Origin: Myxococcota bacterium
GTDB taxonomy: Bacteria > Myxococcota_A > UBA9160 > UBA4427
Assembly: GCA_029243605.1 (NCBI GenBank)
Contig: JAQWRT010000092.1
Coordinates: 62,001-126,000, forward strand
DNA: 64,000 nucleotides
Direction of reading: 5' to 3'
Both the position numbers and the translations under genes were made by a program. Each line of letters begins with the position of its first letter. The first letter of the stretch is position 1. Positions 1 through 64,000 of this stretch are shown one piece after another. Under the pieces are notes generated by a model. It had not been told where the DNA came from. It did not search any database and saw only the letters and a list, made by a program, of their open reading frames with translations.

Positions 1-1411
1 GAAGTCAATTTTACGCATTGCCTTTGTTTGGTTCTTTGCTCTGCTAAGTCCTTTTTTGTTTCTGGCAGGTTTTGCGGGTGCTCAGCCGACGGAACTCGAT
101 CCCCGGGCCGGAGTTGAAGATTCGGACGGCATACCCGATTCCGAGCCGCCCGAAGAAGCATACGATCCCTGGGAAGGTATCGACCGAAACGGTCGTATCC
201 CCAAGGCCGATTTCCCAAACGATATTAAGCATCCCGACCGATGGCGTTATATCCCGGAAGGTCGCATCAAGCCCGGCAATCTCTTCCAACGGTTTCTGGT
301 CAGCAGTTTTGTCGCTCCCTTTGCATTCAGTAATGGAGACGTGGGTACGGGTTTCGGTGTGGCCTTCACCGATATCGATTTTCGACTTCAGCGGCGGCGC
401 GAGTTTGCCGGGCTTTTTTTGTCGTACACGACTAAGGGCCAACAGAGGTACGGCCTCAGTTGGCGCCGCATGCTCAAGACCCGGGATCTGCCAGGGGGCG
501 GAGTTATTCAAGAGGAGCGCAGCTTTGTCTATACCCGCGTTGAGTACAGCAAAACCCTGACCCGTCGTTTTTTCGGCTATGGCCCGAACACATTGGAGTC
601 GGCCGAAAGTAGCTATTTGGACGAGGCGGTGATCGTCTCGTTTGGCTTCTCTTCCTCTCTTCCCCAGCCAATGGACGACTTCGTTCTTGAACTCAATCTA
701 GATGTGGAATCGCACAAGCTAGGCAATGGAACCGTCCGGGGAGTGCCCACAACCCAGCAGGCGTTTCCCACGGTTTTTGATCCTGATCAAGATCGGGTAT
801 TCGGTCTCCTGGGAGCTGAAATGCGCTGGGACACCCGGGATAGCCAGAGAAACCCCTATTCGGGACAAGCTGTCGGATTGCGTGTGGATGCGCCTTTGGC
901 TCAGAATGGCGGAGAGGTGGGCGCAGTATTCAAGCTCTTCGGGAGTCAGGTCTTTGAAGTCCCCGGTCTCTTCCATGGCGGTGGCGATGTTGACGAAGCC
1001 CACCCGCCTACGGATGCCATAGCTCTGGGTCTTTTTGCCCAGGCGAGTGTCGGGTCCATGCCGTTTTACCTGCTGCCCACTCTGGGCGGGACCGACACGC
1101 TTCGTGGATTTGTTGATGGCCGCTGGCGCGACAGGGCCGCGTGGCAGGCGGCCGCGGAATATCGGTTCTGGGTCATTCCTCGGGGCGTTTCGATCACGCG
1201 AAATGTCCGTATCGAACGGTTGGGGCTGGCCTTATTCTACGAAGTTGGTGCTGTCGCCGAGGACGTCGGCGCAATTTTCCATTCACGGGTCGCACAGAGC
1301 TATGGGTTCGGCTTTCGTATCGGCCTCGAACGCGCGGCCATTTTTCGCCTCGATCTGGGTTTTTCCGAAGACGGCAGCAATTTTGCGGCCGGCTTCGGAC
1401 TCAGCTTCTAG
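1..1411 (+). CDS. Outer-membrane beta-barrel protein (surface antigen/BamA-like barrel), 5' end at window edge
   Basis: The reading frame is open to the first base. The in-frame residues before the first internal start (KSILRIAFVWFF, then ALLSPFLFLAGFAGA) form a good signal peptide, and base 1 would be the G of an ATG lying just outside. The protein is therefore nearly complete, about 470 residues. After a short acidic proline-rich linker come alternating aromatic/hydrophobic strands, repeated RxxxGxG patterns, a GGxDTLRGF segment and a C-terminus ending in Phe (AAGFGLSF). All are typical of a 16-strand Omp85/surface-antigen barrel. No POTRA repeats are visible in the roughly 90 residues before the barrel. 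This suggests a barrel-only family member rather than BamA or TamA. The cargo or substrate is unknown. Confidence 0.75.
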   Translation, partial: KSILRIAFVWFFALLSPFLFLAGFAGAQPTELDPRAGVEDSDGIPDSEPPEEAYDPWEGIDRNGRIPKADFPNDIKHPDRWRYIPEGRIKPGNLFQRFLVSSFVAPFAFSNGDVGTGFGVAFTDIDFRLQRRREFAGLFLSYTTKGQQRYGLSWRRMLKTRDLPGGGVIQEERSFVYTRVEYSKTLTRRFFGYGPNTLESAESSYLDEAVIVSFGFSSSLPQPMDDFVLELNLDVESHKLGNGTVRGVPTTQQAFPTVFDPDQDRVFGLLGAEMRWDTRDSQRNPYSGQAVGLRVDAPLAQNGGEVGAVFKLFGSQVFEVPGLFHGGGDVDEAHPPTDAIALGLFAQASVGSMPFYLLPTLGGTDTLRGFVDGRWRDRAAWQAAAEYRFWVIPRGVSITRNVRIERLGLALFYEVGAVAEDVGAIFHSRVAQSYGFGFRIGLERAAIFRLDLGFSEDGSNFAAGFGLSF

Positions 1412-1517
1412 ACCGAGAGGGGATGGGGCGTTGAAGTCTTTTTTGGGTACAGACTCGAGTTCATCCGATTCTTCGTCCCGTTGAATGCCCCGGCGAATGG
1501 ACCGCCAACCTCAATAC

Positions 1518-2438
1518 CTAGAGGACAAACATATGGGGGCCGGGCTCGGGCTCGGGGATGCCGAGTTCGGCGCGGACTTCGGCGAGCGGCCGGGAAAGCA
1601 AGGCTTGGTGGTCCCCTGCGATATCGCCGTGGCATTGCAGGCCACGTTCGATCGCCGTGGCGAAGAGTTCTGCGGCATCGGGTCGGCCGAGCACCGCCGT
1701 CACGGGCTCGATATCCGGGAAGGGCAGCATGCCCACTTCGAAGAGCAAGAGGGATGCCAGCAACGATGAAAAATGGCTCTCACCTCGGGCGGCGCCCACG
1801 AGGAAACCCTGGAGTGCGACTTCTGCTTCGGGCGTAGTCCCGTATCCCGCGAGCACGTGGGTGAGATCGTGGGGGATCAGGTTGTCCTGGTCGTCGTCGG
1901 AAATCCACGGGAAACCGTTGCGGCGGTAGAAGTCGAAGAGCCCCCGGCCGAGAGAGCCCGCGGGTAGCTCGCCCAGGGCCTCCATCTTTTGGGTGATGGC
2001 AGCGTTGCCCAGGCCCTCCACGAAGGGTTCCACCAGGTCAGGCTGCCGAACCCGTTCCCAATCCTTGTATACCCGCTCGCGGTCGTTGGCCAAATAGTCG
2101 GCGGCGAGTTTCTGAAAACCGTCCTCTATTCCCAACTCGGCGAGGTACTCGGCCACCCGCGAGGTGAGGGGCGCGCTCGGCGGATGACGCACCAGTTCGA
2201 GCATCACGAGAATTTCACCGACCGCTCTGCGTAGCCTGGGCTTCTCCATGGCCGCCGCGGCTTCCTGGGGCGATACCACGGCGGCGGCAGACGGCGGAAC
2301 CCGCATGACGTGCAGGGCCAGCGCTTCGAGCAAATCCCGCTGCTCTTTCGTCTGCCCCCCGTCCACGTCGGTTGCCGTATAGAGCGTGCCAATCACCGAT
2401 GTACGCGTCGAAAGGTCCAAATGCAGCATGGGCAGCAT
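1518..2438 (-). CDS. Coq4-like protein
   Basis: This 306-residue protein carries HDLTHVLAGY followed by a Glu in exact HDxxH-x11-E spacing around residues 190-206. That is the zinc-ligand signature of Coq4, the ubiquinone-biosynthesis protein now linked to C1 decarboxylation/hydroxylation of the ring. The preceding segment (FYRRNGF, then P) also resembles Coq4. The N-terminal 110 residues are helical, with no motif I recognise; they could be a TerB-like helical bundle. No other quinone gene lies nearby, so participation in quinone synthesis is inference from the motif. The gene is convergent with the barrel protein gene, with about 107 bases between the two ends. Confidence 0.6.
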   Translation of the reverse strand: MLPMLHLDLSTRTSVIGTLYTATDVDGGQTKEQRDLLEALALHVMRVPPSAAAVVSPQEAAAAMEKPRLRRAVGEILVMLELVRHPPSAPLTSRVAEYLAELGIEDGFQKLAADYLANDRERVYKDWERVRQPDLVEPFVEGLGNAAITQKMEALGELPAGSLGRGLFDFYRRNGFPWISDDDQDNLIPHDLTHVLAGYGTTPEAEVALQGFLVGAARGESHFSSLLASLLLFEVGMLPFPDIEPVTAVLGRPDAAELFATAIERGLQCHGDIAGDHQALLSRPLAEVRAELGIPEPEPGPHMFVL

Positions 2439-2558
2439 CTCCTCAGTAGGGCCCGCTCAGCACCTTGCCCCTGTTCAAATAAGGATAGGGGCGGCTGATA
2501 TCGCCCACTGGATATTAGTTCTTTTCAGCAATTAGAGAAGCACGCCCCGATTGAGGCC

Positions 2559-3207
2559 TCAACTCGAAAAGCCGCGGTCGACAGCGCGGTTCTGAAGCCT
2601 GTAGTAGGGAATTGAGCCATCGGGATCACGGAGTCCATCCAATCCGAAATCCTCAGCCATCTGGCCGAGTTCGCTGTCGACCCCCCTCGGTGAGACCGGG
2701 TGCAGTGGGCAGTTCCAATTGGGAGCGAAGAAGAAAGCTGCGCTGGTTCGTGCGCTGCCCCTTCGTCGATTTTCGGGTACGGCGGCCACTCGATGTTTGG
2801 TGGCCACCATTCTTCCCTCAGTCAGATACATCAGTGCTTCGCCCACATTGACCACGAAAAAGTTATCGTCGGCGGGTACCGCCTGCCATTGACTCTCGGG
2901 GGCGAGACTCCGATTGTATACTTCTCACAGAGGTCGCCTTCGCCGTATTCGCCCGTGCCAAAGCCCGCCTCCGTGTGTTCCGATCCGAGTTCGGTGTAGC
3001 CTCTCAAGAGACCCGAAGTCCGCGCCTTTTCTTCGATGGGAAGTGCCAGGAAGGCAGCTGTTTCGTCACGCAAATCTTGAAGACACTTTGCGTCTGCTGG
3101 GAATCTCTCAGGTAGAAAAAGCCGGTCTCACAGAGGCCTTGGCGAAGCGCCTGCAAATAGCCCGGTCTCGAGAAATCCACTCGGGGCAATTGTGCAGTTG
3201 CCATCAT
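2559..3207 (-). pseudogene. Decayed isopenicillin-N-synthase-family 2OG-Fe(II) oxygenase
   Basis: Three pieces in different frames read together as one oxygenase. The N-terminus (LPRVDFSRPGYLQALRQGL, then CETGFFYL; 3070-3207) is followed after a shift by an RDETAAFLALPIEEKA segment and GLLRGYTELGSE (2920-3073). A second shift leads to AVPADDNFFVVNVGEALMYL and TEGRMVATKHRV (2559-2890). The family order is correct. However, about 120 residues that should hold the HxD iron ligands are absent between the second and third pieces. Only the distal His (in KHRV) remains. Two frameshifts plus an internal deletion mean no active enzyme can be made. The original substrate is unknown. Confidence 0.8.
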
Positions 3208-3395
3208 CCCCTGAATCTAGCGATTGGAATCCCTCTCTGGGATATCGGCGCCAAAATCGGCCACCACGGAAACCTCGCGATCCCGAGTGCTCCATCGAGG
3301 AGCCCACAGTCCGCCGGTGAAGGCTCTTCGGAAAGGCGGGCGCGCTTGAAAGGCGTGAGAGCTTTCTCGGTGCGGACGTCTGGGCCAGGGGGTAT

Positions 3396-4022
3396 TCATT
3401 CGTAGAGTTCGGTTGTCTCCGGGGCTTCGAAGGCTCCGGTCAGGAAGCCGAGCAGCTCCGAGATGTAGAGCTCGAGATTATTTCCGAGGGGCTTGGGTGC
3501 CTTAACCAGGCTCGGCAGCATCACGTCGATGGCGAAGGCCAGCCGGCGCTCGATGGATGCTTGGAGGAGTGACGGGTTGGCTTCTTTGAGGAGCGGGACT
3601 AGGCGCTCGACGCCCCCTGGCCATCGCTCGAGCACGAAGCGGAAGTCGAGGTCGCCGTCGGATTGAAGCCGGTGGATCAGTCGGATGTAGCGGTGGCCGG
3701 CCTCGCCCCCTTCTGCGAGGAGCTCGACCTGGGGCTCCAGGAGAGCTCCAAGTATTTCACGGGTGGTGGGCGTTGTCTCGCGGGCCTCTAGGGCATCGAG
3801 CAACTCCCGTCGGCGGTGCATCAGGGAGGGCATTTGGCGCTCGAGGAGCGATTCGACCAGGGCCTTTTTCGACCCGAAGTGGTAGTGAAGCGCCGCCGAC
3901 GAAAGGCCGGCCTCGGCGTTGATCGATCGCAGGGAAATGCCGTGGAGGCCGCGGTCGGCGAAGAGCCGTTCGGCGCAGTCCAAGAGCTCTTCGCGTGCAG
4001 AGGGTCGACCCATGCCAACCAT
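3396..4022 (-). CDS. TetR family transcriptional regulator
   Basis: This 208-residue protein has an N-terminal TetR helix-turn-helix (about residues 8-55, including SLRSINAEAGLSSAALHYHF and GSKKALVESLL) and a C-terminal all-helical ligand domain ending in the SELLGFLTGAFEAP type common in TetR_C proteins. It is divergent from the crotonase gene that starts 70 bases away. A 17-bp-arm palindrome lies directly against its start codon, so autorepression together with control of the crotonase gene is likely. The start at the first ATG leaves little room for a ribosome site. The next ATG, three codons in (MGRPSAREEL), is an alternative. The ligand is probably an acyl-CoA, judged by context only. 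Confidence 0.85.
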   Translation of the reverse strand: MVGMGRPSAREELLDCAERLFADRGLHGISLRSINAEAGLSSAALHYHFGSKKALVESLLERQMPSLMHRRRELLDALEARETTPTTREILGALLEPQVELLAEGGEAGHRYIRLIHRLQSDGDLDFRFVLERWPGGVERLVPLLKEANPSLLQASIERRLAFAIDVMLPSLVKAPKPLGNNLELYISELLGFLTGAFEAPETTELYE

Positions 4023-4023
4023 C

Positions 4024-4060
4024 CTAACTTACCAGTTGATCTTATCAACTGGTAAGTTAG
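4024..4060. promoter_or_regulatory. Perfect 17-bp-arm inverted repeat, probable TetR operator
   Basis: The left arm (4024-4040, CTAACTTACCAGTTGAT) and right arm (4044-4060, ATCAACTGGTAAGTTAG) are perfect reverse complements around the 3-base centre CTT. The repeat fills most of the 70-base gap between the divergent TetR and crotonase genes. That is the usual place for a TetR dimer-pair operator. It abuts the regulator's start codon, so bound protein would block its transcription or translation start. No T-run follows, so it is not a terminator. Confidence 0.8.
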
Positions 4061-4092
4061 AATTCTGCGGTCTTTGAGGGCGGGAGCAGGCG

Positions 4093-4947
4093 ATGAGTGA
4101 TCGGTTGAGGGTGGGGGTCGACGGCGGAGTGGCGCATGTCCGGCTCAATCGCCCGGAAAAGAAGAATTCCCTGGATGCCGAGATGTTCGACGCCATTCTG
4201 AATACCGCGAAGAGTCTGAAGAACGATCCGTCGGTCCGGGCGGTGGTTCTTTCCGGTGAAGGCGACTCGTTCAGCGCCGGGCTCGATGTCTCGAGCCTGG
4301 GCGAGATGGCCACCTGTGATTTGAATCCCGAGAGCGACTCGATCAAAGAGGCGACCGCCCACCTGAGTCGCGACGGAGCGAACCGGGCTCAGCAGCTTGC
4401 CTGGTTGTGGCAGGAATTGCCGGTTCCCGTGATCGCCGCGGTGCAGGGCGTGGCCTACGGCGGAGGTCTTCATATCGCGCTGGGTGCGGATATTCGTTTC
4501 GTTGCCCCGGATGCGCGCCTGGCTTTCGTTGAGATCACCTGGGGGTTGGTGCCCGATCTTTCTGGCACCCAGGCGCTTCGTCGTCTGGTCCCACTCGACG
4601 TGATCAAAAAGCTGATCTTCTCAGGAGAGGTCATCGACGGCGAGAAGGCCGTCGCCCTTGGCCTCGGCACGGAGCTCAGCAGGCAACCCATCCAGGACGC
4701 GCTCGAGTTGGCCCGTGTGATTGCAGGGCGGAGCCCCGGCGCGATTCGAGCTGCCAAGGAACTCTTGAACAGCTCCGGCCTCGTTGATCTCGCCCAAGGG
4801 CTGTCCAACGAGATGACCGCATCTGCCGGCCTCATGGGCGGCGCCAACCAAATAGAGTCGGTGGTTGCCAAGCTCCAGAAGCGTCCCCCGATCTTCGAAG
4901 ATCCCACAACCATCGAAACCCTGACGTCTGAGGGAGATGCCTCATGA
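4093..4947 (+). CDS. Enoyl-CoA hydratase/isomerase (crotonase) family protein
   Basis: This 284-residue crotonase has the N-terminal VRLNRPEKKNSLDAEMF block, the CoA/oxyanion segment SFSAGLDVSSL near residue 60, and GVAYGGGLHIALGADIRF near residue 120. That last block supplies the second oxyanion NH. It is followed by LAFVEITWGLVPDLSGTQ, where a Glu sits at the hydratase position. The family acts on acyl-CoA thioesters in beta-oxidation-type pathways. The gene is divergent from a TetR gene with a shared operator, indicating substrate-induced expression. A Rieske oxygenase gene follows 73 bases downstream in the same direction and could share the transcript. Confidence 0.88.
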   Translation: MSDRLRVGVDGGVAHVRLNRPEKKNSLDAEMFDAILNTAKSLKNDPSVRAVVLSGEGDSFSAGLDVSSLGEMATCDLNPESDSIKEATAHLSRDGANRAQQLAWLWQELPVPVIAAVQGVAYGGGLHIALGADIRFVAPDARLAFVEITWGLVPDLSGTQALRRLVPLDVIKKLIFSGEVIDGEKAVALGLGTELSRQPIQDALELARVIAGRSPGAIRAAKELLNSSGLVDLAQGLSNEMTASAGLMGGANQIESVVAKLQKRPPIFEDPTTIETLTSEGDAS

Positions 4948-5020
4948 TCTCCCTCCCATTTCACGTCCGCCCGTGTACGCGCTTGTGGGCTGGTTATTCC
5001 CCTGAATCACCGAGGACCCC

Positions 5021-5986
5021 ATGAGCAAATTCCCGTTTCCGATTCCCCATGGCTGGTTCGGCCTGTGCTTCTCTCACGACCTCAAGGTGGGTGAAGTCAA
5101 GAAGGTTCGTTTTTGTGGTCGAAACCTCGTGGTTTTCCGTACCGAGTCGGGCCAGGCGGCGGCGCTCGATAATTACTGCCCGCACCTGGGTGCGCCGCTT
5201 GACCAGGGCTGCGTCGTCGGTGAATCCTTACGGTGTCCTTTCCATCATTGGCGATGGGCCACCGACGGCCATTGTGTCGAGATTCCGTATGCGAAGAGAA
5301 TTCCTGGGCGAGCGATCGCAGAGACGCTCCCGGTCAAAGAAATCAATGGGATGGTCATGGCTTGGCATCATCCCGATAGCCGTGAGCCCTATTTCGACAT
5401 CCAGACCGTCACTGGACTCGAGTCCGACCAAGATTTGTGGGGCGAGGTTCACTATTACGAACATGACCTCCCGACCTGCGCCCAGGAGATTTCGGAAAAC
5501 GACGTCGATGCTGCCCATTTCCAGTTTCTGCACGGGATGCCGGCAATGAATGAAGCTCAGGCCACGGTCGAAGGGCCCATGAAGCGGACGGTCCAGACCT
5601 TCCTCACAAGCGATGAATTCGCTCAAGGAGAGGTTGAGGCCGCTACGCCGTATCTGACGGTACGCGAGTCGTCCGGGCCCGGGATCACATCTGTTTGGGC
5701 GAGGAACGTCGCCGGAGTCGCTCCCGGCGTCACAGGCGAATTTCTTCTCTATAACGTCACCACACCGATAGAGGACGATCGAACTATCCTGCGCTGGTCA
5801 CTCCTGCTGACGAAGAGCTTGGAGCAGGACGATATGGGGAAGACGCTCTTGGTGAGTTTTGCCGAAGGCGTGAAGGACGACATTCCGATTTGGAGAGACA
5901 AGATCTACCGCGAAAACCCGGTTCTGTGCGATGGGGACGGTCCGATTGCGATCCATCGAAAGTGGTTCTCGCAATTCTACGCCTAG
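5021..5986 (+). CDS. Rieske non-heme iron oxygenase, large-subunit type (KshA-like)
   Basis: This 321-residue protein has the Rieske [2Fe-2S] motif at Cys53-Pro-His55 and Cys72-Pro-Phe-His75. A C-terminal catalytic domain contains ENDVDAAHFQFLH. This gives the bridging Asp and the two His ligands of the mononuclear iron, with the pattern ENxxDxxHFxxxH. The layout matches oxygenase components such as KshA (3-ketosteroid 9-alpha-hydroxylase) and related cholesterol or aromatic hydroxylases. The start is ATG after the GAGGACCCC stretch. No ferredoxin or reductase partner is adjacent, so electrons must come from elsewhere. The KshA-like label is by architecture only; the substrate is not shown. 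Confidence 0.85.
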   Translation: MSKFPFPIPHGWFGLCFSHDLKVGEVKKVRFCGRNLVVFRTESGQAAALDNYCPHLGAPLDQGCVVGESLRCPFHHWRWATDGHCVEIPYAKRIPGRAIAETLPVKEINGMVMAWHHPDSREPYFDIQTVTGLESDQDLWGEVHYYEHDLPTCAQEISENDVDAAHFQFLHGMPAMNEAQATVEGPMKRTVQTFLTSDEFAQGEVEAATPYLTVRESSGPGITSVWARNVAGVAPGVTGEFLLYNVTTPIEDDRTILRWSLLLTKSLEQDDMGKTLLVSFAEGVKDDIPIWRDKIYRENPVLCDGDGPIAIHRKWFSQFYA

Positions 5987-6177
5987 GGAGCCCCGGATAG
6001 GCCCCACCGCCTTCGCCCGCCCGCGGCAGTGGGTTATAATTCGCTTTCTCTTGTAGGAGAAGCGGCAACAGGCATGCTCAGAGCGCAAAATATCCAGGGC
6101 GTGTTCGTCAGGGCAGAGATCCAGCCTGGCAATGCGGACGCTTGCGGTGGAAGAAATGACGGGAGTCTTTCTCCGCG

Positions 6178-7491
6178 ATGAGTCGTGTCCGCCCTGATTG
6201 GGCCCGCTTTGTGGCCCTGTTTAGCCTGATCGTCGCCGCCGAGACGATCTTTTCGCTTCCCTACCACGTGGCCCGTTTTTTCAGGCCCACGCTCTTGCTT
6301 GCTCTCGACCTCGATAATACCCAGCTCGGGTTGGTGCAGTCGGCCTATGGCGTGGTGGCGATGCTCGCCTATTTCCCGGGCGGGCCGTTGGCTGATCTCT
6401 TCCCGGCTCGCAAGCTGCTCACCGCCTCGCTCGTGTGTACCGCAGCCGGTGGGATTTATTTCGCACAATTGCCGAGCTTCGATGGATTGTGGTTGCTCTT
6501 TGCATTTTGGGGGTTGACGACGATCCTACTTTTTTGGGCGGCGTTGATTCGGGCGACCCGAGAGTGGGGGGATCCCGAGCGCCAGGGCCAGGCCTATGGC
6601 CTTCTGGATGCGGGACGCGGTCTTCTGGCGGCACTGATGGCCTCGGTCGCGGTGGGTTTATTTGCTTTGTTCTTCCCGGAGAATTCAGAGGTCCTCACCG
6701 AATCGGCTCGCCAGGACGCGATCAGTGGTGTCGTCCTCTTTTATACCGGCATCACTTTTCTAGCAGCCCTACTCACCTGGTTCTTCGTGGCGGAACCCGT
6801 CGAGCCGGCCTCCTCAAAAAAACAAGCGCGCGTATCTGTCGCTGATATTCGAAAGATCTTCAAGATGCCGGCAGTATGGCTACAGGCCCTGATCGTCGTC
6901 TGTGCCTACGTGGGCTACAAGGGGATCGACTACTATTCACTCTTCGCAGTCGATGTTTATGGCCTTTCGGAGCTCGAAGCTGCTCGTCTGAGCGCAGCGA
7001 CCGCATGGGTTCGGCCCTTCGCAGCGCTGGGGGCAGGTCTACTCGGCGATCGAATTCGGCACTCGAGAGCCATTGGGTTCTGCTTCATCCTACTGGCCTC
7101 GGCCTACCTCCTTCCCCTGATCGCCGATTTTGGCTCGCCGGCGTTACCGCTCTTCCTCCTCAATGTGGCCGTCTCGAGTGCAGCAGCCTTCGGCCTTAGG
7201 GGGATCTATTTTGCGCTTTTGGAAGAGGGCGCGATTCCTGCGGTGGCGACGGGCACAGCTGTAGGGATCGTTTCTGTTCTGGGGTATTCCCCAGACGTAT
7301 TTTTTGGTGTCCTCGCGGGTTGGATCATTGACGAGTATCCCGGCTGGGCCGGTTACCAGATTTTTTCGATTGTTATGATGGGATTCGCTCTTTTGGGCCT
7401 GGCCGGGAGCTTCCTTTTTTCTCGGGGTGTTCCCCGCTGGAGGCAGGCGGCGGCCGATTCTGACTCCTATGTTCGCGATGGGCACGCGTGA
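6178..7491 (+). CDS. MFS transporter
   Basis: This 437-residue protein has about 12 hydrophobic segments in two halves joined by a charged loop near residues 205-225. The first-half loop YFPGGPLADLFPARKLLTAS matches the MFS loop 2-3 signature (GxLaDrxGrr). An equivalent stretch, ALGAGLLGDRIRHSRAIGF, is in the second half. The protein sits in the inner membrane and moves a small solute by facilitated diffusion or proton coupling; neither substrate nor direction can be read from the sequence. It precedes the ergothioneine genes by 110 bases in the same direction. A role in moving ergothioneine or precursors is possible but untested. Confidence 0.85.
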   Translation: MSRVRPDWARFVALFSLIVAAETIFSLPYHVARFFRPTLLLALDLDNTQLGLVQSAYGVVAMLAYFPGGPLADLFPARKLLTASLVCTAAGGIYFAQLPSFDGLWLLFAFWGLTTILLFWAALIRATREWGDPERQGQAYGLLDAGRGLLAALMASVAVGLFALFFPENSEVLTESARQDAISGVVLFYTGITFLAALLTWFFVAEPVEPASSKKQARVSVADIRKIFKMPAVWLQALIVVCAYVGYKGIDYYSLFAVDVYGLSELEAARLSAATAWVRPFAALGAGLLGDRIRHSRAIGFCFILLASAYLLPLIADFGSPALPLFLLNVAVSSAAAFGLRGIYFALLEEGAIPAVATGTAVGIVSVLGYSPDVFFGVLAGWIIDEYPGWAGYQIFSIVMMGFALLGLAGSFLFSRGVPRWRQAAADSDSYVRDGHA

Positions 7492-7601
7492 ATTCGTGCT
7501 ATTCTTCGCCCGCTCGGTCGAAGCATCCATCCCGCGGTGTCAGGTGAAGACGGCTCGTTGAGGGCAGTGTTAGAGATAGACGATTCGGAGATCGATTCGC
7601 C

Positions 7602-8894
7602 GTGAAAAGCGAACCCAAGCGAGGGGCATTCCCTGCGGCCGCCCTTCAGGCCGAAAAACTGGCGTCCGACTTTCGTGAGGTGCGGGCACGAACGCAGATT
7701 CTCGCTGCCCCTCTGTCTCCCGAAGATTGTTCGGCCCAGTCGATGCCCGATGCCAGCCCGACCAAATGGCATATGGCACACACGACCTGGTTTTTCGAGA
7801 CCTTCGTACTCGAGGCTTCAACGTCGGGCTTTATGGCCTTCGATGAGTCTTTCAAGACTCTCTTCAACTCTTATTACAACTCGGTGGGCGACCAGTACCC
7901 GAGACCTCGCCGTGGCCTGCTGACCCGGCCGAGTCTCGCGAGGGTGCGGGAGTATCGCGAGCAAGTCGACGAGAAAATTATACGGGGGCTCGAGGCAGAC
8001 GCATTTAGGCCAGAAACACTGAGCATTATCGAGCTTGGCCTTCACCACGAAGAGCAGCATCAAGAGTTGATTCTTAGCGATATCCTCCACCTTCTTTCGA
8101 TCAACCCACAGTTTCCGGCCTACAGGCAAGACCTCCCTGAGCCAGCTCCGCAAGAGCTGGCACCCCTCACCTGGCATGCGGGTCTTGAAGGCATTCAAGG
8201 GCTCGGCCACCCTGGGGTCGGGTTCAGCTTCGATAATGAGGGCCCGCGTCACGAGGTTCTCGTGGCGCCCCACGCCCTGGCCTCGCGGTTGGTCAGCAAT
8301 CTAGAGTTCCGGGCGTTTATGGAAGACGATGGTTATTCAAGGCCAGAGTTGTGGCTTTCCGAAGGCTGGACCCTCTGCCAGGATGAGAGTTGGCAGGCGC
8401 CGCTCTATTGGCAGAAGGCCGACGCCGATTGGAATTGCTTCGGCCTCGGAGGATTGGGCCCAATGGTGCCCAGCGAGCCCGTCTCCCATATCAGCCTGTT
8501 CGAGGCCGATGCATATGCCCGCTGGGCCGACGCACGGCTGCCCCTGGAAATCGAGTGGGAGTTGTCGGCCAAGGAGCCGGGGCCCGAGGACAATCTCGCG
8601 GAGTCCGGTCGGCTTCGACCGAATGGTTTGTCTTCGAGAGGCGAATTGGGACCGCATCAGCTCTTTGGTGACGTTTGGGAGTGGACCCAGTCGGCCTACC
8701 AGGCATACCCGGGCTACCGCCCTGGGCCAGGAGCCCTGGGCGAGTACAACGGAAAATTTATGTCGAACCAAAATGTTCTGCGGGGCGGATCATGCGTGAC
8801 GCCCCGGCGTCATATTCGGTCGACCTATCGAAACTTTTTCCCTGCACATGCCCGTTGGCAATGGAGCGGGCTACGCCTGGCAAAGGATGCCTGA
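7602..8894 (+). CDS. egtB: Ergothioneine biosynthesis protein EgtB (sulfoxide synthase)
   Basis: This 430-residue protein has an N-terminal DinB-like domain with the iron-binding pattern His (in KWHMAHTTWFFE) and HEEQHQE (H-x3-H-x-E). A C-terminal FGE-sulfatase domain ends in NVLRGGSCVTPRRHIRSTYR. The enzyme couples hercynine with a thiol (gamma-glutamylcysteine or cysteine, depending on type) and O2 to form the sulfoxide intermediate. The start is GTG with GGAG upstream; no better ATG exists. The end of the gene overlaps the start region of egtD, so the two are translationally coupled. egtA and egtC are not adjacent, which would fit a cysteine-using EgtB. Confidence 0.92.
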   Translation: MKSEPKRGAFPAAALQAEKLASDFREVRARTQILAAPLSPEDCSAQSMPDASPTKWHMAHTTWFFETFVLEASTSGFMAFDESFKTLFNSYYNSVGDQYPRPRRGLLTRPSLARVREYREQVDEKIIRGLEADAFRPETLSIIELGLHHEEQHQELILSDILHLLSINPQFPAYRQDLPEPAPQELAPLTWHAGLEGIQGLGHPGVGFSFDNEGPRHEVLVAPHALASRLVSNLEFRAFMEDDGYSRPELWLSEGWTLCQDESWQAPLYWQKADADWNCFGLGGLGPMVPSEPVSHISLFEADAYARWADARLPLEIEWELSAKEPGPEDNLAESGRLRPNGLSSRGELGPHQLFGDVWEWTQSAYQAYPGYRPGPGALGEYNGKFMSNQNVLRGGSCVTPRRHIRSTYRNFFPAHARWQWSGLRLAKDA

Positions 8895-9892
8895 GGTTCT
8901 ATTTGACTGAAAAGAAAAGCTTCCTTGAAGAGGTCATTGATGGCCTCTCCCAAGAGCAAAAGACACTTCCCTGCAAATACCTCTATGACGCGCGCGGTTC
9001 GCTGCTCTTCGAGGAAATTTGTGAACTCGATGAGTACTACCCGACTCGAACCGAGCTCGCGATCATGCATCGATATTCCGAGGAGGTGTCTTCTCAGGTG
9101 GGCGAAGAGGCCCTACTGATCGAGTACGGGAGTGGCAGTAGTCGGAAAACGCGACTTCTCTTGGATAGTCTTCGGGAGCCCTCCTGTTATGTGCCGATCG
9201 ACATTTCGCCCGAGATACTCGCCGATTCTGCCGCTGCCATAGCGAAGATCTATCCCGACTTAGAAGTACACCCTCTTTGCGCCGACTATCTTTCGCCTGT
9301 TGCGATTCCCATCCCGGAAAAGCAATTTCGCCGCAGGGTCGTCTACTTCCCGGGGTCGACAATCGGAAATTTTGAACCCGTCGAGGCCCTGGAATTCCTG
9401 GCACGGATGGCAAGGCAAGCAGGCTCCGGAGGGGGAGTGCTGATTGGCGTCGATCTGCGAAAAGATTCCCAAGTACTGGAAAGAGCCTACGACGATGCCC
9501 GGGGTGTCACGGCCCAGTTTGATTTGAATCTATTGGTACGCATGAATCGCGAATTGGGCGCTGATTTCCCTCTCGACGATTTCCGACACACGGCCCGCTG
9601 GGAGCCAGATTTGGGTCGCGTCGAGATGAGACTGGTCTGCAAAGCCGCATGCCGAGTCGATATTGCCGGGCATGCCTTCGACTTCAGCGCCGGGGAATAT
9701 ATCCATACCGAGAGCGCGTATAAATATGATGTCGGCGAGTTCGCATCCCTTGCCACGAAGGCAGGGCTCTCGCCCCAAACTGTCTGGACGGACGATTCCA
9801 AAAAATTCAGCATTCACTATCTGACAGTGCCCGATAGTCTAGGTTTTCAGAGTGGAAGCGATCGCGAGCCGATCGACCCTGACTTGGGATAG
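8861..9892 (+). CDS. egtD: L-histidine N-alpha-methyltransferase EgtD
   Basis: EgtD makes hercynine by triple methylation of histidine with SAM, the first step to ergothioneine. Family blocks present are LYDARGSLLFEEI, LDEYYPTRTE, the SAM site IEYGSGSSRKTRLLLD, VVYFPGSTIGNFEP, and the C-terminal AYKYDVGEF. From ATG 8861 the protein has 343 residues and overlaps egtB by 34 bases. A TTG at 8903 with GAGG just upstream is a credible alternative start, giving 329 residues, closer to the usual 320-330. The longer open frame toward 8675 lies inside egtB and is not conserved coding. The neighbour is egtB, in one operon. Confidence 0.9.
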   Translation: MERATPGKGCLRFYLTEKKSFLEEVIDGLSQEQKTLPCKYLYDARGSLLFEEICELDEYYPTRTELAIMHRYSEEVSSQVGEEALLIEYGSGSSRKTRLLLDSLREPSCYVPIDISPEILADSAAAIAKIYPDLEVHPLCADYLSPVAIPIPEKQFRRRVVYFPGSTIGNFEPVEALEFLARMARQAGSGGGVLIGVDLRKDSQVLERAYDDARGVTAQFDLNLLVRMNRELGADFPLDDFRHTARWEPDLGRVEMRLVCKAACRVDIAGHAFDFSAGEYIHTESAYKYDVGEFASLATKAGLSPQTVWTDDSKKFSIHYLTVPDSLGFQSGSDREPIDPDLG

Positions 9893-10037
9893 GGCCATCT
9901 CTCGATTGGCTCCCCTGTCTGCCCGAGGCAATCTGGGCTTTAGCGCCGGACGAGGATACAGTTCGGTGCTCTCGCGAGAGTGTGGCACACACTGAAATGA
10001 CGTTCTCTCATAGGCTGGGCCATGAGCTTGGAAAGGT

Positions 10038-10905
10038 TCAAATGCGCTTGGCGAGGGCAGTGCATGAGCCGTCCGGGGCCCAACTGAATTTCACAAATTG
10101 AAAGCCGCCTTTTTTCACTTCGCTCATAAAGTGGCGAACGTCTCCCGAAAACGCGTGGATTTCAATACCCAGAGATTCAGTCATGGCTAGTAGCTTACTG
10201 TCGCGAGTAAGCAGGCCGAATTCCCCACCCTCGACGTCGCACTTGAGGAAGTTGATATGAGTCAGTTGACCCTGCTCGATTAGGTCGTCCTCGGAGAGTT
10301 AAGGGAGGCGCGTCAGACTCTGCTTCTACGCCCTCGGGCAAACACCCGACGAAACCCCCGACCAGAGTCGTTCAATCCAGGTGACCCGCGTTGAGGCCGA
10401 TCGAGAGATGTAAACGTTGGATCAGTCGCGGGTTGGGCTCGACGGTTGAAACATGAATATTTTGCCCATGAGCGAGGGCCATATTGGTAAAGTTTCCCAT
10501 GTTTCCGCCGAGATCGACCACAGTGTCGCCGTCGGTGATCTTCAAGGTACCACCATCGAGGCAGACATCTCTAACGTACATTTCCCGGATACCCGACATA
10601 GCCTCGAGTCCCTCGATCCGGAAAGTGCCTTGGACGGTTGGTAACTTCACTTCAAACGGTCCCTCTCCCATGGCACGGTCTGCGGGTTTGAGGGTTTTTT
10701 GTTTGAGTATTGGGCCGATCCGGGCCACTACAGAGAAAATCCATTTGAGCGCGATCACAGGCCCGCAAATCCGCCAAAGGCCCACAAAGTCCGTGAATAT
10801 CTTAGTAATCTGACTCAAGTCGCCCTCCTCCCTGACGGCGCCAAGATTGATTTTTAGTAAGCATTCGACTGGGCGTGATTTAATCGATGTTTTCGCTCCA
10901 GGCAA
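10038..10905 (-). pseudogene. Broken FkbM-family SAM-dependent methyltransferase
   Basis: The first part (10372-10905) reads through a SAM-binding motif, DTVVDLGGNMGNFTNMALA and STVEPNPRLIQRLHLSI, then hits TGA at 10372-10374. The same frame continues sensibly after the stop (LVGGFVGCLPEGVEAESD), so this looks like a nonsense mutation. Near 10300 a one-base shift leads into INFLKCDVEGGEFGLL and a C-terminus ending WAPDGSCTALAKRI. This is the typical FkbM second half. One stop plus one frameshift argue against a functional enzyme. FkbM proteins O-methylate sugars or polyketides. The pseudogene lies directly downstream of the haloalkane dehalogenase gene on the same strand. Confidence 0.8.
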
Positions 10906-10956
10906 TCTGCGGGGGGTCGGGATCGCTCGAGCGACTCGGGCGCGAAAGCAGCGGGC

Positions 10957-11937
10957 TCATCGTTTTCCGTCGAGAATGAGCTCCACGATTTTTTCGCCAT
11001 GTGTGTTCTGAAGGAAATGATGAGCGTCGGCGAGTCCATCGAAGCGAGCATTCATCTCACCCGCCCATTTTCGACCCCCAGCTTCGGGGAAAGTTTGGTC
11101 GCTACAGCCCCAGATGAAGTGAACTCCACCCTTCCATTCGAGGAGGGTTCGGTAGTGGAGAGTCTGGGCCGCGGCGTTGCCGTTGTCGGCGCTATTGACC
11201 GGAATCGATAGGGGAAATCGACGCATGCTGTTGTAGCCCTCATCCGGAAGGCCGCGGTAGGGTGCCGAGAAGCCCTTGTAGTCTGCCGCTGCTCTGCCTT
11301 CAAGCTGAGGATCCCTGCCTTCTCGAATAGCGGGGATAATGACCTCGGGCCCGGCCAGGCCGCCGCTCAGCAATAGCAGAAGGCCGGCGTCTGGCTTCAA
11401 TCGGTCGAACGCGCCGCCTTCTTGCCAGTCCTCGGCCCAGTCTCGTATGAATTCGGAGTATTCGAAGTCAGGATGGTGTAGCCACGTATTCATAATGACC
11501 AAATGTTCAAAACGCTCGGGCATCATCGCGGCTTGTGCCAGTCCAGTGGGCCCGCCCCAGTCCTGACAGACGAGGGTAATTTGTTGGAGGTCCAAGGCGG
11601 TGATCAGAGAAGTCATGATCTCTGTGTGGCGAGCGATGGTATACCAGTGAATATCGACCGGCTTATCAGAACGGCCGAACCCCATGTGGTCGGGTGCAAT
11701 GCATCGGTAACCCGCAGCGACGAGCCCCGGTATCATATGCCGATAGAGATAGGACCAGGTCGGCATCCCGTGGAGAAGCAGCATGACGGGCCCGTCCGCT
11801 GGTCCCTCATCGACGTAGTGCATCCTCAGATCCTGCCATCGGTGAAAATGAGGCTCGTAAGAAAAGTCGGCTAGCTCTGAAAAGTTTTGATCGGGGGTTC
11901 GGAGGTAGTCGGTCAATGAAAAATCCCTTTTGGGCAA
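10957..11937 (-). CDS. Haloalkane dehalogenase
   Basis: This 326-residue alpha/beta-hydrolase has HGMPTWSYLYRHMI (oxyanion region, residues 56-69) and the nucleophile elbow VCQDWGGP, giving Asp126 with halide-stabilising Trp127. A late DAHHFLQNTHGE supplies the catalytic His. An Asp nucleophile followed by Trp is diagnostic for haloalkane dehalogenases over epoxide hydrolases. The family hydrolyses carbon-halogen bonds to alcohols. HLD subfamily I fits the length and the HGxPTW motif, but this is not proven. The start codon is TTG; no closer in-frame ATG exists. The Met at residue 39 is too late, since it would remove the first strand. Confidence 0.85.
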   Translation of the reverse strand: MPKRDFSLTDYLRTPDQNFSELADFSYEPHFHRWQDLRMHYVDEGPADGPVMLLLHGMPTWSYLYRHMIPGLVAAGYRCIAPDHMGFGRSDKPVDIHWYTIARHTEIMTSLITALDLQQITLVCQDWGGPTGLAQAAMMPERFEHLVIMNTWLHHPDFEYSEFIRDWAEDWQEGGAFDRLKPDAGLLLLLSGGLAGPEVIIPAIREGRDPQLEGRAAADYKGFSAPYRGLPDEGYNSMRRFPLSIPVNSADNGNAAAQTLHYRTLLEWKGGVHFIWGCSDQTFPEAGGRKWAGEMNARFDGLADAHHFLQNTHGEKIVELILDGKR

Positions 11938-12180
11938 GGTGATGTATCGACCTCGAACGATCCTCTGAGGCGATTTTGTCTAGAGCGAATGATAGGCTGG
12001 ACCAGCCGCGAAGGGGTCGCTTGGCACGCCTCCAACCCTATTTTCTAGGTGCTCCTCAGGAGGGTTTACCGCCGGTACTATCATCAGTCTGCGGGTACTG
12101 TACTCCTCGCACTGCCGGCCATTGCCCAGCGATGCGAGGAATCCTATTTACTCTCTCGTCGAACGAATTGGAGAATATCA

Positions 12181-12669
12181 ATGAGAGCAAGCAAAACGGA
12201 GCGAATTTTGCTCTTATTCGCCGGACTCCTCTTGGTACTGGGCGCCAGCTGTAGGGCTCCTTTGGTGTTGATCCCCGGCGGTGCGCTCGAAGGGACAACG
12301 GTTGAGGCCCCGTCCGATTGGTCTTCGATCGAAGACGTCCATGTGATTCAGCTGGAGACAAACCCCGAAAAGCCGTATTCGGTGAATCTCTGGGTCGTCT
12401 CAGTGGACCAAATCCTCTATGTGCACTCGGGAAACTCTCGCACCACATGGGTCGAGAATATGGAGGCCAACCCCCGAGTGAAGCTCCAGGCACAGGGTGC
12501 GATCTATGAACTCGTCGCGTCACGAGTCGAGTCCCAGGATGAATTCGACCGGTTTATCGAGGCCTACGCTCTGAAGTACGAGACCTACCCGCGCAACCCA
12601 GTGATAGACGAGGTGTATTTGTATCGGCTGATGGTTCCTGGCACCTCCATCTCGAAGCGCTCGCTCTGA
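12181..12669 (+). CDS. Predicted lipoprotein with flavin-reductase-like split-barrel (PNPOx-like) domain
   Basis: This 162-residue protein starts at an ATG preceded by GGAGAATATCA. Its signal sequence ends in the lipobox LGAS-Cys24, so the mature protein is lipid-anchored, probably facing the periplasm. The mature domain (ILYVHSGNSRTTWVENMEA and NPRVKLQAQG) resembles the DUF385/nitroreductase-type split barrel. There, a Trp-x-xNL-x-xNPRV strand lines a flavin or F420 site. Binding of a flavin by an exported lipoprotein would be unusual, so it may have another ligand. The gene stands alone, 175 bases before the large membrane protein gene. The function is not known. Confidence 0.6.
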   Translation: MRASKTERILLLFAGLLLVLGASCRAPLVLIPGGALEGTTVEAPSDWSSIEDVHVIQLETNPEKPYSVNLWVVSVDQILYVHSGNSRTTWVENMEANPRVKLQAQGAIYELVASRVESQDEFDRFIEAYALKYETYPRNPVIDEVYLYRLMVPGTSISKRSL

Positions 12670-12843
12670 CTGGGTGTCCCAAGAGAGAGTCCGCTCATCT
12701 AGGATTCAAGGCTTTGTAAAGTTATTAGTTGCGCGAAAGCGATTCAGTTACCTCGCAGGGTGCGGGGTACCCTTCGTTTGGCGAATGCGAGTTCCGGCGA
12801 CCGAAGCAATTCTTTGCCGGAGTAAGCCCGAAAGGCAGCGTCG

Positions 12844-15066
12844 ATGTCCCAGCAGCGTTCGTCCAATACGCCGGTTGGAACTGCGCCCCAGGCTCTTATG
12901 AGAGCCGCGCTCTGGGCGATTCCGATCTTCGCGGGGCTGGCTCTTTTCCTGATGGTTTTCCAGGGCTTCGATGTTCTTCGCCCGACGAATATCGCATGGC
13001 TCAATGGTGGCCCGATCGATCCACAATCCTATTACCTCGGCTGGACCTTTTTCCTGAATACGCCCTGGGAGATTCCGCCAGGCGCAAGCTCCGACTACGG
13101 GTTGGAGCTTGCTTCGTCGCTTTATCACACCGATGGCGTGCCGTTGATGGCCTTCATCTTCAAAGCTCTCGGCGGCTGGCTGCCGCGGCCCTTTCAATAT
13201 TTCGGCTGGTTTCTGTTGATGAATCTCGTGCTGCAGGCTGTTTTCGCTTGGCTCTTGGCTGGGCGCATCAGCGAGAAGGTCTGGTTTCGGCTGGGTGCCA
13301 CCCTCCTCATGCTCTTCTCGCCTCCGCTGCTCTGGCGGCTCCCCGTTCACTACGCGCTTACTGCGCACTGGCTAATTCTGGCCGCGCTTTATCTATCTCT
13401 CCGCTCGAGTACCGAACGAAAATCTTTGATGTGGTTCGGCCTCATCGTACTCGCAGCTGGGATCAACCCTTACTTGTTAGCGATGGTCTTACTCCTCTGG
13501 AGCGCCGATGTTCTGTCGCGCGCTGTGTTCTTGAATGTTGGAAAAGTGGGGCTGCTGATCGAAGGGCTGGCAGTCGTCTGTACGATTCCCATGCTCTTGT
13601 GGGCGTTTGGATTTTTCGAGCTGAGCGGAGGCTTCTCGGGCGGCGGTTATGGCCTGTATCGAATGAATCTTCTCGCAGTGATCGACTCCGACGGTCTCAG
13701 CCAATTCGTACCCGACCTCCCGGGTGGGCCGTGGGACTACGAAGGCTTCGCCTATCTCGGACTTGGCAGCCTCTTTTTGATCGGGGTCGTTCTAGTGCGG
13801 CTGCTCTCTCAGGGTCATCGAGGGTGGGCCAGGATCCCAAAGGCGATGGCTCCTCGCTTTTACCCCCTCGCGGCAATGTGCGTAGCGCTGACGATCTTCG
13901 CTTTATCGAACCGTATCGGGGTTGCCGGATTGAACTTAGAAATCCCGATTCCGGATAGACTCGAAGCTTTTGCGAACCTGCTCCGGAGTTCAGGTCGGCT
14001 CTTCTGGCCCGTCTTCTATCTAATCGTGCTCGCCGGTCTGATGGGCGCAGCCTCTCTGCTTCAGCCGCGGGGCGCGAGCATAGTCGTGCTCGCCGCAGCC
14101 CTTCTTCAAATCGTCGACCTGTACCCCCAGTGGAGTAAAGCAGCGGACCGCTATGGCCTGCGCGAAGTCGGGTCTGAGTGGGAAACTGAATTGGTTTCTG
14201 ACTTTTGGGGGACCGCCGTGGGGTGCTATGGTGAATTTCGGATTCATCCTACGAGAAATAAGCCTGATGGCTATGAGTCTGTCGCCTATTTGGCGGCGAC
14301 CCATTCACGAACAACGGACGCGGTCTACCATTCGCGCCTTGATCAGTCTGCAGTCCAAGAGTTGAATTCGCGAATAGATCGCCAGATCGCGGTAGCCCGC
14401 CCAGACCCCAATGCCCTCTATTTTCTGGAGGATGGATCCGCGATCGCGGCGAAAATCTCGGGCCTGGATCCCGATGATCTTGTTGTTCGCGTCGACGGCT
14501 TCAACGTCCTGATCCCCGACGGCATCTCTTGTTTTGGGGAGGAGATCGTCGATAAGGAGCTGGATTTAGACGCGCTCATAGAAGAGCGAAGCCGGTTATC
14601 GGAAAGCCCCGTGGCCTCAGCCTCGACGGATCGTGTCCACTTGATGGATGGGTGGTATGGAGCGGAGCCCGAGCACGTTTGGAGCAAAGCACCTATCGCC
14701 CGGCTCGCCTTAGTTCTCAATCAGCCGATTACTCAACCGGCGACCCTGGAGCTCGGGCTCCGCGGAGTCATCTCTGCCCTGCAGCCGAGCATTCAGATCG
14801 GCGTGAGTTTGGGCGATCGTCAGCCGCAGACAATTCTCGTCGATGAATGGAGTGAGAGCGTTCGCATCGATCTCTCTCCCGAGAGTGCTCGTGCTTCAAG
14901 CGGACACGACCAGATACTCGTCGTTCAACTCGAGAACCAGACACGTCGACCGCCAGTCGATGTGGGCCTTGGAACGGATTCCCGGCCGCTGGGCGTGGGC
15001 TTCACGGGAGCTCGGGTGGTCGAATCGGATTCCGGGAGACGGGCCTCGGGAGCAGACGGGTCCTAG
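12844..15066 (+). CDS. Large polytopic membrane protein, DUF6311-like
   Basis: This 740-residue protein has about ten hydrophobic segments across residues 20-440. A soluble C-terminal region of about 300 residues looks beta-rich. The early extracytoplasmic loop has the pattern IDPQSYYLGWTFF followed by NTPWEIPPGASSDYGLELA and FQYFGWFLL. I associate this with DUF6311 proteins, which resemble GT-C type glycosyltransferases. A role in transferring sugars from lipid-linked donors to cell-surface glycans is plausible, but no activity has been shown to me for this family. The start ATG follows AGGCAGCGTCG. The long open frame on the same strand near 12729-13958 is an out-of-frame shadow. Confidence 0.65.
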   Translation: MSQQRSSNTPVGTAPQALMRAALWAIPIFAGLALFLMVFQGFDVLRPTNIAWLNGGPIDPQSYYLGWTFFLNTPWEIPPGASSDYGLELASSLYHTDGVPLMAFIFKALGGWLPRPFQYFGWFLLMNLVLQAVFAWLLAGRISEKVWFRLGATLLMLFSPPLLWRLPVHYALTAHWLILAALYLSLRSSTERKSLMWFGLIVLAAGINPYLLAMVLLLWSADVLSRAVFLNVGKVGLLIEGLAVVCTIPMLLWAFGFFELSGGFSGGGYGLYRMNLLAVIDSDGLSQFVPDLPGGPWDYEGFAYLGLGSLFLIGVVLVRLLSQGHRGWARIPKAMAPRFYPLAAMCVALTIFALSNRIGVAGLNLEIPIPDRLEAFANLLRSSGRLFWPVFYLIVLAGLMGAASLLQPRGASIVVLAAALLQIVDLYPQWSKAADRYGLREVGSEWETELVSDFWGTAVGCYGEFRIHPTRNKPDGYESVAYLAATHSRTTDAVYHSRLDQSAVQELNSRIDRQIAVARPDPNALYFLEDGSAIAAKISGLDPDDLVVRVDGFNVLIPDGISCFGEEIVDKELDLDALIEERSRLSESPVASASTDRVHLMDGWYGAEPEHVWSKAPIARLALVLNQPITQPATLELGLRGVISALQPSIQIGVSLGDRQPQTILVDEWSESVRIDLSPESARASSGHDQILVVQLENQTRRPPVDVGLGTDSRPLGVGFTGARVVESDSGRRASGADGS

Positions 15067-15145
15067 AACGTTTACAGGCCACATGCTTGCAATTCATCCG
15101 TCGACTCGAGGCGATAGCATGATTAGAAAGAACATGGAGGTGAAC

Positions 15146-16129
15146 ATGAGAGCAATGAGCATCATTGGGGTGGTGACGATCGTAGTCTTCCTCGGGGCAG
15201 TTCAAGGCTCTCTCCCCGCAGCATCGGCCGAGCCTTCTTCAGAGTCGATGAGATCACTCGATGCTCTCTTTATGGCCGACTATTCGATCGCCCAAAAATC
15301 GATGCTCGAGCGGGTCAAGAAAACCGGGCTTATAGTCGTTGAGGGATCGAATCTTCTTCTCTATCTCAACGGTGAAAAGATCGCCGAAGCGAAAGTCGGA
15401 ACCCCTCCCGCATATCGCAATCTGAAGATCACCTCGCATATTCCACTTGCTGTATTTGTGCTCCTCGTCCCCGAGGCGGATAGTGGAAACCTGTCGCCGA
15501 CCACGCGATTGCGGGCCAAGAAGTTTATCGACGCTTTAGAATCGATTGCGCCTTCGATTACACCTGGCCGGTTTCCCGGGCCAGGAAGTGTGAATCGTCA
15601 AGACAGCATGATTCAATCCTCGTTGGCTTTTTTGACCCAGACCTTGGAAGCCGGTCGAATCGAGAAGGAGGGGCTGTTTCGCTTCGCTCGTTCCCAGCAG
15701 TCAGACCTCACCGAAAATCTTCCGGCAGCAGCCGGCGCCCAGCTTCGTTCCCTTGACGAAACGATCCGTCGGTGGCGGAGCGAGCAGCTGACCTCAGCCC
15801 AGTGGGATTCTGTACGTGTCGTCATTCTGGGCGCGGCGACGGCCCACCGACGGGAGTTGCACTTGCAATATTTCTCTGCAGTGATGGGCGTTCCGATGCA
15901 GGGTACGGATCGCTTGATGTACTACGAGGGGTTTGATCTCGACGGTGCCCTCGAACTTGTGGGGCGCTTTCGTCTGGATGGCGAGGCCTCCGAGGCCTTC
16001 TTTGGAGACCCTTCGCGGCTCTTTAGCGATATTCTTGCCGACACAACCCGCGATTGGCTCGCCGTGCATGCCAAGGGTTCGGGGACCGCTCCTGGGAACG
16101 TTCCGGTATCTGGGCCAGGTGATCAGTAA
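15146..16129 (+). CDS. Secreted protein of unknown function
   Basis: I do not recognise this family. The start at 15146 is chosen for the strong GGAGGTG ribosome site 4-10 bases upstream. It gives 327 residues. Residues 1-28 (SIIGVVTIVVFLGAVQGSL then PAASA) form a signal peptide with an AxA cleavage site. The mature part begins with a conserved-looking acidic helix (RSLDALFMADYSIAQKSMLE) and a strand pair LIVVEGSNLLLYLNGEKIAE. Long helices and a disordered GSGTAPGNVPVSGP tail follow. No catalytic motif or transmembrane segment is seen in the mature part. It lies 79 bases behind the DUF6311-like gene, which suggests co-expression at the envelope. Confidence 0.6.
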   Translation: MRAMSIIGVVTIVVFLGAVQGSLPAASAEPSSESMRSLDALFMADYSIAQKSMLERVKKTGLIVVEGSNLLLYLNGEKIAEAKVGTPPAYRNLKITSHIPLAVFVLLVPEADSGNLSPTTRLRAKKFIDALESIAPSITPGRFPGPGSVNRQDSMIQSSLAFLTQTLEAGRIEKEGLFRFARSQQSDLTENLPAAAGAQLRSLDETIRRWRSEQLTSAQWDSVRVVILGAATAHRRELHLQYFSAVMGVPMQGTDRLMYYEGFDLDGALELVGRFRLDGEASEAFFGDPSRLFSDILADTTRDWLAVHAKGSGTAPGNVPVSGPGDQ

Positions 16130-16516
16130 CGGCAGAGTCCGCGACGAAGGACGCTCTTCGAAGCAGCGCCGAGGAGTCCAGCCGTTCGGCCCGCGGTGCC
16201 TGCCGTGCTGAAATTGGCGCAAGCGGCGCGCGAGCCAAAGCTCTGATCAGGCACCTCGGGGGAGTCCCGAAGAAACGCCGGGGCCGAAAAATCTATTCTC
16301 CAAGTGGCGAGGTGGTAGGCTCACACCCTTCGTGAATGAAATTCAAGGCCTCTGAGTTAGTTGCTCCCTGACTTAATGAGGTTTAAACGCTGGCGGGATT
16401 GGTGTTTCGAGTCCAACCCGCCAGTCATAAGACCGGCGGTGCGGTGATCTGGACACGCTTGGGGGGGCCGGCGCCACTCGTTGTCGAGCAATTGGCGATG
16501 ATCCAGCCTTTCTAAA
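16130..16516. other. Gene-free stretch with a strong bulged hairpin
   Basis: No convincing coding region is seen in these 387 bases. The notable element is a hairpin at 16390-16424. The arm CTGGCGGG (16390-16397), a one-base bulge and TTGG pair with CCAA and CCCGCCAG around a 10-base loop. No T-run follows, so it is not a classic intrinsic terminator. The loop contains TTTCGAGTCC, which resembles a tRNA T-loop, but no 5-bp T-stem or cloverleaf can be drawn. It may stabilise the 3' end of the upstream message or be a repeat-family member. Confidence 0.45.
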
Positions 16517-16831
16517 ATGAAAGAACCTCTACTGGGTGTGGTCGCGCTTCTTGTCGTTCACGGAACCTTCGCGCTTTGGGTTATCCGAATCAAGCAAGTT
16601 CAGATCCCAGCCAATCGCATGGGCTTCGTGTTGGGCTGGCCGAGCGGTGCGGTTCTCGGGCTCATTGCTCTGGCGACCCAGGGCGGGGGTTGGCTCTCCG
16701 GGCTTCCGGTTCCCACCACCATTCTGGCCGATGCGGCTGGCGTCGTCCGTTGGATCGATCAATCCGAGAACTTTCAGCGACGACCCGAGCCGGGGAGGGT
16801 GCTGTGCGCCCTCGAGGAGCATCTGGCCTAG
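16517..16831 (+). pseudogene. Internally deleted peroxiredoxin-like membrane protein (or small fused remnant)
   Basis: The 104-residue frame joins an N-terminal part with two hydrophobic segments (LLGVVALLVVHGTFALWVI and an ALATQGGGWLSGLP stretch) directly to IPTTILADAAGVVRWID-like sequence (VPTTILADAAGVVRWID here). A QSENFQRRPEPGRVL tail follows. That second part is the C-terminal strand and helix of AhpC/TSA-type peroxiredoxins. The thioredoxin-fold core, including the catalytic Cys region, would normally sit between them, and roughly 150 residues are missing. The reading frame is preserved across the junction, so a protein could still be made, but without a redox active site. Interpretation as a deletion is inference. 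Confidence 0.55.
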
Positions 16832-17022
16832 GGCCCGATTCGGCGGCTTCATCGACGACTTCCTAGCCCACTTCCTGGCGGGACGTTCTGGAACCACTCT
16901 TTCGGCCTGGGCTTTATCCCGATTTCCGGCGGGCGGGATGCGACGAGATCAAACTCAAATAGGGTGGAATGAGTGTTGACCTCGCCGCTGGCCACGGGCT
17001 CTGGGGGAGCCGTGAGCCAAGA

Positions 17023-17202
17023 TCATGCCGCTTGGATGAGGATCTCTTCCCCGGCGTGTTCCCTGGCCATCATGTCCACCGGCACAGGCACCGGGTGTGC
17101 CGCGGCGGGGGCGACGAAGCGCTCCCGGGCGTAGATGTAGAGGCCAGCAGCTGTGATGAAGGCGGTCTGGGCGCCGAGGGTCAGAATGCTGATTTCGCTC
17201 AT
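17023..17202 (-). CDS. Small single-pass membrane protein, 59 residues
   Basis: The ATG at 17202 has an excellent ribosome site (AAGGAGAG about 6 bases upstream), which favours this start over longer open frames reaching 17274. The protein has one hydrophobic segment (ISILTLGAQTAFITAAGLYI, residues 4-23), then YARERFVAPAA, a Pro-Val-rich linker and an acidic tail. The family is not recognised. It is divergent from the CarH/LitR-type regulator gene. The 17-nt motif that also occurs near 20.27 kb lies about 100 bases upstream of it. Light-dependent expression is therefore the best guess, and the protein may be part of the light-response set. Confidence 0.6.
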   Translation of the reverse strand: MSEISILTLGAQTAFITAAGLYIYARERFVAPAAAHPVPVPVDMMAREHAGEEILIQAA

Positions 17203-17295
17203 GGTTACTCTCCTTATGGACTGTTTTGCTAGGGGCTCTTTGCGTTTGGTTTCCGCTGCCTGTTGAGTTCTCAAATTGCTACATATCTATCCTTC

Positions 17296-17319
17296 TGTCA
17301 AGATAAAAACTATACAGAA
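17296..17319. promoter_or_regulatory. Candidate CarH/LitR-type operator copy 1
   Basis: The sequence TGTCAAGATAAAAACTATACA occupies 17296-17316. Its core AAGATAAAAACTATACA (17300-17316) is repeated exactly at 20265-20281 with near-identical flanks. Read on the minus strand it gives TTGACA, a good -35 hexamer, pointing toward the 59-residue membrane protein gene. The CTATACAG part reappears inverted just before the regulator's own start codon. Location and repetition support a binding site for the MerR-B12 regulator encoded next door; no binding data are available to me. Confidence 0.55.
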
Positions 17320-17428
17320 TATTAAAACTGTTTACATATACTGGGACGCCTTCTCGTCAATATGAGGGATTTCGAGCACTTAGCTCCGTTCGTGCAATCC
17401 TTGGGCGTTTCCAGAAAATAAATTCGTA

Positions 17429-17456
17429 CAAAAACTATTTTCTGTATAGAATTAAT
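17429..17456. promoter_or_regulatory. Candidate autoregulatory site before the CarH/LitR-type regulator gene
   Basis: This short AT-rich block holds AAAACTAT (17431-17438) and, inverted, CTGTATAG (17442-17449). The second is the reverse complement of CTATACAG seen at 17310-17317. TATAGAAT at 17445-17452 would make a good -10 element placing transcription near 17457-17459, the start codon. No Shine-Dalgarno sequence is present before the ATG, so a leaderless message is possible. Autorepression in the dark is usual for this regulator family. Confidence 0.5.
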
Positions 17457-17458
17457 CC

Positions 17459-18370
17459 ATGACAAAACAAGAGACTGACCGAGCCGAACAGACCTATCCC
17501 CTCCGCACAGTCTCCAGGCTGACGGGGCTCTCCCCGGAACTCCTTCGGGCCTGGGAGAATCGCCATGGGATCGTGCGCCCCTTCCGAACTCCCGGCGGTA
17601 CTCGGCGATACAGCGCGGCCGAACTCGAGCGGCTGCAGCTCGTCAAGGCTGCGGTAGATGCAGGCAATCGTATCGGTAAGGTTGCGAAGATGGACGCCGC
17701 CGAGTTGCGCCAACAATCCAGTGCGGTTGACACCAAGCAGAGCGCCGACTTCGACATCATTTTGAAAGCCTTCGAAAATCTTGACGACGTGACTGCTCAA
17801 CGCTCACTCTCTTTGCAACTCGCGACTCTGGGGCCGGCACGGTTTGCTCGCGAGATCGCTCTCCCCCTGATGTACGAAATCGGCGAGCGCTGGTCGAAGG
17901 GAGAAATGGGCATTGCCTCAGAGCATCTGGCGAGCGGACTCTTTCGATCCCTGCTCGGGTCAGCGCTTCAGCCCACAGCCAGCTCGGTTCTGAGCCCAAG
18001 AATTATTTTCGCAACTCCCACTGGAGAACGACACGAGTTCGGTCTTCTCATAGCGGCTCTGACCGCTCTGGGCGCAGGAGCGAATCCACTCTTTCTCGGT
18101 ACTGATATTCCTGTGGAAGATCTCCTTGAGGCAGTCGACCAATCTCGCCCAGCGGCTCTGGCTTTGAGCTTGGTCACACTCCCGACAGCTCAGGCGAATA
18201 GAGTGGTGCGAGCGTTGCGTGGAGGAATGCCCGCCGACGTCAACCTCTGGATTGGCGGATCGGGTGCGGTCGATCTCGAGATCCCCAGTTCGGTAGAACG
18301 AATCGGAAGCCTCGATGAACTTGAGCAGCGTGTGGCACTTCTGGTCGTTGACCGCGCGGTTTCGCGCTGA
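17459..18370 (+). CDS. MerR-type B12-binding photoreceptor regulator, CarH/LitR type
   Basis: This 303-residue protein has an N-terminal MerR winged helix (residues 13-75, including GLSPELLRAWENRHG and TPGGTRRYS). A helical-bundle domain carries Trp145 and Glu155-His156, the W-x9-EH signature that caps adenosylcobalamin. The C-terminal Rossmann-like B12 domain has GERHEFG, where His192 is the expected lower cobalt ligand. In CarH/LitR proteins a dark tetramer represses DNA and light breaks the Co-C bond to release it. All key residues are present, so photosensing with AdoCbl is strongly predicted. Neighbours are a PNPOx-like protein, a renalase-like FAD protein and a SOUL protein. This looks like a light-response island. 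Confidence 0.9.
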   Translation: MTKQETDRAEQTYPLRTVSRLTGLSPELLRAWENRHGIVRPFRTPGGTRRYSAAELERLQLVKAAVDAGNRIGKVAKMDAAELRQQSSAVDTKQSADFDIILKAFENLDDVTAQRSLSLQLATLGPARFAREIALPLMYEIGERWSKGEMGIASEHLASGLFRSLLGSALQPTASSVLSPRIIFATPTGERHEFGLLIAALTALGAGANPLFLGTDIPVEDLLEAVDQSRPAALALSLVTLPTAQANRVVRALRGGMPADVNLWIGGSGAVDLEIPSSVERIGSLDELEQRVALLVVDRAVSR

Positions 18371-18377
18371 GGGTGTC

Positions 18378-18824
18378 ATGAAAATCAAAGGTCCCTGGAC
18401 AAACGATCAGGCAAGATTTTTTTTGGACGAGTCGACGATACCTCTACGGATCGCCTGCCAAGGAGCATCGGGCTACCCGCTCATCGCATCACTTTGGTAC
18501 CTGCGAGAAGGAGAGACTCTATGGTGTGCCACCCAGCGAGGGTCTGGTCTGGCTGCACGCCTTTCAAAGGATGGGAAATGCGCGTTCGAGGTCTCGGTGG
18601 AAGCCCCTCCCTATCGTGGAGTGCGCGGTTCCGCGCTGGCAACCCTGCATCCGAATCGCGGAGAGGAGGTTCTCCGGGGTCTGATCCGCCGCTATCACGG
18701 ATCGACTGGGTCCACCTTCGCTCGGTTGCTGCTCGATAAGGTCGAGAGCGAGGTGGCCATCGCTCTCCATGCCCGAAATTTGACCTCCTGGGACTTCAAT
18801 AAGCGCATGAAGACCGAGGCCTAA
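18378..18824 (+). CDS. Pyridoxamine 5'-phosphate oxidase-like split-barrel protein
   Basis: The 148-residue protein starts at an ATG 8 bases after the regulator's stop, so it is co-transcribed with it. The pattern ASLWYLREGETLWCATQRGS then GLAARLSKDGKCAFEVSVE and YRGVRGSALATLHP follows the PNPOx-like split barrel. There, two strands and an SxxARxLxxxP/G loop bind FMN, heme, F420 or biliverdin. A catalytic role is not readable. Within this light-response set it might bind a flavin or a tetrapyrrole product. Soluble; no signal peptide or membrane segment. Confidence 0.7.
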   Translation: MKIKGPWTNDQARFFLDESTIPLRIACQGASGYPLIASLWYLREGETLWCATQRGSGLAARLSKDGKCAFEVSVEAPPYRGVRGSALATLHPNRGEEVLRGLIRRYHGSTGSTFARLLLDKVESEVAIALHARNLTSWDFNKRMKTEA

Positions 18825-19915
18825 GCACTTACCCACACAGGAAAATTCATCCAGATGGCCCTCCTTGGTTCGGACCGGGGGGGAGGGGAGGGGAATCGGG
18901 AGGGGTTCAGGCTTATGAGAGCCGGGTTGATCGCCCCGGCCAGGCCGAGGCCGCTGTTGAAAGCGTGCTCGATTCCGGCCCCCTGCATCCAGTCTCCGCA
19001 AATTCCTAAGCCCGATTGAGGAAGCCAAAGAAAGGGTTGGCCGAGAGGTTGGGTCGCCCGGGCAAAGCGCCAAGGGTGAGTATCCCACGAACTCGGCATG
19101 GGTAGTTTTCGACGGGTCGCTTGGCCTAGAGCTCCGAGTAAGAGTTGGCTGACTTCTTCGAGATGGGTATCCATATTCTCTGCGCTCCACTCGGGGTTCG
19201 ATTGCAGCACCCAGGACTCTCCGGACGGAGTCCCTTCGGTTGGCATTCGATTCATCCAGGCCAAGGGAGAGTCTTTGATTCGAGCCATCGCGAATCCAAG
19301 GTCCAAGGGGCTATCGAAATAGAGCATCAGCGAGTGAACGGGTTCCATCTCAATCTTGGAAACAAGAGAACTCAGGTGTCGAGATATCGTGAGTAGTGCG
19401 GTGACCTGAGGTGCTGGAGTCGCTACCACGACTGCACCGAATCCCGATACGTCTTCGCCCCCCTCAAGGGTCAGTCGCCAATCGCCCGGCGATCCATGGA
19501 TTTGGTGGACCCGCGTAGAAAAATGAATTTTCACTCGGCTCGCGAGATCTCGGACCAGGGCGCTCATGCCAGGAATGCCTCGGTAGTGGAGAGGCTCTTC
19601 TTTGGAGAGAGTTTTTTCCCCATGCGACAAGGTAAAAATGGGATCCCTCAACGGCTCGGCGATTCCCCTCCGGCACCAGTCCTTTAGTTTGTGAGAAAAC
19701 TCTGGGGTTGAGCAGGTGAAGTTCGGCGCGCCGTGGTTGAAGCCGCCCCAATCGCTGCGGCGTGTCGAAGCCCTTCCGCCGGTCCCCCGAGCCTTTTCGA
19801 AAACCACGACCTCTCTGCCTTGCTCCCTTAAGCGGGCTGCAGCAGACAAGCCCGCTATGCCCGCGCCGATGATGGCGATGGGGCCTTGATTGATTCGAGT
19901 CTCTGAGGTTTTCAT
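18821..19915 (-). CDS. Renalase-like FAD-dependent amine oxidase/NAD(P)-binding oxidoreductase
   Basis: The 364-residue protein from ATG 19915 has the FAD dinucleotide motif AIIGAGIAGLSAAARLREQG (residues 13-32), then VVVFEKARGTGGRASTRR. This matches renalase-like and protoporphyrinogen-oxidase-like flavoproteins. A C-terminal GLGICGDWMQGAGIEHAFNS loop places the FAD pyrophosphate. The longer open frame upstream (to 20134) is proline/arginine-rich with no conserved look, so I reject that start. The last 3 codons overlap the end of the convergent PNPOx-like gene. Such proteins often accompany LitR-type regulators. Candidate substrates are reduced nicotinamide isomers or pigment precursors; unproven. 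Confidence 0.75.
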   Translation of the reverse strand: MKTSETRINQGPIAIIGAGIAGLSAAARLREQGREVVVFEKARGTGGRASTRRSDWGGFNHGAPNFTCSTPEFSHKLKDWCRRGIAEPLRDPIFTLSHGEKTLSKEEPLHYRGIPGMSALVRDLASRVKIHFSTRVHQIHGSPGDWRLTLEGGEDVSGFGAVVVATPAPQVTALLTISRHLSSLVSKIEMEPVHSLMLYFDSPLDLGFAMARIKDSPLAWMNRMPTEGTPSGESWVLQSNPEWSAENMDTHLEEVSQLLLGALGQATRRKLPMPSSWDTHPWRFARATQPLGQPFLWLPQSGLGICGDWMQGAGIEHAFNSGLGLAGAINPALISLNPSRFPSPPPRSEPRRAIWMNFPVWVSA

Positions 19916-20260
19916 CTTGTTTTCATTTCTATTCGTGCTGGATGCACGCGGGTTTTGATTCGGCTCCGGGAACAATCTATCCGGGCAAGGGGTGGGCACC
20001 TTTATGCCATGGGTCGCCTCGATGGAAACGCGCCTCTGCAAAAGCCCGGGTCGGCGTCGAGAAGGCCCGAGCGATGGCTGCGCCTTGGGTTGCGTCTTTG
20101 GCCGAGGGCGGGGTGCGGAGTGGTCGAAGGACACGCCGTCTCTGGTCTGGGTTTCCTCGGGCAGAGTCCGGGGCAGGCGGTCCCGGGAGGCGTCCGGGGG
20201 TGTACGGAATCTCGGTACGACTTGAAAAGCATCTGAACAGTTTTGCCAAAAGTCGATAAA

Positions 20261-20283
20261 TGTTAAGATAAAAACTATACAAA
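20261..20283. promoter_or_regulatory. Candidate CarH/LitR-type operator copy 2
   Basis: TGTTAAGATAAAAACTATACA at 20261-20281 differs by one base from the copy at 17296-17316. It lies between the divergent renalase-like (minus strand) and SOUL (plus strand) genes. On the minus strand it yields TTAACA, a weaker -35 than copy 1. TATACA at 20276-20281 might act as a -10 for the SOUL gene. A shared site at both ends of the island supports one regulon. Confidence 0.55.
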
Positions 20284-20407
20284 TGGAATTTTGTCGACTA
20301 GCCTTGGGTCCTGGTTGATCAAGCGACCGGTGGACCGCCCGCCCAGCAGGGCTCGGGGGGCCGGTGGCAGAATCGTGTGGGCCCGGCGGGCTCGGATCGG
20401 AGATCGG

Positions 20408-20995
20408 ATGGTCACGAGAGGATTATTCTTGGTCGGTGTTTTAGGAGGTCTCTTCTCGAGCTTCGAAGCCGTGGGCTATGAGAGCCGGGCTTACGAGGTC
20501 ACGGAAAGTGACGGTGTGTTTGAGGTCCGCGATTACCCGTCGGTGGTGGTCGCTGAAACGGTGCTCCCTGGAGAGTTCGATGACGTGGGGAGCAACGCTT
20601 TTCGGATGCTCTTTCGATACATCTCGGGGAGCAACGAGCCGTCCCAGGAGATCGCGATGACGACTCCGGTGACCCAACAGGCAAAGGGAGACCGCTACAA
20701 GGTCGCGTTCCTGATGCCGTCGGAATACACCCTGGGGAGCCTCCCCGCGCCCGGAGATGAAAGGATCGAAATTCGGTCAGAGCAGGGCGGACGCTTCGCT
20801 TGCGTCCGTTACTCCGGGTTCTGGAGTCAGTCTAATTACGAAAAAAACTTATCGAGGCTTCAGACCTGGATTTCCCAGCGCGGTTTTGAGGTGGTGGGCG
20901 AGCCGGTCTGGGCGCGCTACGACCCGCCCTTCAAACCCTGGTTTATGCGCCGCAACGAGATCTGGCTCCCCATTGCAGAGCCCGGGCTTCTCTAG
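20408..20995 (+). CDS. SOUL family heme-binding protein, exported
   Basis: The 195-residue protein begins at an ATG with GGAGATC upstream. It has an N-terminal hydrophobic signal (GLFLVGVLGGLFSSFEAVG). The SOUL domain follows: YESRAYEVTESDGVFEVRDY, the DVGSNAFRMLFRYISGSN block, and the strongly conserved EIAMTTPVTQ (residues 118-127). The SOUL family binds heme or other tetrapyrroles weakly in a distorted barrel. Export to the periplasm is predicted from the signal. It lies at the far end of the light-response island and shares the repeated 17-nt element upstream. Binding of a photosensitising porphyrin is a plausible role. Confidence 0.85.
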   Translation: MVTRGLFLVGVLGGLFSSFEAVGYESRAYEVTESDGVFEVRDYPSVVVAETVLPGEFDDVGSNAFRMLFRYISGSNEPSQEIAMTTPVTQQAKGDRYKVAFLMPSEYTLGSLPAPGDERIEIRSEQGGRFACVRYSGFWSQSNYEKNLSRLQTWISQRGFEVVGEPVWARYDPPFKPWFMRRNEIWLPIAEPGLL

Positions 20996-21133
20996 CGAGT
21001 GCCGAGGCTGCGGCTGCGCAGCAGTCTCACTCGGCCCGTCGGCGGCGAAGGGCGCGAAGACAGCAACCCAATCCGGATTGCTTGGGCGGTTGATCGCCGG
21101 GATCTCGCTGCTGACCCGGTGGCCCTCTTGGCC

Positions 21134-21242
21134 CTAGGCCGCTCCCGTGCCGGACACGAGAAGCCAGATGCCGCCTGCCAGGACGATGCCCGCGGCGAGT
21201 ACGAGCACTCTCGCTGCTTTGTTCAGTTCCGAAGAACTCATC
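21134..21242 (-). CDS. Tiny membrane protein, 35 residues
   Basis: ATG at 21242 preceded by AGAGGGG about 11 bases away gives MSSSELNKAARVLVLAAGIV followed by LAGGIWLLVSGTGAA. This is a short polar head followed by one transmembrane segment with glycine zippers. The longer upstream open frame to 21376 does not look coding (Cys/Pro/Ser rich). The size and single helix resemble the 59-residue protein at the other end of the light-response island, but the sequences are not alike. It is convergent with the SOUL gene. A real but unstudied small protein is likely; I cannot assign a family. Confidence 0.45.
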
Positions 21243-21351
21243 GTTGGTCGTCCCCTCTGGCGTAAAGCGAATTTGTACCTACTAAGGAGGTGGCACCAGG
21301 AACCGTTTGGTGTCGGAGGAGTAGGGCTTTTACACCAGGAATATGCGTTCA

Positions 21352-21390
21352 GAGGGTGGGAGGGCACTCTCGCCACCCTCCCGGCCTTTT
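21352..21390. terminator. Inverted repeat, possible transcription terminator
   Basis: GAGGGTGG (21352-21359) pairs perfectly with CCACCCTC (21373-21380), followed after CCGG by CCTTTT. A competing fold uses GGGAGGG with CCCTCCC. The element lies between the small membrane protein gene and the GMC small-subunit gene, both on the minus strand. On that strand the flanking base run is AAAAGG before the stem, so termination would work better for plus-strand transcripts coming from the SOUL gene. Confidence 0.4.
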
Positions 21391-21421
21391 GGCCCCCGGG
21401 GGCATAACCGCGCTGGTCCCC

Positions 21422-21919
21422 TCAGCCCTCTTCTTCTTCGCGTTCGGGCCCGGGTTTGTAGATCGGCTCCATCGCCCTCACCGGTCCAAGCAGGGACCAG
21501 TTGGTTTCTGCCAGGGCGTAGCCTCCCGGATGGGCCGGTCGAGCCTCAAGACCCAGGGCCTCGACCACGGCCTCGGCGCCGTAGTAGCGAATGAGGGTCT
21601 GGCTGACGGCGCTCCCAATCACCTCGGGATGGTCCGCCCCGAGCCCTCTGACGATTTCCTCCCGAGTGTCGAGGTCGAGGGATGCGAAATTCTCTCCGGC
21701 CTCTTGGGGGCTGCGATCAAGGATCAGATCCAGGAGAGGCCCGTAGACGAGTTGCGCCTCCTCGCTGGGCATCTCTCGAAACTCCGCGAGTTGCGAAGCC
21801 CCGGGCATGGCGCCGTTCGCCTTGGACGAAGGAATCAACGTCTCGACTAGGGAGAGGAGCAGGCCTCGCTCGGTGCCTGCTTCCACCTTGTTCGGTTTTT
21901 CGTCGTGCCCATCGGCCAT
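21422..21919 (-). CDS. Gluconate 2-dehydrogenase subunit 3-like protein
   Basis: The 165-residue protein starts at an ATG with AAGGACG upstream, 11 bases after the stop of the GMC oxidoreductase gene. Pairing with a GMC flavoprotein and the helical region from LLLSLVETLIPSSKANGAMP fit the gluconate dehydrogenase small-subunit fold. In that family the motif reads LxaladtliPgd..pGa. Usual family members carry a Tat signal; none is visible here, so the complex may be cytoplasmic. The C-terminus is acidic. The role would be assembly or stability of the flavoprotein. The open frame extending to 22084 overlaps the neighbour and is rejected. Confidence 0.65.
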   Translation of the reverse strand: MADGHDEKPNKVEAGTERGLLLSLVETLIPSSKANGAMPGASQLAEFREMPSEEAQLVYGPLLDLILDRSPQEAGENFASLDLDTREEIVRGLGADHPEVIGSAVSQTLIRYYGAEAVVEALGLEARPAHPGGYALAETNWSLLGPVRAMEPIYKPGPEREEEEG

Positions 21920-21930
21920 GATCGTCCTTG

Positions 21931-23538
21931 TTAGTCGAAGAGATTGGCCAGGCGACTCTTTATCTGGTCGGCGATATAAAGCGCTAGTGCCTGGATCGTG
22001 GGAGTGGGGTTCACGCCGGCCGAGGTGACGAAGATGCTCCCGTCCACGACGAAGAGGTTCTTGACATCGTGGGAGCGGCCCCACTCGTTGACCACCGAAT
22101 CCTCCGAGTCAACGCCCATACGCGCCGTTCCGAGTTGGTGCCACCCGGCGTTGGGCAGTGGCGATTGCACGATGATATCACGCGCCCCAGCTTCTCTGAG
22201 GACATCACTGGCCCGCTCGGCACCGTGCCTCAGCATTCTGCGGCTGTTCTCGCCCAGTGTGTAGTTGATTTTGGGTGCTGGGATTCCATCGGAGTCCACG
22301 AGCTCCGGATCAAGAGTGACCGTGTTGTGGTGTTCGGGAAGGTCCTCGCAGATCGCCGAAAGGGCAGCCACACGATTGAAATACGCACCGAATGTTTCGT
22401 GATGCTCCGACCCCCAGCCAACCCTGCCGTTCCCCAGCCCCATTAACGCTGTTGTCACTGGCCCAAAACCACGGCTCGATTGCAGTGTGTAGCCTCGGTG
22501 AAAGCCCCGGCTTGAATCGGTCTCGTAGAACTCCTGACTCCATAGGGCACAACCGATCGGGCCCTTATAGCTATCCAGAGGGTCGGCAAAGACACCTTGT
22601 ACGTAAGCATAGGGATGATGCATGAGGTTTTTTCCGACGAGCCCAGATCGATTCGCGAGCCCAGCAGGAAAATGGGCCGATTTTGAATTGAGAAGCAGGC
22701 GTGGAGTACCGATGCCGTTACAAGCAAGGACGACGATCTCTGCGTCAGCACGATTTTCGTTGCCGTCCGCGTCGTAGTAGATCACGCCGGTTGCCATGTC
22801 TTGATCGTCCACGAGGATTTCGCGCACCCGGGACCGAGTTCGCAATTCGACGCCTGCACGCTCTGCAGCGGGCCAATAGGTCAGGTCGGTGCTTGACTTG
22901 GCACCTTGGGAGCAACCGCTCATGCAGGGTCCAAGGTTCACGCACTGGTCCCGTCCCTGATAGGGACGAGTGGCGATTGCGCTGTCCGAGGGCCACCAGT
23001 GCCAGCCGAGTTGGTTGAAGCCATTGGCCAACTTCTCGCCGACCCGGCCGAGGGGGACAGGGGGCAATTGAACTTCCTTGGGCGGGTAGGCTGGGTCTCC
23101 AGCAAGGCCGGCCACGCCGACCATCCGATCGTTCTCCGCGTAGAACGGTTCTAGCTTTTCGTAGTCGAGGGGCCAGTCGTCACCCACCCCGTCGAGCGTC
23201 TTGGTCCGGAAGTCCGAAGGATGGAAGCGAGGGAAATGCCCCGCGTAAAGCACTGTTCCGCCGCCGACACCGTTGTAGTTCGCGATGGAAATGGGTGAAT
23301 CGCTGACATTGATGGGGTAGTCCTCGCGCCGGCGTCGGGTGTTGGGGTTGTAGGAGTGAGGGCCCAATTGCAGGATCTCGCTCTCCCTCTGGGTGCTCGG
23401 GTAGTCGCTCGGGTTCGGCCAGTCGCCTTGCTCAAGGCAGACGATTCGCATCCCGGTCTCAGCAAGGCTCCAGGCGATCGCGGCGCCAGAGGCTCCTGCG
23501 CCGACGATAAGAACGTCAATCGGGTCTATGCGAGTCAT
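21931..23538 (-). CDS. GMC family FAD-dependent oxidoreductase
   Basis: The 535-residue protein has the ADP-binding motif VLIVGAGASGAAIAWSLAE at residues 9-27. The GMC block IANYNGVGGGTVLYAGHFPR lies near residue 90, and a Cys-rich CVNLGPCMSGCSQGAKSS appears mid-protein. The C-terminal GMC signature is PNAGWHQLGTARMG followed by SIFVTSAGVNPTPTIQALAL, with the catalytic His in GWHQLGT. This is the large-subunit type of gluconate/sorbose/cholesterol dehydrogenases that oxidise alcohols to carbonyls. The small subunit follows 11 bases downstream. No cytochrome c subunit is adjacent, so the electron acceptor is unknown. Confidence 0.88.
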   Translation of the reverse strand: MTRIDPIDVLIVGAGASGAAIAWSLAETGMRIVCLEQGDWPNPSDYPSTQRESEILQLGPHSYNPNTRRRREDYPINVSDSPISIANYNGVGGGTVLYAGHFPRFHPSDFRTKTLDGVGDDWPLDYEKLEPFYAENDRMVGVAGLAGDPAYPPKEVQLPPVPLGRVGEKLANGFNQLGWHWWPSDSAIATRPYQGRDQCVNLGPCMSGCSQGAKSSTDLTYWPAAERAGVELRTRSRVREILVDDQDMATGVIYYDADGNENRADAEIVVLACNGIGTPRLLLNSKSAHFPAGLANRSGLVGKNLMHHPYAYVQGVFADPLDSYKGPIGCALWSQEFYETDSSRGFHRGYTLQSSRGFGPVTTALMGLGNGRVGWGSEHHETFGAYFNRVAALSAICEDLPEHHNTVTLDPELVDSDGIPAPKINYTLGENSRRMLRHGAERASDVLREAGARDIIVQSPLPNAGWHQLGTARMGVDSEDSVVNEWGRSHDVKNLFVVDGSIFVTSAGVNPTPTIQALALYIADQIKSRLANLFD

Positions 23539-23849
23539 GGAATAGTCTCACCTCTCGGCCTCAGTATGCATCAGGTTTTGCCGCGACAAAACGTCAGATA
23601 CCAGAACGAATCGTCAAAATGACCCGGTCTGGGAAGCTTTTCGAGGGAACCAATTTGGTTGACCCGCAGAGGACTCCGTCCGGAGCAATTTGTCATCGGG
23701 TCGGCCCATGCCCTGGACCAGCGCCGTGCCGCGCGTCTGTGCTGACTCTCCGGAGACAAGAGAGGGCCGAAGACTTTGCAGGGCGGGATCGGTCACCATA
23801 CAATTTCCCGAGTTGCTCGGTTTTGTCAGTTAAAGGAATCCGCCGACTC

Positions 23850-24977
23850 ATGGCCCTGGAAGCGCTGCAGTCATCCTCGCCGCTTATCGTGTATTTCGAT
23901 TTCAAGAGCCCCTACGCCTACCTGGCGGTGGAACCTACCCGCGCATTGGAACGCGAACTTGGAGTCACCTTCGATTGGAGGCCCTTTGTCTTGGATATCC
24001 CCAGTTATCTGGGCAGTGCCAAACTCGACAAGGCGGGTAAGGTGGCGCAGCAAAATCGTACGGCCGGACAGTGGTCGGGTGTGAAATACGCCTATTACGA
24101 TTGCCGTCGCTACGCGAATCTAGACAGCCGGATCGTTCGCGGAACGAAAAAGATTTGGGATACCCATCTAGTCGCTACGGCGATGCTCTGGGCGAGGGAT
24201 CACGACCGTTCGATCATGGATCGATTTATGGATCTCGTCTGTCTTCCATTCTGGAAGCGCGAGTTCGACCCCGAGGCGATGGAGGTCGTCACCGGCGCTC
24301 TCTCGGCGGCAGGGGCCGATGGTGAGGGGTTCGCCAACTGGGCTCAGTCCGAAGGGTTCGCGCTCAACGCCCGACTTCAGCAAGAGGCCTTCGCTGCAGG
24401 TGTCTACGGCGTGCCGACCTATGTCCTCGATGGTGAGATGTATTTCGGCCGAGAGCACCTGCCACGACTGGGTTGGGAGTTGGCGGGGAAGTCCGGTCCA
24501 GCGCCCGATATTGGTTACGCGGTCGGCTCCTCGACCTCAATCGACCAGCCAAGGCCCAAGAGCATTAGCATCGGCGTAGACGGAAGCCTGGATAGTCTAC
24601 TGGCATTCCCCGCGTTGAAATCGCTTCTGGATCGCTACGATTTGGAAGCCGAGTGGGTTGAGGTAGAGCCTCGAAGAGCTGGAAGCCTGCCGCCAAGAGA
24701 AGACCAGTCACGGGGTGCGCTCCACAAGCATTTCCGGCTGCGCAATCGGCGGGCCGACCTTGAAAGGTATACCCCGGAAGAGCTGAAAAACGAGGATCTC
24801 CGGGAAGCATTGGCCGCGGCATTGAAGACGCATGGTCTTGTTCTTGGGCAGGAGGGCCCCGCCGAAGTTCGCCGTTCCGCTCTTCCTGGGATCGTGGTTA
24901 AGATCGACGAAGAGTTGTATATCGGCAGGCAGCACCTGCCCCTGATCGCGCTTCATTTGGCAAGCGGATCGAGCTAG
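23850..24977 (+). CDS. DsbA-family protein, HCCA-isomerase-like domain plus partial second domain
   Basis: The 375-residue protein begins at ATG 23850 with AAAGGA upstream. Residues 12-210 form a thioredoxin-fold DSBA/2-hydroxychromene-2-carboxylate isomerase domain: VYFDFKSPYAYLAVEPTRAL, with Ser in place of the first catalytic Cys. It ends in FAAGVYGVPTYVLDGEMYFG. Residues 230-370 repeat the theme in shortened form (ISIGVDGSLDSLLAFPALKS then GIVVKIDEELYIGRQHLPL). This looks like a fused or duplicated second domain that lost its middle. HCCA isomerases are glutathione-dependent and act in aromatic catabolism. A GST-like gene lies convergent next door, in keeping with glutathione chemistry. 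Confidence 0.7.
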   Translation: MALEALQSSSPLIVYFDFKSPYAYLAVEPTRALERELGVTFDWRPFVLDIPSYLGSAKLDKAGKVAQQNRTAGQWSGVKYAYYDCRRYANLDSRIVRGTKKIWDTHLVATAMLWARDHDRSIMDRFMDLVCLPFWKREFDPEAMEVVTGALSAAGADGEGFANWAQSEGFALNARLQQEAFAAGVYGVPTYVLDGEMYFGREHLPRLGWELAGKSGPAPDIGYAVGSSTSIDQPRPKSISIGVDGSLDSLLAFPALKSLLDRYDLEAEWVEVEPRRAGSLPPREDQSRGALHKHFRLRNRRADLERYTPEELKNEDLREALAAALKTHGLVLGQEGPAEVRRSALPGIVVKIDEELYIGRQHLPLIALHLASGSS

Positions 24978-25017
24978 CCAGGCGCACAAGCCGCTCCTGT
25001 TTTTGAGAAAACAGGAT

Positions 25018-26382
25018 CTAGGTCTTGGATGCGGATATGGCCTGCGGGTCGAAGTCCGAGAAAAATTGGCCGCCCTGTTTACGGATCGCGCAGCCCTTGA
25101 GTCGGTCGCCGAGGGAAAGCCATTCGGAAGCCGCAGGGAAACGGGCCAACCAGGGTTCAAGGGTCTGGCGTGGAGCGCCTCGCATCGCCCCCTCGATGCG
25201 TTGCAGCATCCATATCTGGTTCGGAACGACCATTCGTCTTGCCTGAATACCGCCGATCTCGAAGGGGGCTGTCAGGGCTCCCTCTCCGGTTTGGAAATGC
25301 TCAAAGCCGGGAGAAGCCGTGAACGTTTTGCGTGGCAACTCGCCTCCGACCTTGTGATCCTCGCCTTCGAGGAAGGCCTTAAAAGCGTCGGTCGAAGCGC
25401 ATAGAAAAGGCCACATCTCGTCGAAGAATATCTCGAAGATGGGATCGAGTGTCTCCGGAACCTCATCGTCGGCCAACCAATCGCCTCCGTCGCTCATCGC
25501 TTCTCGACCCATGAGAGATCCGTCTGACCCCACGCTGTAGAGCTTCTGCCCATAGCGGCGAGCGTTGAGGCAGCCCTCGGCGTTGGTGCGTTCGACCCAT
25601 TCGCAAATAAGCGGATAAAAACACCGCAAAGCAAAGCCTGGCACGGGATCGCGGTAAAAGTGGGCGTAGAGCGGGCCCAGCAGGCTGTAGTCTGCGAGCG
25701 AGGGGCGGCCGCCAAGCAAATAGTCGTGCTGCCCGAAGTGGATCTCGAGGGCTTGGAGAATCCGTTGCAGGCTTTTCTGCCAGGCGGGCTGGGTCGCTGG
25801 GGTGCAGCCCAGATGAATCAATCCGGCATAGGGTCCCCTGGGCTGGGTTTTGGCCTCAGATATGCCGAAAGCCGATTCGAAGAACTTCGCCCCTGCCGCC
25901 CGGCGTGCAAGGCCGTCTTTCCCGGCACCGAAGATCGCACCCCATTGCTGCTCGTTGAATGCGCGATGGCTCGGCTCACGCCCGTCTTCGCTGAAGAACC
26001 ACCGTTCCCAACAGGCCGGCACGATTAGCCATTCATCGGAGAGGAGCTCGACGAGGTAACTCGCAAGCCGCTGTTTCGGGCGCTCTATGGCATCTGGGAT
26101 CACGGCGATCTGTCTATGCGAGCGCTCACAGTGATCGATGATCTCGCTTGAATCCTGAAGCCAATCGCCGTCTGGCGTCTCGATCTGGGGCAGGGCAGGG
26201 CTACCCGATCGAGGTATGAGAAGTTTGGCGATCAGTTCGGGCGTGACCAGGATATCCTCATAGCCCGAGCCCAGATCGCTCTGGCCGTGTTTGAAACGTA
26301 AATATGCTCGGACCTTCGCTGAGAAAACGCTGTTCTCGGCAGAAAAAAGTCGGTACACGCATTTACTCCGGTCTCGGAACAT
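25018..26382 (-). CDS. Long glutathione S-transferase-like protein
   Basis: The 454-residue protein starts at an ATG whose product begins MFRDRSKCVYRLFSAENSVF. That is a GST N-terminal thioredoxin-like strand and active-site loop (Ser in SxxSxKV) followed by ALPQIETPDGDWLQDSSEII, the glutathione gamma-glutamyl site. The helical GST C-domain spans roughly 100-280 (LLGGRPSLADYSLLGPLYAH). About 170 further residues have no recognised domain. GSTs are normally 200-230 residues, so this is an extended form. The gene lies 28 bases after the TetR gene and is very likely controlled by it. Substrate unknown. Confidence 0.7.
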   Translation of the reverse strand: MFRDRSKCVYRLFSAENSVFSAKVRAYLRFKHGQSDLGSGYEDILVTPELIAKLLIPRSGSPALPQIETPDGDWLQDSSEIIDHCERSHRQIAVIPDAIERPKQRLASYLVELLSDEWLIVPACWERWFFSEDGREPSHRAFNEQQWGAIFGAGKDGLARRAAGAKFFESAFGISEAKTQPRGPYAGLIHLGCTPATQPAWQKSLQRILQALEIHFGQHDYLLGGRPSLADYSLLGPLYAHFYRDPVPGFALRCFYPLICEWVERTNAEGCLNARRYGQKLYSVGSDGSLMGREAMSDGGDWLADDEVPETLDPIFEIFFDEMWPFLCASTDAFKAFLEGEDHKVGGELPRKTFTASPGFEHFQTGEGALTAPFEIGGIQARRMVVPNQIWMLQRIEGAMRGAPRQTLEPWLARFPAASEWLSLGDRLKGCAIRKQGGQFFSDFDPQAISASKT

Positions 26383-26410
26383 TTCAAAAATTTGTTCGGG
26401 GAGTTTCCGC

Positions 26411-27010
26411 TTAGACTGAGCGCAGCTCCATTTCACAGTCGGCTGCAATGCTCTTGGCGAGTGCACTCAGCCGTTGGCGATAGAGACCGATGGAGGGCCT
26501 GTCGAGTTTGAATCCCCTCGGCGAGTACTCAAGCATGTCGATCCAGCCCTGCCGCTTTTTCTGGATCCGAGTGGATCGGCCCGGAGGCCCCACCTGCTTC
26601 AGATAGCTCTCAAGACCACGGCGAATTCGGGCCATGGCGGTGCCCACCGCACGGGGTGCATACTCGGATTTCGCACTGAGCAGTTCATCACCATAAGGGG
26701 AGGCGGAAGTTCGCTCCCAGAAGGCACCGTCGAAGTTCTGAAGAAACCCGTCAAGCTGGTCGGCTACAGAACCCTCCTGTTCGAGTGCCGCGAGGGCGTC
26801 GTCCGCCGCACCTTCGACCAGAGCAGTGAACGCATATCCGAAGATATCGCCCTTGTTCTGAAAATATTGGTAGAGCGCCGGTCGAGACATGTCCGCTTCA
26901 TTCGCGATGCTAGCCATGGACGTACGAGCGAAACCCGTAGCTGAAAAAACATTGATCGCGGCTGCGGCGATCAGTGCACGTTTGGAGTCTTCTTGGGCTT
27001 CTTGCGCCAT
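26411..27010 (-). CDS. TetR family transcriptional regulator
   Basis: The 199-residue protein from ATG 27010 opens with a TetR helix-turn-helix (INVFSATGFARTSMASIANE followed by ADMSRPALYQYFQNKGDIF). A helical effector domain follows. Starts further upstream (27067 or 27061) would place the inverted repeat TGTCA-11-TGACA at 27040-27060 inside the gene. With 27010 it sits 30-50 bases upstream as an operator should. The gene heads an operon with the long GST-like gene. A related sequence lies between the nearby acyl-CoA-dehydrogenase-like and SDR genes, suggesting a small xenobiotic or lipid-responsive regulon. Confidence 0.8.
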   Translation of the reverse strand: MAQEAQEDSKRALIAAAAINVFSATGFARTSMASIANEADMSRPALYQYFQNKGDIFGYAFTALVEGAADDALAALEQEGSVADQLDGFLQNFDGAFWERTSASPYGDELLSAKSEYAPRAVGTAMARIRRGLESYLKQVGPPGRSTRIQKKRQGWIDMLEYSPRGFKLDRPSIGLYRQRLSALAKSIAADCEMELRSV

Positions 27011-27039
27011 CCGAAAATCTTTGCACAAGGATATCGAGT

Positions 27040-27060
27040 TGTCAGGTTTGAGTTTTGACA
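27040..27060. promoter_or_regulatory. TGTCA...TGACA inverted repeat, candidate TetR operator
   Basis: TGTCA (27040-27044) and TGACA (27056-27060) form an interrupted palindrome with an 11-base spacer, 30-50 bases upstream of the TetR gene start. On the minus strand it contains AAACCTGACA. The related AACCTGACA occurs at 28416-28424 near the acyl-CoA-dehydrogenase-like gene. Probable autoregulatory site. Confidence 0.45.
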
Positions 27061-27142
27061 TTTTCAATGTTCACGCGAGATCGGGGCATAGCTTCCGCGG
27101 CGATATAGACCCAGCGGCTTGACTGAGCCTGACCGAAAAATT

Positions 27143-28327
27143 CTAGCCAAGGGGCGCCTCCTCACTCAGTCCAAGTCGGAGTCGGCCCAGCGCTTCATAG
27201 GAAGATTGACTGACGAAGAGGTGGGCTTGGGCGGTCATCAGGTCGCGCCAAATTCGCTCCATGGGGCTTCCCTGCATTACGGAGTCGCCTCCCAAGATCC
27301 GGAAGATCTGAGTGGTCACTTCGATCGCCTCGTTTGTACAGAAGGCCGAGGCGGCCCTTGCCTCGGCCTGTAGTGCGATCGGCGCTTCCGCTTCCACCGC
27401 CGAGTCAAAGAGTCGCGTGGCTGTATCCGCCATCAAGAGCCTGGAGGATCGGAGTCGTAGCTCGCCTTCGGCGACCGCTGATTGAAATATCTCGCGGTGG
27501 GCTATGCCCTTGCCCACGGCGTAACCCCGCACCTTCTCTTCCGCCGCCGCTACGGCAGCATCGAGTGCGGCGCGTCCGAGGGCGTAGGCAAATATCCCGT
27601 GTTCATGAGCGGCTGATCCGTAACCCAGTCGGTAGAGCGCGCCCCCTCGAACCGGTTTGCCAGTTAATGAGGCAAACCTCTGGGGAATAAATGCCTTATC
27701 CAGCGAAAATTCAGTGCTTCCGGTTCCTTTGAGGCCAAGTGAAAACCACGCGTCATGGATTTCGACTGTATTCAGGGGAGCCACTACCCAGGCTACGCCC
27801 GGTTGATCCTCGAAAAAAGCAGGGGCAACCGCATAGTCCGCATGACGGACACCGCTGGCCCACGCCCATCGACCAGAGACTTCGAGACCCCCGTCCACCC
27901 GCCGAGCGCTTCCGGTGGGCTTTAGGCTTCCGGCAAACAAGGGAAAACTCTCGGACCCGAGAAGCTCCCGAGCAGCGTCGTCGGGCAGGGCGGAAAGGAC
28001 CCGGGCTGCGATCCCCGAAGCGACGAGCAGGCTCCACCCCGCGGCCGGGTCGAGTTTTGTGACCGCTTCGATCACATCCATCTGAATCGTGGGATGAGCT
28101 TCCGCGCCGCCTGCAGATCGTGGACTCTTCATCGCGGTAAGCCCACTCGTTCTCAGGGCCTCCGCGGCTTTTGGGGCGAGGGTCCGAGTGCCCTCGCTTA
28201 TTTCGGCCGATTGACTGATGACTTCGGCGATGGAGCCGACGGAGTCCAATAGAAATGAACGAAGGGCCTCTTCACCTCGGGGAAAGGGGCTCTCGGAGAG
28301 TTCTTGGGCGTGAGGTTCACAGTCCAT
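27143..28327 (-). CDS. Acyl-CoA dehydrogenase-fold flavoprotein (HpaB/DszC-like monooxygenase type)
   Basis: The 394-residue protein starts at ATG 28327 with AAGGAAAAG upstream, preferred over a start at 28402. It has the ACAD fold. The middle domain reads LFAGSLKPTGSARRVDGGLE, VSGRWAWASGVRHADYAV and LGLKGTGSTEFSLDKAFIP; the helical C-domain has RILGGDSVMQGSPMERIWRD. The pattern SGxWxWxSG...H and GxxGTGS is typical of the DszC/HpaH/HsaA group, flavin-dependent monooxygenases fed with reduced flavin. These hydroxylate aromatic or steroid rings, unlike true acyl-CoA dehydrogenases. No flavin reductase is adjacent. A divergent SDR gene shares the 223-base promoter region. Confidence 0.8.
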   Translation of the reverse strand: MDCEPHAQELSESPFPRGEEALRSFLLDSVGSIAEVISQSAEISEGTRTLAPKAAEALRTSGLTAMKSPRSAGGAEAHPTIQMDVIEAVTKLDPAAGWSLLVASGIAARVLSALPDDAARELLGSESFPLFAGSLKPTGSARRVDGGLEVSGRWAWASGVRHADYAVAPAFFEDQPGVAWVVAPLNTVEIHDAWFSLGLKGTGSTEFSLDKAFIPQRFASLTGKPVRGGALYRLGYGSAAHEHGIFAYALGRAALDAAVAAAEEKVRGYAVGKGIAHREIFQSAVAEGELRLRSSRLLMADTATRLFDSAVEAEAPIALQAEARAASAFCTNEAIEVTTQIFRILGGDSVMQGSPMERIWRDLMTAQAHLFVSQSSYEALGRLRLGLSEEAPLG

Positions 28328-28354
28328 GGTCTTTTCCTTGCTGTGTCCAATCCC

Positions 28355-28371
28355 CCGGCGCCATGCGCCGG
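28355..28371. repeat. Short perfect hairpin CCGGCGC-CAT-GCGCCGG
   Basis: Seven-base arms pair perfectly around the loop CAT (28355-28371). The element is 28 bases upstream of the acyl-CoA-dehydrogenase-like start codon and lies in its 5' leader, where it could affect translation. It is followed by a GTGTGTGTGT run (28371-28380). Confidence 0.4.
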
Positions 28372-28396
28372 TGTGTGTGTTCCCCGGAGGCCCGGT

Positions 28397-28420
28397 TGAC
28401 ACAAATGCGAGATTATGTCA
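28397..28420. promoter_or_regulatory. TGACA...TGTCA inverted repeat in divergent promoter region
   Basis: TGACA (28397-28401) and TGTCA (28416-28420) flank 14 bases, and TTGACA at 28396 could serve as a -35 for the plus-strand SDR gene. TGTCAGGTT (28416-28424) matches TGTCAGGTT at 27040-27048 beside the TetR gene. This supports one regulator acting at both places. Confidence 0.4.
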
Positions 28421-28550
28421 GGTTCAGCGAGGATGCAACAAAGCATAATTTTGCTCCGGACGCGGAGGGCAGTGAGCATTCCGTCATTCGGTGCGAAGAG
28501 ATTCTGTCGGCCTCAGGGCGAGCGGAAGAGCCGATATCGGAGAGTTTGAC

Positions 28551-29387
28551 ATGGCGCCGAAAACCGTACTGCTCACAGGATGTTCTACTGGCATTGGTCG
28601 CCTTGCGGCAAAAACCTTCCAGCAGGAGGGGTGGAATGTCGTGGCGACCATGCGCTCGCTGGATGATCAGGGGGACCTCGCCGAACTCGATTCGGTTTTC
28701 GTGACGCCGCTCGACGTTACTGATGGTGAGAGCATCCGAGCAGCCGTCGACGCGTCGATTGAGCGTTTTGGAGCGATTGATGTGCTCGTCAATAACGCTG
28801 GCCGAGGCGGTCGGGCGCTCCTCGAACAGACGACCGACGAGAAGATCTTGTCGTTATACGACATTAACGTGTTCGGCTTGATGCGAGTGACCCGTGAGGT
28901 TCTCCCTCTTATGCGTCGGCGTGGCGAGGGCTGCGTAATTAACGTGACTTCGATGGCAGGCATCTTGGGGTTGCCCGTCGAGACGAATTATTGCTCGGCC
29001 AAATTCGCCGCCGAGGGGTTCACTGAAGCCCTCTACTGGGAGTGTAAGCCTCTAGGTATCCGGGTGAAATCTGTAGCGCCGGGTGTGTATCGAAAAACAG
29101 CTTTCCTCTCAAACGTCGATGACGAAGAGATGTCCAACGGAGACAACGAACTTGTCGAGTATGCGAAACATCTGCGAGAGCACTTCTCGTCCGGAGCTAC
29201 TCGAGAGGGAGGTGACTCGTCGGATCCCCAGGAAGTAGCCGACAAGATCTACCAGTGCGCTACGACAGAGACGCCGGTTCATAACCCGGTCGGAAAAGAT
29301 GCAGCGATGATCATGGGACTAATCGGTGCGCCTGATCGACAGGAATTTCTCGAGAAAGTCGAAACTCTTCTTCTTCCTCCTTCTTGA
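28551..29387 (+). CDS. Short-chain dehydrogenase/reductase (SDR)
   Basis: The 278-residue protein starts at an ATG after GGAGAGTTTGAC. The classical SDR features are all present. TGCSTGIG (residues 9-16) binds NAD(P). VLVNNAGRGGRALLE stabilises the sheet. The catalytic triad is Ser in INVTSMAGILG and YCSAKFA (Tyr-x-x-x-Lys), followed by the PGVYRKTAF loop. The Ala-Thr-Met-Arg stretch after strand beta2 suggests NADP preference. Similar proteins oxidise or reduce hydroxyl groups on lipids, steroids or terpenes. It shares a divergent regulatory gap with the acyl-CoA-dehydrogenase-like gene. A second SDR gene follows 56 bases downstream. Confidence 0.88.
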   Translation: MAPKTVLLTGCSTGIGRLAAKTFQQEGWNVVATMRSLDDQGDLAELDSVFVTPLDVTDGESIRAAVDASIERFGAIDVLVNNAGRGGRALLEQTTDEKILSLYDINVFGLMRVTREVLPLMRRRGEGCVINVTSMAGILGLPVETNYCSAKFAAEGFTEALYWECKPLGIRVKSVAPGVYRKTAFLSNVDDEEMSNGDNELVEYAKHLREHFSSGATREGGDSSDPQEVADKIYQCATTETPVHNPVGKDAAMIMGLIGAPDRQEFLEKVETLLLPPS

Positions 29388-29443
29388 TGAAGTAAAGATT
29401 CCCCGTTTTTAACTGACTTGCTTTATGCAAAGGATTTCATGAG

Positions 29444-30271
29444 ATGAGCACAACTAAAACCCTCGATGGTAAGACCGCCGTTGTAACCGGTGCGTCTAGT
29501 GGCATAGGCTGTTCAATTGCTGAGCAACTTGGGGAAGCCGGCGCGATCGTCTTTCTATCGGGGCGAACCGAAGAATCTATGCTCGAATCGAAAAAACGAA
29601 TAGAGGGCTCCGGCGGTCGAGCCGAGGTCATTACCGCCGATATTCGTGATCCGGCTCAGGTTCGTAGCTTGATTCAGTCGGCAGTGGACTCTACCGGTCG
29701 GCTCGACATCATGGTCAATAATGCGGGCGTCGGATTCCCCGCATCGATTATGGAGGGCGACGCCGAGAACTGGCGGACCATGCTCGAGACAAATATTCTG
29801 GCGCTGCTCGTCGGCTGCCAGTCGGCGGTCAAGGCGATGCGAGACTGCAACGCTGAGGGTCAGATCGTCAACATCTCCTCAATCGCAGCCCAGCGCAATA
29901 ACTCGGGGGTTTATGGCTCGACGAAGCATGCGGTGAATGCGATCTCGGCCACGCTTCGCGAGGAACTTGAGGACGATACTATTCGTGTGACGAATGTGAT
30001 GCCGGGAGTGATCGCGACCAATTTTGCTCGCCATTTCGACACTCAGTTCGTTGAAGGAGTTGCGAAGATGGCGGGAATCGATGTCGAGTTGACACAGGGG
30101 GAGCGACTTCCGCCGGAAGTACTCGAAACTCTTGCAAACAAAATGAAGCAAGTGCTCGGTCACCCCGATGATGTAGCGAGAGCAGTACTCTTCGCCGTCA
30201 ATCAACCCATCGAAGTGAACTTGGCAGACATCGTCGTGCGCCCGCCGAAGTCGATGAACTTGGGTGGCTGA
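29444..30271 (+). CDS. Short-chain dehydrogenase/reductase (SDR)
   Basis: The 275-residue classical SDR has VVTGASSGIG (residues 12-21), NNAGVGFPA, INISSIAAQ-type Ser (in VNISSIAAQRN) and YGSTKHA (YxxxK), followed by MPGVIATNF. The sequence after the second strand, FLSGRTEESM, has an Arg consistent with NADP(H). It follows the other SDR by 56 bases in the same direction and may share its transcript. The two are only distantly similar, so they are probably not a recent duplication. Cytoplasmic; the substrate cannot be read. Confidence 0.88.
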   Translation: MSTTKTLDGKTAVVTGASSGIGCSIAEQLGEAGAIVFLSGRTEESMLESKKRIEGSGGRAEVITADIRDPAQVRSLIQSAVDSTGRLDIMVNNAGVGFPASIMEGDAENWRTMLETNILALLVGCQSAVKAMRDCNAEGQIVNISSIAAQRNNSGVYGSTKHAVNAISATLREELEDDTIRVTNVMPGVIATNFARHFDTQFVEGVAKMAGIDVELTQGERLPPEVLETLANKMKQVLGHPDDVARAVLFAVNQPIEVNLADIVVRPPKSMNLGG

Positions 30272-30292
30272 GACCGCTCGGGTCGACTCGCG

Positions 30293-31582
30293 CTAGAATC
30301 CGAAGCGGCGCTGAACGTGGCGTCGCCTTGTGGCGATCTGTGCCGCTCGCTGAGTAGAGGAGAAGAGCGCCTCGTCGGCGGGTAGGTAACCCTGGAGAGC
30401 ATTCAGTTTAATCAGGGATGCGGTGGGCTCCCTGCCTTCCTCAAGTTCTTGACCTTCGAGCCCATCGAAGCGCATGAAAATTACACCCCGGCGAAACCCT
30501 TCGGTGTCCAACCAGTTGGCCACCCCGGGGTCGCTTTCGGAAACAACGAAATAGAGCGCGCCATCCGAGCTTTCTCTCGCCTGATCCGCAGTGAGACTGG
30601 ACTGGCGATTGGCGTAGTCCATGGACTCCCACCAGTGGTGGCCGAGTTGGATCCCCTGGTAGGTGGCTTGGCTGGGCCAGGTCTTGATGAGAAGCGCTTC
30701 GTCCGAGGCCAGGTCGAAGTGCCCAGCAACCATGAGTCTCCCGGCCAATCCCCCGGTTTGGCCGACAGGTCGGGGCGCGGTGAGGGTATTCACCGGAATC
30801 AGGCCCTGGATCCGGGTTCGGCTGTATTCGGGCCAGCGTCTAACGTTGAGCGCGAGTAGATTGGCGGCCTCGATCAGGCGTGCGGCCATTTCTTGGCGAT
30901 CTAATTCGGGATAGACGGGGCGACTCTCGTCGATTCGATCGATGTGGACCTCGCCCGGAAGTTCGTCGGCCCAGTCTGAGTGGACTTGCCTCACCATCAA
31001 GCGAAGGTCACCCGTTTGCATAGGGAGCCAGTTGCCTTCACGCGAAGGCCCCCCGAGAATAATTTCGAAGCTGCCGTCGTCCTCGACGCTCAACTGCTCG
31101 CTGGTGAGGGTCGCCAGGGATCCGGATAGGGCATCCTGTTCGTAGAGAGAAACGTCCAGGCGACGGCTTCCGCCTCGGCTTCCCCAGATTCGATATGTGC
31201 CTGACCCATTGACGGTCGTCGTCAAGTAGCGTTGATCCGAGTTGTCCATTCCCGATTTCGAGAACGGTCCAATCTCAAAGAAATAGGGAAAATCTGGATC
31301 GATCAAAAGACTCGCTGGTAAGACGTTCATCATGATCCGGGCGATGTGTCGATAGGCTTCGGCCTGCTCGCGTTCGGAGCCATACCACTGATGGCCTTGG
31401 ACGAAATCTCCCGATTCCTTGACGGCCCGAGCAAGCTCTGAGAAAGCCGCTTCGAGCTCGTGTTCGCCTTGGATTCGCACAGCACGCTCAGGTTGGATCT
31501 GGGCCCAAAATAGGCCTGCTGAACCAAGCAGCGCGCCCAACAGGATCCAGGCGATATTTTTTACGATCTTTCGAAGAGCCAT
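30293..31582 (-). CDS. DUF1214 domain protein, membrane-anchored
   Basis: The 429-residue protein starts at the ATG preceded by GAGG with 6-base spacing, rather than the ATG four codons earlier. An N-terminal anchor (NIAWILLGALLGSAGLFWA, residues 8-26) is followed by a periplasmic part. In it YRIWGSRGGSRRLDVSLYEQ, SFEIILGGPSREGNWLPMQT and GDLRLMVRQ match DUF1214, a beta-rich domain usually paired with DUF1254. The biochemical role of DUF1214 is not established. Such genes are common near steroid and lipid catabolism genes in actinobacteria and myxobacteria, which fits the neighbours here. Confidence 0.75.
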   Translation of the reverse strand: MALRKIVKNIAWILLGALLGSAGLFWAQIQPERAVRIQGEHELEAAFSELARAVKESGDFVQGHQWYGSEREQAEAYRHIARIMMNVLPASLLIDPDFPYFFEIGPFSKSGMDNSDQRYLTTTVNGSGTYRIWGSRGGSRRLDVSLYEQDALSGSLATLTSEQLSVEDDGSFEIILGGPSREGNWLPMQTGDLRLMVRQVHSDWADELPGEVHIDRIDESRPVYPELDRQEMAARLIEAANLLALNVRRWPEYSRTRIQGLIPVNTLTAPRPVGQTGGLAGRLMVAGHFDLASDEALLIKTWPSQATYQGIQLGHHWWESMDYANRQSSLTADQARESSDGALYFVVSESDPGVANWLDTEGFRRGVIFMRFDGLEGQELEEGREPTASLIKLNALQGYLPADEALFSSTQRAAQIATRRRHVQRRFGF

Positions 31583-31791
31583 ACTAAACCTCATTTAGCG
31601 GGTCGTCGTAGCCGCATACTGGGCGGACGTATTCTCTGAGATGAGGCGGGCAAGAGCCGTCCTGAATAAAAAAACTAGCATGCCGGCCCCAGGGCTTTGG
31701 CTCCGGGTCGAACAATTTTGGTGAGGCAGGGCGTGGACTCTGGTTGGCCCGGTGTGGTGTGGTTGGCCCATAGGGTGTGAGGTAGCGTGAG

Positions 31792-32709
31792 ATGATGGGA
31801 AACAAGCCGCTGCGTCAGATCACTGAAGAAGAGATCGAGGCCTTTCACAGAGATGGTGCTGTCCTGCTCAAGGAGGTCCTTTCAGAAGAATGGGTAGACC
31901 TTCTTCGAGCAGGGGTGGATGAAGCGATCGAGCAACCCGATGTGATGTCCGAGAGCCTGGGTACCCTTCGAGTGGATCAATTTCCGGCGGCCAAGGCATC
32001 CGCCCTTCGCCAGATCGTGGATGAATCTCCCATAGCCGAAATTGTGGGTCGAGCTCTCAGGAGTCAGGTTCGTTTCTACATGGACCAGCTCTTTTTCAAG
32101 CCCAAAGGTCTCTTCCCTCCAACTCCTTGGCATCAGGACACCTGCTACTACAACCTCGACGGACATGAACTGATTCGTGCGTGGGTTTCGCCCGATAGGG
32201 TTCCGCGAGACGTCAGCCTGGAAGTCGTGCGCGGATCTCACCTCTGGAACGTGACTTACTCGCCCCTGGCGGGTCGTGATCCCGATCTGGATACCCATGC
32301 ACGCGAGATGCTCGCTGAGGCTCGTCCCGGGGAGCCCATGCTCGGAGTCGAGGCTTACGAGGACTGGAATTATTTCAGTGGGATCCGTGATAATAGTCTG
32401 CCCAAAGTGCCCGATATCGAGGCGCATAGGGATTCTTACGACATCATGGGTTGGGATTATGAACCCGGGGACGTGATTCTATTTCACGGGCATATCCTTC
32501 ACGCCGCTGGAGGAAATATCGTTTCGAAAATGCAGCGCCGCGCCCATGCTTCGCTTTGGGCCGGTGACGATGTGCGTTACCTGCACCGGATCGGCCAGAT
32601 CATTCCCGATCCCCGGGACCTTTATAAGCACGAGCCTCGCTCGGGTCAGCTCCTGGCTGATTTTCCCGACGTCTTTCCCGTCGCCTGGTCACCCGTCGCC
32701 GAGGATTAG
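31792..32709 (+). CDS. Phytanoyl-CoA dioxygenase (PhyH) family protein
   Basis: This 305-residue Fe(II)/2-oxoglutarate oxygenase has His114-x-Asp116 in PTPWHQDTCYYNLDG. A distal block, DVILFHGHILHAAGGN, provides the third ligand His, followed by RRAHASLWAGDD with the Arg that binds 2-oxoglutarate. The N-terminal TEEEIEAFHRDGAVLLKEVL is the classic PhyH opening. The family hydroxylates branched acyl-CoAs, terpenoids or small molecules. Two ATGs in a row allow starts at 31792 or 31795. Upstream, TGGTTGGCCC occurs twice (31741 and 31760) as a short direct repeat of unknown role. Confidence 0.88.
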   Translation: MMGNKPLRQITEEEIEAFHRDGAVLLKEVLSEEWVDLLRAGVDEAIEQPDVMSESLGTLRVDQFPAAKASALRQIVDESPIAEIVGRALRSQVRFYMDQLFFKPKGLFPPTPWHQDTCYYNLDGHELIRAWVSPDRVPRDVSLEVVRGSHLWNVTYSPLAGRDPDLDTHAREMLAEARPGEPMLGVEAYEDWNYFSGIRDNSLPKVPDIEAHRDSYDIMGWDYEPGDVILFHGHILHAAGGNIVSKMQRRAHASLWAGDDVRYLHRIGQIIPDPRDLYKHEPRSGQLLADFPDVFPVAWSPVAED

Positions 32710-32783
32710 ATCGAGTCGCCGACTCAGCGATTGAGTGAGGGGCTGGTCGCCGCTCGGCTCTGGGCGTTGCGGCTGAGAGAGGA

Positions 32784-33524
32784 CTAGAGGGTCCCCGCTC
32801 CCCAACGAAGTCCGCGTCTCAGCAAATCGATGAAGACCGGATTCTCCCAGGATCCGCGAACGACCTCCGCGACCTCTCGAATCGGACGCATATCGTATCG
32901 GCCGCAGCAGTGGCCGAGGGTGATATAAAGAACTTCGCCTTGGCCAACGGGGTGGGTATAGGCGACCAGCCTCGGCTCATCATTGGGCCAATCATTCTCG
33001 ACGTATCCAGCCTCGAAGGTTCCGGTAAAGCGAGTCTCCAGGAGCGGCTGAACCTCGCCGTAATACTCGCAAAGGTAGAGCTCGTCGTCGGTTTCAAAGC
33101 TTTCCATGCCCGCCACCAGTGGGTGCTCAGGGTCCGAAACTGTGACCTGGTAGGGCTGTGCGGGAGGGTGAGATATGAAGCGGCTCCCCAGAGTTTCCAT
33201 GAACGTCGTGTGTTCGCGCGGGCATTTGAGGCCCTTGGCGGTGAAATCGAGAATGGCGTTTGTGCCATGGAGAGCGATCCAGCGCTTCCCCGACGAGACG
33301 AATTCGAGGAGAGCCTCCTCCTCTGCTTCGCTGGGTCTCAAGTCGCAGGTATAGGTGATCAGGAAATCGGATTCCGCGATGGCCTTGGTATTCGCGTAGC
33401 TGTCGGAGACGTGAGTGCGAATATCGGGGTTCTCTGCAAGGAGTCCCAAGAGGGCGAGGCGAGCAAAATCCGTGTCGTGGAATCGCGCATTGGCGACGAG
33501 ATAGGCTCGGATAGGCTCCGGCAT
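32784..33524 (-). CDS. ThuA-like domain protein
   Basis: The 246-residue protein from ATG 33524 (AGGGAG and AGGA upstream) has the ThuA fold of class-I glutamine-amidotransferase type. Markers are AYLVANARFHDTDFARLALL, ESDFLITYTCDLRPSEAEEE, GKRWIALHGTNAILDF, and ETLGSRFISHPPAQPYQVTV. It ends VLYITLGHCCGRYDMRP. ThuA domains are thought to act in trehalose or other carbohydrate metabolism, and no catalytic Cys is conserved here. The longer frame to 33755 overlaps the divergent crotonase gene and is rejected. This entry faces the PhyH gene tail to tail. Confidence 0.75.
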   Translation of the reverse strand: MPEPIRAYLVANARFHDTDFARLALLGLLAENPDIRTHVSDSYANTKAIAESDFLITYTCDLRPSEAEEEALLEFVSSGKRWIALHGTNAILDFTAKGLKCPREHTTFMETLGSRFISHPPAQPYQVTVSDPEHPLVAGMESFETDDELYLCEYYGEVQPLLETRFTGTFEAGYVENDWPNDEPRLVAYTHPVGQGEVLYITLGHCCGRYDMRPIREVAEVVRGSWENPVFIDLLRRGLRWGAGTL

Positions 33525-33688
33525 ATTCCTGACACTCCCTGACTGATGCGATCGATTGAAGCGCGAAAGATGGTCTCTTAATGCCGAGCATGCCAGCCCA
33601 ACCACCCGACCTGGGAGTGATTGACCGGAGTTGCGGTCGAGCATGTGCCGTGAATCGAGTATAGTCGGCGACTCAATCGGAGGCCGGC

Positions 33689-34597
33689 GTGGCAGACAAA
33701 AGCACCTACGAACACATCCTCTATGAAGTTGATCGCAATCGGGCCCGTGTGACACTCAACCGGCCCAAACAGCGAAACGCACTCTCGCTCGCACTGCTCG
33801 AAGAATTCCAAGCAGCGCTTTGGGAGGCAGACGACGATCAATCCGTGCACTCTGTGATCGTTCGGGGTTCAGGTCTTGGGTTTTCGGCGGGGTACGATCT
33901 TGCTCCCAGTCGCTCGTCCCGCCCTGACGATGGAGTTAAGCGGCGGTCGGGGAGGGGTATCGAGGATGACACCTGGGGGCTCGAGCAGTTTCAGCGATGC
34001 ATGCGAACTCTCTGGGAAATGCACAAGCCCTCGATTGCACAAATTCACGGGCACTGTCTTGCTGGCGGTACGGATCTCGCGCTTTATTGTGATATCGTAA
34101 TTGCCGCCGACGATGCTGTTATTGGCTTCCCGCCTCTTCGTAATATGGGCGCACCTCCCAATCATATGTGGCTCTATCATTGCGGGCCCCAGTGGACAAA
34201 GCGCTTGCTCCTGACCGGAGATTCGGTCAGCGGCGAAGACGCTGCGAGGATCGGGTTTGCGATGAAATCGGTCCCGCCTGAATTTCTCGAAAGTGAAGTC
34301 GAGGGCCTGGCAGACCGGTTTGCGTTGGTCGACGCCGACCTTCTCTCTGCGAATAAGCGCATTGTGAACCTCGGCATGGAATTGATGGGCGCTCAGACTT
34401 TGCAGAGGCTTGCCGCCGAAAACGATGCCAAGGCTCATACGGCGCGTGCCGCACGCCAGGTTTTCAAGGACTTCGCGAGCAAGGGCGTGAAGCAGACAAT
34501 TGCCGAACGCGATGCCCCTTTCGGGGACAGCAGGGCCCGGGTGATCGGCCCCGAACGTCGCGACGCGGACGGTCGGCTTCTGCCCCCGTCCGAGTAG
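33689..34597 (+). CDS. Enoyl-CoA hydratase/isomerase (crotonase) family protein
   Basis: The 302-residue crotonase starts at GTG with GGAGG 6 bases upstream. Blocks are VTLNRPKQRNALSLALLEEF, the oxyanion loop GLGFSAGYDLAPSRSS, then HGHCLAGGTDLALYCDIVIA and VIGFPPLRNMGAPPN. Where hydratases have a second Glu, this protein reads PLRNMGAPP, so it may be an isomerase, hydrolase or other crotonase rather than a hydratase. The segment before helix 3 (about residues 75-95, RSSRPDDGVKRRSGRG) is longer than usual. It is divergent from the ThuA gene and convergent with the esterase gene. Acts on CoA thioesters in the cytoplasm. Confidence 0.85.
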   Translation: MADKSTYEHILYEVDRNRARVTLNRPKQRNALSLALLEEFQAALWEADDDQSVHSVIVRGSGLGFSAGYDLAPSRSSRPDDGVKRRSGRGIEDDTWGLEQFQRCMRTLWEMHKPSIAQIHGHCLAGGTDLALYCDIVIAADDAVIGFPPLRNMGAPPNHMWLYHCGPQWTKRLLLTGDSVSGEDAARIGFAMKSVPPEFLESEVEGLADRFALVDADLLSANKRIVNLGMELMGAQTLQRLAAENDAKAHTARAARQVFKDFASKGVKQTIAERDAPFGDSRARVIGPERRDADGRLLPPSE

Positions 34598-34680
34598 AGA
34601 AGCCCTCGCGCCCAGACTACGATTTATTTCTCGGGGTTGAAGCTGAGCTGTGCCCAGTTCAGGCCCGGACCGAGAGGGAC

Positions 34681-35673
34681 TCAGTCTTGCTTCCGGATAT
34701 CCATGACCAGGACCTTGGCGATTTCATCGATGCAGGCGTCGGCTTGGGGCCAGACGCCGACCTTGTCGAGAAAGGCGTGGCCGAGCCCGTTGTATCGGAC
34801 GGTTCGTGTCGGGACGCCTGCGGCATCGAGCTTCTGCGCGTATGCCTCACCCTGATCTCGGATGAAGCAATACTCGGCGGTGAGCACCAGGGCCGGGGGC
34901 ATGCCGTCAAAAGTTTCCGCTAGCCAGGGCGAGCAGTGCGGGTGAGTCACTAACTCTTTGTTCTCCACGTAGGCCGCCTGCATGAAATCGCCGAGGTTCG
35001 GCGCCTTTCCGTACTCGGGCTCGCCGGTCTCCTCGGCGCAGCGACCGGACAAGTCGACGCCGGGATAGATGAGTACCTGACGGGCGATGGGTGGTCCATG
35101 GCGCTCATGGGCAAGCAGGCAGCAGACGGTTGCAAAATTTCCGCCGGCACTATCCCCAGCGACTACGAGATGTGAGGAGTCTCCGCCCAGTTCTTCTCCG
35201 TGCTCGGCCGCCCAGAGAAGCGCCGCGTAGGAGTCCTCGAGGCCAGCGGGAAATTTGTGCTCTGGGGCAAGGCGGTAGTCCACGTTGATCACGATGAAGC
35301 CCGCCCGATCTGCGATGCCTCGGCAGATATTTTCTACAGCTTCGACGCTTCCGGCGACCCAGCCGCCTCCATGGAAATAGAGGAGGATCGGGAGCCCCTC
35401 TCCCTCGGGCGAGTAAATCCGCAGGGGAATCTCGCCACCGGGCCCGGGAATCGAGCGGTGGCGAACCGTAATTGGCTTCTTCGCGATATCGCGGTTGGGG
35501 TAGCCGAAACCTTTTCGCATTGCCTTGACGATGAGCGAGTTCGGGATCAGGCGCATCAGCCAGGGGCGGATGAAACGCTGGGCTTTCTGGATGGCTTCGA
35601 GTTCTGGGCGAAACTCGGGAAAGGGCTCGCCCCCCTCGATTCCGAGCGGTCCCGGACGAATTTCGATCTTCAT
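34681..35673 (-). CDS. Alpha/beta hydrolase of the hormone-sensitive lipase family
   Basis: The 330-residue protein has ILLYFHGGGWVAGSVEAVEN (the HGGGW oxyanion-hole motif of HSL/family IV esterases; the sequence reads PILLYFHGGGW), VDYRLAPEHKFPAGLEDSYA, and the nucleophile elbow VVAGDSAGGNFA with Ser in GDSAGG. The late Asp and His appear in LVLTAEYCFIRDQGEAYA and GLGHAFLDK. These enzymes hydrolyse short-chain esters or lactones. No signal peptide, so cytoplasmic. The SDR gene follows on the same strand 61 bases upstream in transcription order, so the pair probably forms one operon. Confidence 0.88.
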   Translation of the reverse strand: MKIEIRPGPLGIEGGEPFPEFRPELEAIQKAQRFIRPWLMRLIPNSLIVKAMRKGFGYPNRDIAKKPITVRHRSIPGPGGEIPLRIYSPEGEGLPILLYFHGGGWVAGSVEAVENICRGIADRAGFIVINVDYRLAPEHKFPAGLEDSYAALLWAAEHGEELGGDSSHLVVAGDSAGGNFATVCCLLAHERHGPPIARQVLIYPGVDLSGRCAEETGEPEYGKAPNLGDFMQAAYVENKELVTHPHCSPWLAETFDGMPPALVLTAEYCFIRDQGEAYAQKLDAAGVPTRTVRYNGLGHAFLDKVGVWPQADACIDEIAKVLVMDIRKQD

Positions 35674-35734
35674 TCGAACTGGCTCATGGTGCTCGACCTC
35701 ATAGTGTCAAGTGAAGGAGAGAGGGTTGGCCCCT

Positions 35735-36607
35735 CTAGCCCGAACTTTCGTCTTCATCGGGTGCGATGGGGATCTGGAAAGTTTCAGGATTAGAGCCCGC
35801 GATAATCGGCCGCAGTCGGCTTTCGATCATCTCGAACCAGTCGTGGGTCAAGATGTAGAAGCGATCCTCGTGGATCGCGTCGACCACCTGGCGGCCCACG
35901 TCATCGGGGTCCAGTCCATCCTTGATATTCTGCTCTACCAGCTTTCGCATTTGTCCGACAAGCGGGTTATCGGCTTCAGGCATCGCCCGGGGAGCTTCTG
36001 GGCGATTTCGCTCGGATTCGATGATGCGGGTATTGACCCAGCCCGGGCAAAGCACGGAAACACCGATGGGCAACTTTCGATCTTCCATATCGCGGTAGAT
36101 GGCCTCGGAGAGCGCTACTACAGCGTGTTTCGAGACACCGTAAATTCCTCGGGCGACGACAAGGCCGGCGATGGAGGCCGTGTTGACGACATGACCTCCC
36201 TCATTTTGCTCGACCATGAGCGGGACGAAACGCCGGATACCCTGGAGAACGGCGTTGAAGTTGACGCCCATGACCCAGTCCCATTCTTCCGAGGGCTGTT
36301 CCCAGATTGGGAGAGGCAGACCGCCGGCGACACCGGCGTTGTTGCAGAGCACGTGGACCGCACCGTAGGCGGCCAGAGTCTCGTCTCTCAGATCGTCCAT
36401 CGAGGCTTCATTGGCCACGTCGCAGCAAACGGAGGTTACGTCTGCGCCCGAGTCCCGGAGTTGGGCGGTCGCCTCGGTGAGTGGAGCCTGCTCAATATCG
36501 GCCAGGACGACCCGGGCGCCTTCGGCGCAGAGAGCCTTTGCCATGCCCAGGCCAATTCCGCTCGCCGCACCCGTGACAACGGCTACTCGACCGCGAAGTT
36601 CTTTCAC
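35735..36607 (-). CDS. Short-chain dehydrogenase/reductase (SDR)
   Basis: The 290-residue protein starts at GTG 36607 with AGGAGA 6-8 bases upstream. The longer frame to 36727 is rejected because it adds a non-conserved Ser/Gly/Pro-rich leader. SDR features are VVTGAASGIG (residues 9-18), VLADIEQAPLTE with Asp after beta2 (NAD preference), LCNNAGVAGG, VNTASIAGL with the catalytic Ser, and YGVSKHA. Downstream comes CPGWVNTRI. The C-terminal extension beyond residue 250 (HEDRFYILTHDWFEMIESRL) is common in SDRs of actinobacterial and myxobacterial lipid catabolism. The esterase gene follows on the same strand. Confidence 0.88.
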   Translation of the reverse strand: MKELRGRVAVVTGAASGIGLGMAKALCAEGARVVLADIEQAPLTEATAQLRDSGADVTSVCCDVANEASMDDLRDETLAAYGAVHVLCNNAGVAGGLPLPIWEQPSEEWDWVMGVNFNAVLQGIRRFVPLMVEQNEGGHVVNTASIAGLVVARGIYGVSKHAVVALSEAIYRDMEDRKLPIGVSVLCPGWVNTRIIESERNRPEAPRAMPEADNPLVGQMRKLVEQNIKDGLDPDDVGRQVVDAIHEDRFYILTHDWFEMIESRLRPIIAGSNPETFQIPIAPDEDESSG

Positions 36608-36780
36608 AAGGGTCTCCTGCTTCTTATTTCTGGCCAGCGAGCCTACCAAGTCTCCGCCCGGATGCAGCCCCGGACCCAGCCCAGTCCAAGGAGAAGACCG
36701 GTTGAGGGTTCCGGTAGCCGATTCCAACCCGAAGCCACCGGCTCGGAGTCAGCCCCTCTCTCCCTTAGGCAGATTCAAAA

Positions 36781-37035
36781 TTAGTCTGGGTATCGTCGTC
36801 GGGAGTGACCGAGTTCAAGATGAGCCCGATAGAGTCCACTCAGATTGGCTGCCCTGCGATCAACCCCCTCCAAGCTGAGGTTTAGGCCCGCGGCTTCGAG
36901 CCGCTGGGTTCCACGGATCTCCAGGACAGCCGCTTCCAGAAGCGTTCTGAGGGTAGGATGGGGAGGAATAATCAGAAAAGCGCAATCGAATCGCAGACGG
37001 ACGATGCCAGAAGGCCCGGAATCACCCTCCGGGGG
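36781..37035 (-). pseudogene. Coding remnant without a start codon
   Basis: A stop-free minus-strand frame of 85 codons lies between TAA at 37036-37038 and its own TAA at 36781-36783. It has no usable ATG or GTG. The translation looks like real protein: VRLRFDCAFLIIPPHPTLRT then LLEAAVLEIRGTQRLEAAGL and SGLYRAHLELGHSRRRYPD. In contrast, the opposite frames are Arg/Ser/Pro-rich, as is typical of shadows. It is probably the C-terminal end of a lost gene. I cannot name the family. The rest of the 519-base gap between the SDR and the histidine kinase genes holds nothing else I can support. Confidence 0.35.
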
Positions 37036-37126
37036 TTAGGCGAACGCCCTAGAGTGCCCCGTCGACCCCTCCCCTATACTCTTGCCCGCGTCTAGATCCC
37101 GCGAGGCGGGGAGGGGGAAACGGCGA

Positions 37127-39376
37127 ATGGCGGTAGCAGGGAGCGGATCGGTCGGAGATCTTCTTCGCCCCGAGAGTCATGTCTCCCGTCGCCTCGGCCA
37201 GTTGGCGGTTTTCGTTCCGACCATTCTCCTCTGTCAGTACTTTATCGTTTTCGGTTATGAACCCGGCACATTCGGTTTCTGGTGGGTCGCGCTCATATTT
37301 CCTGTACTGCCCGCCGCCGCAGGTATCCGGGCGCTCAGGACGGCGACTCGGCCGGAAACCCGCGTGCGGGTCGCCTGGCTCGCGATTTCCGTAGGGTGTC
37401 TCCTTCTAGCCATGGCCGAGGGCATTTGGGGTTATCTGGAACTTTCAGCCCAAGGAGACAGCCCGCTCACCTCGCTTACCTCCTTGGGCTACACGTTCTC
37501 GTCGCTCTTCCTCCTGCTTGGCCTTTTGATCTACCAGGACAGACCGGTTATGCCGGGCGTCGCCGTGGTTTTGCTGAGCAATCTCTTCATCGTCTTTTCG
37601 TCGGTGGTCTTCGTTTATCTCCTCGCCGTTTATCCCAAGCTGCCCAACGCGACGGCGGAACCCGCTTTGGCAATCCTGAAAACCCTTGAGGGGGCGATCG
37701 TGATGGCTTCGACGGCGACCGCCTTTGCCATGGTCCTCTACCGGCAAGAGGGACAAAAACGCTTGGTCACGCGACTGGTCTTCTTGGGCATGTTCTGCGT
37801 CGTCGCCGAGTACTTAGCCTTTGTCAGTTATTTCGTGACGGATCAAGAGATCACCTCGAACGTTTTCTCTTCGCTCTATCTAGTGGCTGCGGCCCTATTT
37901 TACGTCGCTGCTTCGGAACAGGAGTACGTCCAGGCGGCGCCCGAGGTTGGAAGTGGAGAATCTCGGAGGGAGGAAAGAAGCAAGCAGCTGGAAACCCTCA
38001 TTCCCGCGACTGCGGTGGGGAGCGTATTCTTTGTTGCGATCATGTATCAGGAAGCGATCGTGGGTGCGGTTGTCCCCTATCTTGGAACGGCCATTTTCTT
38101 CCTCGTGTTCGCCCTGGCTGCGAGAGATTGGTGGGCCCAGCGCGTCGAAATCCTTCTCAATAACCGGTTGCGCGAGCAGGCCGCCTTCCTCGTCCGAGCT
38201 AGAGACGCTGCGGAGGCTTCCGACGCCGCTAAGTCCCGATTCCTTTCATGGGTTAGCCACGAAACGAGGACGCCTCTGAGCGGGATCCTGGGTTTCGCCG
38301 AACTTCTCGAGGAGACAGAGTTTGGAGAACTCAACTCGGACCAAAAAGAATTCGTTCATAGTATCCGTGAGTCGGGGCATCACCTTCTCGACCTGATTAA
38401 TGATCTTCTCGACGTGACAAAAATTGCGATGGGTGCGATCGAGCTCTCACTTGAAGACGTCGACCCGTCCGAGACTGTTCGAGAAGTCGTGCAGAACATC
38501 AACTCTGGTTTCGTGAAGGAAATTGCGATCGTCAATCAGGTTGAAGGAGATGTTCCCAAGATTTGGGTCGATGCTCGGCGTTTCAGGCAAAGCCTTTACA
38601 ATCTCTTGTCCAATGCGATGAAGTTCACACCGGCCGGCCGGAGTGTCGGAGTTCGTTGGCACACCGAAGGGAAGGATCGGCTCTGCGTGGAAGTATGGGA
38701 CCAGGGCATCGGTATCGCCGAACACGATCTGGATAAGATCTTTGAAGATTTCTATCAGGTTGACAAGAAGCGAGACGAAGCGCTTGGAGGTAGCGGCATT
38801 GGTCTCGCTCTGACTCGCCGTCTAGTAAACCTTCAGGGTGGCGATGTGCGCGTCGAGAGCCGAGTAGGCTTTGGAAGCCGGTTTTTTCTCACCGTCCCAC
38901 TCGCGGACGTTAGTGCGAACAGGGATCTTCTCAGAATACCAGTAGAGACCGATTCGAGACCTGCGCCCAAGCTATCCGCCCAGGGAACGACGCGAGTGCT
39001 CGTTGTCGATGATGCACGTTCAAATCTGTCGGTGGTTGCGGGCCTGTTGCGTGTTCGGGATATCGAATCCATTCTGGTTGAGAGCGCCGAAGAGGCGATT
39101 GAGTGCATGGTGCGAGAGCGCCCCGAGCTGATTTTGATGGATATTAATATGCCTGACTGCGATGGTTTTCAGGCCTTGACGAGGATCAGGGCCGATGAAC
39201 GTATTTCGGACGCGTACGTCGTAGCGATGACTGCCAGCGCAAGCGAGTCTGATCAAGCACGCTACGTCAAGGCTGGCTTCGACGGGTTCCTAGCCAAACC
39301 CATCGATTCGGCCGGTCTCGATGACCACCTCGCCGAAGCCGCGAAGCGTTTCAGCGAGGCAGGCGGGGAAGTTTAG
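37127..39376 (+). CDS. Hybrid sensor histidine kinase with membrane sensor domain
   Basis: The 749-residue protein starts at an ATG after GGGGAGGGGGAAACG. Residues about 25-335 hold some nine hydrophobic segments with no extracytoplasmic loop of note, so the sensor is within the membrane. The HisKA box FLSWVSHETRTPLSGILGFA contains phospho-acceptor His378. The ATPase has SLYNLLSNAMKFTPAG (N box), VWDQGIGIAEHDLDKIFED (G1) and GGSGIGLALTRRLV (G2). The C-terminal receiver domain has VLVVDD, Asp672 in LMDINMPD, Thr in MTASAS and the Lys in AKPID. No separate regulator gene is adjacent, so output goes through an unlinked phosphotransfer partner. The signal is unknown. Confidence 0.9.
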   Translation: MAVAGSGSVGDLLRPESHVSRRLGQLAVFVPTILLCQYFIVFGYEPGTFGFWWVALIFPVLPAAAGIRALRTATRPETRVRVAWLAISVGCLLLAMAEGIWGYLELSAQGDSPLTSLTSLGYTFSSLFLLLGLLIYQDRPVMPGVAVVLLSNLFIVFSSVVFVYLLAVYPKLPNATAEPALAILKTLEGAIVMASTATAFAMVLYRQEGQKRLVTRLVFLGMFCVVAEYLAFVSYFVTDQEITSNVFSSLYLVAAALFYVAASEQEYVQAAPEVGSGESRREERSKQLETLIPATAVGSVFFVAIMYQEAIVGAVVPYLGTAIFFLVFALAARDWWAQRVEILLNNRLREQAAFLVRARDAAEASDAAKSRFLSWVSHETRTPLSGILGFAELLEETEFGELNSDQKEFVHSIRESGHHLLDLINDLLDVTKIAMGAIELSLEDVDPSETVREVVQNINSGFVKEIAIVNQVEGDVPKIWVDARRFRQSLYNLLSNAMKFTPAGRSVGVRWHTEGKDRLCVEVWDQGIGIAEHDLDKIFEDFYQVDKKRDEALGGSGIGLALTRRLVNLQGGDVRVESRVGFGSRFFLTVPLADVSANRDLLRIPVETDSRPAPKLSAQGTTRVLVVDDARSNLSVVAGLLRVRDIESILVESAEEAIECMVRERPELILMDINMPDCDGFQALTRIRADERISDAYVVAMTASASESDQARYVKAGFDGFLAKPIDSAGLDDHLAEAAKRFSEAGGEV

Positions 39377-39396
39377 AAGACGGGAATCCAGGGGTC

Positions 39397-40170
39397 CTAG
39401 ACCCTGGCGATGCTGACGGCGATATAGTGGACCCAGAGCGGAATCAAGCTCGCCCAATAAGCGACCATCCATGTAAGTCCGATACCGCCGCCCCACGATT
39501 TTGCATCGGTTCTCGGTCTCCGTTGGCGGAGTGCATGGGCTAGGCCTTCCCTCCAAGTTGTCGACCCTTGGGCCCCGGTCTCGGAATGAGCCTCGCCGCG
39601 TAGAGAGCGGAGGTGAAGAATTTGCCATGGCAGGTAGCCAGCGCCGAAGAGTAGATTCAACTGCAGAAGACCGGCTCCTGTAGCTGAGGGGGAAGTCGTT
39701 GCATAGAGGAAAGCGCTTGCCGCGGAATTGGCGGCAAAAATGATGAACCAGCCGACTTCCTCGTAGAAATAGAGGTCTAACCGCTTCAGGAGAATTGCAG
39801 CCCAGACAAAGCCTTGGGAGATCAGAACCTGAACAACCATCAGCCACGAGAGCCCATCCACCCAGGGGATATGCTCGAAGTTGAGAATGCGTATCAGATA
39901 GGCGAATTGGTAGATGTAAGCGACTTCAGAAAAAGTCGCGAGCACTCGGGTCAGGAAGATCGAACTCAGAGGGGTGTCGTGGAAAACCACGTTGTCGAGG
40001 TATCGATTTGGGAAGAGGCAGCGAAACGCCGAAACCCCCAGGAGGATTAGGCCGGGAATCAGGACTTGGGGATGGACTTTGGGGAGCACCCAAAGACTCC
40101 CGATCAAGTAGAGATTGAGAAGAGCCCCCAGCTTGAGAAACCATAAGAGGTGCTTGAAATCAGCCGGCAT
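39397..40170 (-). CDS. Polytopic membrane protein of unknown function
   Basis: The 257-residue protein from ATG 40170 (GGAGAACG upstream) has about six to seven hydrophobic segments, for example LLWFLKLGALLNLYLIGSLW and VLIPGLILLGVSAFRCLFPN. The longer frame to 40314 adds a polar leader and is rejected. A conserved-looking lumenal pair of motifs, CLFPNRYLDNVVFHDTPLSS and YEEVGWFIIFAANS, could suggest a binding site, but I do not recognise the family. It ends 20 bases from the convergent histidine kinase gene. No enzyme motif is seen. Confidence 0.65.
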   Translation of the reverse strand: MPADFKHLLWFLKLGALLNLYLIGSLWVLPKVHPQVLIPGLILLGVSAFRCLFPNRYLDNVVFHDTPLSSIFLTRVLATFSEVAYIYQFAYLIRILNFEHIPWVDGLSWLMVVQVLISQGFVWAAILLKRLDLYFYEEVGWFIIFAANSAASAFLYATTSPSATGAGLLQLNLLFGAGYLPWQILHLRSLRGEAHSETGAQGSTTWREGLAHALRQRRPRTDAKSWGGGIGLTWMVAYWASLIPLWVHYIAVSIARV

Positions 40171-40269
40171 CGTTGATCGTTCTCCATGGGGAGCCAAAGT
40201 CGGCACCCCTTGATTGTATCTGGCGGGTGGGGCCGAGATCGACTGCCCTGCTAAAGCATAAACGCCTAG

Positions 40270-40458
40270 CTTGTCCTTTGCCTGATTAGTAGCCAGGGAG
40301 CTCGCTTCTGGCACGATGCCGTCCGCTTCAATGGGCTAGGACCTGAGCTGAATTTCCGGGAGATGTTGGAAGAACTCCCGCCTTCGGCTCGCTATATTCT
40401 CCCGAACGTTGATTCCCTATCCCTGGAAGAGGTTGCCAGGTGGCTTCTCGGTCGTTGA
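40270..40458 (+). pseudogene. C-terminal coding remnant, possibly of a TIM-barrel isomerase-like protein
   Basis: Between TAG (40267-40269) and TGA (40456-40458) is a 62-codon frame whose second half reads as convincing protein: FWHDAVRFNGLGPELNFREM, LEELPPSARYILPNVDSLSL, EEVARWLLGR. There is no upstream ATG. The end pattern (charged loop, LEELPPxARYxLP, sLEEVxRWL) recalls the last strand and helix of sugar-phosphate isomerase/epimerase-like TIM barrels. This is a tentative match by eye. It lies in the 321-base gap before the VOC gene, which contains no other supportable feature. Read as a decayed gene tail. Confidence 0.35.
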
Positions 40459-40491
40459 AGGCTGCTCGGGGGTCACTGAGGAGAAGAGAGA

Positions 40492-41034
40492 ATGAGACTG
40501 CAGTGGTCCCACAGCGTAATCCGAGTTCGTGACCTCGAACTCATGGTTGCCTTCTATCGCGACATCCTTGGCTTTCAGGTCGCCGACCGGGGCCTTCTTG
40601 GCCCAGAGGGTCCGGAGGTCGTCTTCATGAGCGGCAGTTCGACAGATCACCATCAGATTGCCTTTGCCAAGGCAAGGGGTGAAGAGGACGCTTCCAGCTT
40701 GGAGCATATGGCATTTCGCGTCGACTCAATCGCAGACGTTCGGACCATGTTCGAGAGAGTGACGAAGGACGACCGTGTGCAGGGTGCCGCTCCGATTACC
40801 CACGGAAACGCCATTTCAGTCTATTTTTCCGATCCCGAGAAAAACGGTATCGAAATTTTCTGCGACTCTCCGTTCAGCGTTCAACAACCGCAGATCAGGG
40901 GTTGGGATCCTGGCTCGAGTGATGCGGAAATATTGGCAGCCGTGGAGTCCGGGTTCCGAGAGGAGCCGGGCTTTATGCCGATGGACGAGTACAGGGCGCA
41001 GAAGGCTCAGGAATTCGGTGAAAACGACGCTTGA
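40492..41034 (+). CDS. VOC superfamily protein (glyoxalase/extradiol dioxygenase-like)
   Basis: The 180-residue protein has two beta-alpha-beta-beta-beta modules: WSHSVIRVRDLELMVAFYRD at the N-terminus with metal-ligand His7, a central HHQIAFAKARGEEDASSLEH, and NGIEIFCDSPF near residue 125 with the ligand Glu. That gives the usual His/His/Glu set of extradiol-type VOC proteins. The C-terminal 40 residues (EPGFMPMDEYRAQKAQEFGE) are an extension seen in 2,3-dihydroxybiphenyl dioxygenase-like proteins. Ring cleavage, isomerisation or glutathione chemistry are all possible for this superfamily. The DUF308 gene follows 35 bases downstream. Confidence 0.82.
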   Translation: MRLQWSHSVIRVRDLELMVAFYRDILGFQVADRGLLGPEGPEVVFMSGSSTDHHQIAFAKARGEEDASSLEHMAFRVDSIADVRTMFERVTKDDRVQGAAPITHGNAISVYFSDPEKNGIEIFCDSPFSVQQPQIRGWDPGSSDAEILAAVESGFREEPGFMPMDEYRAQKAQEFGENDA

Positions 41035-41069
41035 GTTTTGGCGTTATTACTCTGGAAAGGGAGGGCAAC

Positions 41070-41642
41070 ATGGATATTGCAGAAGGCATGACTGAGGAAC
41101 GGCTGACTGAGGTCCTGAAGAAGAGTTCGGGCCTGCTTCTCGCTGTCGGCATCTTGCAGGTCGTGCTCGGTACAGCGGCCATCCTCGTTCCTCAGGTAGC
41201 CACGGTGGTGGGTGTCGAGGTTCTCGCGGTGATGCTCTGCATATCTGCTGTCGCTCAAGGCTTTCTCGCTACTCGAGTCCCGGGCTGGAAAGGGACTTCA
41301 CTTTTGGCCGTCGCAGCCCTGGCAAGTCTGGCTGTGGGTATCTTGATCTTGGCAGATCCTCTGGAAGGCGCCGTCGCGATTACCCTGCTCGTCGCCATTT
41401 CATGTGGCTTCGAGGGGGTGAGCCGATTAATCCTGGGCCTGAGCGAGGCGGGTGCGAATTCGCGCGGGGGACTGTTGATCAGTGGCTTGGCGGGTGTTCT
41501 TGTTTCCGGGCTTCTCATCGCTCAATGGCCCGAAGACGCTGTTTGGGCCATTGGTCTACTGATGGGCGTGAATCTCTTGATGGGCGGCGCGGCATTGGCG
41601 GGTATCGCCATGGCTGCGCGCAGAGACAGTACATCGGGGTAG
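41070..41642 (+). CDS. HdeD/DUF308 family membrane protein
   Basis: The 190-residue protein begins at an ATG with AAAGGGAGGG upstream. It has six hydrophobic segments of the HdeD type: GLLLAVGILQVVLGTAAILV, VLAVMLCISAVAQGFLA, LLAVAALASLAVGILIL, then ILLGxSExG-like LILGLSEAGANSRGGLLISG and WAIGLLMGVNLLMGGAAL. HdeD in E. coli is linked to acid resistance, but most homologues have no known role. It sits 35 bases after the VOC gene, likely in the same transcript. The stop codon is the first three bases of a 13-bp tandem repeat. Confidence 0.85.
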   Translation: MDIAEGMTEERLTEVLKKSSGLLLAVGILQVVLGTAAILVPQVATVVGVEVLAVMLCISAVAQGFLATRVPGWKGTSLLAVAALASLAVGILILADPLEGAVAITLLVAISCGFEGVSRLILGLSEAGANSRGGLLISGLAGVLVSGLLIAQWPEDAVWAIGLLMGVNLLMGGAALAGIAMAARRDSTSG

Positions 41643-41691
41643 TGCGTAGGAGTAGTGCGTAGGAGTAGTGCGTAGGAATAGTGCGCAGAAT
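41640..41691. repeat. Four-copy 13-bp tandem repeat
   Basis: The unit TAGTGCGTAGGAG is repeated from the stop codon of the DUF308 gene: copies start at 41640, 41653, 41666 and 41679. The third ends AAT-ward with one change, and the fourth (TAGTGCGCAGAAT) is diverged. Each copy brings an in-phase-shifting TAG, so the 13-base period places stops in changing frames. The array lies in the 79 bases between two convergent genes. A slipped-strand origin is likely; a termination role is possible. Confidence 0.85.
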
Positions 41692-41721
41692 ATAGTACCC
41701 AGGGAACCGAGGAGTTCGGTC

Positions 41722-44712
41722 TCAGCTCTCGCTCCGGAGCCGCTTCTGTAGGATTCGGAACCGCTCCTCGTACCTTCGGCCGATGGCGACGGGCGAGTAG
41801 TCCGATTCCATGGTTTGGCGGCCGTTCAAGGCAAGGCGGTCCCGGAGGGCCTTGTCTTCCACCAGGCGCTGCATCCAATCCGCCGCATGTTCCACCTTGG
41901 GCTCGGCCCAAATCTGTCCCTTCTTGTAGGGACCGTGATCTTCGTCGATAGAGACAAGTTCATAGTCGACAAGTACGGAATTTTCGGGCGTCATAAAGTC
42001 AAGATTGCCCGACCAGCCCGTGGCTATCACTGGCTTCTGCAGGTACATAGATTCGGCCAGCCCCAGTCCCCAGCCCTCGCTGCGGTGCAGCGAAATAAAA
42101 GCATCACAGCAGGCCTCGAGGCGATAGATTCCGTTCCGAGAAAGCGTTTCGGTGATTAGGCTGACGTTTGGAGTTCCTTCGGCCCAATTCCTGAGTTCTG
42201 CGAAATCGTCGGGTTGGCTCTCGGGATTCATGACCTTGATCACCAGGCCCATTTTGCCTGAGAGAGAACCGTCGGCGGCGAGCTTGAAGCTTTCCAACAC
42301 TGCCTTGGGGTTCTTTCTGGCCTGGAAGGAGTGCATGTCGTACATGGAGAGGAAAAGGAAAGCATCCTCGGGCAGGCCGAACTCCGATCGGGCCACGCGC
42401 TGGGGACGATCGAAGCCCATAGCGTGGGGCATATGGATTACGGGAACGCTCGATTTGGCCGTGATGGCGTCCTGGATGAATCGACTCGGGGCCCACAATT
42501 CGTGGACATAAGAAAAGGCTGAGATCCATTCATCAGGAAATTCGGGCAATTCCCAATGCCAAACCCCCACATTGTATCGATCCTGAAAAAAGTCAGGGCC
42601 GAAATAGCGCCACACGCTGGGCATTTGGTCGGCATTGATATGAAAGAGATTGATCGAGTATGGGTTTCCCGACTGGAGTTTTACGGCCTGTGGATGCTCT
42701 CCAATCGCGCTTGAGCAGTCCTTGCTGAAGTCCACGAGGCCATGGGGAATAGGGCTGGCCTCCGCCGCGAGCGAGGCGAGCCGCGCGGATTCGGCGATTC
42801 CGAGCTCTTGTTGGAAATAGCCGACGATGTTCAAGCCCGGAGTGTGTGGGGAGCGGCCTGCTCCGTTGACCGGTTCAATTTCTCTTTCCGAAAAGTCGAC
42901 GAGGACCGTATGGTTCAGGGAAATTTCACCGATCCGCACAGAGAGGGTTCGCGAATCGTCACCCAGCCCGAGATCGGTGGGCGAAAAAGAGTGAGAGCTT
43001 TCGATCCCCAGGCGAACTGAGCCCTCGTGTTGCTCGGGCAATTCGAAGAGCAAGGAAAATTTCCCAGGCTGGTCAATCTGTTGGCCCCCGATGGTTTCGC
43101 CTGCGATAGAAATGCTCAAGTGAAGCTTCTCGAGTGCGGGAGCGTATTCGAAGGCGGTATGAGTCCCGGTAATCTTGAGCCGACCACCTCCGTAATTGGG
43201 AATTTCGAGCGAGGCCTGCTCGCCCATCCATGCTTCATTCGTTGACCGGTCGTATTCGTCCTGGGGGTGAAAACCCTTTTGCCTGACCCAGGCGACTTTC
43301 CTGGGGGTGGTCAGAGTTCCAAAGGGAGTTTCTGAGAGATCCAGAGGGGGGGCTGCCCAGCGAAAGAATTTCTCTTTGGCGGCGAGGTAGATATCCCGGG
43401 GAAGGCGTTGCCTCAGGTAGGCCGAATATTTGTGGGCGTGGCGAAAGAGTCTCTGCCGTAGGGCAATCTTCCACGGGCTGACGGACGCTCCGGCGGACGA
43501 GAGAGACGAGAGCATCGCGCTCTTGAAGCGAGCAGGAATCTGTGATTCCTGCTCCTCGACGAACCAGCGGGCGTAGCGCGGAGCGTCAGAACCGATGGGT
43601 GAAGGGTAGGCGACCTGGAGGTCGGTCCGCGTTTGCCAATAGAGATAGGCGACACGGGTGACCAAGGCTTCGGCACCAGGTGGAGTGAGCGATTCGTTCA
43701 GGAACCGAGCTCCCGCCGCGAAGGGATCCTCTCCGGCGGCGGTGCGGATATCCTCAGAATTCCGATACCCGTGCCGAACCGGGGGGAGGATCGTCTCGCC
43801 GTCGGCGAACACGTCGAATGCATAGGGCCAGTTCTTGCTCTGTCCATGTCCGGCCTCGAGTACCCTCTTGCAGTATTGATCGATTAAGGGGCGCAGAGCG
43901 CCAAGATTCCTGAGGGTGTATCGGTCCTGATGTTTAGAGAAAAACGTGGGCTCTTCGGGGTCGAGTCCGCTGAAGTGAAAGAAGACTAAGGGATTTTCGT
44001 TGACAAAATAGTCCTCACCCTGAGTACTGATATTTCTATGGGGCAAATTCCAGTACGCGACGTTGTATCCGGGATCACGGATGATGTGAGCATCTCCAAA
44101 AATCCCCGGTGCGAGGTCCATCCACTTCTGGTCGACGAAAAGTCCTCGTTGAAAATCGACCAGGCATTCGAATTCGAGTTTCCCCCACCACCAATCGAGG
44201 AAAGGGTAGAGGTTCGGGTGCCTTCCCAGCGCCAAGAAGCCGAGGTTGTAGGAGCCGGCTACGAGAATATCCAGATCGCTGGGTTTTCCGTCATCGTCGT
44301 TGACGCCGGTGAGGTGCGGCGTGAGACACATGAGTGCGCCGGCGTCGAGGGCACCCTCGACTTCGGCGAGCGGTGCGTAGACTTCGATATCCGGGTCGAG
44401 GTAGATGACCCGATCTGCCGTGTATTCCTCGAAGAGCCAGCGGAAGAAGAAGGGCTTGACCGCAGTGTTGAGTTCGAGGATGTCGTATCGAAAGAAAAGT
44501 TCCCTGGGCGACTCGAAAGGGAGGTCGCCCACCTCACTCACAGAGAAGCGCTCGCCGGCCGGGTCGAAACGGTCGCCAATCTCGTCGACGATGAGAACGT
44601 GCTGGACCCAGTCTGGGTGGTGGGTCCTCAGCGAGTTCATCAGAACTCGGGCCCGTGCAAGGTAGTTGGCCGAAACGACCGTGCAGACGACTGTGCGAGG
44701 GGCGCTCGTCAA
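41722..44712 (-). CDS. Bifunctional glycosyltransferase: GT8-like N-domain and GT4 C-domain
   Basis: This 996-residue protein has two transferase parts. Residues 5-330 begin TVVCTVVSANYLARARVLMN and include VIYLDPDIEVYAPL with a DxD metal/nucleotide site, as in GT8-like nucleotide-diphosphosugar transferases. Residues about 630-990 start GLNIVGYFQQELGIAESARL and contain LSMYDMHSFQARKNPKAVLE, FISLHRSEGWGLGLAESMYL and KPVIATGWSGNLDFM, a GT4/GT-B catalytic core with the E-x7-E motif. The middle 300 residues are beta-rich and may bind glycans. Such multi-domain enzymes usually build surface polysaccharides. No other glycan gene is adjacent, and the convergent HdeD gene is unrelated. Confidence 0.85.
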   Translation of the reverse strand: MTSAPRTVVCTVVSANYLARARVLMNSLRTHHPDWVQHVLIVDEIGDRFDPAGERFSVSEVGDLPFESPRELFFRYDILELNTAVKPFFFRWLFEEYTADRVIYLDPDIEVYAPLAEVEGALDAGALMCLTPHLTGVNDDDGKPSDLDILVAGSYNLGFLALGRHPNLYPFLDWWWGKLEFECLVDFQRGLFVDQKWMDLAPGIFGDAHIIRDPGYNVAYWNLPHRNISTQGEDYFVNENPLVFFHFSGLDPEEPTFFSKHQDRYTLRNLGALRPLIDQYCKRVLEAGHGQSKNWPYAFDVFADGETILPPVRHGYRNSEDIRTAAGEDPFAAGARFLNESLTPPGAEALVTRVAYLYWQTRTDLQVAYPSPIGSDAPRYARWFVEEQESQIPARFKSAMLSSLSSAGASVSPWKIALRQRLFRHAHKYSAYLRQRLPRDIYLAAKEKFFRWAAPPLDLSETPFGTLTTPRKVAWVRQKGFHPQDEYDRSTNEAWMGEQASLEIPNYGGGRLKITGTHTAFEYAPALEKLHLSISIAGETIGGQQIDQPGKFSLLFELPEQHEGSVRLGIESSHSFSPTDLGLGDDSRTLSVRIGEISLNHTVLVDFSEREIEPVNGAGRSPHTPGLNIVGYFQQELGIAESARLASLAAEASPIPHGLVDFSKDCSSAIGEHPQAVKLQSGNPYSINLFHINADQMPSVWRYFGPDFFQDRYNVGVWHWELPEFPDEWISAFSYVHELWAPSRFIQDAITAKSSVPVIHMPHAMGFDRPQRVARSEFGLPEDAFLFLSMYDMHSFQARKNPKAVLESFKLAADGSLSGKMGLVIKVMNPESQPDDFAELRNWAEGTPNVSLITETLSRNGIYRLEACCDAFISLHRSEGWGLGLAESMYLQKPVIATGWSGNLDFMTPENSVLVDYELVSIDEDHGPYKKGQIWAEPKVEHAADWMQRLVEDKALRDRLALNGRQTMESDYSPVAIGRRYEERFRILQKRLRSES

Positions 44713-44906
44713 GGGAATCCTGTTTCTATAGTTGGATGTTTTCAGGCCCCGGCTCAGGAGGGGCGAGATGGCCCTGGGGCGTTTTTCGGGCTCAGCGGGA
44801 TGCTCATTTTCGCATGTTCCCCTCCGCCGTTCCAGCCCCGCTTCGGCCAGCCGAGGAGGCCCCAGGGGCTTCAGTTGCGTCGTAGCCCGGGGCAGAGTAT
44901 GCCTGG

Positions 44907-45362
44907 GTGGTGTCCGACAGCGCGCGAGCCATCGAAAATCTGATTTATCGCTATGCCGAGCTGATCGATGCTGGAGATTTTTCCGGCGTCGCGGGGCTCT
45001 TCGCGCATGGCTGCATCAAGCCGGGTGCCGACTCAAGTGCCGAGGCGGAAGTCCGGGGTGAGGCGGCTGTCCTCGAGATGTATCGCGGGTCTACTCGACT
45101 CTATCCCGACGGTACACCTCGAACTCGACACTTGACGACCAACGCGATCATCGAAGTGGATTCCGCTGGGGATCGGGCATCAGCCCGTACCAGCTACACG
45201 GTGCTCCAGCAGACGGATATCCTGCCCCTTCAGCCCATAATTTCCGGCCGATATCACGATACCTTTCAGATAATCGAAGGGGATTGGTGGTTCAAGGAGC
45301 GGATTATGCTGATCGACCTTGTGGGGAATCTCAAGGAACACCTGCTCTACGAGCTTCCCTGA
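44907..45362 (+). CDS. SnoaL-like/NTF2-fold protein
   Basis: The 151-residue protein has two GTG start candidates in a row at 44907 and 44910. It opens AIENLIYRYAELIDAGDFSG then VAGLFAHGCI, the standard SnoaL_4/NTF2-like beginning with a helix and curved barrel. It continues with GEAAVLEMYRGSTRLYPDGT, TRHLTTNAIIEVDSAGDRAS and GRYHDTFQIIEGDWWFKERI. The His in TRHLTTN and the Tyr/Asp in GRYHDTF line the cavity where polar chemistry occurs in family members. It could be an isomerase, dehydratase or hydroxylase-beta-like protein for ring compounds; the reaction is not readable. It is convergent with the alcohol dehydrogenase gene. Confidence 0.8.
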   Translation: MVSDSARAIENLIYRYAELIDAGDFSGVAGLFAHGCIKPGADSSAEAEVRGEAAVLEMYRGSTRLYPDGTPRTRHLTTNAIIEVDSAGDRASARTSYTVLQQTDILPLQPIISGRYHDTFQIIEGDWWFKERIMLIDLVGNLKEHLLYELP

Positions 45363-45444
45363 TACAAACTTCCCCGAATAGGCGAGCGGGCTCAAACTCG
45401 GGAAGTGCGGCCCTGAGTGATGAGGAGAGGCTGGGGGAGGGCGC

Positions 45445-46647
45445 TTATCCCACGAGCATTTCGTGCAGCAGAGTTTCACACTCTCCTTGGAGCATATACC
45501 GAGGTACCGGGTAGTTCAGGTGGGCTTCGGCCAGGGCCTGCTGGGCGATGGCAGGAATATCCTGAGGGCGCAGATCTTCCAGGCCAAACGGGATTGCGAC
45601 CCTCTGCATCAGTTGGCGGATGGCGGCGATGAACTCCTCGGCCTTCCTTGCTTGGCTCTCTCCCTTGATCCCCACGTCATCGGCCAACTCGGCAAGTTGT
45701 GCCTCACATGCGGGCAGAGAGAACTCAAGCACGTTCGGAAGCGCAATGGCATTCGCCAAGCCGTGCGGGGTTTTGTAATAGGAGCCGAAGGTATGGGCGA
45801 TAGCATGGACATAACCCACACTTGTGCGGGTAAACGCCAGACCGCCATAATACGAAGCCAGTGACATTGCCCTGCGTGTTTCGAGATTTTTGCCGTCTTG
45901 GCAAGCACGGTCGAGGTTGTCGAATACGAGTTTGACTGAGATTTTCGCGTAACCCCGAGTTGTCTCAGTGGCACTTTTGCTGATATACGATTCGATGGCG
46001 TGAGTGAGAGCGTCCATCCCCGTGGCGGCGGTAATCGCCGGTGGGAGTCCGAGAGTGAGACTCGGGTCGAGGCCAACCATAAGAGGCAATAGCTTCGGAT
46101 CCGTAAAGAATTTCTTCTTGTGGGAGACGGGGTCCGAGATGACCGCTGCCAGGGTGACCTCGGACCCAGTGCCCGAGGTCGTAGGCATAGCGAAGAGCGG
46201 CATGGGTGCATTCTTGATCTTCATCATCCCCTCGAGTTTTTCGATGGGGACGCGGTTGGTCGCCATGGCGGATATCAGTTTTGATGCATCCATGGGAGAG
46301 CCGCCGCCCAGGGCCAGGACAGCTTGACACCCGTGTTGATCGAGCAGGGCGAGACCTTGCTCTACCTGGGTAAACGTGGGGTCGGGAAGCACTCCATCGT
46401 AAGTGACGCTCGCGACACCGGCGCGCTCGAGACACTCCGAGACTTTTTGGACGAGGCCCAGTTCAACCAGCACGGAGTCGGTCACCACGAGGACTTTTTC
46501 GATTTGCATCTGAGCGATCGATTCAGAGAGCTCGCGAGTTGAGTCGACTCCGACGAATGTGATCGGGACTTTGTCGGGAAGAAAACGAGCGAGCAGAGAG
46601 CCGATGGGGATCAGGCTGTTATGGGCGAATCTTTTGAGTTTTGACAT
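45445..46647 (-). CDS. Iron-containing alcohol dehydrogenase
   Basis: The 400-residue protein starts at ATG 46647 with AAGGA upstream, preferred over 46686. NAD-binding residues are in VLALGGGSPMDASKLISAMA, near residue 100. Metal ligands lie in the C-half: ATGMDALTHAIESYIS (Asp and His), VHAIAHTFGSYYKTPHGLAN with two further His. This is the class III alcohol dehydrogenase fold (Fe or Zn). The family oxidises primary alcohols or reduces aldehydes in fermentation and in medium-chain alkanol breakdown. The divergent luciferase-like gene starts 203 bases away, and the shared gap is likely to contain both promoters. Confidence 0.88.
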   Translation of the reverse strand: MSKLKRFAHNSLIPIGSLLARFLPDKVPITFVGVDSTRELSESIAQMQIEKVLVVTDSVLVELGLVQKVSECLERAGVASVTYDGVLPDPTFTQVEQGLALLDQHGCQAVLALGGGSPMDASKLISAMATNRVPIEKLEGMMKIKNAPMPLFAMPTTSGTGSEVTLAAVISDPVSHKKKFFTDPKLLPLMVGLDPSLTLGLPPAITAATGMDALTHAIESYISKSATETTRGYAKISVKLVFDNLDRACQDGKNLETRRAMSLASYYGGLAFTRTSVGYVHAIAHTFGSYYKTPHGLANAIALPNVLEFSLPACEAQLAELADDVGIKGESQARKAEEFIAAIRQLMQRVAIPFGLEDLRPQDIPAIAQQALAEAHLNYPVPRYMLQGECETLLHEMLVG

Positions 46648-46849
46648 GGAGGTTTCCTTCGACGATTGGATGACCAATGCTGCCACGGAAGCCTACCCTC
46701 TGCGACTAAGAGATTGTTTTTCTCTTTTGGATCAGCGACTTGGCTGCAATGCCAAGCGGGTTGGCCCAGTCGAAGGAGACTGTCCGATCGATTATGCTCC
46801 GGGCACGGCCCGAATGGTGGCCCCTTAAACCCATCCGGGAGATGAGAAA

Positions 46850-48097
46850 ATGAGATTCGGTGTCTTCTACGAGTTGCAATTGCCCAAGCCGTGGAATGAG
46901 GGCGACGAACACCGACTCTTCCAAGAGGCCCTCGAGCAGGTCGTGCTCGCCGATCAGTTGGGCTTCGACTATGCGTGGGAGGTAGAGCATCACTTCCTGG
47001 ATGAGTACTCACACTCGTCGGCGCCCGAGGTTTTCCTGGCGTGCGCCGCCGGACGAACTGAACGGATTCGCCTGGGACATGGGATCCGACAAGTCATTCC
47101 CCGCTACAACCACCCGGCTCGTACCGCAGAGGGCATTGCCACCCTCGATCTGGTCTCCAATGGGAGAGCTGATTTCGGGATTGGCGAGGGGGCGACTCGG
47201 CTTGAACTCGGTGGGTTTGGCATTCCCGCCAAGGAAAAGAGAGCGATGAGTCTCGAGGCAGCTGAGCAAGTTGCCAACATGATGGTGATGGACCCCTACC
47301 CGGGTTTCGACGGCGAATATTTCTCCATGCCTTGTCGGAATGTGCTCCCGAAACCGCTTCAAAAGCCTCACCCGCCGATGTGGATCGCCTGCACCAACCG
47401 CGACACGATTCGAGTGGCTGCCCGCAATGGCCTGGGCGCTCTGGCCTTCTCTTTCGTCGATCCGGAAGAGGCTCAGTCGTGGTCGGATACCTATTACGAC
47501 ATTATCCGGTCAGAGGAGTGTGTACCCATCGGACACGCGGTAAATGCGAATATCGCGATGGTGTCGAACTTTTCGATTCATCATGATCGTGCTGAAGCCA
47601 TTCGTCGCGGGCAGGAGGGCTTCGAGTTTTTTAACTACGCCCTGCGTGCATTGGTGACCCATGACACTGTGCCCGGCCGGACCGAACTTTGGAAGGAGTT
47701 CCAGGAGAAGCGTGGGAACCGGACGGAAGAGCTGATCGAAGCCTCTCGTCGGCCCGATTATCGTGCAACGGGGATCGGAACGCCGGACGATATGCGTGCT
47801 CACCTTTCCGCTTTTCAGGAAGCCGGGGTCGACCAGATTATTTTCATGCAGCAGTCGGGTCGCAATCGTCATGAACATATTTGCGAGTCGCTCCAGCTCT
47901 TCGCCGATGAGGTGATGGCCCCGTTTTCGGCGGAGTGTGAGGCTCGCGAGAGCGCCAAGGCTCGGGAACTGGCCCCTTTTCTCGAGGCCGCTCGCGCCCG
48001 CAAAAAGGTCATGCAACCTCTCGCGGACTCCGAAATTCCAGTCGTCCGGGCTTCGGTTAAGCGCGTGGAAGTCAACCGAGCGGGGGCGAGGAATTAG
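46850..48097 (+). CDS. LLM-class flavin-dependent oxidoreductase (luciferase-like)
   Basis: The 415-residue protein begins MRFGVFYELQLPKPW after GGGAGATGAGAAA. It is a luciferase-like monooxygenase: YAWEVEHHFLDEYSHSSAPE with the paired His, RIRLGHGIRQVIPRYNHPAR, TLDLVSNGRADFGIGEGATR and PPMWIACTNRDTIRVAARNG. The family uses reduced FMN or F420. The EHHF motif and NHPxR loop match alkanal monooxygenase-like proteins that act on long-chain or cyclic ketones. The last 100 residues are an extension with many Glu/Arg. It precedes the methyltransferase gene by 54 bases, so one operon is likely. Confidence 0.85.
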   Translation: MRFGVFYELQLPKPWNEGDEHRLFQEALEQVVLADQLGFDYAWEVEHHFLDEYSHSSAPEVFLACAAGRTERIRLGHGIRQVIPRYNHPARTAEGIATLDLVSNGRADFGIGEGATRLELGGFGIPAKEKRAMSLEAAEQVANMMVMDPYPGFDGEYFSMPCRNVLPKPLQKPHPPMWIACTNRDTIRVAARNGLGALAFSFVDPEEAQSWSDTYYDIIRSEECVPIGHAVNANIAMVSNFSIHHDRAEAIRRGQEGFEFFNYALRALVTHDTVPGRTELWKEFQEKRGNRTEELIEASRRPDYRATGIGTPDDMRAHLSAFQEAGVDQIIFMQQSGRNRHEHICESLQLFADEVMAPFSAECEARESAKARELAPFLEAARARKKVMQPLADSEIPVVRASVKRVEVNRAGARN

Positions 48098-48151
48098 CTC
48101 CCGAGAAGGTGCGGATAGGGAATTCGAAGGGGCCAAGGGGGGCGGCGAAAA

Positions 48152-48949
48152 GTGTCGGAAGATCCCGAATATCACGACGCCATGATCGACATGCTCGAGC
48201 TGATCTGGGGCCGAGACTATATGGCTCCCGGAGGCGCAGGAAACGTGGCGAATCTGCTCTCGGATCTTGATGTCAAAGGTCGACGAGTTCTGGATGTGGG
48301 TTGCGGCTTGGGTGGACCCGCTTTTGAAGTCGTCAACGAATACGGAGCCGAAGTCGTTGGATTCGATATCGATGGCCGACTTGTGGAGCATGCCGAACGT
48401 CGAGCCCAGGAATTGGGACTTTCGGATCGAGCAAATTTCAAAGTGGTAGAGCCCGGTCCCTTTCCTTTCGAGAGTGAATCTTTTGACTTTGTCATCAGTT
48501 CCGGAGCGATTACCCAGATCGAAGATAAAAGAGGGGTCCTCTTGGAATGCTTCCGGGTCCTTCGCCCAGGAGGCTGGCTCACTTGTTACGACTGGATGCG
48601 ATGCGAACATGAAGAGGGCGAGGGATACGGATCGGATATGCTCTATTGGTTCAAGATGGAAGGGCTCACCTACGCGCTAGCGACCCCGTCCCGCCAGCGA
48701 AATCTTCTGGAAGAAGTCGGCTTTCAAGGGGTTGGCGTCGAAGATCGCTCGCCTTGGTATCGCGAAGAAGTGAAGCGTGAATTTTCGCGAATCTCTGGTT
48801 CTCTTCATTCCCGACTCTTGGAATTAATGAGTTCTCGGGACGTCGAGCATTTCGTCGAAAATTGGCGTGCCATGGTTGTCGTTTGCGAGCGGGAAGAGAT
48901 GCTTCAGGTGTACAGCCGGGGTCAGCGACCGGCTCGAGATCTTTTCTGA
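48152..48949 (+). CDS. Class I SAM-dependent methyltransferase
   Basis: The 265-residue protein starts at GTG 48152 near AGGGGGGCGG. The SAM motif is RRVLDVGCGLGGPAFEVV (residues 46-63, motif I). An acidic end of strand 2 is VVGFDIDGRLVEHA, and motif post-I is FPFESESFDFVISSGAITQI. An LLECFRVLRPGGWLTCYDWM block follows. It resembles phosphoethanolamine or sterol/quinone methyltransferases of the ubiE-like type. The acceptor is not identified. It follows the luciferase-like gene and precedes an acyl-CoA dehydrogenase gene by 72 bases on the same strand, suggesting a three-gene transcript. Confidence 0.85.
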   Translation: MSEDPEYHDAMIDMLELIWGRDYMAPGGAGNVANLLSDLDVKGRRVLDVGCGLGGPAFEVVNEYGAEVVGFDIDGRLVEHAERRAQELGLSDRANFKVVEPGPFPFESESFDFVISSGAITQIEDKRGVLLECFRVLRPGGWLTCYDWMRCEHEEGEGYGSDMLYWFKMEGLTYALATPSRQRNLLEEVGFQGVGVEDRSPWYREEVKREFSRISGSLHSRLLELMSSRDVEHFVENWRAMVVVCEREEMLQVYSRGQRPARDLF

Positions 48950-49021
48950 AAAACCCGCAAGGCCTCTACAGGCTCGTCCCCCGCACTCTGACCCCCGCTC
49001 TTCGCTTGCTATCATGGCCGC

Positions 49022-50188
49022 ATGGATTTTAGCCTTGGCCCTGAGCTCGAACAGATTCAGCACGAAGCGCGACGTCTCGTCCAGCCTTTCGATGACGAGT
49101 ATTGGCGCGAGCACGACGAGAAGCACGAATTCCCCTGGGAGTTCTACAACGCTTTTGCAGAGCAGGGATGGATCGGGATTGCGGTCCCCGAGAAATACGG
49201 CGGGGCCGGTATGGGAATTATGGAAGCCGCTGTTCTGCTGGGTACCGTGGGGCATAGCGCTGGGGTCCAGAACGCGGCATCGACACTCCATATATCCATC
49301 TTTGGAATGGGTCCGGTTATCCATCACGGGTCCGAGGAACTCAAGGAGAGGACGCTTCCCCCCACCGCTTCTGGGGAGTTACACGTCTCCTTCGGAGTGA
49401 CCGAAGACGACGCGGGGACGGATACCTCGCGGATTCGGACCCAGGCGCGTCGCGATGGAGACGGGTGGATCGTCAACGGGAAGAAAATTTGGAATACGAA
49501 GGCCCAGCAGGCTTCAAAGTGCCTGCTCCTGGCACGGACCACGCCCCGAGAAGAATGCGCAAAGCCGCTCCAGGGCATGACACTCTTCCTCGTCGACCTC
49601 GACCCAGAACACGTTGAGATCCGTCCTATCGACAAATGCGGGCGTAACGCTGTTAATTCGAACGAGCTTTTTATCCATGATTTGCCCGTTAATAATGCTG
49701 ATGTCGTGGGTGAGGTGGGCAAGGGCTTCTACTGCCTGCTCGACGGACTCAACCCCGAACGCATTGTTTTGGCGGCAGAATCCATCGGTATCGGGCGTCA
49801 GGCCCTGGATAAGGCCGTTCACTACGCCCGAGAGCGAGAGGTCTTCGGTCGCCCCATCGGCATGAACCAGGCTATCGCGCACCCGCTAGCTGACTCGTAC
49901 TCAGAGCTCGAAGCCGCCGAGCTTCTTTGGCAAAAAGCCGCCTGGGCGTTCGACCACGGCCAAGAAGTAGGGGCGTTGGCGAATATGGCCAAGCTTCGCG
50001 CAAGCGAGGCCGCGTACCGAGCCTGCGATCGTGCCGTGCAGACGTTTGGCGGGATGGGTTATGCCAAGGAGTGCAACGTCGAGCGCTATTGGCGCGAGTC
50101 ACGAATGTCTCGCATCGCACCCATCTCGAACGAGATGATTCTCAACTTTGTTTCAGAGCACGTGCTGAACCTACCACGAAGCTACTAG
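49022..50188 (+). CDS. Acyl-CoA dehydrogenase
   Basis: The 388-residue protein has the full ACAD layout. The N-terminal helices include AFAEQGWIGIAVPEKYGGAG. A middle sheet reads LHVSFGVTEDDAGTDTSRIR with the FAD-binding T/S, and GWIVNGKKIWNTKAQQASKC. The C-terminal bundle has LAAESIGIGRQALDKAVHYA and VQTFGGMGYAKECNVERYWR, the QxxGGxGY FAD/CoA signature. It ends with RISRIAPIS-like RMSRIAPISNEMIL. It oxidises an acyl-CoA with electrons passed to ETF. The catalytic Glu cannot be assigned without alignment. Runs after the methyltransferase gene; convergent with the GFA gene. Confidence 0.9.
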   Translation: MDFSLGPELEQIQHEARRLVQPFDDEYWREHDEKHEFPWEFYNAFAEQGWIGIAVPEKYGGAGMGIMEAAVLLGTVGHSAGVQNAASTLHISIFGMGPVIHHGSEELKERTLPPTASGELHVSFGVTEDDAGTDTSRIRTQARRDGDGWIVNGKKIWNTKAQQASKCLLLARTTPREECAKPLQGMTLFLVDLDPEHVEIRPIDKCGRNAVNSNELFIHDLPVNNADVVGEVGKGFYCLLDGLNPERIVLAAESIGIGRQALDKAVHYAREREVFGRPIGMNQAIAHPLADSYSELEAAELLWQKAAWAFDHGQEVGALANMAKLRASEAAYRACDRAVQTFGGMGYAKECNVERYWRESRMSRIAPISNEMILNFVSEHVLNLPRSY

Positions 50189-50208
50189 CAAGCCCACGTT
50201 CGGGAAGC

Positions 50209-50631
50209 TCAGGTGGGATTCTGGGCATGAACGGGCAGTCCCTCGGCCGGGGGAGCCCAGGGTTGCGCTGAATCACCCCAATACGACGAAGCGGGCTCGA
50301 TCCAGGAGGCATCGTCGAACGCACCCGCCTTCACGAAGCGAAAGCCAGGGAAGACTTCGACCTCGCTCCAAAGAGGCGATCCGCAATCTGGGCAAAAAGA
50401 GCGGGTCACGCTCTGGCCGCTTGAGCCTGTGACCGAGTAGCTGCGAGTTTCCCCTGCCTCCATGCGGAAAGCATCGATAGGAACGAGGACAATCGTTGCG
50501 AAAGCACTGCCCGTGGATTTTTGGCAGTCGGAACAATGGCAGTGGTTGGCCGAAACGACGGCGTCCCGATCGATTTCGAAGCGGATTGCGCCGCATAGGC
50601 AACCGCACTCGGATTTCTGACTATTCGACAT
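50209..50631 (-). CDS. GFA family (CENP-V/GFA domain) zinc protein
   Basis: The 140-residue protein starts at an ATG with GAGGAGGACGAA upstream; the longer frame to 50700 is rejected. Zinc-binding cysteines are in SECGCLCGAIRFE, NHCHCSDCQKSTGSAFAT, and SFCPDCGSPLWSE, giving the family pattern CxCGxxxxxx / CHCxxCxK / FCxxCG. Glutathione-dependent formaldehyde-activating enzyme (Gfa) belongs here, but most members have no proven reaction and Gfa activity itself is doubted. Cytoplasmic. Convergent with the acyl-CoA dehydrogenase gene. Confidence 0.88.
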   Translation of the reverse strand: MSNSQKSECGCLCGAIRFEIDRDAVVSANHCHCSDCQKSTGSAFATIVLVPIDAFRMEAGETRSYSVTGSSGQSVTRSFCPDCGSPLWSEVEVFPGFRFVKAGAFDDASWIEPASSYWGDSAQPWAPPAEGLPVHAQNPT

Positions 50632-50941
50632 TTCGTCCTCCTCTTGGTTCCTGATAACGATCGCTTCGCATTCTTTTTTCTTCGTATTTTGGGGAATCAC
50701 GATGACAGCAGTGGAATACTAGCGCGCCAGGGGAGAGCCTTGCGGACGGGCAGGCTGTGCCGTCTCGGAACGCGAACGGCATTTCTGGCGCAATTGATTC
50801 GCGCTTTTGAGTAGGGACCTCAACGGGTCAAGAAAAAAACAGTTTTTCTGGGTTCGGAGGCGAAACTTTTTGAGTCCGCCTGGGTTGAGACAGGTACGAA
50901 ACGGGCAATCCTGCTCGATTTCGAAGAAAGAGGTGGTCTTT
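50632..50941. other. Gene-free stretch of 310 bases
   Basis: This divergent gap between the GFA gene and a secreted-protein gene holds no convincing coding sequence. The part from 50860 to 50940 should include the plus-strand promoter and leader; GAAAGAGGTGG just before 50941 is the probable ribosome site. No palindrome or repeat of note was found. Confidence 0.5.
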
Positions 50942-51424
50942 ATGATCTCCGGAATGAATTCACTGGGAACGAAATCGATTTTGACGCTTCTAATGGGATT
51001 GATGCTTCCGATCAGCGCATGGGCGCAGGGCATTGTACCGGTCGACATGGAAGAGCTTGATATCGTTCGAGACGCCACCGACTTGCGCGGCGAACTCGAT
51101 CGGCCAGACCGAGATACTGTCAATACAGCGCTGGTTTTCAGCAACCTCGGGGGTGAAGATGCTGTGGTGGGCTGCGCAGCTTTCGACTCGGACGGAACCA
51201 CGGTGGGTCGTATCTTGATTCGCGTACCGTCCCGGGGCCTTCGGTTTGCCTTGGCTTCGGACCTTTCTCGCAATCTCGATTTCATCGGGCACGTAGAGTG
51301 CCGAACGGGGTTGCGGGTTATGGGCTCCGCGGTTTTGCTGGCGCCGAGTTCACTGACCGATCTCAGCGCCCGGAAGGTCCGCCGTTCGGGTGTAACTCTG
51401 TTTCCGGTCGTCGCGACTTATTAG
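50942..51424 (+). CDS. Secreted protein of unknown function
   Basis: The 160-residue protein starts at an ATG after AGAGGTGGTCTTT. It has a clear signal peptide (SILTLLMGLMLPISAWA, then cleavage before QGIVPVD). The mature protein is beta-rich: NTALVFSNLGGEDAVVGCAA, GRILIRVPSRGLRFALAS and HVECRTGLRVMGSAVLLAP. A Cys pair could form a disulfide. It resembles small periplasmic beta-sandwich proteins, but I recognise no family. It is convergent with the AraC-type gene, and no operon partner is evident. The Ala-rich strand VGCAAFDSDGTTVG may be a lectin-like or adhesion element; that is speculation. Confidence 0.6.
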   Translation: MISGMNSLGTKSILTLLMGLMLPISAWAQGIVPVDMEELDIVRDATDLRGELDRPDRDTVNTALVFSNLGGEDAVVGCAAFDSDGTTVGRILIRVPSRGLRFALASDLSRNLDFIGHVECRTGLRVMGSAVLLAPSSLTDLSARKVRRSGVTLFPVVATY

Positions 51425-51547
51425 GAAAGCATCGAAGTCCGGCGCGGTCGTTCTGGGCCGCGCCGGCATTTCGGCTCCAGCTTGGTTCTGCCCTGGGGTT
51501 CGCCGGGGAGGGCAGGCTCCGGGGTGGCTCTCCTCCAGCACCTTCCC

Positions 51548-52612
51548 CTATTGCCGGGCCGGGTGAGCGCTGGGAGAGCAACCGAACCAGCGTCGAAAGG
51601 CTCTTCCGAAATTGGCGGGGTCTGTGTAACCAAGCCGATGGCCAATCTCGGCGATGGTCAGGTTGTGATCTGCGAGAAGTTGCTCGGCTCGTCTTCTCGA
51701 GTGCGCCTCGACAATAGAGCGAAAAGACGTTCCGGACTCTGCCAGGCGCCGCACGAGAGTTCGCCTGGAGAGGTAAATGCGTCGAGCGATTTCTTCCGCG
51801 CTGGGTGGAGCGCCAGGGCTGGCCTCCAGGATTTGTTCGACACGCGCGACGATGAAGTCGTGCCCGTCGAGACCGCGTTCGGAAACCTCGAGCTCTGACT
51901 TGGCCCTTTGGTATTGGGATTCGTTGGCGAATGGGCAGTCGAGTTCGAGCCACGCCTCCGGGAATGCGAGGGTGGCAATGACGGGATTTTCTGCCGCGTA
52001 GGAAACGGGCGCCGATAGGGCTTCGCGGTAGCGGTTGGCATACTCCGGTTCGGAAAAGGGCAGGGTGAAGCTCGCTTCGCTCATGGATTCGCCCAGGGCA
52101 GACTCGAGCAGGGCTTGAACGCTGATCAAAACCGTCTCGACCAGTGAGCGCTTCAGTTCTATTTCGACTTCGACCAGAATTTCGAGGTGGACGCGATGCT
52201 GGCCCGCCTCCGTCGATCGCCGAATGGAGAAATACGGGGCGCGCAGGTGGGCGAAACGTTCGAGGATCGCCAGAGCCCGATCCAGGTTCTTGGCCGCTGC
52301 AGTGGCGGCCGCCAGGGCACCGTGGGCTGAGCCGTGCAGGGCCGGCCCAATGTCGAGGGCCCAACTCGGGGGGGCGAAGGCGTTGATATTCTGGAGCAGG
52401 CGCAGCTGTTGCCAGACGAAAATCGTCGCATTGGGGTCGATGGCATGGGCCCGCTCGGGACTGATTCCCGTTCCCTGGAGGAGCAGGTGGGCTCGCTCGG
52501 CTTCCGCCCCGAAGCGCCGCAGGAGGAGGCGGAGATAGGCCGCGGGCATGGGCAGCGCGCCGGTGCCGTGGCCTTCGTGGAAGAGGCTGTCTGGCTCAAA
52601 ATGACCAGTCAC
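51548..52612 (-). CDS. AraC family transcriptional regulator
   Basis: The 354-residue protein begins at GTG 52612, with ATG 52549 (MPAAYLRLLLRRFGAEAER) as an alternative. The N-terminal 200 residues match the Arabinose_bd-type effector domain of OruR/ArgR-like regulators (ILERFAHLRAPYFSIRRSTE). The C-terminal HTH_18 has two helix-turn-helix units: IARRIYLSRRTLVRRLAESG with TSFRSIVEAHS, then TIAEIGHRLGYTDPANFGRA with FRRWFG. Regulators of this group usually control one adjacent catabolic operon. The P450 gene is divergent 190 bases away and is the likely target. Confidence 0.85.
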   Translation of the reverse strand: MTGHFEPDSLFHEGHGTGALPMPAAYLRLLLRRFGAEAERAHLLLQGTGISPERAHAIDPNATIFVWQQLRLLQNINAFAPPSWALDIGPALHGSAHGALAAATAAAKNLDRALAILERFAHLRAPYFSIRRSTEAGQHRVHLEILVEVEIELKRSLVETVLISVQALLESALGESMSEASFTLPFSEPEYANRYREALSAPVSYAAENPVIATLAFPEAWLELDCPFANESQYQRAKSELEVSERGLDGHDFIVARVEQILEASPGAPPSAEEIARRIYLSRRTLVRRLAESGTSFRSIVEAHSRRRAEQLLADHNLTIAEIGHRLGYTDPANFGRAFRRWFGCSPSAHPARQ

Positions 52613-52802
52613 CGTCCCAACATACCCTTCTGGTGGGACGGGTTCAATACGAAACTCTAGGAGGCTTCTGCTCTAAGCTGAGAAGGTTCCATCCGGCCTC
52701 AAAGCCACTCTCCCTGGAGCGCTTCGCCACGCCTCACCGACGACCACACCCTCAGCCCTTGCCCGTGCCCTTGGACGGGTGCAGTGAGCAACAGGAGACA
52801 CC

Positions 52803-54083
52803 ATGTCCTCAGTCGCCGAAGAAAGTCCCTTAGCCGCTCTCAATCAGGCCGGATCGGATCCCTATTCGATTCCCCTCGAGAAGATCAACGTCTCGGATTC
52901 GGAACTCTTTGCGACGGATACTTTGTGGGGCTATTTCGAACGCCTTCGCAAGGAGGCCCCGATCCACTACTGCGCCGAAAGCGAGTTCGGTCCCTATTGG
53001 TCGGTGACCTGTTTCGAAGACATCGTCGAAGTGGAGAAGAATCCGGAAATATTCTCCTCGGCTCGAAGCATCGTGATCGGTGACCCCACTCCGGATTTCC
53101 CCTTGGAGGCCGGCTTCATCACGATGGATGGGAAGCGGCATACTGATCACCGCAACGTCGTGAAGCCGTCTATGGCGCCACGTAACCTCAAGCGACTCGA
53201 GCCCCTTATTCGTGAGCGCGTGGTTGAGATCCTCGAAGGCCTGCCCGTGGGAGAGACTTTCAATTGGGTGGATCGGGTCTCCATCGAACTCACCACGGGG
53301 ATGCTCGCCACACTTTTCGATTTCCCCTATGAGGATCGCCGCAAATTGACCTTCTGGTCCGATATGGCGACGGCGAGCCCCGAGCAGGTGGGCGCTGTTG
53401 GGATTACAGAAGAGGAGCGCCAGCAAGCGCTGATGGAATGTCTGGAGGTTTTTACCGGCCTCTGGAAGGATAGAGAAGGGAAGCCCGATAGCGATAAACT
53501 CGATCTCATAACCCTGCTCTCCAACGGAGAATCCACCCGTGATCTCGACCCCATGGAGTACCTGGGGACCCTGGTTCTGCTCATCGTGGGAGGCAACGAC
53601 ACGACGCGCAACTCGATTTCAGGAGGCGTGCTCGCGCTGAACGAGAACCCGGCTGAGTACCAAAAATTGAGAGATGATTTGAGCTTGATTCCCAATATGG
53701 TCAGCGAGATCATCCGCTGGCAGACGCCCCTCGCCCACATGCGGCGAACTGCCACTCAGGACACCGAACTCGGGGGCAAGTCGATCAAAAAGGGCGACAA
53801 GGTGATCATGTGGTACGTCTCGGCGAATCGGGACGAAACCGCGATTGACCGGGCCAACGAGTTCCTCATCGATCGTCCCAATGTTCGCCGCCACCTTTCG
53901 TTTGGTTGGGGGGCGCATTTCTGCATCGGCAGCCGGATTGCCGAAATGCAGCTCCGCATCCTGTGGGAAGAAGTGATGCAGCGCTTTAGCCGGGTCGAGG
54001 TAGTTGGAGATCCGGTGCGCGTTCGTTCCAATTTCGTCAAAGGCTTCGAGGAACTCGGGGTTCGGCTGCATCCCCTGCCCTGA
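52803..54083 (+). CDS. Cytochrome P450
   Basis: This 426-residue bacterial class-I P450 has the heme motif FGWGAHFCIGSRIAEMQ with the thiolate Cys374. The I-helix reads VLLIVGGNDTTRNSISGGVL with the acid-Thr pair; ExxR is in VSEIIRWQTPLAHMRR. The HTDHRNVVKPSMAPRNL segment (helix C) is typical of CYP families acting on terpenes, steroids or fatty acids. No ferredoxin or reductase gene is adjacent. It is divergent from the AraC regulator gene and likely induced by it. Its neighbours downstream, amidohydrolase and CoA transferase/thiolase genes, fit hydroxylation followed by acyl-chain shortening. Confidence 0.92.
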   Translation: MSSVAEESPLAALNQAGSDPYSIPLEKINVSDSELFATDTLWGYFERLRKEAPIHYCAESEFGPYWSVTCFEDIVEVEKNPEIFSSARSIVIGDPTPDFPLEAGFITMDGKRHTDHRNVVKPSMAPRNLKRLEPLIRERVVEILEGLPVGETFNWVDRVSIELTTGMLATLFDFPYEDRRKLTFWSDMATASPEQVGAVGITEEERQQALMECLEVFTGLWKDREGKPDSDKLDLITLLSNGESTRDLDPMEYLGTLVLLIVGGNDTTRNSISGGVLALNENPAEYQKLRDDLSLIPNMVSEIIRWQTPLAHMRRTATQDTELGGKSIKKGDKVIMWYVSANRDETAIDRANEFLIDRPNVRRHLSFGWGAHFCIGSRIAEMQLRILWEEVMQRFSRVEVVGDPVRVRSNFVKGFEELGVRLHPLP

Positions 54084-54180
54084 AGGGGCTGATCGGTTGA
54101 GAAGGTAATCTTTCGCCGAGGTCGAAAGCGATCCGTGGTACTCTGGAGAGGAATCCAAGGAATGCAGCGGAAAGGCTTTC

Positions 54181-54450
54181 ATGACCAAGGGTGCGCAATC
54201 GCTTCGGGAGATTCTGGACGAACTGCATACGGCCCTGCGGGAGTCTCCTGATATAGGGGATGAAGGGCGAGCCGCATTGCTCAAGACGGTGGCCGAGATC
54301 GAAGAAGTCCTCAACGAGGACAGAGCTGAGGGCTCTACCACGATCCGCCAGCAGCTCAGTCAGGCGATTGGCCAGTTTGAGGAGTCGCATCCGAAACTGA
54401 CCTCGGTGGTGGGGCGTGTCGCGGACTCGTTGAGCGACTTGGGCATCTGA
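54181..54450 (+). CDS. DUF4404 family protein
   Basis: The 89-residue protein is helical and acidic. It starts LREILDELHTALRESPDIGD and ends GQFEESHPKLTSVVGRVADS with LSDLGI. This is the DUF4404 pattern: two coiled-coil-prone helices and a conserved (F)EESHP...GRVAdaLsxlGI end. The role of the family is unknown. It sits 97 bases after the P450 gene. The start ATG follows CGGAAAGGCTTTC. No signal or membrane segment. Confidence 0.85.
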   Translation: MTKGAQSLREILDELHTALRESPDIGDEGRAALLKTVAEIEEVLNEDRAEGSTTIRQQLSQAIGQFEESHPKLTSVVGRVADSLSDLGI

Positions 54451-54575
54451 GTCTGGGCATCTGAGCCGAGCGCGGAGCCGGAAATACCCGCCGACTTGGG
54501 GGCTGGCTTCTGTTGAAGCCTACGGTCAAGGGACTATGCTTTTTGGGGCCCGTCCCATGGGCAGAGGAGTTGAGC

Positions 54576-55643
54576 ATGCCCAGGGCCAACCGTCTTTTTT
54601 CTGCCGATTCACATTGCGTCATTAACAGCGACCAAGTGAAAAAGAACCTCGCGTCTAAATATCATGCCGCTTGGGACGAAGGAATGGCGAAATACGACGC
54701 CATCCGCGATGAAGAAATGGCTGGCGAGAGCCTCGAGCTCGAAGATTTCGTTGATCTCGAGGCGGCGCGCCACCCGGGCTATTTCGATTCGACCGCACGC
54801 CTGGAGGCTATGGAGGCCGATGGGGTCGAGTGTGAGGTCATGTACTCGGAGTTCGACTTCACGAGCAAGGTCTACCAGGTGGGGGACCAGTGGCGCGAGT
54901 GCGCCACCGCCTACAACGACACTCTTCTCGAGTTCGCTTCCGTGGATCCGAAGCGCATCTTGATCACCTATCAACTTCCGCTGATTGATATCGACTATGC
55001 GGTCTCCGAAATTGAACGGCTCGCCAAGCTCGGCGCGCGTTCGATCCAAATCCCGAATTTTCCCAGCGAGGTGGGAATGCCGGACTACCACGATCCGCGT
55101 TACACAAGGCTCTGGTCGGCTTTCGAGGAGACGGGTGTTGTCGTGGCTAATCACCTGACGCTCAAGAATTCATTGTGGGAAACTTTTCGGCGTGATCCGA
55201 CACCCCAAAAGGGAATCTTTACCGCGATGCCAGGTTTTGCCATCGGGGAGACCCTTTGCTGGTATATCTTGACGGGCATCTTGGAGCGGCATCCGAAGCT
55301 CAAGATCGTTTTTGTTGAGCCCGGACTTTTCTGGCTCTCTGGTTTCATTCGTTACCTCGATAGCCGCATGCATCACCACTATGATTTTCCAGGTGTCAAA
55401 GAGTTGCCCTCCACGTATTTCAAGAGGCAAATGGCCGTGACTTTTGTTCATGAGCCCGAGGGCGTCGAATTGCGGCATGAACTCGGCGTCGAAAATGTTC
55501 TCTGGTCGACGGATTTCCCTCACCCGGTTTGCAATTGGCCAGATGCGGGCGCGAAGGTCTTGAAGCAATTCGAGGGCGTGCCCGAAGACGAAGTACGCGC
55601 GATCACCTGGGGCAATGGGGCTCGAATGTACGGTATAGAGTGA
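54576..55643 (+). CDS. Amidohydrolase family protein (metal-dependent hydrolase, amidohydrolase 2)
   Basis: The 355-residue protein starts at ATG 54576 with GAGGAG upstream, rather than at 54513. It has the amidohydrolase-2 (ACMSD-like) layout: SADSHCVI at the N-terminus where family members have DxH, then a region with CATAYNDTLLEFASVDPKRI, FSEDTG-like VVVANHLTL with a metal His, and VEPGLFWLSGFIRYLD. The end reads NVLWSTDFPHPVCNWPDAGA, with the catalytic Asp in STDFPHP. Members hydrolyse or decarboxylate cyclic acids and are frequent in terpenoid and steroid ring pathways. The CoA transferase gene follows 37 bases downstream. Confidence 0.85.
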   Translation: MPRANRLFSADSHCVINSDQVKKNLASKYHAAWDEGMAKYDAIRDEEMAGESLELEDFVDLEAARHPGYFDSTARLEAMEADGVECEVMYSEFDFTSKVYQVGDQWRECATAYNDTLLEFASVDPKRILITYQLPLIDIDYAVSEIERLAKLGARSIQIPNFPSEVGMPDYHDPRYTRLWSAFEETGVVVANHLTLKNSLWETFRRDPTPQKGIFTAMPGFAIGETLCWYILTGILERHPKLKIVFVEPGLFWLSGFIRYLDSRMHHHYDFPGVKELPSTYFKRQMAVTFVHEPEGVELRHELGVENVLWSTDFPHPVCNWPDAGAKVLKQFEGVPEDEVRAITWGNGARMYGIE

Positions 55644-55680
55644 AGCGAGTATTGGAAGGCAATAGGGGCGGAATAGGCTA

Positions 55681-58170
55681 GTGGCTGGTGTTCTAGACGG
55701 TATCCGTGTAGTCGATCTTTCCGAAGGCATCGCCGGTCCGATGGCGACCATGATGTTTGCCGATCACGGAGCCGAGGTGATCAAGGTGGAGAGGCCCGGA
55801 GGAGATCCGTTCCGGAGCCAGATCGCCTACCACGGTTGGAATCGGGGCAAGCGCAGCGTGATTCTCGACCTCGCTCGTCCCGAGGATCGTGAAGTTTTAT
55901 CGACTCTGATTCGCCACGCCGATGTTCTGCTGGAAAGCTTTGCTCCGGGTAAGGCCGGGGAGTTCGGGCTGGATCACGACTCGCTGGCCGAGATGAATCC
56001 CGAACTCATTCACTGCTCGATTACGGGATATGGGCGCGATAATGCCCATTCCGACCGGCCAGGCTTGGATGCGCTGGTCGCCGCCCGGACCGGTCTTCAG
56101 TGGGAGCAGCGTGGGCGGGTTGGAGGCTCCGCGGCCTTCCTTTCGGGCCAGCCGGCATTTTCCGCCGACTACGAATGCCCCGCCGAGGCGCTCCAGGGAC
56201 CGGACCGCAACGGCCCCCTCTTTTCCTCGTCGCGTTTCCCGAGCCTGGGCGCCGCCCATGCCACAACCCTGGCGATCAGCGCAGCGCTTCGCGCCCGGGA
56301 GATCACCGGCCGGGGGCAGTGGGTCGAGACTTCACTCCTCCAGGGGGCACTTTCCGCGGGCGGCATGGCTTTCGCCACCGGGGAGAATCTCGATGCCTGG
56401 GGCTTCTCGACCTGGGTCTCGGACAGTCGATCGCCTAAGGGCCTCTTTGAGTGCAGCGACGGGCAATGGGTGCACTGCTGGCCCCCAAGCCCCCGCTTCG
56501 TGCTCGCCGCGGGCGAAGGCGATGAACTTAATGCGCACCCCGACTTGGCTGTGCGCGAAGATCCCGATCGCATCGGTCTTGGGCCCGAAGAGCTCTTCGT
56601 GCTTCACCATTATTGGCTGTTGATGGAGAAAACCTTTGCGAAGTTCAGTGCGGATGCTTGGGCCGAAGCCGGCGCTCAGGCGGGGGTTTGTATCCAGCGA
56701 GTTCGCGCTCCCGAGGAGGCTTGGTCGGACCCCCTCCTCCTGGCCGACGGCTGCGTGGCGGAAATCGACGACCCTGAGCTCGGCCCGATTCGGACGGTAG
56801 GCATCACCTACAGCCTGGGAAGAAGTCCCGGCAAGGTGGGAAAGGCGGCACCCCGGGCGGGCGAGCACAACGACGAAATCAGAGCCGAGGCCGCCGCCTT
56901 CGGGTCGCCCCGGTCGCCTCGGGAAGCCGGAAGACCCCTGCCCGGCGGCCCGCTTGAGGGCATTCGGGTGCTCGATTTTGGCTTGGCCGTGGCAGGCCCC
57001 TACGGCGCGCAACTTCTTAGCGATTTGGGAGCCGATGTCATTAAGGTGAACGCGCTCCACGATTGGTATTGGCACTCGAACCAGATCGCCATGTCGTGCA
57101 ATCGGGGTAAGCGCAGCCTGGCGGTGGATCTTAAGCACGAAGCCGCCAAGGAATCCATCGAACGATTGATCGCCTCGGCCGACGTGATCATCCACAACAT
57201 GCGCTACCCCGCCGCCGTTCGTCTGGGGATCGACTACGAGACGCTCAAGGAAAAATATCCTCGGTTGGTTTATTGCCATACCCGGGGTTTCGAACACGGT
57301 CCACGCGAACAGCTCCCCGGCAACGACCAGACCGGCGCCTGCTTGGCCGGGGTTGAGTGGGAGGACGGCGGCTGCGGCGGCGGGGGCCGGCCCTTCTGGT
57401 CGCTCACCAGCATGGGCGATACGGGTAATGGCTACCTCGCGGCATCGGCGATCTGCCAGGCCCTCTACGAGCGTGAAAAAACGGGCCAGGGGCAGTGGGT
57501 GGAGACGGCGATCATCAATGCACAGCTGCTCAACGCCTCCCACTCCCTGGGCCGCCCGGACGGAAGCGGTTTCGAAAGGCCCCTGCTCGATGCCGATCAC
57601 CTCGGGCTTTCCGCAGGCATCCGTCTCTATGCCACTGCGGATGGGTGGCTCTGCCTTTCCCTCCTGGGCCAGGAAGATTGGCGAGGCCTGGCAAGTGCTC
57701 TCGGGGATTCCGAACTCGAGGCTGGATTCAACGCGGGGGCCGAGGTCGATTCAGAGCTCGCCGAGCGGATCGAGAAGATTCTGGCCACGCGCAGCTCCGA
57801 GGAGGCCTTTGCGCTTCTGGATGGGGCGGGAGTTCCGTGCGAGATCGCTTCGGAGCGGGCCAGTCTTGCCCTGTGGTCCGATCCCGAGGCCTTCGAGCGT
57901 CGCTGGATCGTCCAATATCCCCACCCCATGGTGGGTGAGATCGGCCAGGTAGGCCTGGCCTTTTCGTTTTCCGAAACCCCGGCTCGCATTCAGGGTCCGC
58001 CTACCCTGGTGGGGGAGCACACCCGGGAGATCCTGGGCGAACTCGAATATTCGGAGTCGGAAATCGAGACCCTTCTGGAGGCTGGCGCCGTGGGGGATCG
58101 AAACCTGCACCCCGCCCTCAGTGGCGATTCGGATGGCGCGGTGAAGTCGCCCTGGGCTCCCGACACGTGA
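55681..58170 (+). CDS. Tandem CaiB/BaiF CoA-transferase fusion
   Basis: The 829-residue protein starts at GTG 55681. It carries two family III CoA-transferase units. Unit 1 (residues 1-400) reads LDGIRVVDLSEGIAGPMATM, MFADHGAEVIKVERPGGDPF, NRGKRSVILDLARPEDREVL and NPELIHCSITGYGRDN. Unit 2 (about 420-815) reads LEGIRVLDFGLAVAGPYGAQ, SDLGADVIKVNALHDWYW and CHTRGFEHGPREQLPG. Normal enzymes are single-unit homodimers of about 400 residues, so this may act as a pseudo-dimer. Family III moves CoA between carboxylates, through an Asp whose position I cannot fix here. The last base pair step GTGA joins it to the DUF35 gene. Confidence 0.9.
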   Translation: MAGVLDGIRVVDLSEGIAGPMATMMFADHGAEVIKVERPGGDPFRSQIAYHGWNRGKRSVILDLARPEDREVLSTLIRHADVLLESFAPGKAGEFGLDHDSLAEMNPELIHCSITGYGRDNAHSDRPGLDALVAARTGLQWEQRGRVGGSAAFLSGQPAFSADYECPAEALQGPDRNGPLFSSSRFPSLGAAHATTLAISAALRAREITGRGQWVETSLLQGALSAGGMAFATGENLDAWGFSTWVSDSRSPKGLFECSDGQWVHCWPPSPRFVLAAGEGDELNAHPDLAVREDPDRIGLGPEELFVLHHYWLLMEKTFAKFSADAWAEAGAQAGVCIQRVRAPEEAWSDPLLLADGCVAEIDDPELGPIRTVGITYSLGRSPGKVGKAAPRAGEHNDEIRAEAAAFGSPRSPREAGRPLPGGPLEGIRVLDFGLAVAGPYGAQLLSDLGADVIKVNALHDWYWHSNQIAMSCNRGKRSLAVDLKHEAAKESIERLIASADVIIHNMRYPAAVRLGIDYETLKEKYPRLVYCHTRGFEHGPREQLPGNDQTGACLAGVEWEDGGCGGGGRPFWSLTSMGDTGNGYLAASAICQALYEREKTGQGQWVETAIINAQLLNASHSLGRPDGSGFERPLLDADHLGLSAGIRLYATADGWLCLSLLGQEDWRGLASALGDSELEAGFNAGAEVDSELAERIEKILATRSSEEAFALLDGAGVPCEIASERASLALWSDPEAFERRWIVQYPHPMVGEIGQVGLAFSFSETPARIQGPPTLVGEHTREILGELEYSESEIETLLEAGAVGDRNLHPALSGDSDGAVKSPWAPDT

Positions 58171-58589
58171 GCGGGGGAATGCGACCGGGGCTCCAGCCCT
58201 CTCGGGATAGCGCCTTTTTCTGGCAGGGCCTGCGCGATGACAAGCTTCTCTGCCAGTCCTGCGATGAGTGCGGCGGCCTTCGGCATCCGCCGCGGCCCAT
58301 GTGCCCGGATTGCGGTTCCCTGGAGTGGAGCGCCCAGCCACTTTCGGGCCGGGGCCGGGTTCATGCCTGGATCAAACCCGTTCACCCCCCACTCCCCATG
58401 TTCGAGGAGGGATTTCTCGTGGCCCTGGTGGAACTCGACGAGGGCATTCGCCTGCTCTCGAACCTTTGTGAAATCTCTGGGGAAGATGTCCGTAATGAGA
58501 TGCCTGTCGAGGTGTTCTTTATCGAGATCGATGCCGAGGGCACGAAGGTTCACCAGTTTCGCCCAGTAGGAGAGTCGGATCGTGGCTGA
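58167..58589 (+). CDS. DUF35 OB-fold/zinc-ribbon protein, thiolase partner (ChsH2-like)
   Basis: The 140-residue protein begins at GTG 58167, sharing GTGA with the CoA-transferase stop. It has a rubredoxin-type zinc ribbon (CQSCDECGGLRHPPRPMCPD with CGSLEW) and an OB fold (RGRVHAWIKPVHPPLPMFEE). Such proteins pair with thiolase-like enzymes and bind acyl-CoA; in the sterol pathway the DUF35 part of ChsH2 binds the aldolase Ltp2. The 3' end overlaps the start of the thiolase-like gene by 8 bases, so the two are translationally coupled and likely form a complex. Confidence 0.88.
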   Translation: MSGGMRPGLQPSRDSAFFWQGLRDDKLLCQSCDECGGLRHPPRPMCPDCGSLEWSAQPLSGRGRVHAWIKPVHPPLPMFEEGFLVALVELDEGIRLLSNLCEISGEDVRNEMPVEVFFIEIDAEGTKVHQFRPVGESDRG

Positions 58590-59745
58590 CGAATCCTCCT
58601 CGGTGATCGTCGGGATCGGGCAGACCGAGTTTTCGAAAAACTCGGGGAGAAGTGAGCTGCAACTCGCCTGCGAGGCCATTCGGGCTGCTCTGGACGATTG
58701 CGGCCTGGCTCCCGCCGATGTCGACGGGATGACGACTTTCACCCTGGACACCAGCGACGACGTCGACCTCGTACGCTCCTTGGGCATCGAAAACCTGCGT
58801 TTTTCGTCCCGAGTGCCGCACGGGGGAGGGGGATCCACGGGCACCCTGGCTCACGCCATGGCGGCGGTGGATTCGGGGCTCGCCGAGGTGGTGGTCTGTT
58901 GGCGGGCGATGAACGAACGCTCCGAGGCACGTTTCGGGACCGCCCAACTTTCGGATGCCGGTCATGCTCGGGGCTCGGGGACGGGCTTTATCGAGTGGAG
59001 CGTTCCCTTCGGTGCCGTGACGCCGGCTGCTTGGACGGCCATCGGGGCTCAGCGTTATATGCACGCCTATGGCGCCACCAATGAAGATTTCGGCCGGGTG
59101 GCGGTCACTCTGCGAAAAGCGGCGTCAACGAACCCCGCCGCCTTCTTCTATCAACGCCCCCTGAGCCTCGAAGAACACCAGGCCTCGCGTTGGATCGCTG
59201 AGCCGGTCTTCCGGCTCTTCGATTGCTGCCAGGAGAGCGATGGAGGAGTTGCTTTCGTGGTGACCTCCAAGGAGCGCGCCCGGGATTGCCGCATGCCCGG
59301 TGCTCGGATCCTTCACGCCACCCAAGCCGTTCCCTTTGATACCGAGGTCGTTACGAATTTCTATCACGCGGATCTTACCCGCTTCGACTCAGGGGTTGCC
59401 TGCGCCGCCAACCTCTATGGTCGGACAGGGCTCGGGCCCGAAGACATTCAGGTTGCCATGCTCTACGACCATTTCAGCGTGGCGGTCTTCTGGCACCTGG
59501 AAGCCTTCGGTTTCTGCGGACCCGGTGAGGCGCCGGATTTCATCCGCGAAGGTCATTGCGATCTGGAGGGGCGCCTTCCCCTGAGCCCCAATGGCGGTCT
59601 GATCGGCGAGGCCTATATCCACGGGATGAACAACATCACCGAGGCGGTACGCCAGATTAGGGGGACAGCGGCCAACCCCATCGATTCCGTGGACCACGTC
59701 CTTGTTTCGTCGGGGATGAGCGGGGCGATCCTGGGTCGCCTCTGA
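58582..59745 (+). CDS. Thiolase-like lipid-transfer protein (Ltp2-type aldolase)
   Basis: The 387-residue protein starts at GTG 58582 inside the end of the DUF35 gene. The fold is thiolase-like (ADESSSVIVGIGQTEFSKNS, and NGGLIGEAYIHGMNNITEAV). Where true thiolases have the nucleophilic Cys, this protein reads VPHGGGGSTGTLAHAMAAVD: no Cys. That is the mark of Ltp2-like proteins. They carry out retro-aldol cleavage of a beta-hydroxyacyl-CoA side chain and rely on Tyr residues, one in GEAYIHG. It probably removes a terminal unit from a CoA-activated side chain. The operon order CoA transferase-DUF35-aldolase supports this. Substrate unknown. Confidence 0.85.
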   Translation: MADESSSVIVGIGQTEFSKNSGRSELQLACEAIRAALDDCGLAPADVDGMTTFTLDTSDDVDLVRSLGIENLRFSSRVPHGGGGSTGTLAHAMAAVDSGLAEVVVCWRAMNERSEARFGTAQLSDAGHARGSGTGFIEWSVPFGAVTPAAWTAIGAQRYMHAYGATNEDFGRVAVTLRKAASTNPAAFFYQRPLSLEEHQASRWIAEPVFRLFDCCQESDGGVAFVVTSKERARDCRMPGARILHATQAVPFDTEVVTNFYHADLTRFDSGVACAANLYGRTGLGPEDIQVAMLYDHFSVAVFWHLEAFGFCGPGEAPDFIREGHCDLEGRLPLSPNGGLIGEAYIHGMNNITEAVRQIRGTAANPIDSVDHVLVSSGMSGAILGRL

Positions 59746-59789
59746 CTCTCTTGCTCTGAACGCTCCCCGGCCCAGGCCAGGCCCGGATA

Positions 59790-60962
59790 TCAGTCCAGGC
59801 GCTCGATGATGGTACCGGTGCCCAACCCGCCGCCGCAGCACATGGCGATCAGGCCGTAGCGCCCCCCGGTTCGTTCGAGGGTATGCAGGGCCGTGGTGAT
59901 CAGGCGATCGCCCGTGGCGCCGGTGGGGTGGCCGAGGGCGATGGCGCCGCCGTTGGGGTTGACCCGGGCGGGGTCGGGCCCGCAGGCCTTCTGCCAGGAC
60001 AGGACGATACTCGCGAAGGCCTCGTTGACCTCGAAGGTGTCGATCTCGTCGATGGAGAGTCCCGTGCGGGCGAGGAGCTTCTGAGTCGCGGGGATCGGTC
60101 CCTCGAGAATCTTGAGCGGGTCGCAGCCGACGATGGTCGAGTAGACGATGCGCGCCCGGGGCTTCAGACCCAATCGCTTGACCGCGGATTCCGAGGCGAA
60201 CATCACCGCCGATGCGCCGTCGGTGACCTGGGAAGAACTTCCGGCGGTATGAATGCCCCCCTCGACTACGGGCTTGAGTTGGGACAGTCCTTCCAGGGAG
60301 GTGTCGCGGAGCCCTCCGTCGCGAGTGACCGTGCGGGTTTCACCGGTGGGGTTGCCCTCACCGTCGAGCACGGGCGCTTCCACGGGAATAATTTCATTTT
60401 CGAAATGCCCAGCATCCCAGGCCTCTCGACCGAGTTGCTGACTTCGGAGTCCGAAGGCATCCGTATCATCCCGGGTGATTTCCCAGTCCTGAGCGATCAT
60501 TTCGGCACCCTGGAATTGGGAATTGAAACCGCCGACGACCTTCATGTAATTCTCCGAGATGGGGCGTCCCTCGTGGCGGGAATTGGCGCCGAGGGGGATG
60601 CGCGTCATGCACTCGACGCCACAGGTCATGACGACATCCTCGAGCCCGGAAGAAACGAGACCCGTGGCCAGGGTGCTCGCCTGCTGGCTCGATCCGCACT
60701 GGCTGTCCACCGTGGTGGCCGGCACCTCGATGGGAAGCCCGGCACCGAGCCAGGCCGTTCGCGCGACATTGAAACTCTGCTCGCCCACCTGGGAGACGCA
60801 GCCGCCGACAACCTGGTCCACCGAGGAGGGCTCCAAGCCGACACGTTCGATGAGCCCGCGTTGAACCTTGCCCAAGAGATCGACGGGATGCATGCCCGCG
60901 AGTTCACCCTTGCGTCGACCGAGAGGGCTCCTTGCCGCCCCAACAATGAATGCTTCGCTCAT
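59790..60962 (-). CDS. Acetyl-CoA acetyltransferase (thiolase)
   Basis: The 390-residue protein starts at ATG 60962 with GCGAGGAGAATA upstream; the longer frame to 61250 is rejected. It is a classic thiolase. The nucleophile Cys is in TVDSQCGSSQQASTLATGLV near residue 90. The C-terminal motifs NPNGGAIALGHPTGATGDRL with the catalytic His and MCCGGGLGTGTIIERLD with the second Cys are both present. It cleaves 3-ketoacyl-CoA to acetyl- or propionyl-CoA plus a shortened acyl-CoA. It is convergent with the Ltp2-like gene, the two ends being 44 bases apart. The two proteins may act in the same pathway. Confidence 0.92.
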   Translation of the reverse strand: MSEAFIVGAARSPLGRRKGELAGMHPVDLLGKVQRGLIERVGLEPSSVDQVVGGCVSQVGEQSFNVARTAWLGAGLPIEVPATTVDSQCGSSQQASTLATGLVSSGLEDVVMTCGVECMTRIPLGANSRHEGRPISENYMKVVGGFNSQFQGAEMIAQDWEITRDDTDAFGLRSQQLGREAWDAGHFENEIIPVEAPVLDGEGNPTGETRTVTRDGGLRDTSLEGLSQLKPVVEGGIHTAGSSSQVTDGASAVMFASESAVKRLGLKPRARIVYSTIVGCDPLKILEGPIPATQKLLARTGLSIDEIDTFEVNEAFASIVLSWQKACGPDPARVNPNGGAIALGHPTGATGDRLITTALHTLERTGGRYGLIAMCCGGGLGTGTIIERLD

Positions 60963-61171
60963 GTCTATTCTCCTCGCGTTCGCCAGCGGGCGTCCCTGCC
61001 CGGGCTTCTCTTGGATGAGTTGATTTAGCGCAGTTGGCCCGGGGGTTCTACCGGGGATTCTCGGCGTTGGAAGGCCCGGAGAGGTCGAGAGACCTTTCCC
61101 AAGGGCGAAGCCCTCCGAGCGCCTTTGGCAATCCGTGTTTGGCGGTCCGTGCCGCTCCACTGGGCTTCGGC

Positions 61172-61927
61172 TTAGGAGTCGGTTTGCTTTGGGGCAGGGA
61201 AGCGGCGGCGCGCTTCTTCGAGCAGGGTTAGGTCGCCGATATCGAACCATCCCCCGGGCATAGGACGGGCGGCGACCTCGCGACGGGAAACCAGCCAGGC
61301 GATGAAATGGCCCGGGGCGTCGGGGTTGCCTCCCTCGGCGAGGTAGCGCCCGAGGAGTTCGTCGGTTTCGGGCGTCAGGAAATAAAGCGCGATGGCCGAG
61401 AGGTTGCCGCTGGGGCGCTCGGGCTTTTCGCGAAAGCTTCGGACCTGACCCTCATCGTCGACGTCGACGTCGTTGTAGGGGCTCGGGCCCCCCGCGTGCT
61501 CGACTTGCCGGGTGATCAGCAGGGGCTTGCCCTCGGTCTCGAATGCCCGCTGGAGGGGCTCGAGATCGAAGTCGAGGAGGTTATCGCCGGCGACCACGAG
61601 CAGGTCCTCGCCGCCGCTGGGGGCGGCTTCGAGGGCAAAGGCCAGGTCGCCGATGGCGCCCAGGCGTTCGTCGACATGGTTGGCCCCGTCATCGAGAACC
61701 CGGAGGGGCACCGGGCAATCCAGCGAGCGGCTCCAGGCGAGCAGGGAATCCGCGAACCGGTGGTTGCCGATGACGATGATTTCACTGAGCCCCGGAAGGA
61801 CTTCCACCCTGGCCAGGATATGCGAGAGAATCGGCTTTCCCGCGACCTCGAGCAGGGGCTTGGCGACGCTCTCGGTGAGGGGGAACATGCGGGTCGCGAA
61901 GCCGGCGGCGAGAAGGTAGGCCTTCAT
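61172..61927 (-). CDS. Sugar-phosphate nucleotidyltransferase
   Basis: The 251-residue protein starts at ATG 61927, overlapping the upstream kinase stop in ATGA. The nucleotide-binding opening is AYLLAAGFATRMFPLTESVA KPLLEV in split form: AAGFATRM replaces the common GGxGTRL, with Lys in KPLLEVAGKPI. Later motifs are LVVAGDNLLDFDLEPL (Mg-binding Asp) and PGHFIAWLVSR. Such enzymes make NDP-sugars from sugar-1-phosphates. Coupling to a GHMP sugar kinase indicates a salvage route from free sugar to NDP-sugar. No acyltransferase repeat follows, so it is the short form. Which base and sugar are used is not readable. Confidence 0.85.
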   Translation of the reverse strand: MKAYLLAAGFATRMFPLTESVAKPLLEVAGKPILSHILARVEVLPGLSEIIVIGNHRFADSLLAWSRSLDCPVPLRVLDDGANHVDERLGAIGDLAFALEAAPSGGEDLLVVAGDNLLDFDLEPLQRAFETEGKPLLITRQVEHAGGPSPYNDVDVDDEGQVRSFREKPERPSGNLSAIALYFLTPETDELLGRYLAEGGNPDAPGHFIAWLVSRREVAARPMPGGWFDIGDLTLLEEARRRFPAPKQTDS

Positions 61928-62943
61928 TGGGCTTTCCCGTCGTTGGCCCGCTTGGGCCGGGGGCGACGAAATGCATAGCCAGCGCTTCGGTAGGCCTCTT
62001 CGAGTCGGGCGAAGTCGTCGCCGCCGACCATAGCTCCGACCACGGCCCCTCCGGAGCCCGAGAGCTTTGCGCTGGCCCCGTGTTGGTTCGCGATCTCGGC
62101 CATCTCAAGATCGTTTGGAGAAACGGAAAAGATGCTCTGGCGAAGGGTGAAATTGCGATTCATGGCTTCGCAAAACTTCGCGTGGTCCCCGCGCTCCAGA
62201 AAAGTGAGACCCTCGTCTACGAGTTCTCGGAACGCTTCGATGGTGGTCATGACCCGGGGATCCCGCGCTCGCCAGCGTTGCTTGAGATCGGCGTGTGCGT
62301 CTCCCGATGGCTTCCCGCCCCGGGGATCCCAGGCCAGAAAGAGGGGAGGAAGGGTGTCGGGGTCGAGGCTCCAATACGTCGAAACATTCCCAGGTTCGGC
62401 GAGATCCATGGCGAGGAGGCCCTCGTGGGCCTGGACAATCCTGTCCATGGGCCCCGCTGGGATGTTCAAGTCTTCGGTTTCCGCGAGGAGGGCGAGCTTT
62501 GCCAGGCGATCGGCCGGGAGGTCGACTTCAAACCACCGAGCCAGGCTGCGCAGGGCGGCGATCACGATGGCACTGGAACCGGCCAGCCCGACCTGGCGCG
62601 GAATATTTGTGGCGAACCGGATACTGAACCCCAGTGCGGGGTCGTCCGGGTCTCGTTCCCCGATTTCGGGATGGTCAAGGCAGAAGCGATTCAAGGCGGC
62701 TAGAAGAAGTGCAGCCCCTTCGTCGAGGGTCTCGCTTCCCAGTTCTCTCCTGGCCACCCCCAGCGAGGCGAAGGGGCGCCGGCTGCCGTCCGAGTTGCCG
62801 ACATGAAAGCGTTCGGCGGCTTCAATGTGGACCTCGGCGCGGAGGTCGTCGAGGCAGAGTCCGATGGCCTTGCCGCCGTAGCCGTCCGAGGGGTTCCCAA
62901 GCAATCCCGCCCGGGCGTATGCGGTACTCGTCACGCGCTCCAT
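61924..62943 (-). CDS. GHMP family sugar kinase (glucuronokinase-like)
   Basis: The 339-residue protein from ATG 62943 (AGGGGG upstream; the longer frame to 63138 is rejected) has the GHMP architecture. The substrate end is SAYARAGLLGNPSD-like (here STAYARAGLLGNPSDGYGGK), followed by ATP-binding GLAGSSAIVIAALRSLAR and the C-terminal KLSGSGGAVVGAMVGGDDFA. The ARAGLLGNPSDGYGG start is closest to plant and bacterial glucuronokinases, which phosphorylate C1. The stop overlaps the start of the nucleotidyltransferase gene (ATGA), so the two enzymes are made together and probably act in series. Confidence 0.82.
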   Translation of the reverse strand: MERVTSTAYARAGLLGNPSDGYGGKAIGLCLDDLRAEVHIEAAERFHVGNSDGSRRPFASLGVARRELGSETLDEGAALLLAALNRFCLDHPEIGERDPDDPALGFSIRFATNIPRQVGLAGSSAIVIAALRSLARWFEVDLPADRLAKLALLAETEDLNIPAGPMDRIVQAHEGLLAMDLAEPGNVSTYWSLDPDTLPPLFLAWDPRGGKPSGDAHADLKQRWRARDPRVMTTIEAFRELVDEGLTFLERGDHAKFCEAMNRNFTLRQSIFSVSPNDLEMAEIANQHGASAKLSGSGGAVVGAMVGGDDFARLEEAYRSAGYAFRRPRPKRANDGKAQ

Positions 62944-63109
62944 CGAACCCCCTGAACCCTGCCTCGCTTTCGGGCGCAAGATACCTCGGAGTCTCCGGAG
63001 TCGCCCCACTCCAGCCGGATCCCGTGGCGGGCAGGTGATGCAATTAACCCCTAGATTGGTGGCAGCCATTCGGGTGCGAATCGGCACCGTTCGAAAGGAA
63101 TCATTCTTC

Positions 63110-64000
63110 ATGCCCGAGACCGAGAGCGCTCTTTCCAATCAGAGCGTCGATCTTCCTAGCCGCACGCGAGTGGTCATTATCGGCGGGGGCGTCATCGGCT
63201 GTAGCTTGGCCTACCACCTCGCGAAGGCGGGCTGGAACGAGGTGGTCCTGCTCGAACGCCACAAGTTGACCTCGGGAACGACGTGGCATGCCGCCGGGTT
63301 GGTGGTGACCTCGGGCTTCACCACCGAGACCCTCATGAAGATCGCGCGCTATACCCGCGACCTCTATTCTGAACTTGAAAAAGAAACGGGCTTCGCGACA
63401 GGATTTCGCCCTGTGGGTCTTCTTCAGGTGGCCGCCGATCGTGAGATCCTGGGTGATCTCCAGCGCAAGGCCACTTTCAGTCGCTTGATGGGGGTCGACT
63501 CTCAGGAGGTTTCCCGGGACGATGTGGCAAAACTCTGGCCGATGGCAAAAACCGATGATCTGATCGCCGGCTTCCTCACCGCGGCCGATGGGCGAGCGAA
63601 CCCCGTCGACGTGACCATCTCACTCTCCAAGGGCGCCAAGGCATTGGGAGCCAAGCTCATCGAAGGCGTCGAGGTCACGGCGGTGCATCAAAAGAACGGC
63701 AGGGTCACCGGCGTAATGACCGATCAGGGGCCCATCGAATCCGAGATCGTCGTCAACTGCGCGGGGATGTGGGGGCGCCAGGTCGGCGAGATGGCCGGGG
63801 TCAACTGCCCGCTTCAGGCCGCCGAGCACTATTACGTGATCCTCGATGGCGTCGATGGCATGGACCGCAACCTGCCGATCCTCGAGGACCCTTCGGTGTA
63901 CAGCTATTTCCGTGAGGAGGGGAGCGGCCTGATGGCCGGGCTCTTCGAACCCGTGGCGGCGCCCTGGGCCCTGGACGGAATTCCCGAGAAGTCGGCCTTC
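63110..64000 (+). CDS. FAD-dependent oxidoreductase (dimethylglycine/sarcosine dehydrogenase-like), 3' end at window edge
   Basis: The frame starts at ATG 63110 after AAAGGAATCATT and is open at the window end; 297 residues are visible. Residues 20-45 give VVIIGGGVIGCSLAYHLAKA (FAD motif). A DAO-type FAD segment follows: LTSGTTWHAAGLVVTSGFTT, where the His in TWHAAG normally holds the covalent FAD in dimethylglycine and sarcosine dehydrogenases. Downstream are GFRPVGLLQVAADREILGDL and ESEIVVNCAGMWGRQVGEMA. Full-length relatives have about 800 residues with a C-terminal GcvT (folate) domain, expected beyond the edge. It is divergent from the GHMP kinase gene. Confidence 0.88.
   Translation, partial: MPETESALSNQSVDLPSRTRVVIIGGGVIGCSLAYHLAKAGWNEVVLLERHKLTSGTTWHAAGLVVTSGFTTETLMKIARYTRDLYSELEKETGFATGFRPVGLLQVAADREILGDLQRKATFSRLMGVDSQEVSRDDVAKLWPMAKTDDLIAGFLTAADGRANPVDVTISLSKGAKALGAKLIEGVEVTAVHQKNGRVTGVMTDQGPIESEIVVNCAGMWGRQVGEMAGVNCPLQAAEHYYVILDGVDGMDRNLPILEDPSVYSYFREEGSGLMAGLFEPVAAPWALDGIPEKSAF

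Follow-up and report, generated by a model that had tools for sequence, protein, structure and literature searches.

A conserved four-gene set of uncultured Myxococcota that probably combines CoA transfer with retro-aldol cleavage

Four adjacent genes in the window, the whole 64,000-nucleotide stretch of DNA that was analysed, encode a PF04909 protein of the PtmU3/DitZ/AibH branch (AmdH2), a tandem family III CoA-transferase (CaiB2), a DUF35 protein and an Ltp2-type thiolase-fold protein (Ltp2), and this module is kept together across several families of uncultured Myxococcota. The locus is probably a CoA transfer plus retro-aldol module, while the whole scheme, in which AmdH2 would act as the hydroxylase between CoA transfer and retro-aldol cleavage, is put forward tentatively. 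The module is a variant of known chemistry; an earlier note on this DNA had not recognised the arrangement as a described system, and our literature search likewise found no relevant description of a gene set made of CaiB, DUF35, amidohydrolase and thiolase.

All four genes lie on the forward strand. AmdH2 (54576..55643; Pfam PF04909) occupies an open reading frame that spans 54513-55643 and opens at a TTG (54513), the ATG at 54576 being the likely start. It is followed by CaiB2 (55681..58170, 829 aa; PF02515 in two stretches), the DUF35 protein (58167..58589, 140 aa; zf-ChsH2 and OB_ChsH2_C in Pfam) and Ltp2 (58582..59745, 387 aa; NF005892, 6OK1 and Pfam Thiolase_C_1). The three overlapping genes described earlier are real: the CaiB2 and DUF35 frames share a 4-base GTGA overlap and the DUF35 and Ltp2 frames an 8-base one, and identical 4- and 8-base overlaps (1482-1485 and 1072-1079) recur in a second module copy (L042) with ~64-77% protein identity. 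These genes do form a conserved neighbourhood, but the unit comprises four genes and reaches upstream to the PF04909 gene; the earlier note had named the upstream amidohydrolase, yet missed its membership of the core, its place in the PtmU3/AibH branch and its being a better candidate hydroxylase than the P450. The P450 itself, of CYP153 type (52803..54083, + strand; CYP153A7, 3RWL, among its best solved relatives), is divergent from an AraC-type regulator (51548..52612, - strand; Pfam), and a FadA5-type steroid 3-ketoacyl-CoA thiolase (59790..60962, - strand; NF005889, 543 bits against a cut-off of 515) lies convergent to the module. Both the P450, previously included in the pathway, and the FadA5-like thiolase were rejected as members, since each adjoins the module in just two genomes, that of the window (G000) and its nearest relative (G001). 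An acyl-CoA dehydrogenase is also present within the window.

Gene presence was scored by tblastn, because the ORF caller had set a number of starts too far upstream and overlooked some of the DUF35 genes. Orthologues of AmdH2 were found in 17 of 379 Myxococcota genomes, and 16 of these 17 also carry a module-type Ltp2, in several gene orders. This association (17 and 17 positives, n=379) is far beyond chance, with hypergeometric probabilities, not corrected for relatedness, of 5e-26 by genome and 4e-13 by genus. The conserved neighbourhood on which the earlier proposal had been made to depend was therefore found across genomes: all four genes occur together in 12 of them, either in the order AmdH2>CaiB2>DUF35>Ltp2 (the window and most genomes), or with DUF35-Ltp2 divergent from AmdH2-CaiB2 (L083, L084), or with CaiB2 placed after Ltp2 (L102, labelled Pseudomonadales). 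In two of the 16 co-occurrence genomes the DUF35-Ltp2 pair lies on a different contig from AmdH2. The only recurring neighbours of module copies are a MarR regulator, which in other copies takes the place of the window's AraC-type regulator, an alpha/beta-hydrolase (~340 aa, beside four copies) and a luciferase-like oxidoreductase; no acyl-CoA dehydrogenase or hydratase was found to recur beside them.

The pairing of a DUF35 protein with an Ltp2-like thiolase homologue, recognised from the start, was borne out. Ltp2 passes the curated model NF005892 (533 bits, cut-off 469), matches TcLtp2 (6OK1) at 1.9e-128, and its Tyr295, within the motif YDHF, and Tyr345 correspond to Tyr294 and Tyr344 of TcLtp2, the catalytic residues of that enzyme (PMC12329534), both being invariant in 15 homologues. 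A thiolase with a catalytic Cys was rejected on the strength of YDHF and the two Tyr residues, and the protein formerly called a Cys-less thiolase is, as judged from these residues and matches, an Ltp2-type retro-aldolase; the epithet holds at the catalytic position, as in TcLtp2, but not overall, for the protein has nine Cys. The DUF35 protein, with a Cys-rich zinc ribbon (Cys 29, 32, 35, 46 and 49) and an OB fold, matches the ChsH2-DUF35 of 6OK1 at 8e-30; it is the kind of partner usual for an Ltp2-type aldolase and is predicted to form a complex with it. It stands alone, with neither a fused MaoC/hydratase domain nor an adjoining ChsH1 partner. In the tree, TcLtp2 and the ChsH2-linked Ltp2s form a 97/97 branch and the module Ltp2s fall outside it, while the same genome carries a canonical ChsH1-ChsH2-Ltp2 set at a separate locus (C61). 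Both observations led us to reject a steroid igr-type operon as the identity of the locus, and with the module Ltp2 outside the TcLtp2/hydratase-linked clade, the terpenoid or steroid-like substrate suggested earlier stays hypothetical.

The 829-residue CaiB tandem was likewise confirmed, CoA_transf_3 (Pfam) being matched twice, in an N-half (~1-415) and a C-half (~416-829). Only the C-half carries the Asp that is catalytic in family III CoA-transferases (PMC9196870), as Asp580, invariant in an alignment of 13 orthologues; the N-half has Ser188 at that position, and Ser in all 13. Among proteins of solved structure, CaiB2 comes closest to succinate-hydroxymethylglutarate CoA-transferase.

The best solved relatives of AmdH2 are PtmU3 (profile match 2.7e-34) and DitZ (2.1e-29), which outscore every decarboxylase by >45 bits. 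Its six first-shell metal ligands, D20, H22, H202, E257, D322 and H325 (A3 numbering), are invariant in 16 orthologues, and their pattern (D-x-H, H, E, D-x-x-H) matches the one in PtmU3/AibH (AibH2). The auxiliary acid typical of dinuclear sites is absent: where PtmU3 has Glu313, AibH2 Asp342 and DitZ Asp343, AmdH2 carries Val or Cys; mononuclear AibH1 has the identical six residues and also lacks this acid (PMC7782822). With the auxiliary acid missing, AmdH2 was not assigned to the amidohydrolase-related dinuclear oxygenases, even though the six ligands are present. A fold search placed PtmU3 and DitZ among the top matches, did not clearly separate oxygenases from ACMSD-type decarboxylases by score, and is supporting only because model confidence is modest (pLDDT 70, and <50 at 322-330, a stretch that holds two ligands). 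Oxygenases of this kind usually work with a Rieske ferredoxin or reductase (PMC10811679); none was found among the recurring neighbours of module copies, a weak criterion because partners can lie elsewhere, and two recurring neighbours considered for this role, a small one and one of ~340 aa, were rejected as the MarR regulator and the alpha/beta-hydrolase. AmdH2 is a better candidate than the P450 for the predicted hydroxylating step.

We infer all the reactions, their order, the CoA donor and the substrate from the observed gene set, conservation, catalytic residues and family relations. The four proteins would form one peripheral catabolic module, in which CaiB2, through its single C-half Asp, would take CoA from a donor thioester and pass it on to an acid, the degenerate N-half completing a pseudo-dimer. 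AmdH2, acting like PtmU3, a diiron beta-hydroxylase whose accepted substrates include CoA-linked diterpenoids (PMC7782822), would perform an O2-dependent hydroxylation of the acyl-CoA beta-carbon. The DUF35-Ltp2 complex would then split the beta-hydroxyacyl-CoA in a retro-aldol reaction, Tyr295 serving as the base and Tyr345 as the acid, and release a short acyl-CoA together with a ketone or aldehyde. A single oxygenase would do the work for which the ChsE/ChsH/Ltp2 route needs both an acyl-CoA dehydrogenase and a hydratase. This scheme is favoured by the four-gene linkage, the Tyr pair, Asp580, the PtmU3/DitZ kinship, the six ligands, the lack of a recurring dehydrogenase or hydratase and the ibuprofen precedent; against it stand the missing auxiliary acid, the lack of a recurring Rieske partner, the indecisive fold scores and the genome's ChsH1/ChsH2 hydratase, which could act in trans. 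Less likely than not is a reading of the module as an O2-dependent beta-oxidation shortcut that dispenses with dehydrogenase, hydratase and ligase: the tandem CoA-transferase would supply an acyl-CoA for beta-hydroxylation by a PF04909 metalloenzyme whose metal site is altered, and the stand-alone DUF35-Ltp2 aldolase would take off the side chain in a single step.

Quite conceivably, CaiB2 activates an acid that already bears the beta-hydroxyl and DUF35-Ltp2 cleaves it, while AmdH2, as a mononuclear metal enzyme (a hydrolase, decarboxylase or C-C hydrolase), either makes the acid ready or acts on the product. Succinyl-CoA:citramalate CoA-transferase and citramalyl-CoA lyase follow this pattern of activating, then cleaving, a hydroxylated acid. 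The lack of the dinuclear enzymes' auxiliary acid and of a redox partner in the module, the alpha/beta-hydrolase beside four copies, the kinship of CaiB2 to a hydroxymethylglutarate-using transferase and the non-redox nature of the other characterised PF04909 enzymes (PMC10811679) all speak for it, whereas the PtmU3/AibH ligand set and the >45-bit lead over the decarboxylases speak against.

It is improbable that the beta-hydroxyacyl-CoA arises from a steroid or terpenoid side chain by way of an acyl-CoA dehydrogenase and a ChsH1/ChsH2-type hydratase encoded elsewhere in the genome, with the locus providing extra CoA-transferase and aldolase copies and AmdH2 having an unrelated role. The canonical set on C61, the FadA5-like thiolase and acyl-CoA dehydrogenase of the window and two KshA_C oxygenases in the genome would fit such a route, but the position of the module Ltp2s in the tree, the DUF35 protein devoid of a hydratase domain, the too-tight co-occurrence of AmdH2 and the lack of conservation of FadA5 and dehydrogenase beside the module all speak against it. 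There is only a slim chance that the thiolase-fold and DUF35 proteins trim or build a specialised metabolite, in platensimycin-like fashion and not for growth: PtmU3 does come from diterpenoid antibiotic biosynthesis (PMC7782822), but no biosynthetic core gene travels with the module, given its three recurring neighbours, of which the MarR regulator and the esterase-like ones look catabolic.

These results delimit a set of genes through which a catabolic step of uncultured Myxococcota can be tested, and suggest that the DUF35/Ltp2 aldolase pair also serves beyond the steroid system with its linked hydratase. Should AmdH2 prove to be a hydroxylase, it would extend what is known of the chemistry of PF04909, a very large family in which oxygenases have been found only recently. 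The locus is also a caution that genes labelled 'amidohydrolase' beside Ltp2-like genes may encode oxygenases.

Among known systems, the Ltp2-ChsH2(DUF35) steroid aldolase of Thermomonospora curvata (6OK1) shares with the module the thiolase fold, the DUF35 partner, YDHF and the second Tyr; the module differs in its stand-alone DUF35 protein, the absence of a ChsH1/ChsH2 hydratase, the position of its Ltp2 outside the clade and the linkage to CaiB2 and AmdH2. In ibuprofen degradation (ipfABDEF), CoA ligation and a dioxygenase precede the IpfDE retro-aldolase, with release of propionyl-CoA (PMC9195938); CoA activation, O2-dependent hydroxylation and retro-aldol cleavage are common to the proposed scheme, but that pathway uses a CoA ligase and an aromatic-ring dioxygenase on an aromatic substrate, their counterparts in the module being the tandem CoA-transferase CaiB2 and AmdH2 of the PF04909 family. 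PtmU3 of platensimycin/platencin (6OMP), the closest solved relative of AmdH2 by sequence, has the same six first-shell ligand positions, but identity is ~24%, Glu313 is replaced by Val or Cys in AmdH2 and the gene context differs. AibH1H2 and SfbO, amidohydrolase-related dinuclear oxygenases, have the fold and six-ligand pattern of AmdH2, which differs in lacking the auxiliary acid and, in its module, an adjoining Rieske ferredoxin. Finally, the benzylsuccinate CoA-transferase BbsEF (9FN0) and other two-part enzymes consist, like CaiB2, of two family III units; CaiB2 matches both BbsEF chains, but carries its units fused in one.

Three overlapping forward-strand genes make up the stretch at 55681-59745: a tandem family III CoA-transferase of 829 residues (CaiB2; 55681-58170, Pfam CoA_transf_3 in tandem), a stand-alone DUF35 protein (58167-58589, zf-ChsH2 and OB_ChsH2_C) and a 387-residue Ltp2-type protein (58582-59745, Thiolase_C_1). 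The overlaps of 4 and 8 bases, respectively, are identical in length in a second copy of the module, found in another genome (L042). The overlaps, the CaiB tandem and the pairing of DUF35 with an Ltp2-like thiolase homologue had all been claimed in the earlier note, and all were borne out: the Ltp2-type protein reached 533 bits with NF005892, a curated model whose cut-off is 469, and matched Thermomonospora curvata Ltp2 (TcLtp2, 6OK1) over its full length (1.9e-128), and the DUF35 protein matched the DUF35 chain of that structure (8e-30). In TcLtp2 the base is Tyr294, within a YDHF motif, and the acid is Tyr344 (PMC12329534). Their equivalents, Tyr295 and Tyr345, are invariant across 15 aligned homologues; the His of the motif varies among them, in agreement with its modest role.

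The neighbourhood is conserved, which the same note had set as a check, but as a unit of four genes, not three: a search of relatives showed that the PF04909 'amidohydrolase' directly upstream of CaiB2 (AmdH2; 54513-55643, likely start ATG 54576) co-travels with the other three. Of 379 Myxococcota genomes, 17 have AmdH2 orthologues (cut-off 1e-100; all those passing had at least 72% identity, with no weaker match coming through). They span four families and nine genera, and all 17 are among the 20 genomes with CaiB2. All four genes are adjacent in 12 genomes, in three arrangements: (i) the window order; (ii) DUF35-Ltp2 divergent from AmdH2-CaiB2 (L083, L084); and (iii) CaiB2 placed after Ltp2 (L102, whose MAG carries the label Pseudomonadales and whose contig holds only the CaiB N-half). 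The set is broken by contig ends in G002 and G022, lies on separate contigs in G160, and has its DUF35-Ltp2 pair on a different contig in G344 and G357; the Ltp2 tree groups these pairs with the module sequences. AmdH2 and a close Ltp2 coincide in 16 genomes (chance ~5e-26, or 4e-13 by genus, relatedness not being allowed for). G016, the sole AmdH2-positive genome without a close Ltp2, has a contig ending inside CaiB2; G010, the sole genome with a close Ltp2 and no AmdH2, carries the Ltp2 gene on a 3.4-kb contig. A search for AmdH2 across ~85,000 species gave 17 loci, almost all of them labelled uncultured Myxococcota or 'Deltaproteobacteria', the closest (L089, 97%) being 'Myxococcota bacterium isolate ANT-51'. 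One orthologue (L101 3042-4157, in G344) has an in-frame TAG beside an intact CaiB2, either a pseudogene or a sequencing error. Three genomes of genus g11 (G217, G226, G332) encode CaiB2 at 63-64% but yield no AmdH2 orthologue when the same threshold is applied, and may hold partial modules or use another partner.

The upstream P450, CYP153-like and previously proposed as part of the system, was not retained: the window genome and its nearest relative (G001) are the only ones in which it adjoins the module, and the same holds for a FadA5-type thiolase. A MarR-type regulator recurs at six module loci (five genera) and an alpha/beta-hydrolase at four (three genera); among module neighbours, neither an acyl-CoA dehydrogenase nor a MaoC hydratase or Rieske protein is shared by as many as three genera. 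A tree built from 49 homologues of Ltp2 unites TcLtp2 with the Ltp2s adjoining fused ChsH2-type proteins in a 97/97 branch. Outside it fall the module Ltp2s, together with those of the detached pairs in genomes that have AmdH2; the module sequences are not united in one supported clade (L084, L102 and L109 branch off separately, and L079 sits on a long branch).

The window genome also carries a canonical ChsH1-ChsH2-Ltp2 set on contig C61 (L048 15592-18200), its Ltp2 next to a fused ChsH2-type protein; a TetR regulator accompanies the set, and an AMP-ligase and two more thiolase-like proteins lie beside it. With 13 DUF35 (OB_ChsH2_C) domains and 10 Ltp2/thiolase-like proteins in 4.4 Mb, this enzyme pair is greatly expanded there. 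Within the window lie a Rieske oxygenase with a KshA_C domain (5021-5986, +; 3-ketosteroid 9alpha-hydroxylase type, 113 bits), of which contig C73 holds a second copy, and an adjacent EgtB and EgtD ergothioneine biosynthesis pair (7602-9892, +), both above curated cut-offs.

The profile of AmdH2 orthologues matched PtmU3 best (6OMP, 2.7e-34, 122 bits), then DitZ (8UYR, 2.1e-29, 106 bits), with ACMSD-type decarboxylases next (~48 bits). In a fold comparison with the predicted model, the leading matches were DitZ, an uncharacterised mycobacterial structure, SfbO and PtmU3, followed closely by decarboxylases. PtmU3 is a diiron beta-hydroxylase that can act on substrates linked to CoA; its relatives AibH2 and SfbO are oxygenases too (PMC7782822, PMC10811679). 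The six published AibH2 ligands align with AmdH2 D20, H22, H202, E257, D322 and H325 (alignment-row numbering; subtract 9 for the start at 54576), invariant in 16 orthologues. In the main rival to an oxygenase, CoA transfer and aldol cleavage stay, but AmdH2 would act as a mononuclear hydrolase or decarboxylase, and the acid would arrive already hydroxylated. What bears on this choice is an additional acid reported to distinguish dinuclear sites (Glu313 in PtmU3, Asp342 in AibH2), where AmdH2 has Val or Cys. Mononuclear AibH1 likewise has the six residues and lacks this acid, and the AibH2 D342A mutant still takes up metals, with lower activity (PMC10401708); an oxygenase is therefore a lead, not a classification. 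A second cluster on contig C11 of the window genome (L049 4782-11191) combines a tandem CaiB (852 aa), MaoC and FAS1_DH hydratases, Ltp2-like and DUF35 proteins, and a PF04909 protein in which the auxiliary acid is also absent (DYPHPI).

The two halves of CaiB2 share 27% identity. The C-half has MGD580TGNG in 13 of 13 orthologues; at the position aligned with Asp580 the N-half has Ser188, again in all 13. Since family III CoA-transferases require the catalytic Asp (PMC9196870), each chain most likely has one active site.

Taken together, the module is a real, conserved combination of known enzyme kinds, its families, residues and conservation being established at the sequence level. We infer every reaction, their order and the substrate. 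In the most economical scheme, which retains AmdH2 as the candidate oxygenase, CaiB2 would transfer CoA, AmdH2 would beta-hydroxylate the product and DUF35-Ltp2 would carry out retro-aldol cleavage; a steroid or terpenoid would be a plausible, though unproven, substrate. As the first reading had suspected, the combination is apparently undescribed in the open-access literature that we searched. Ibuprofen degradation follows the same logic as the proposed scheme, although with enzymes of its own: a CoA ligase, a dioxygenase and the IpfDE retro-aldolase (PMC9195938).
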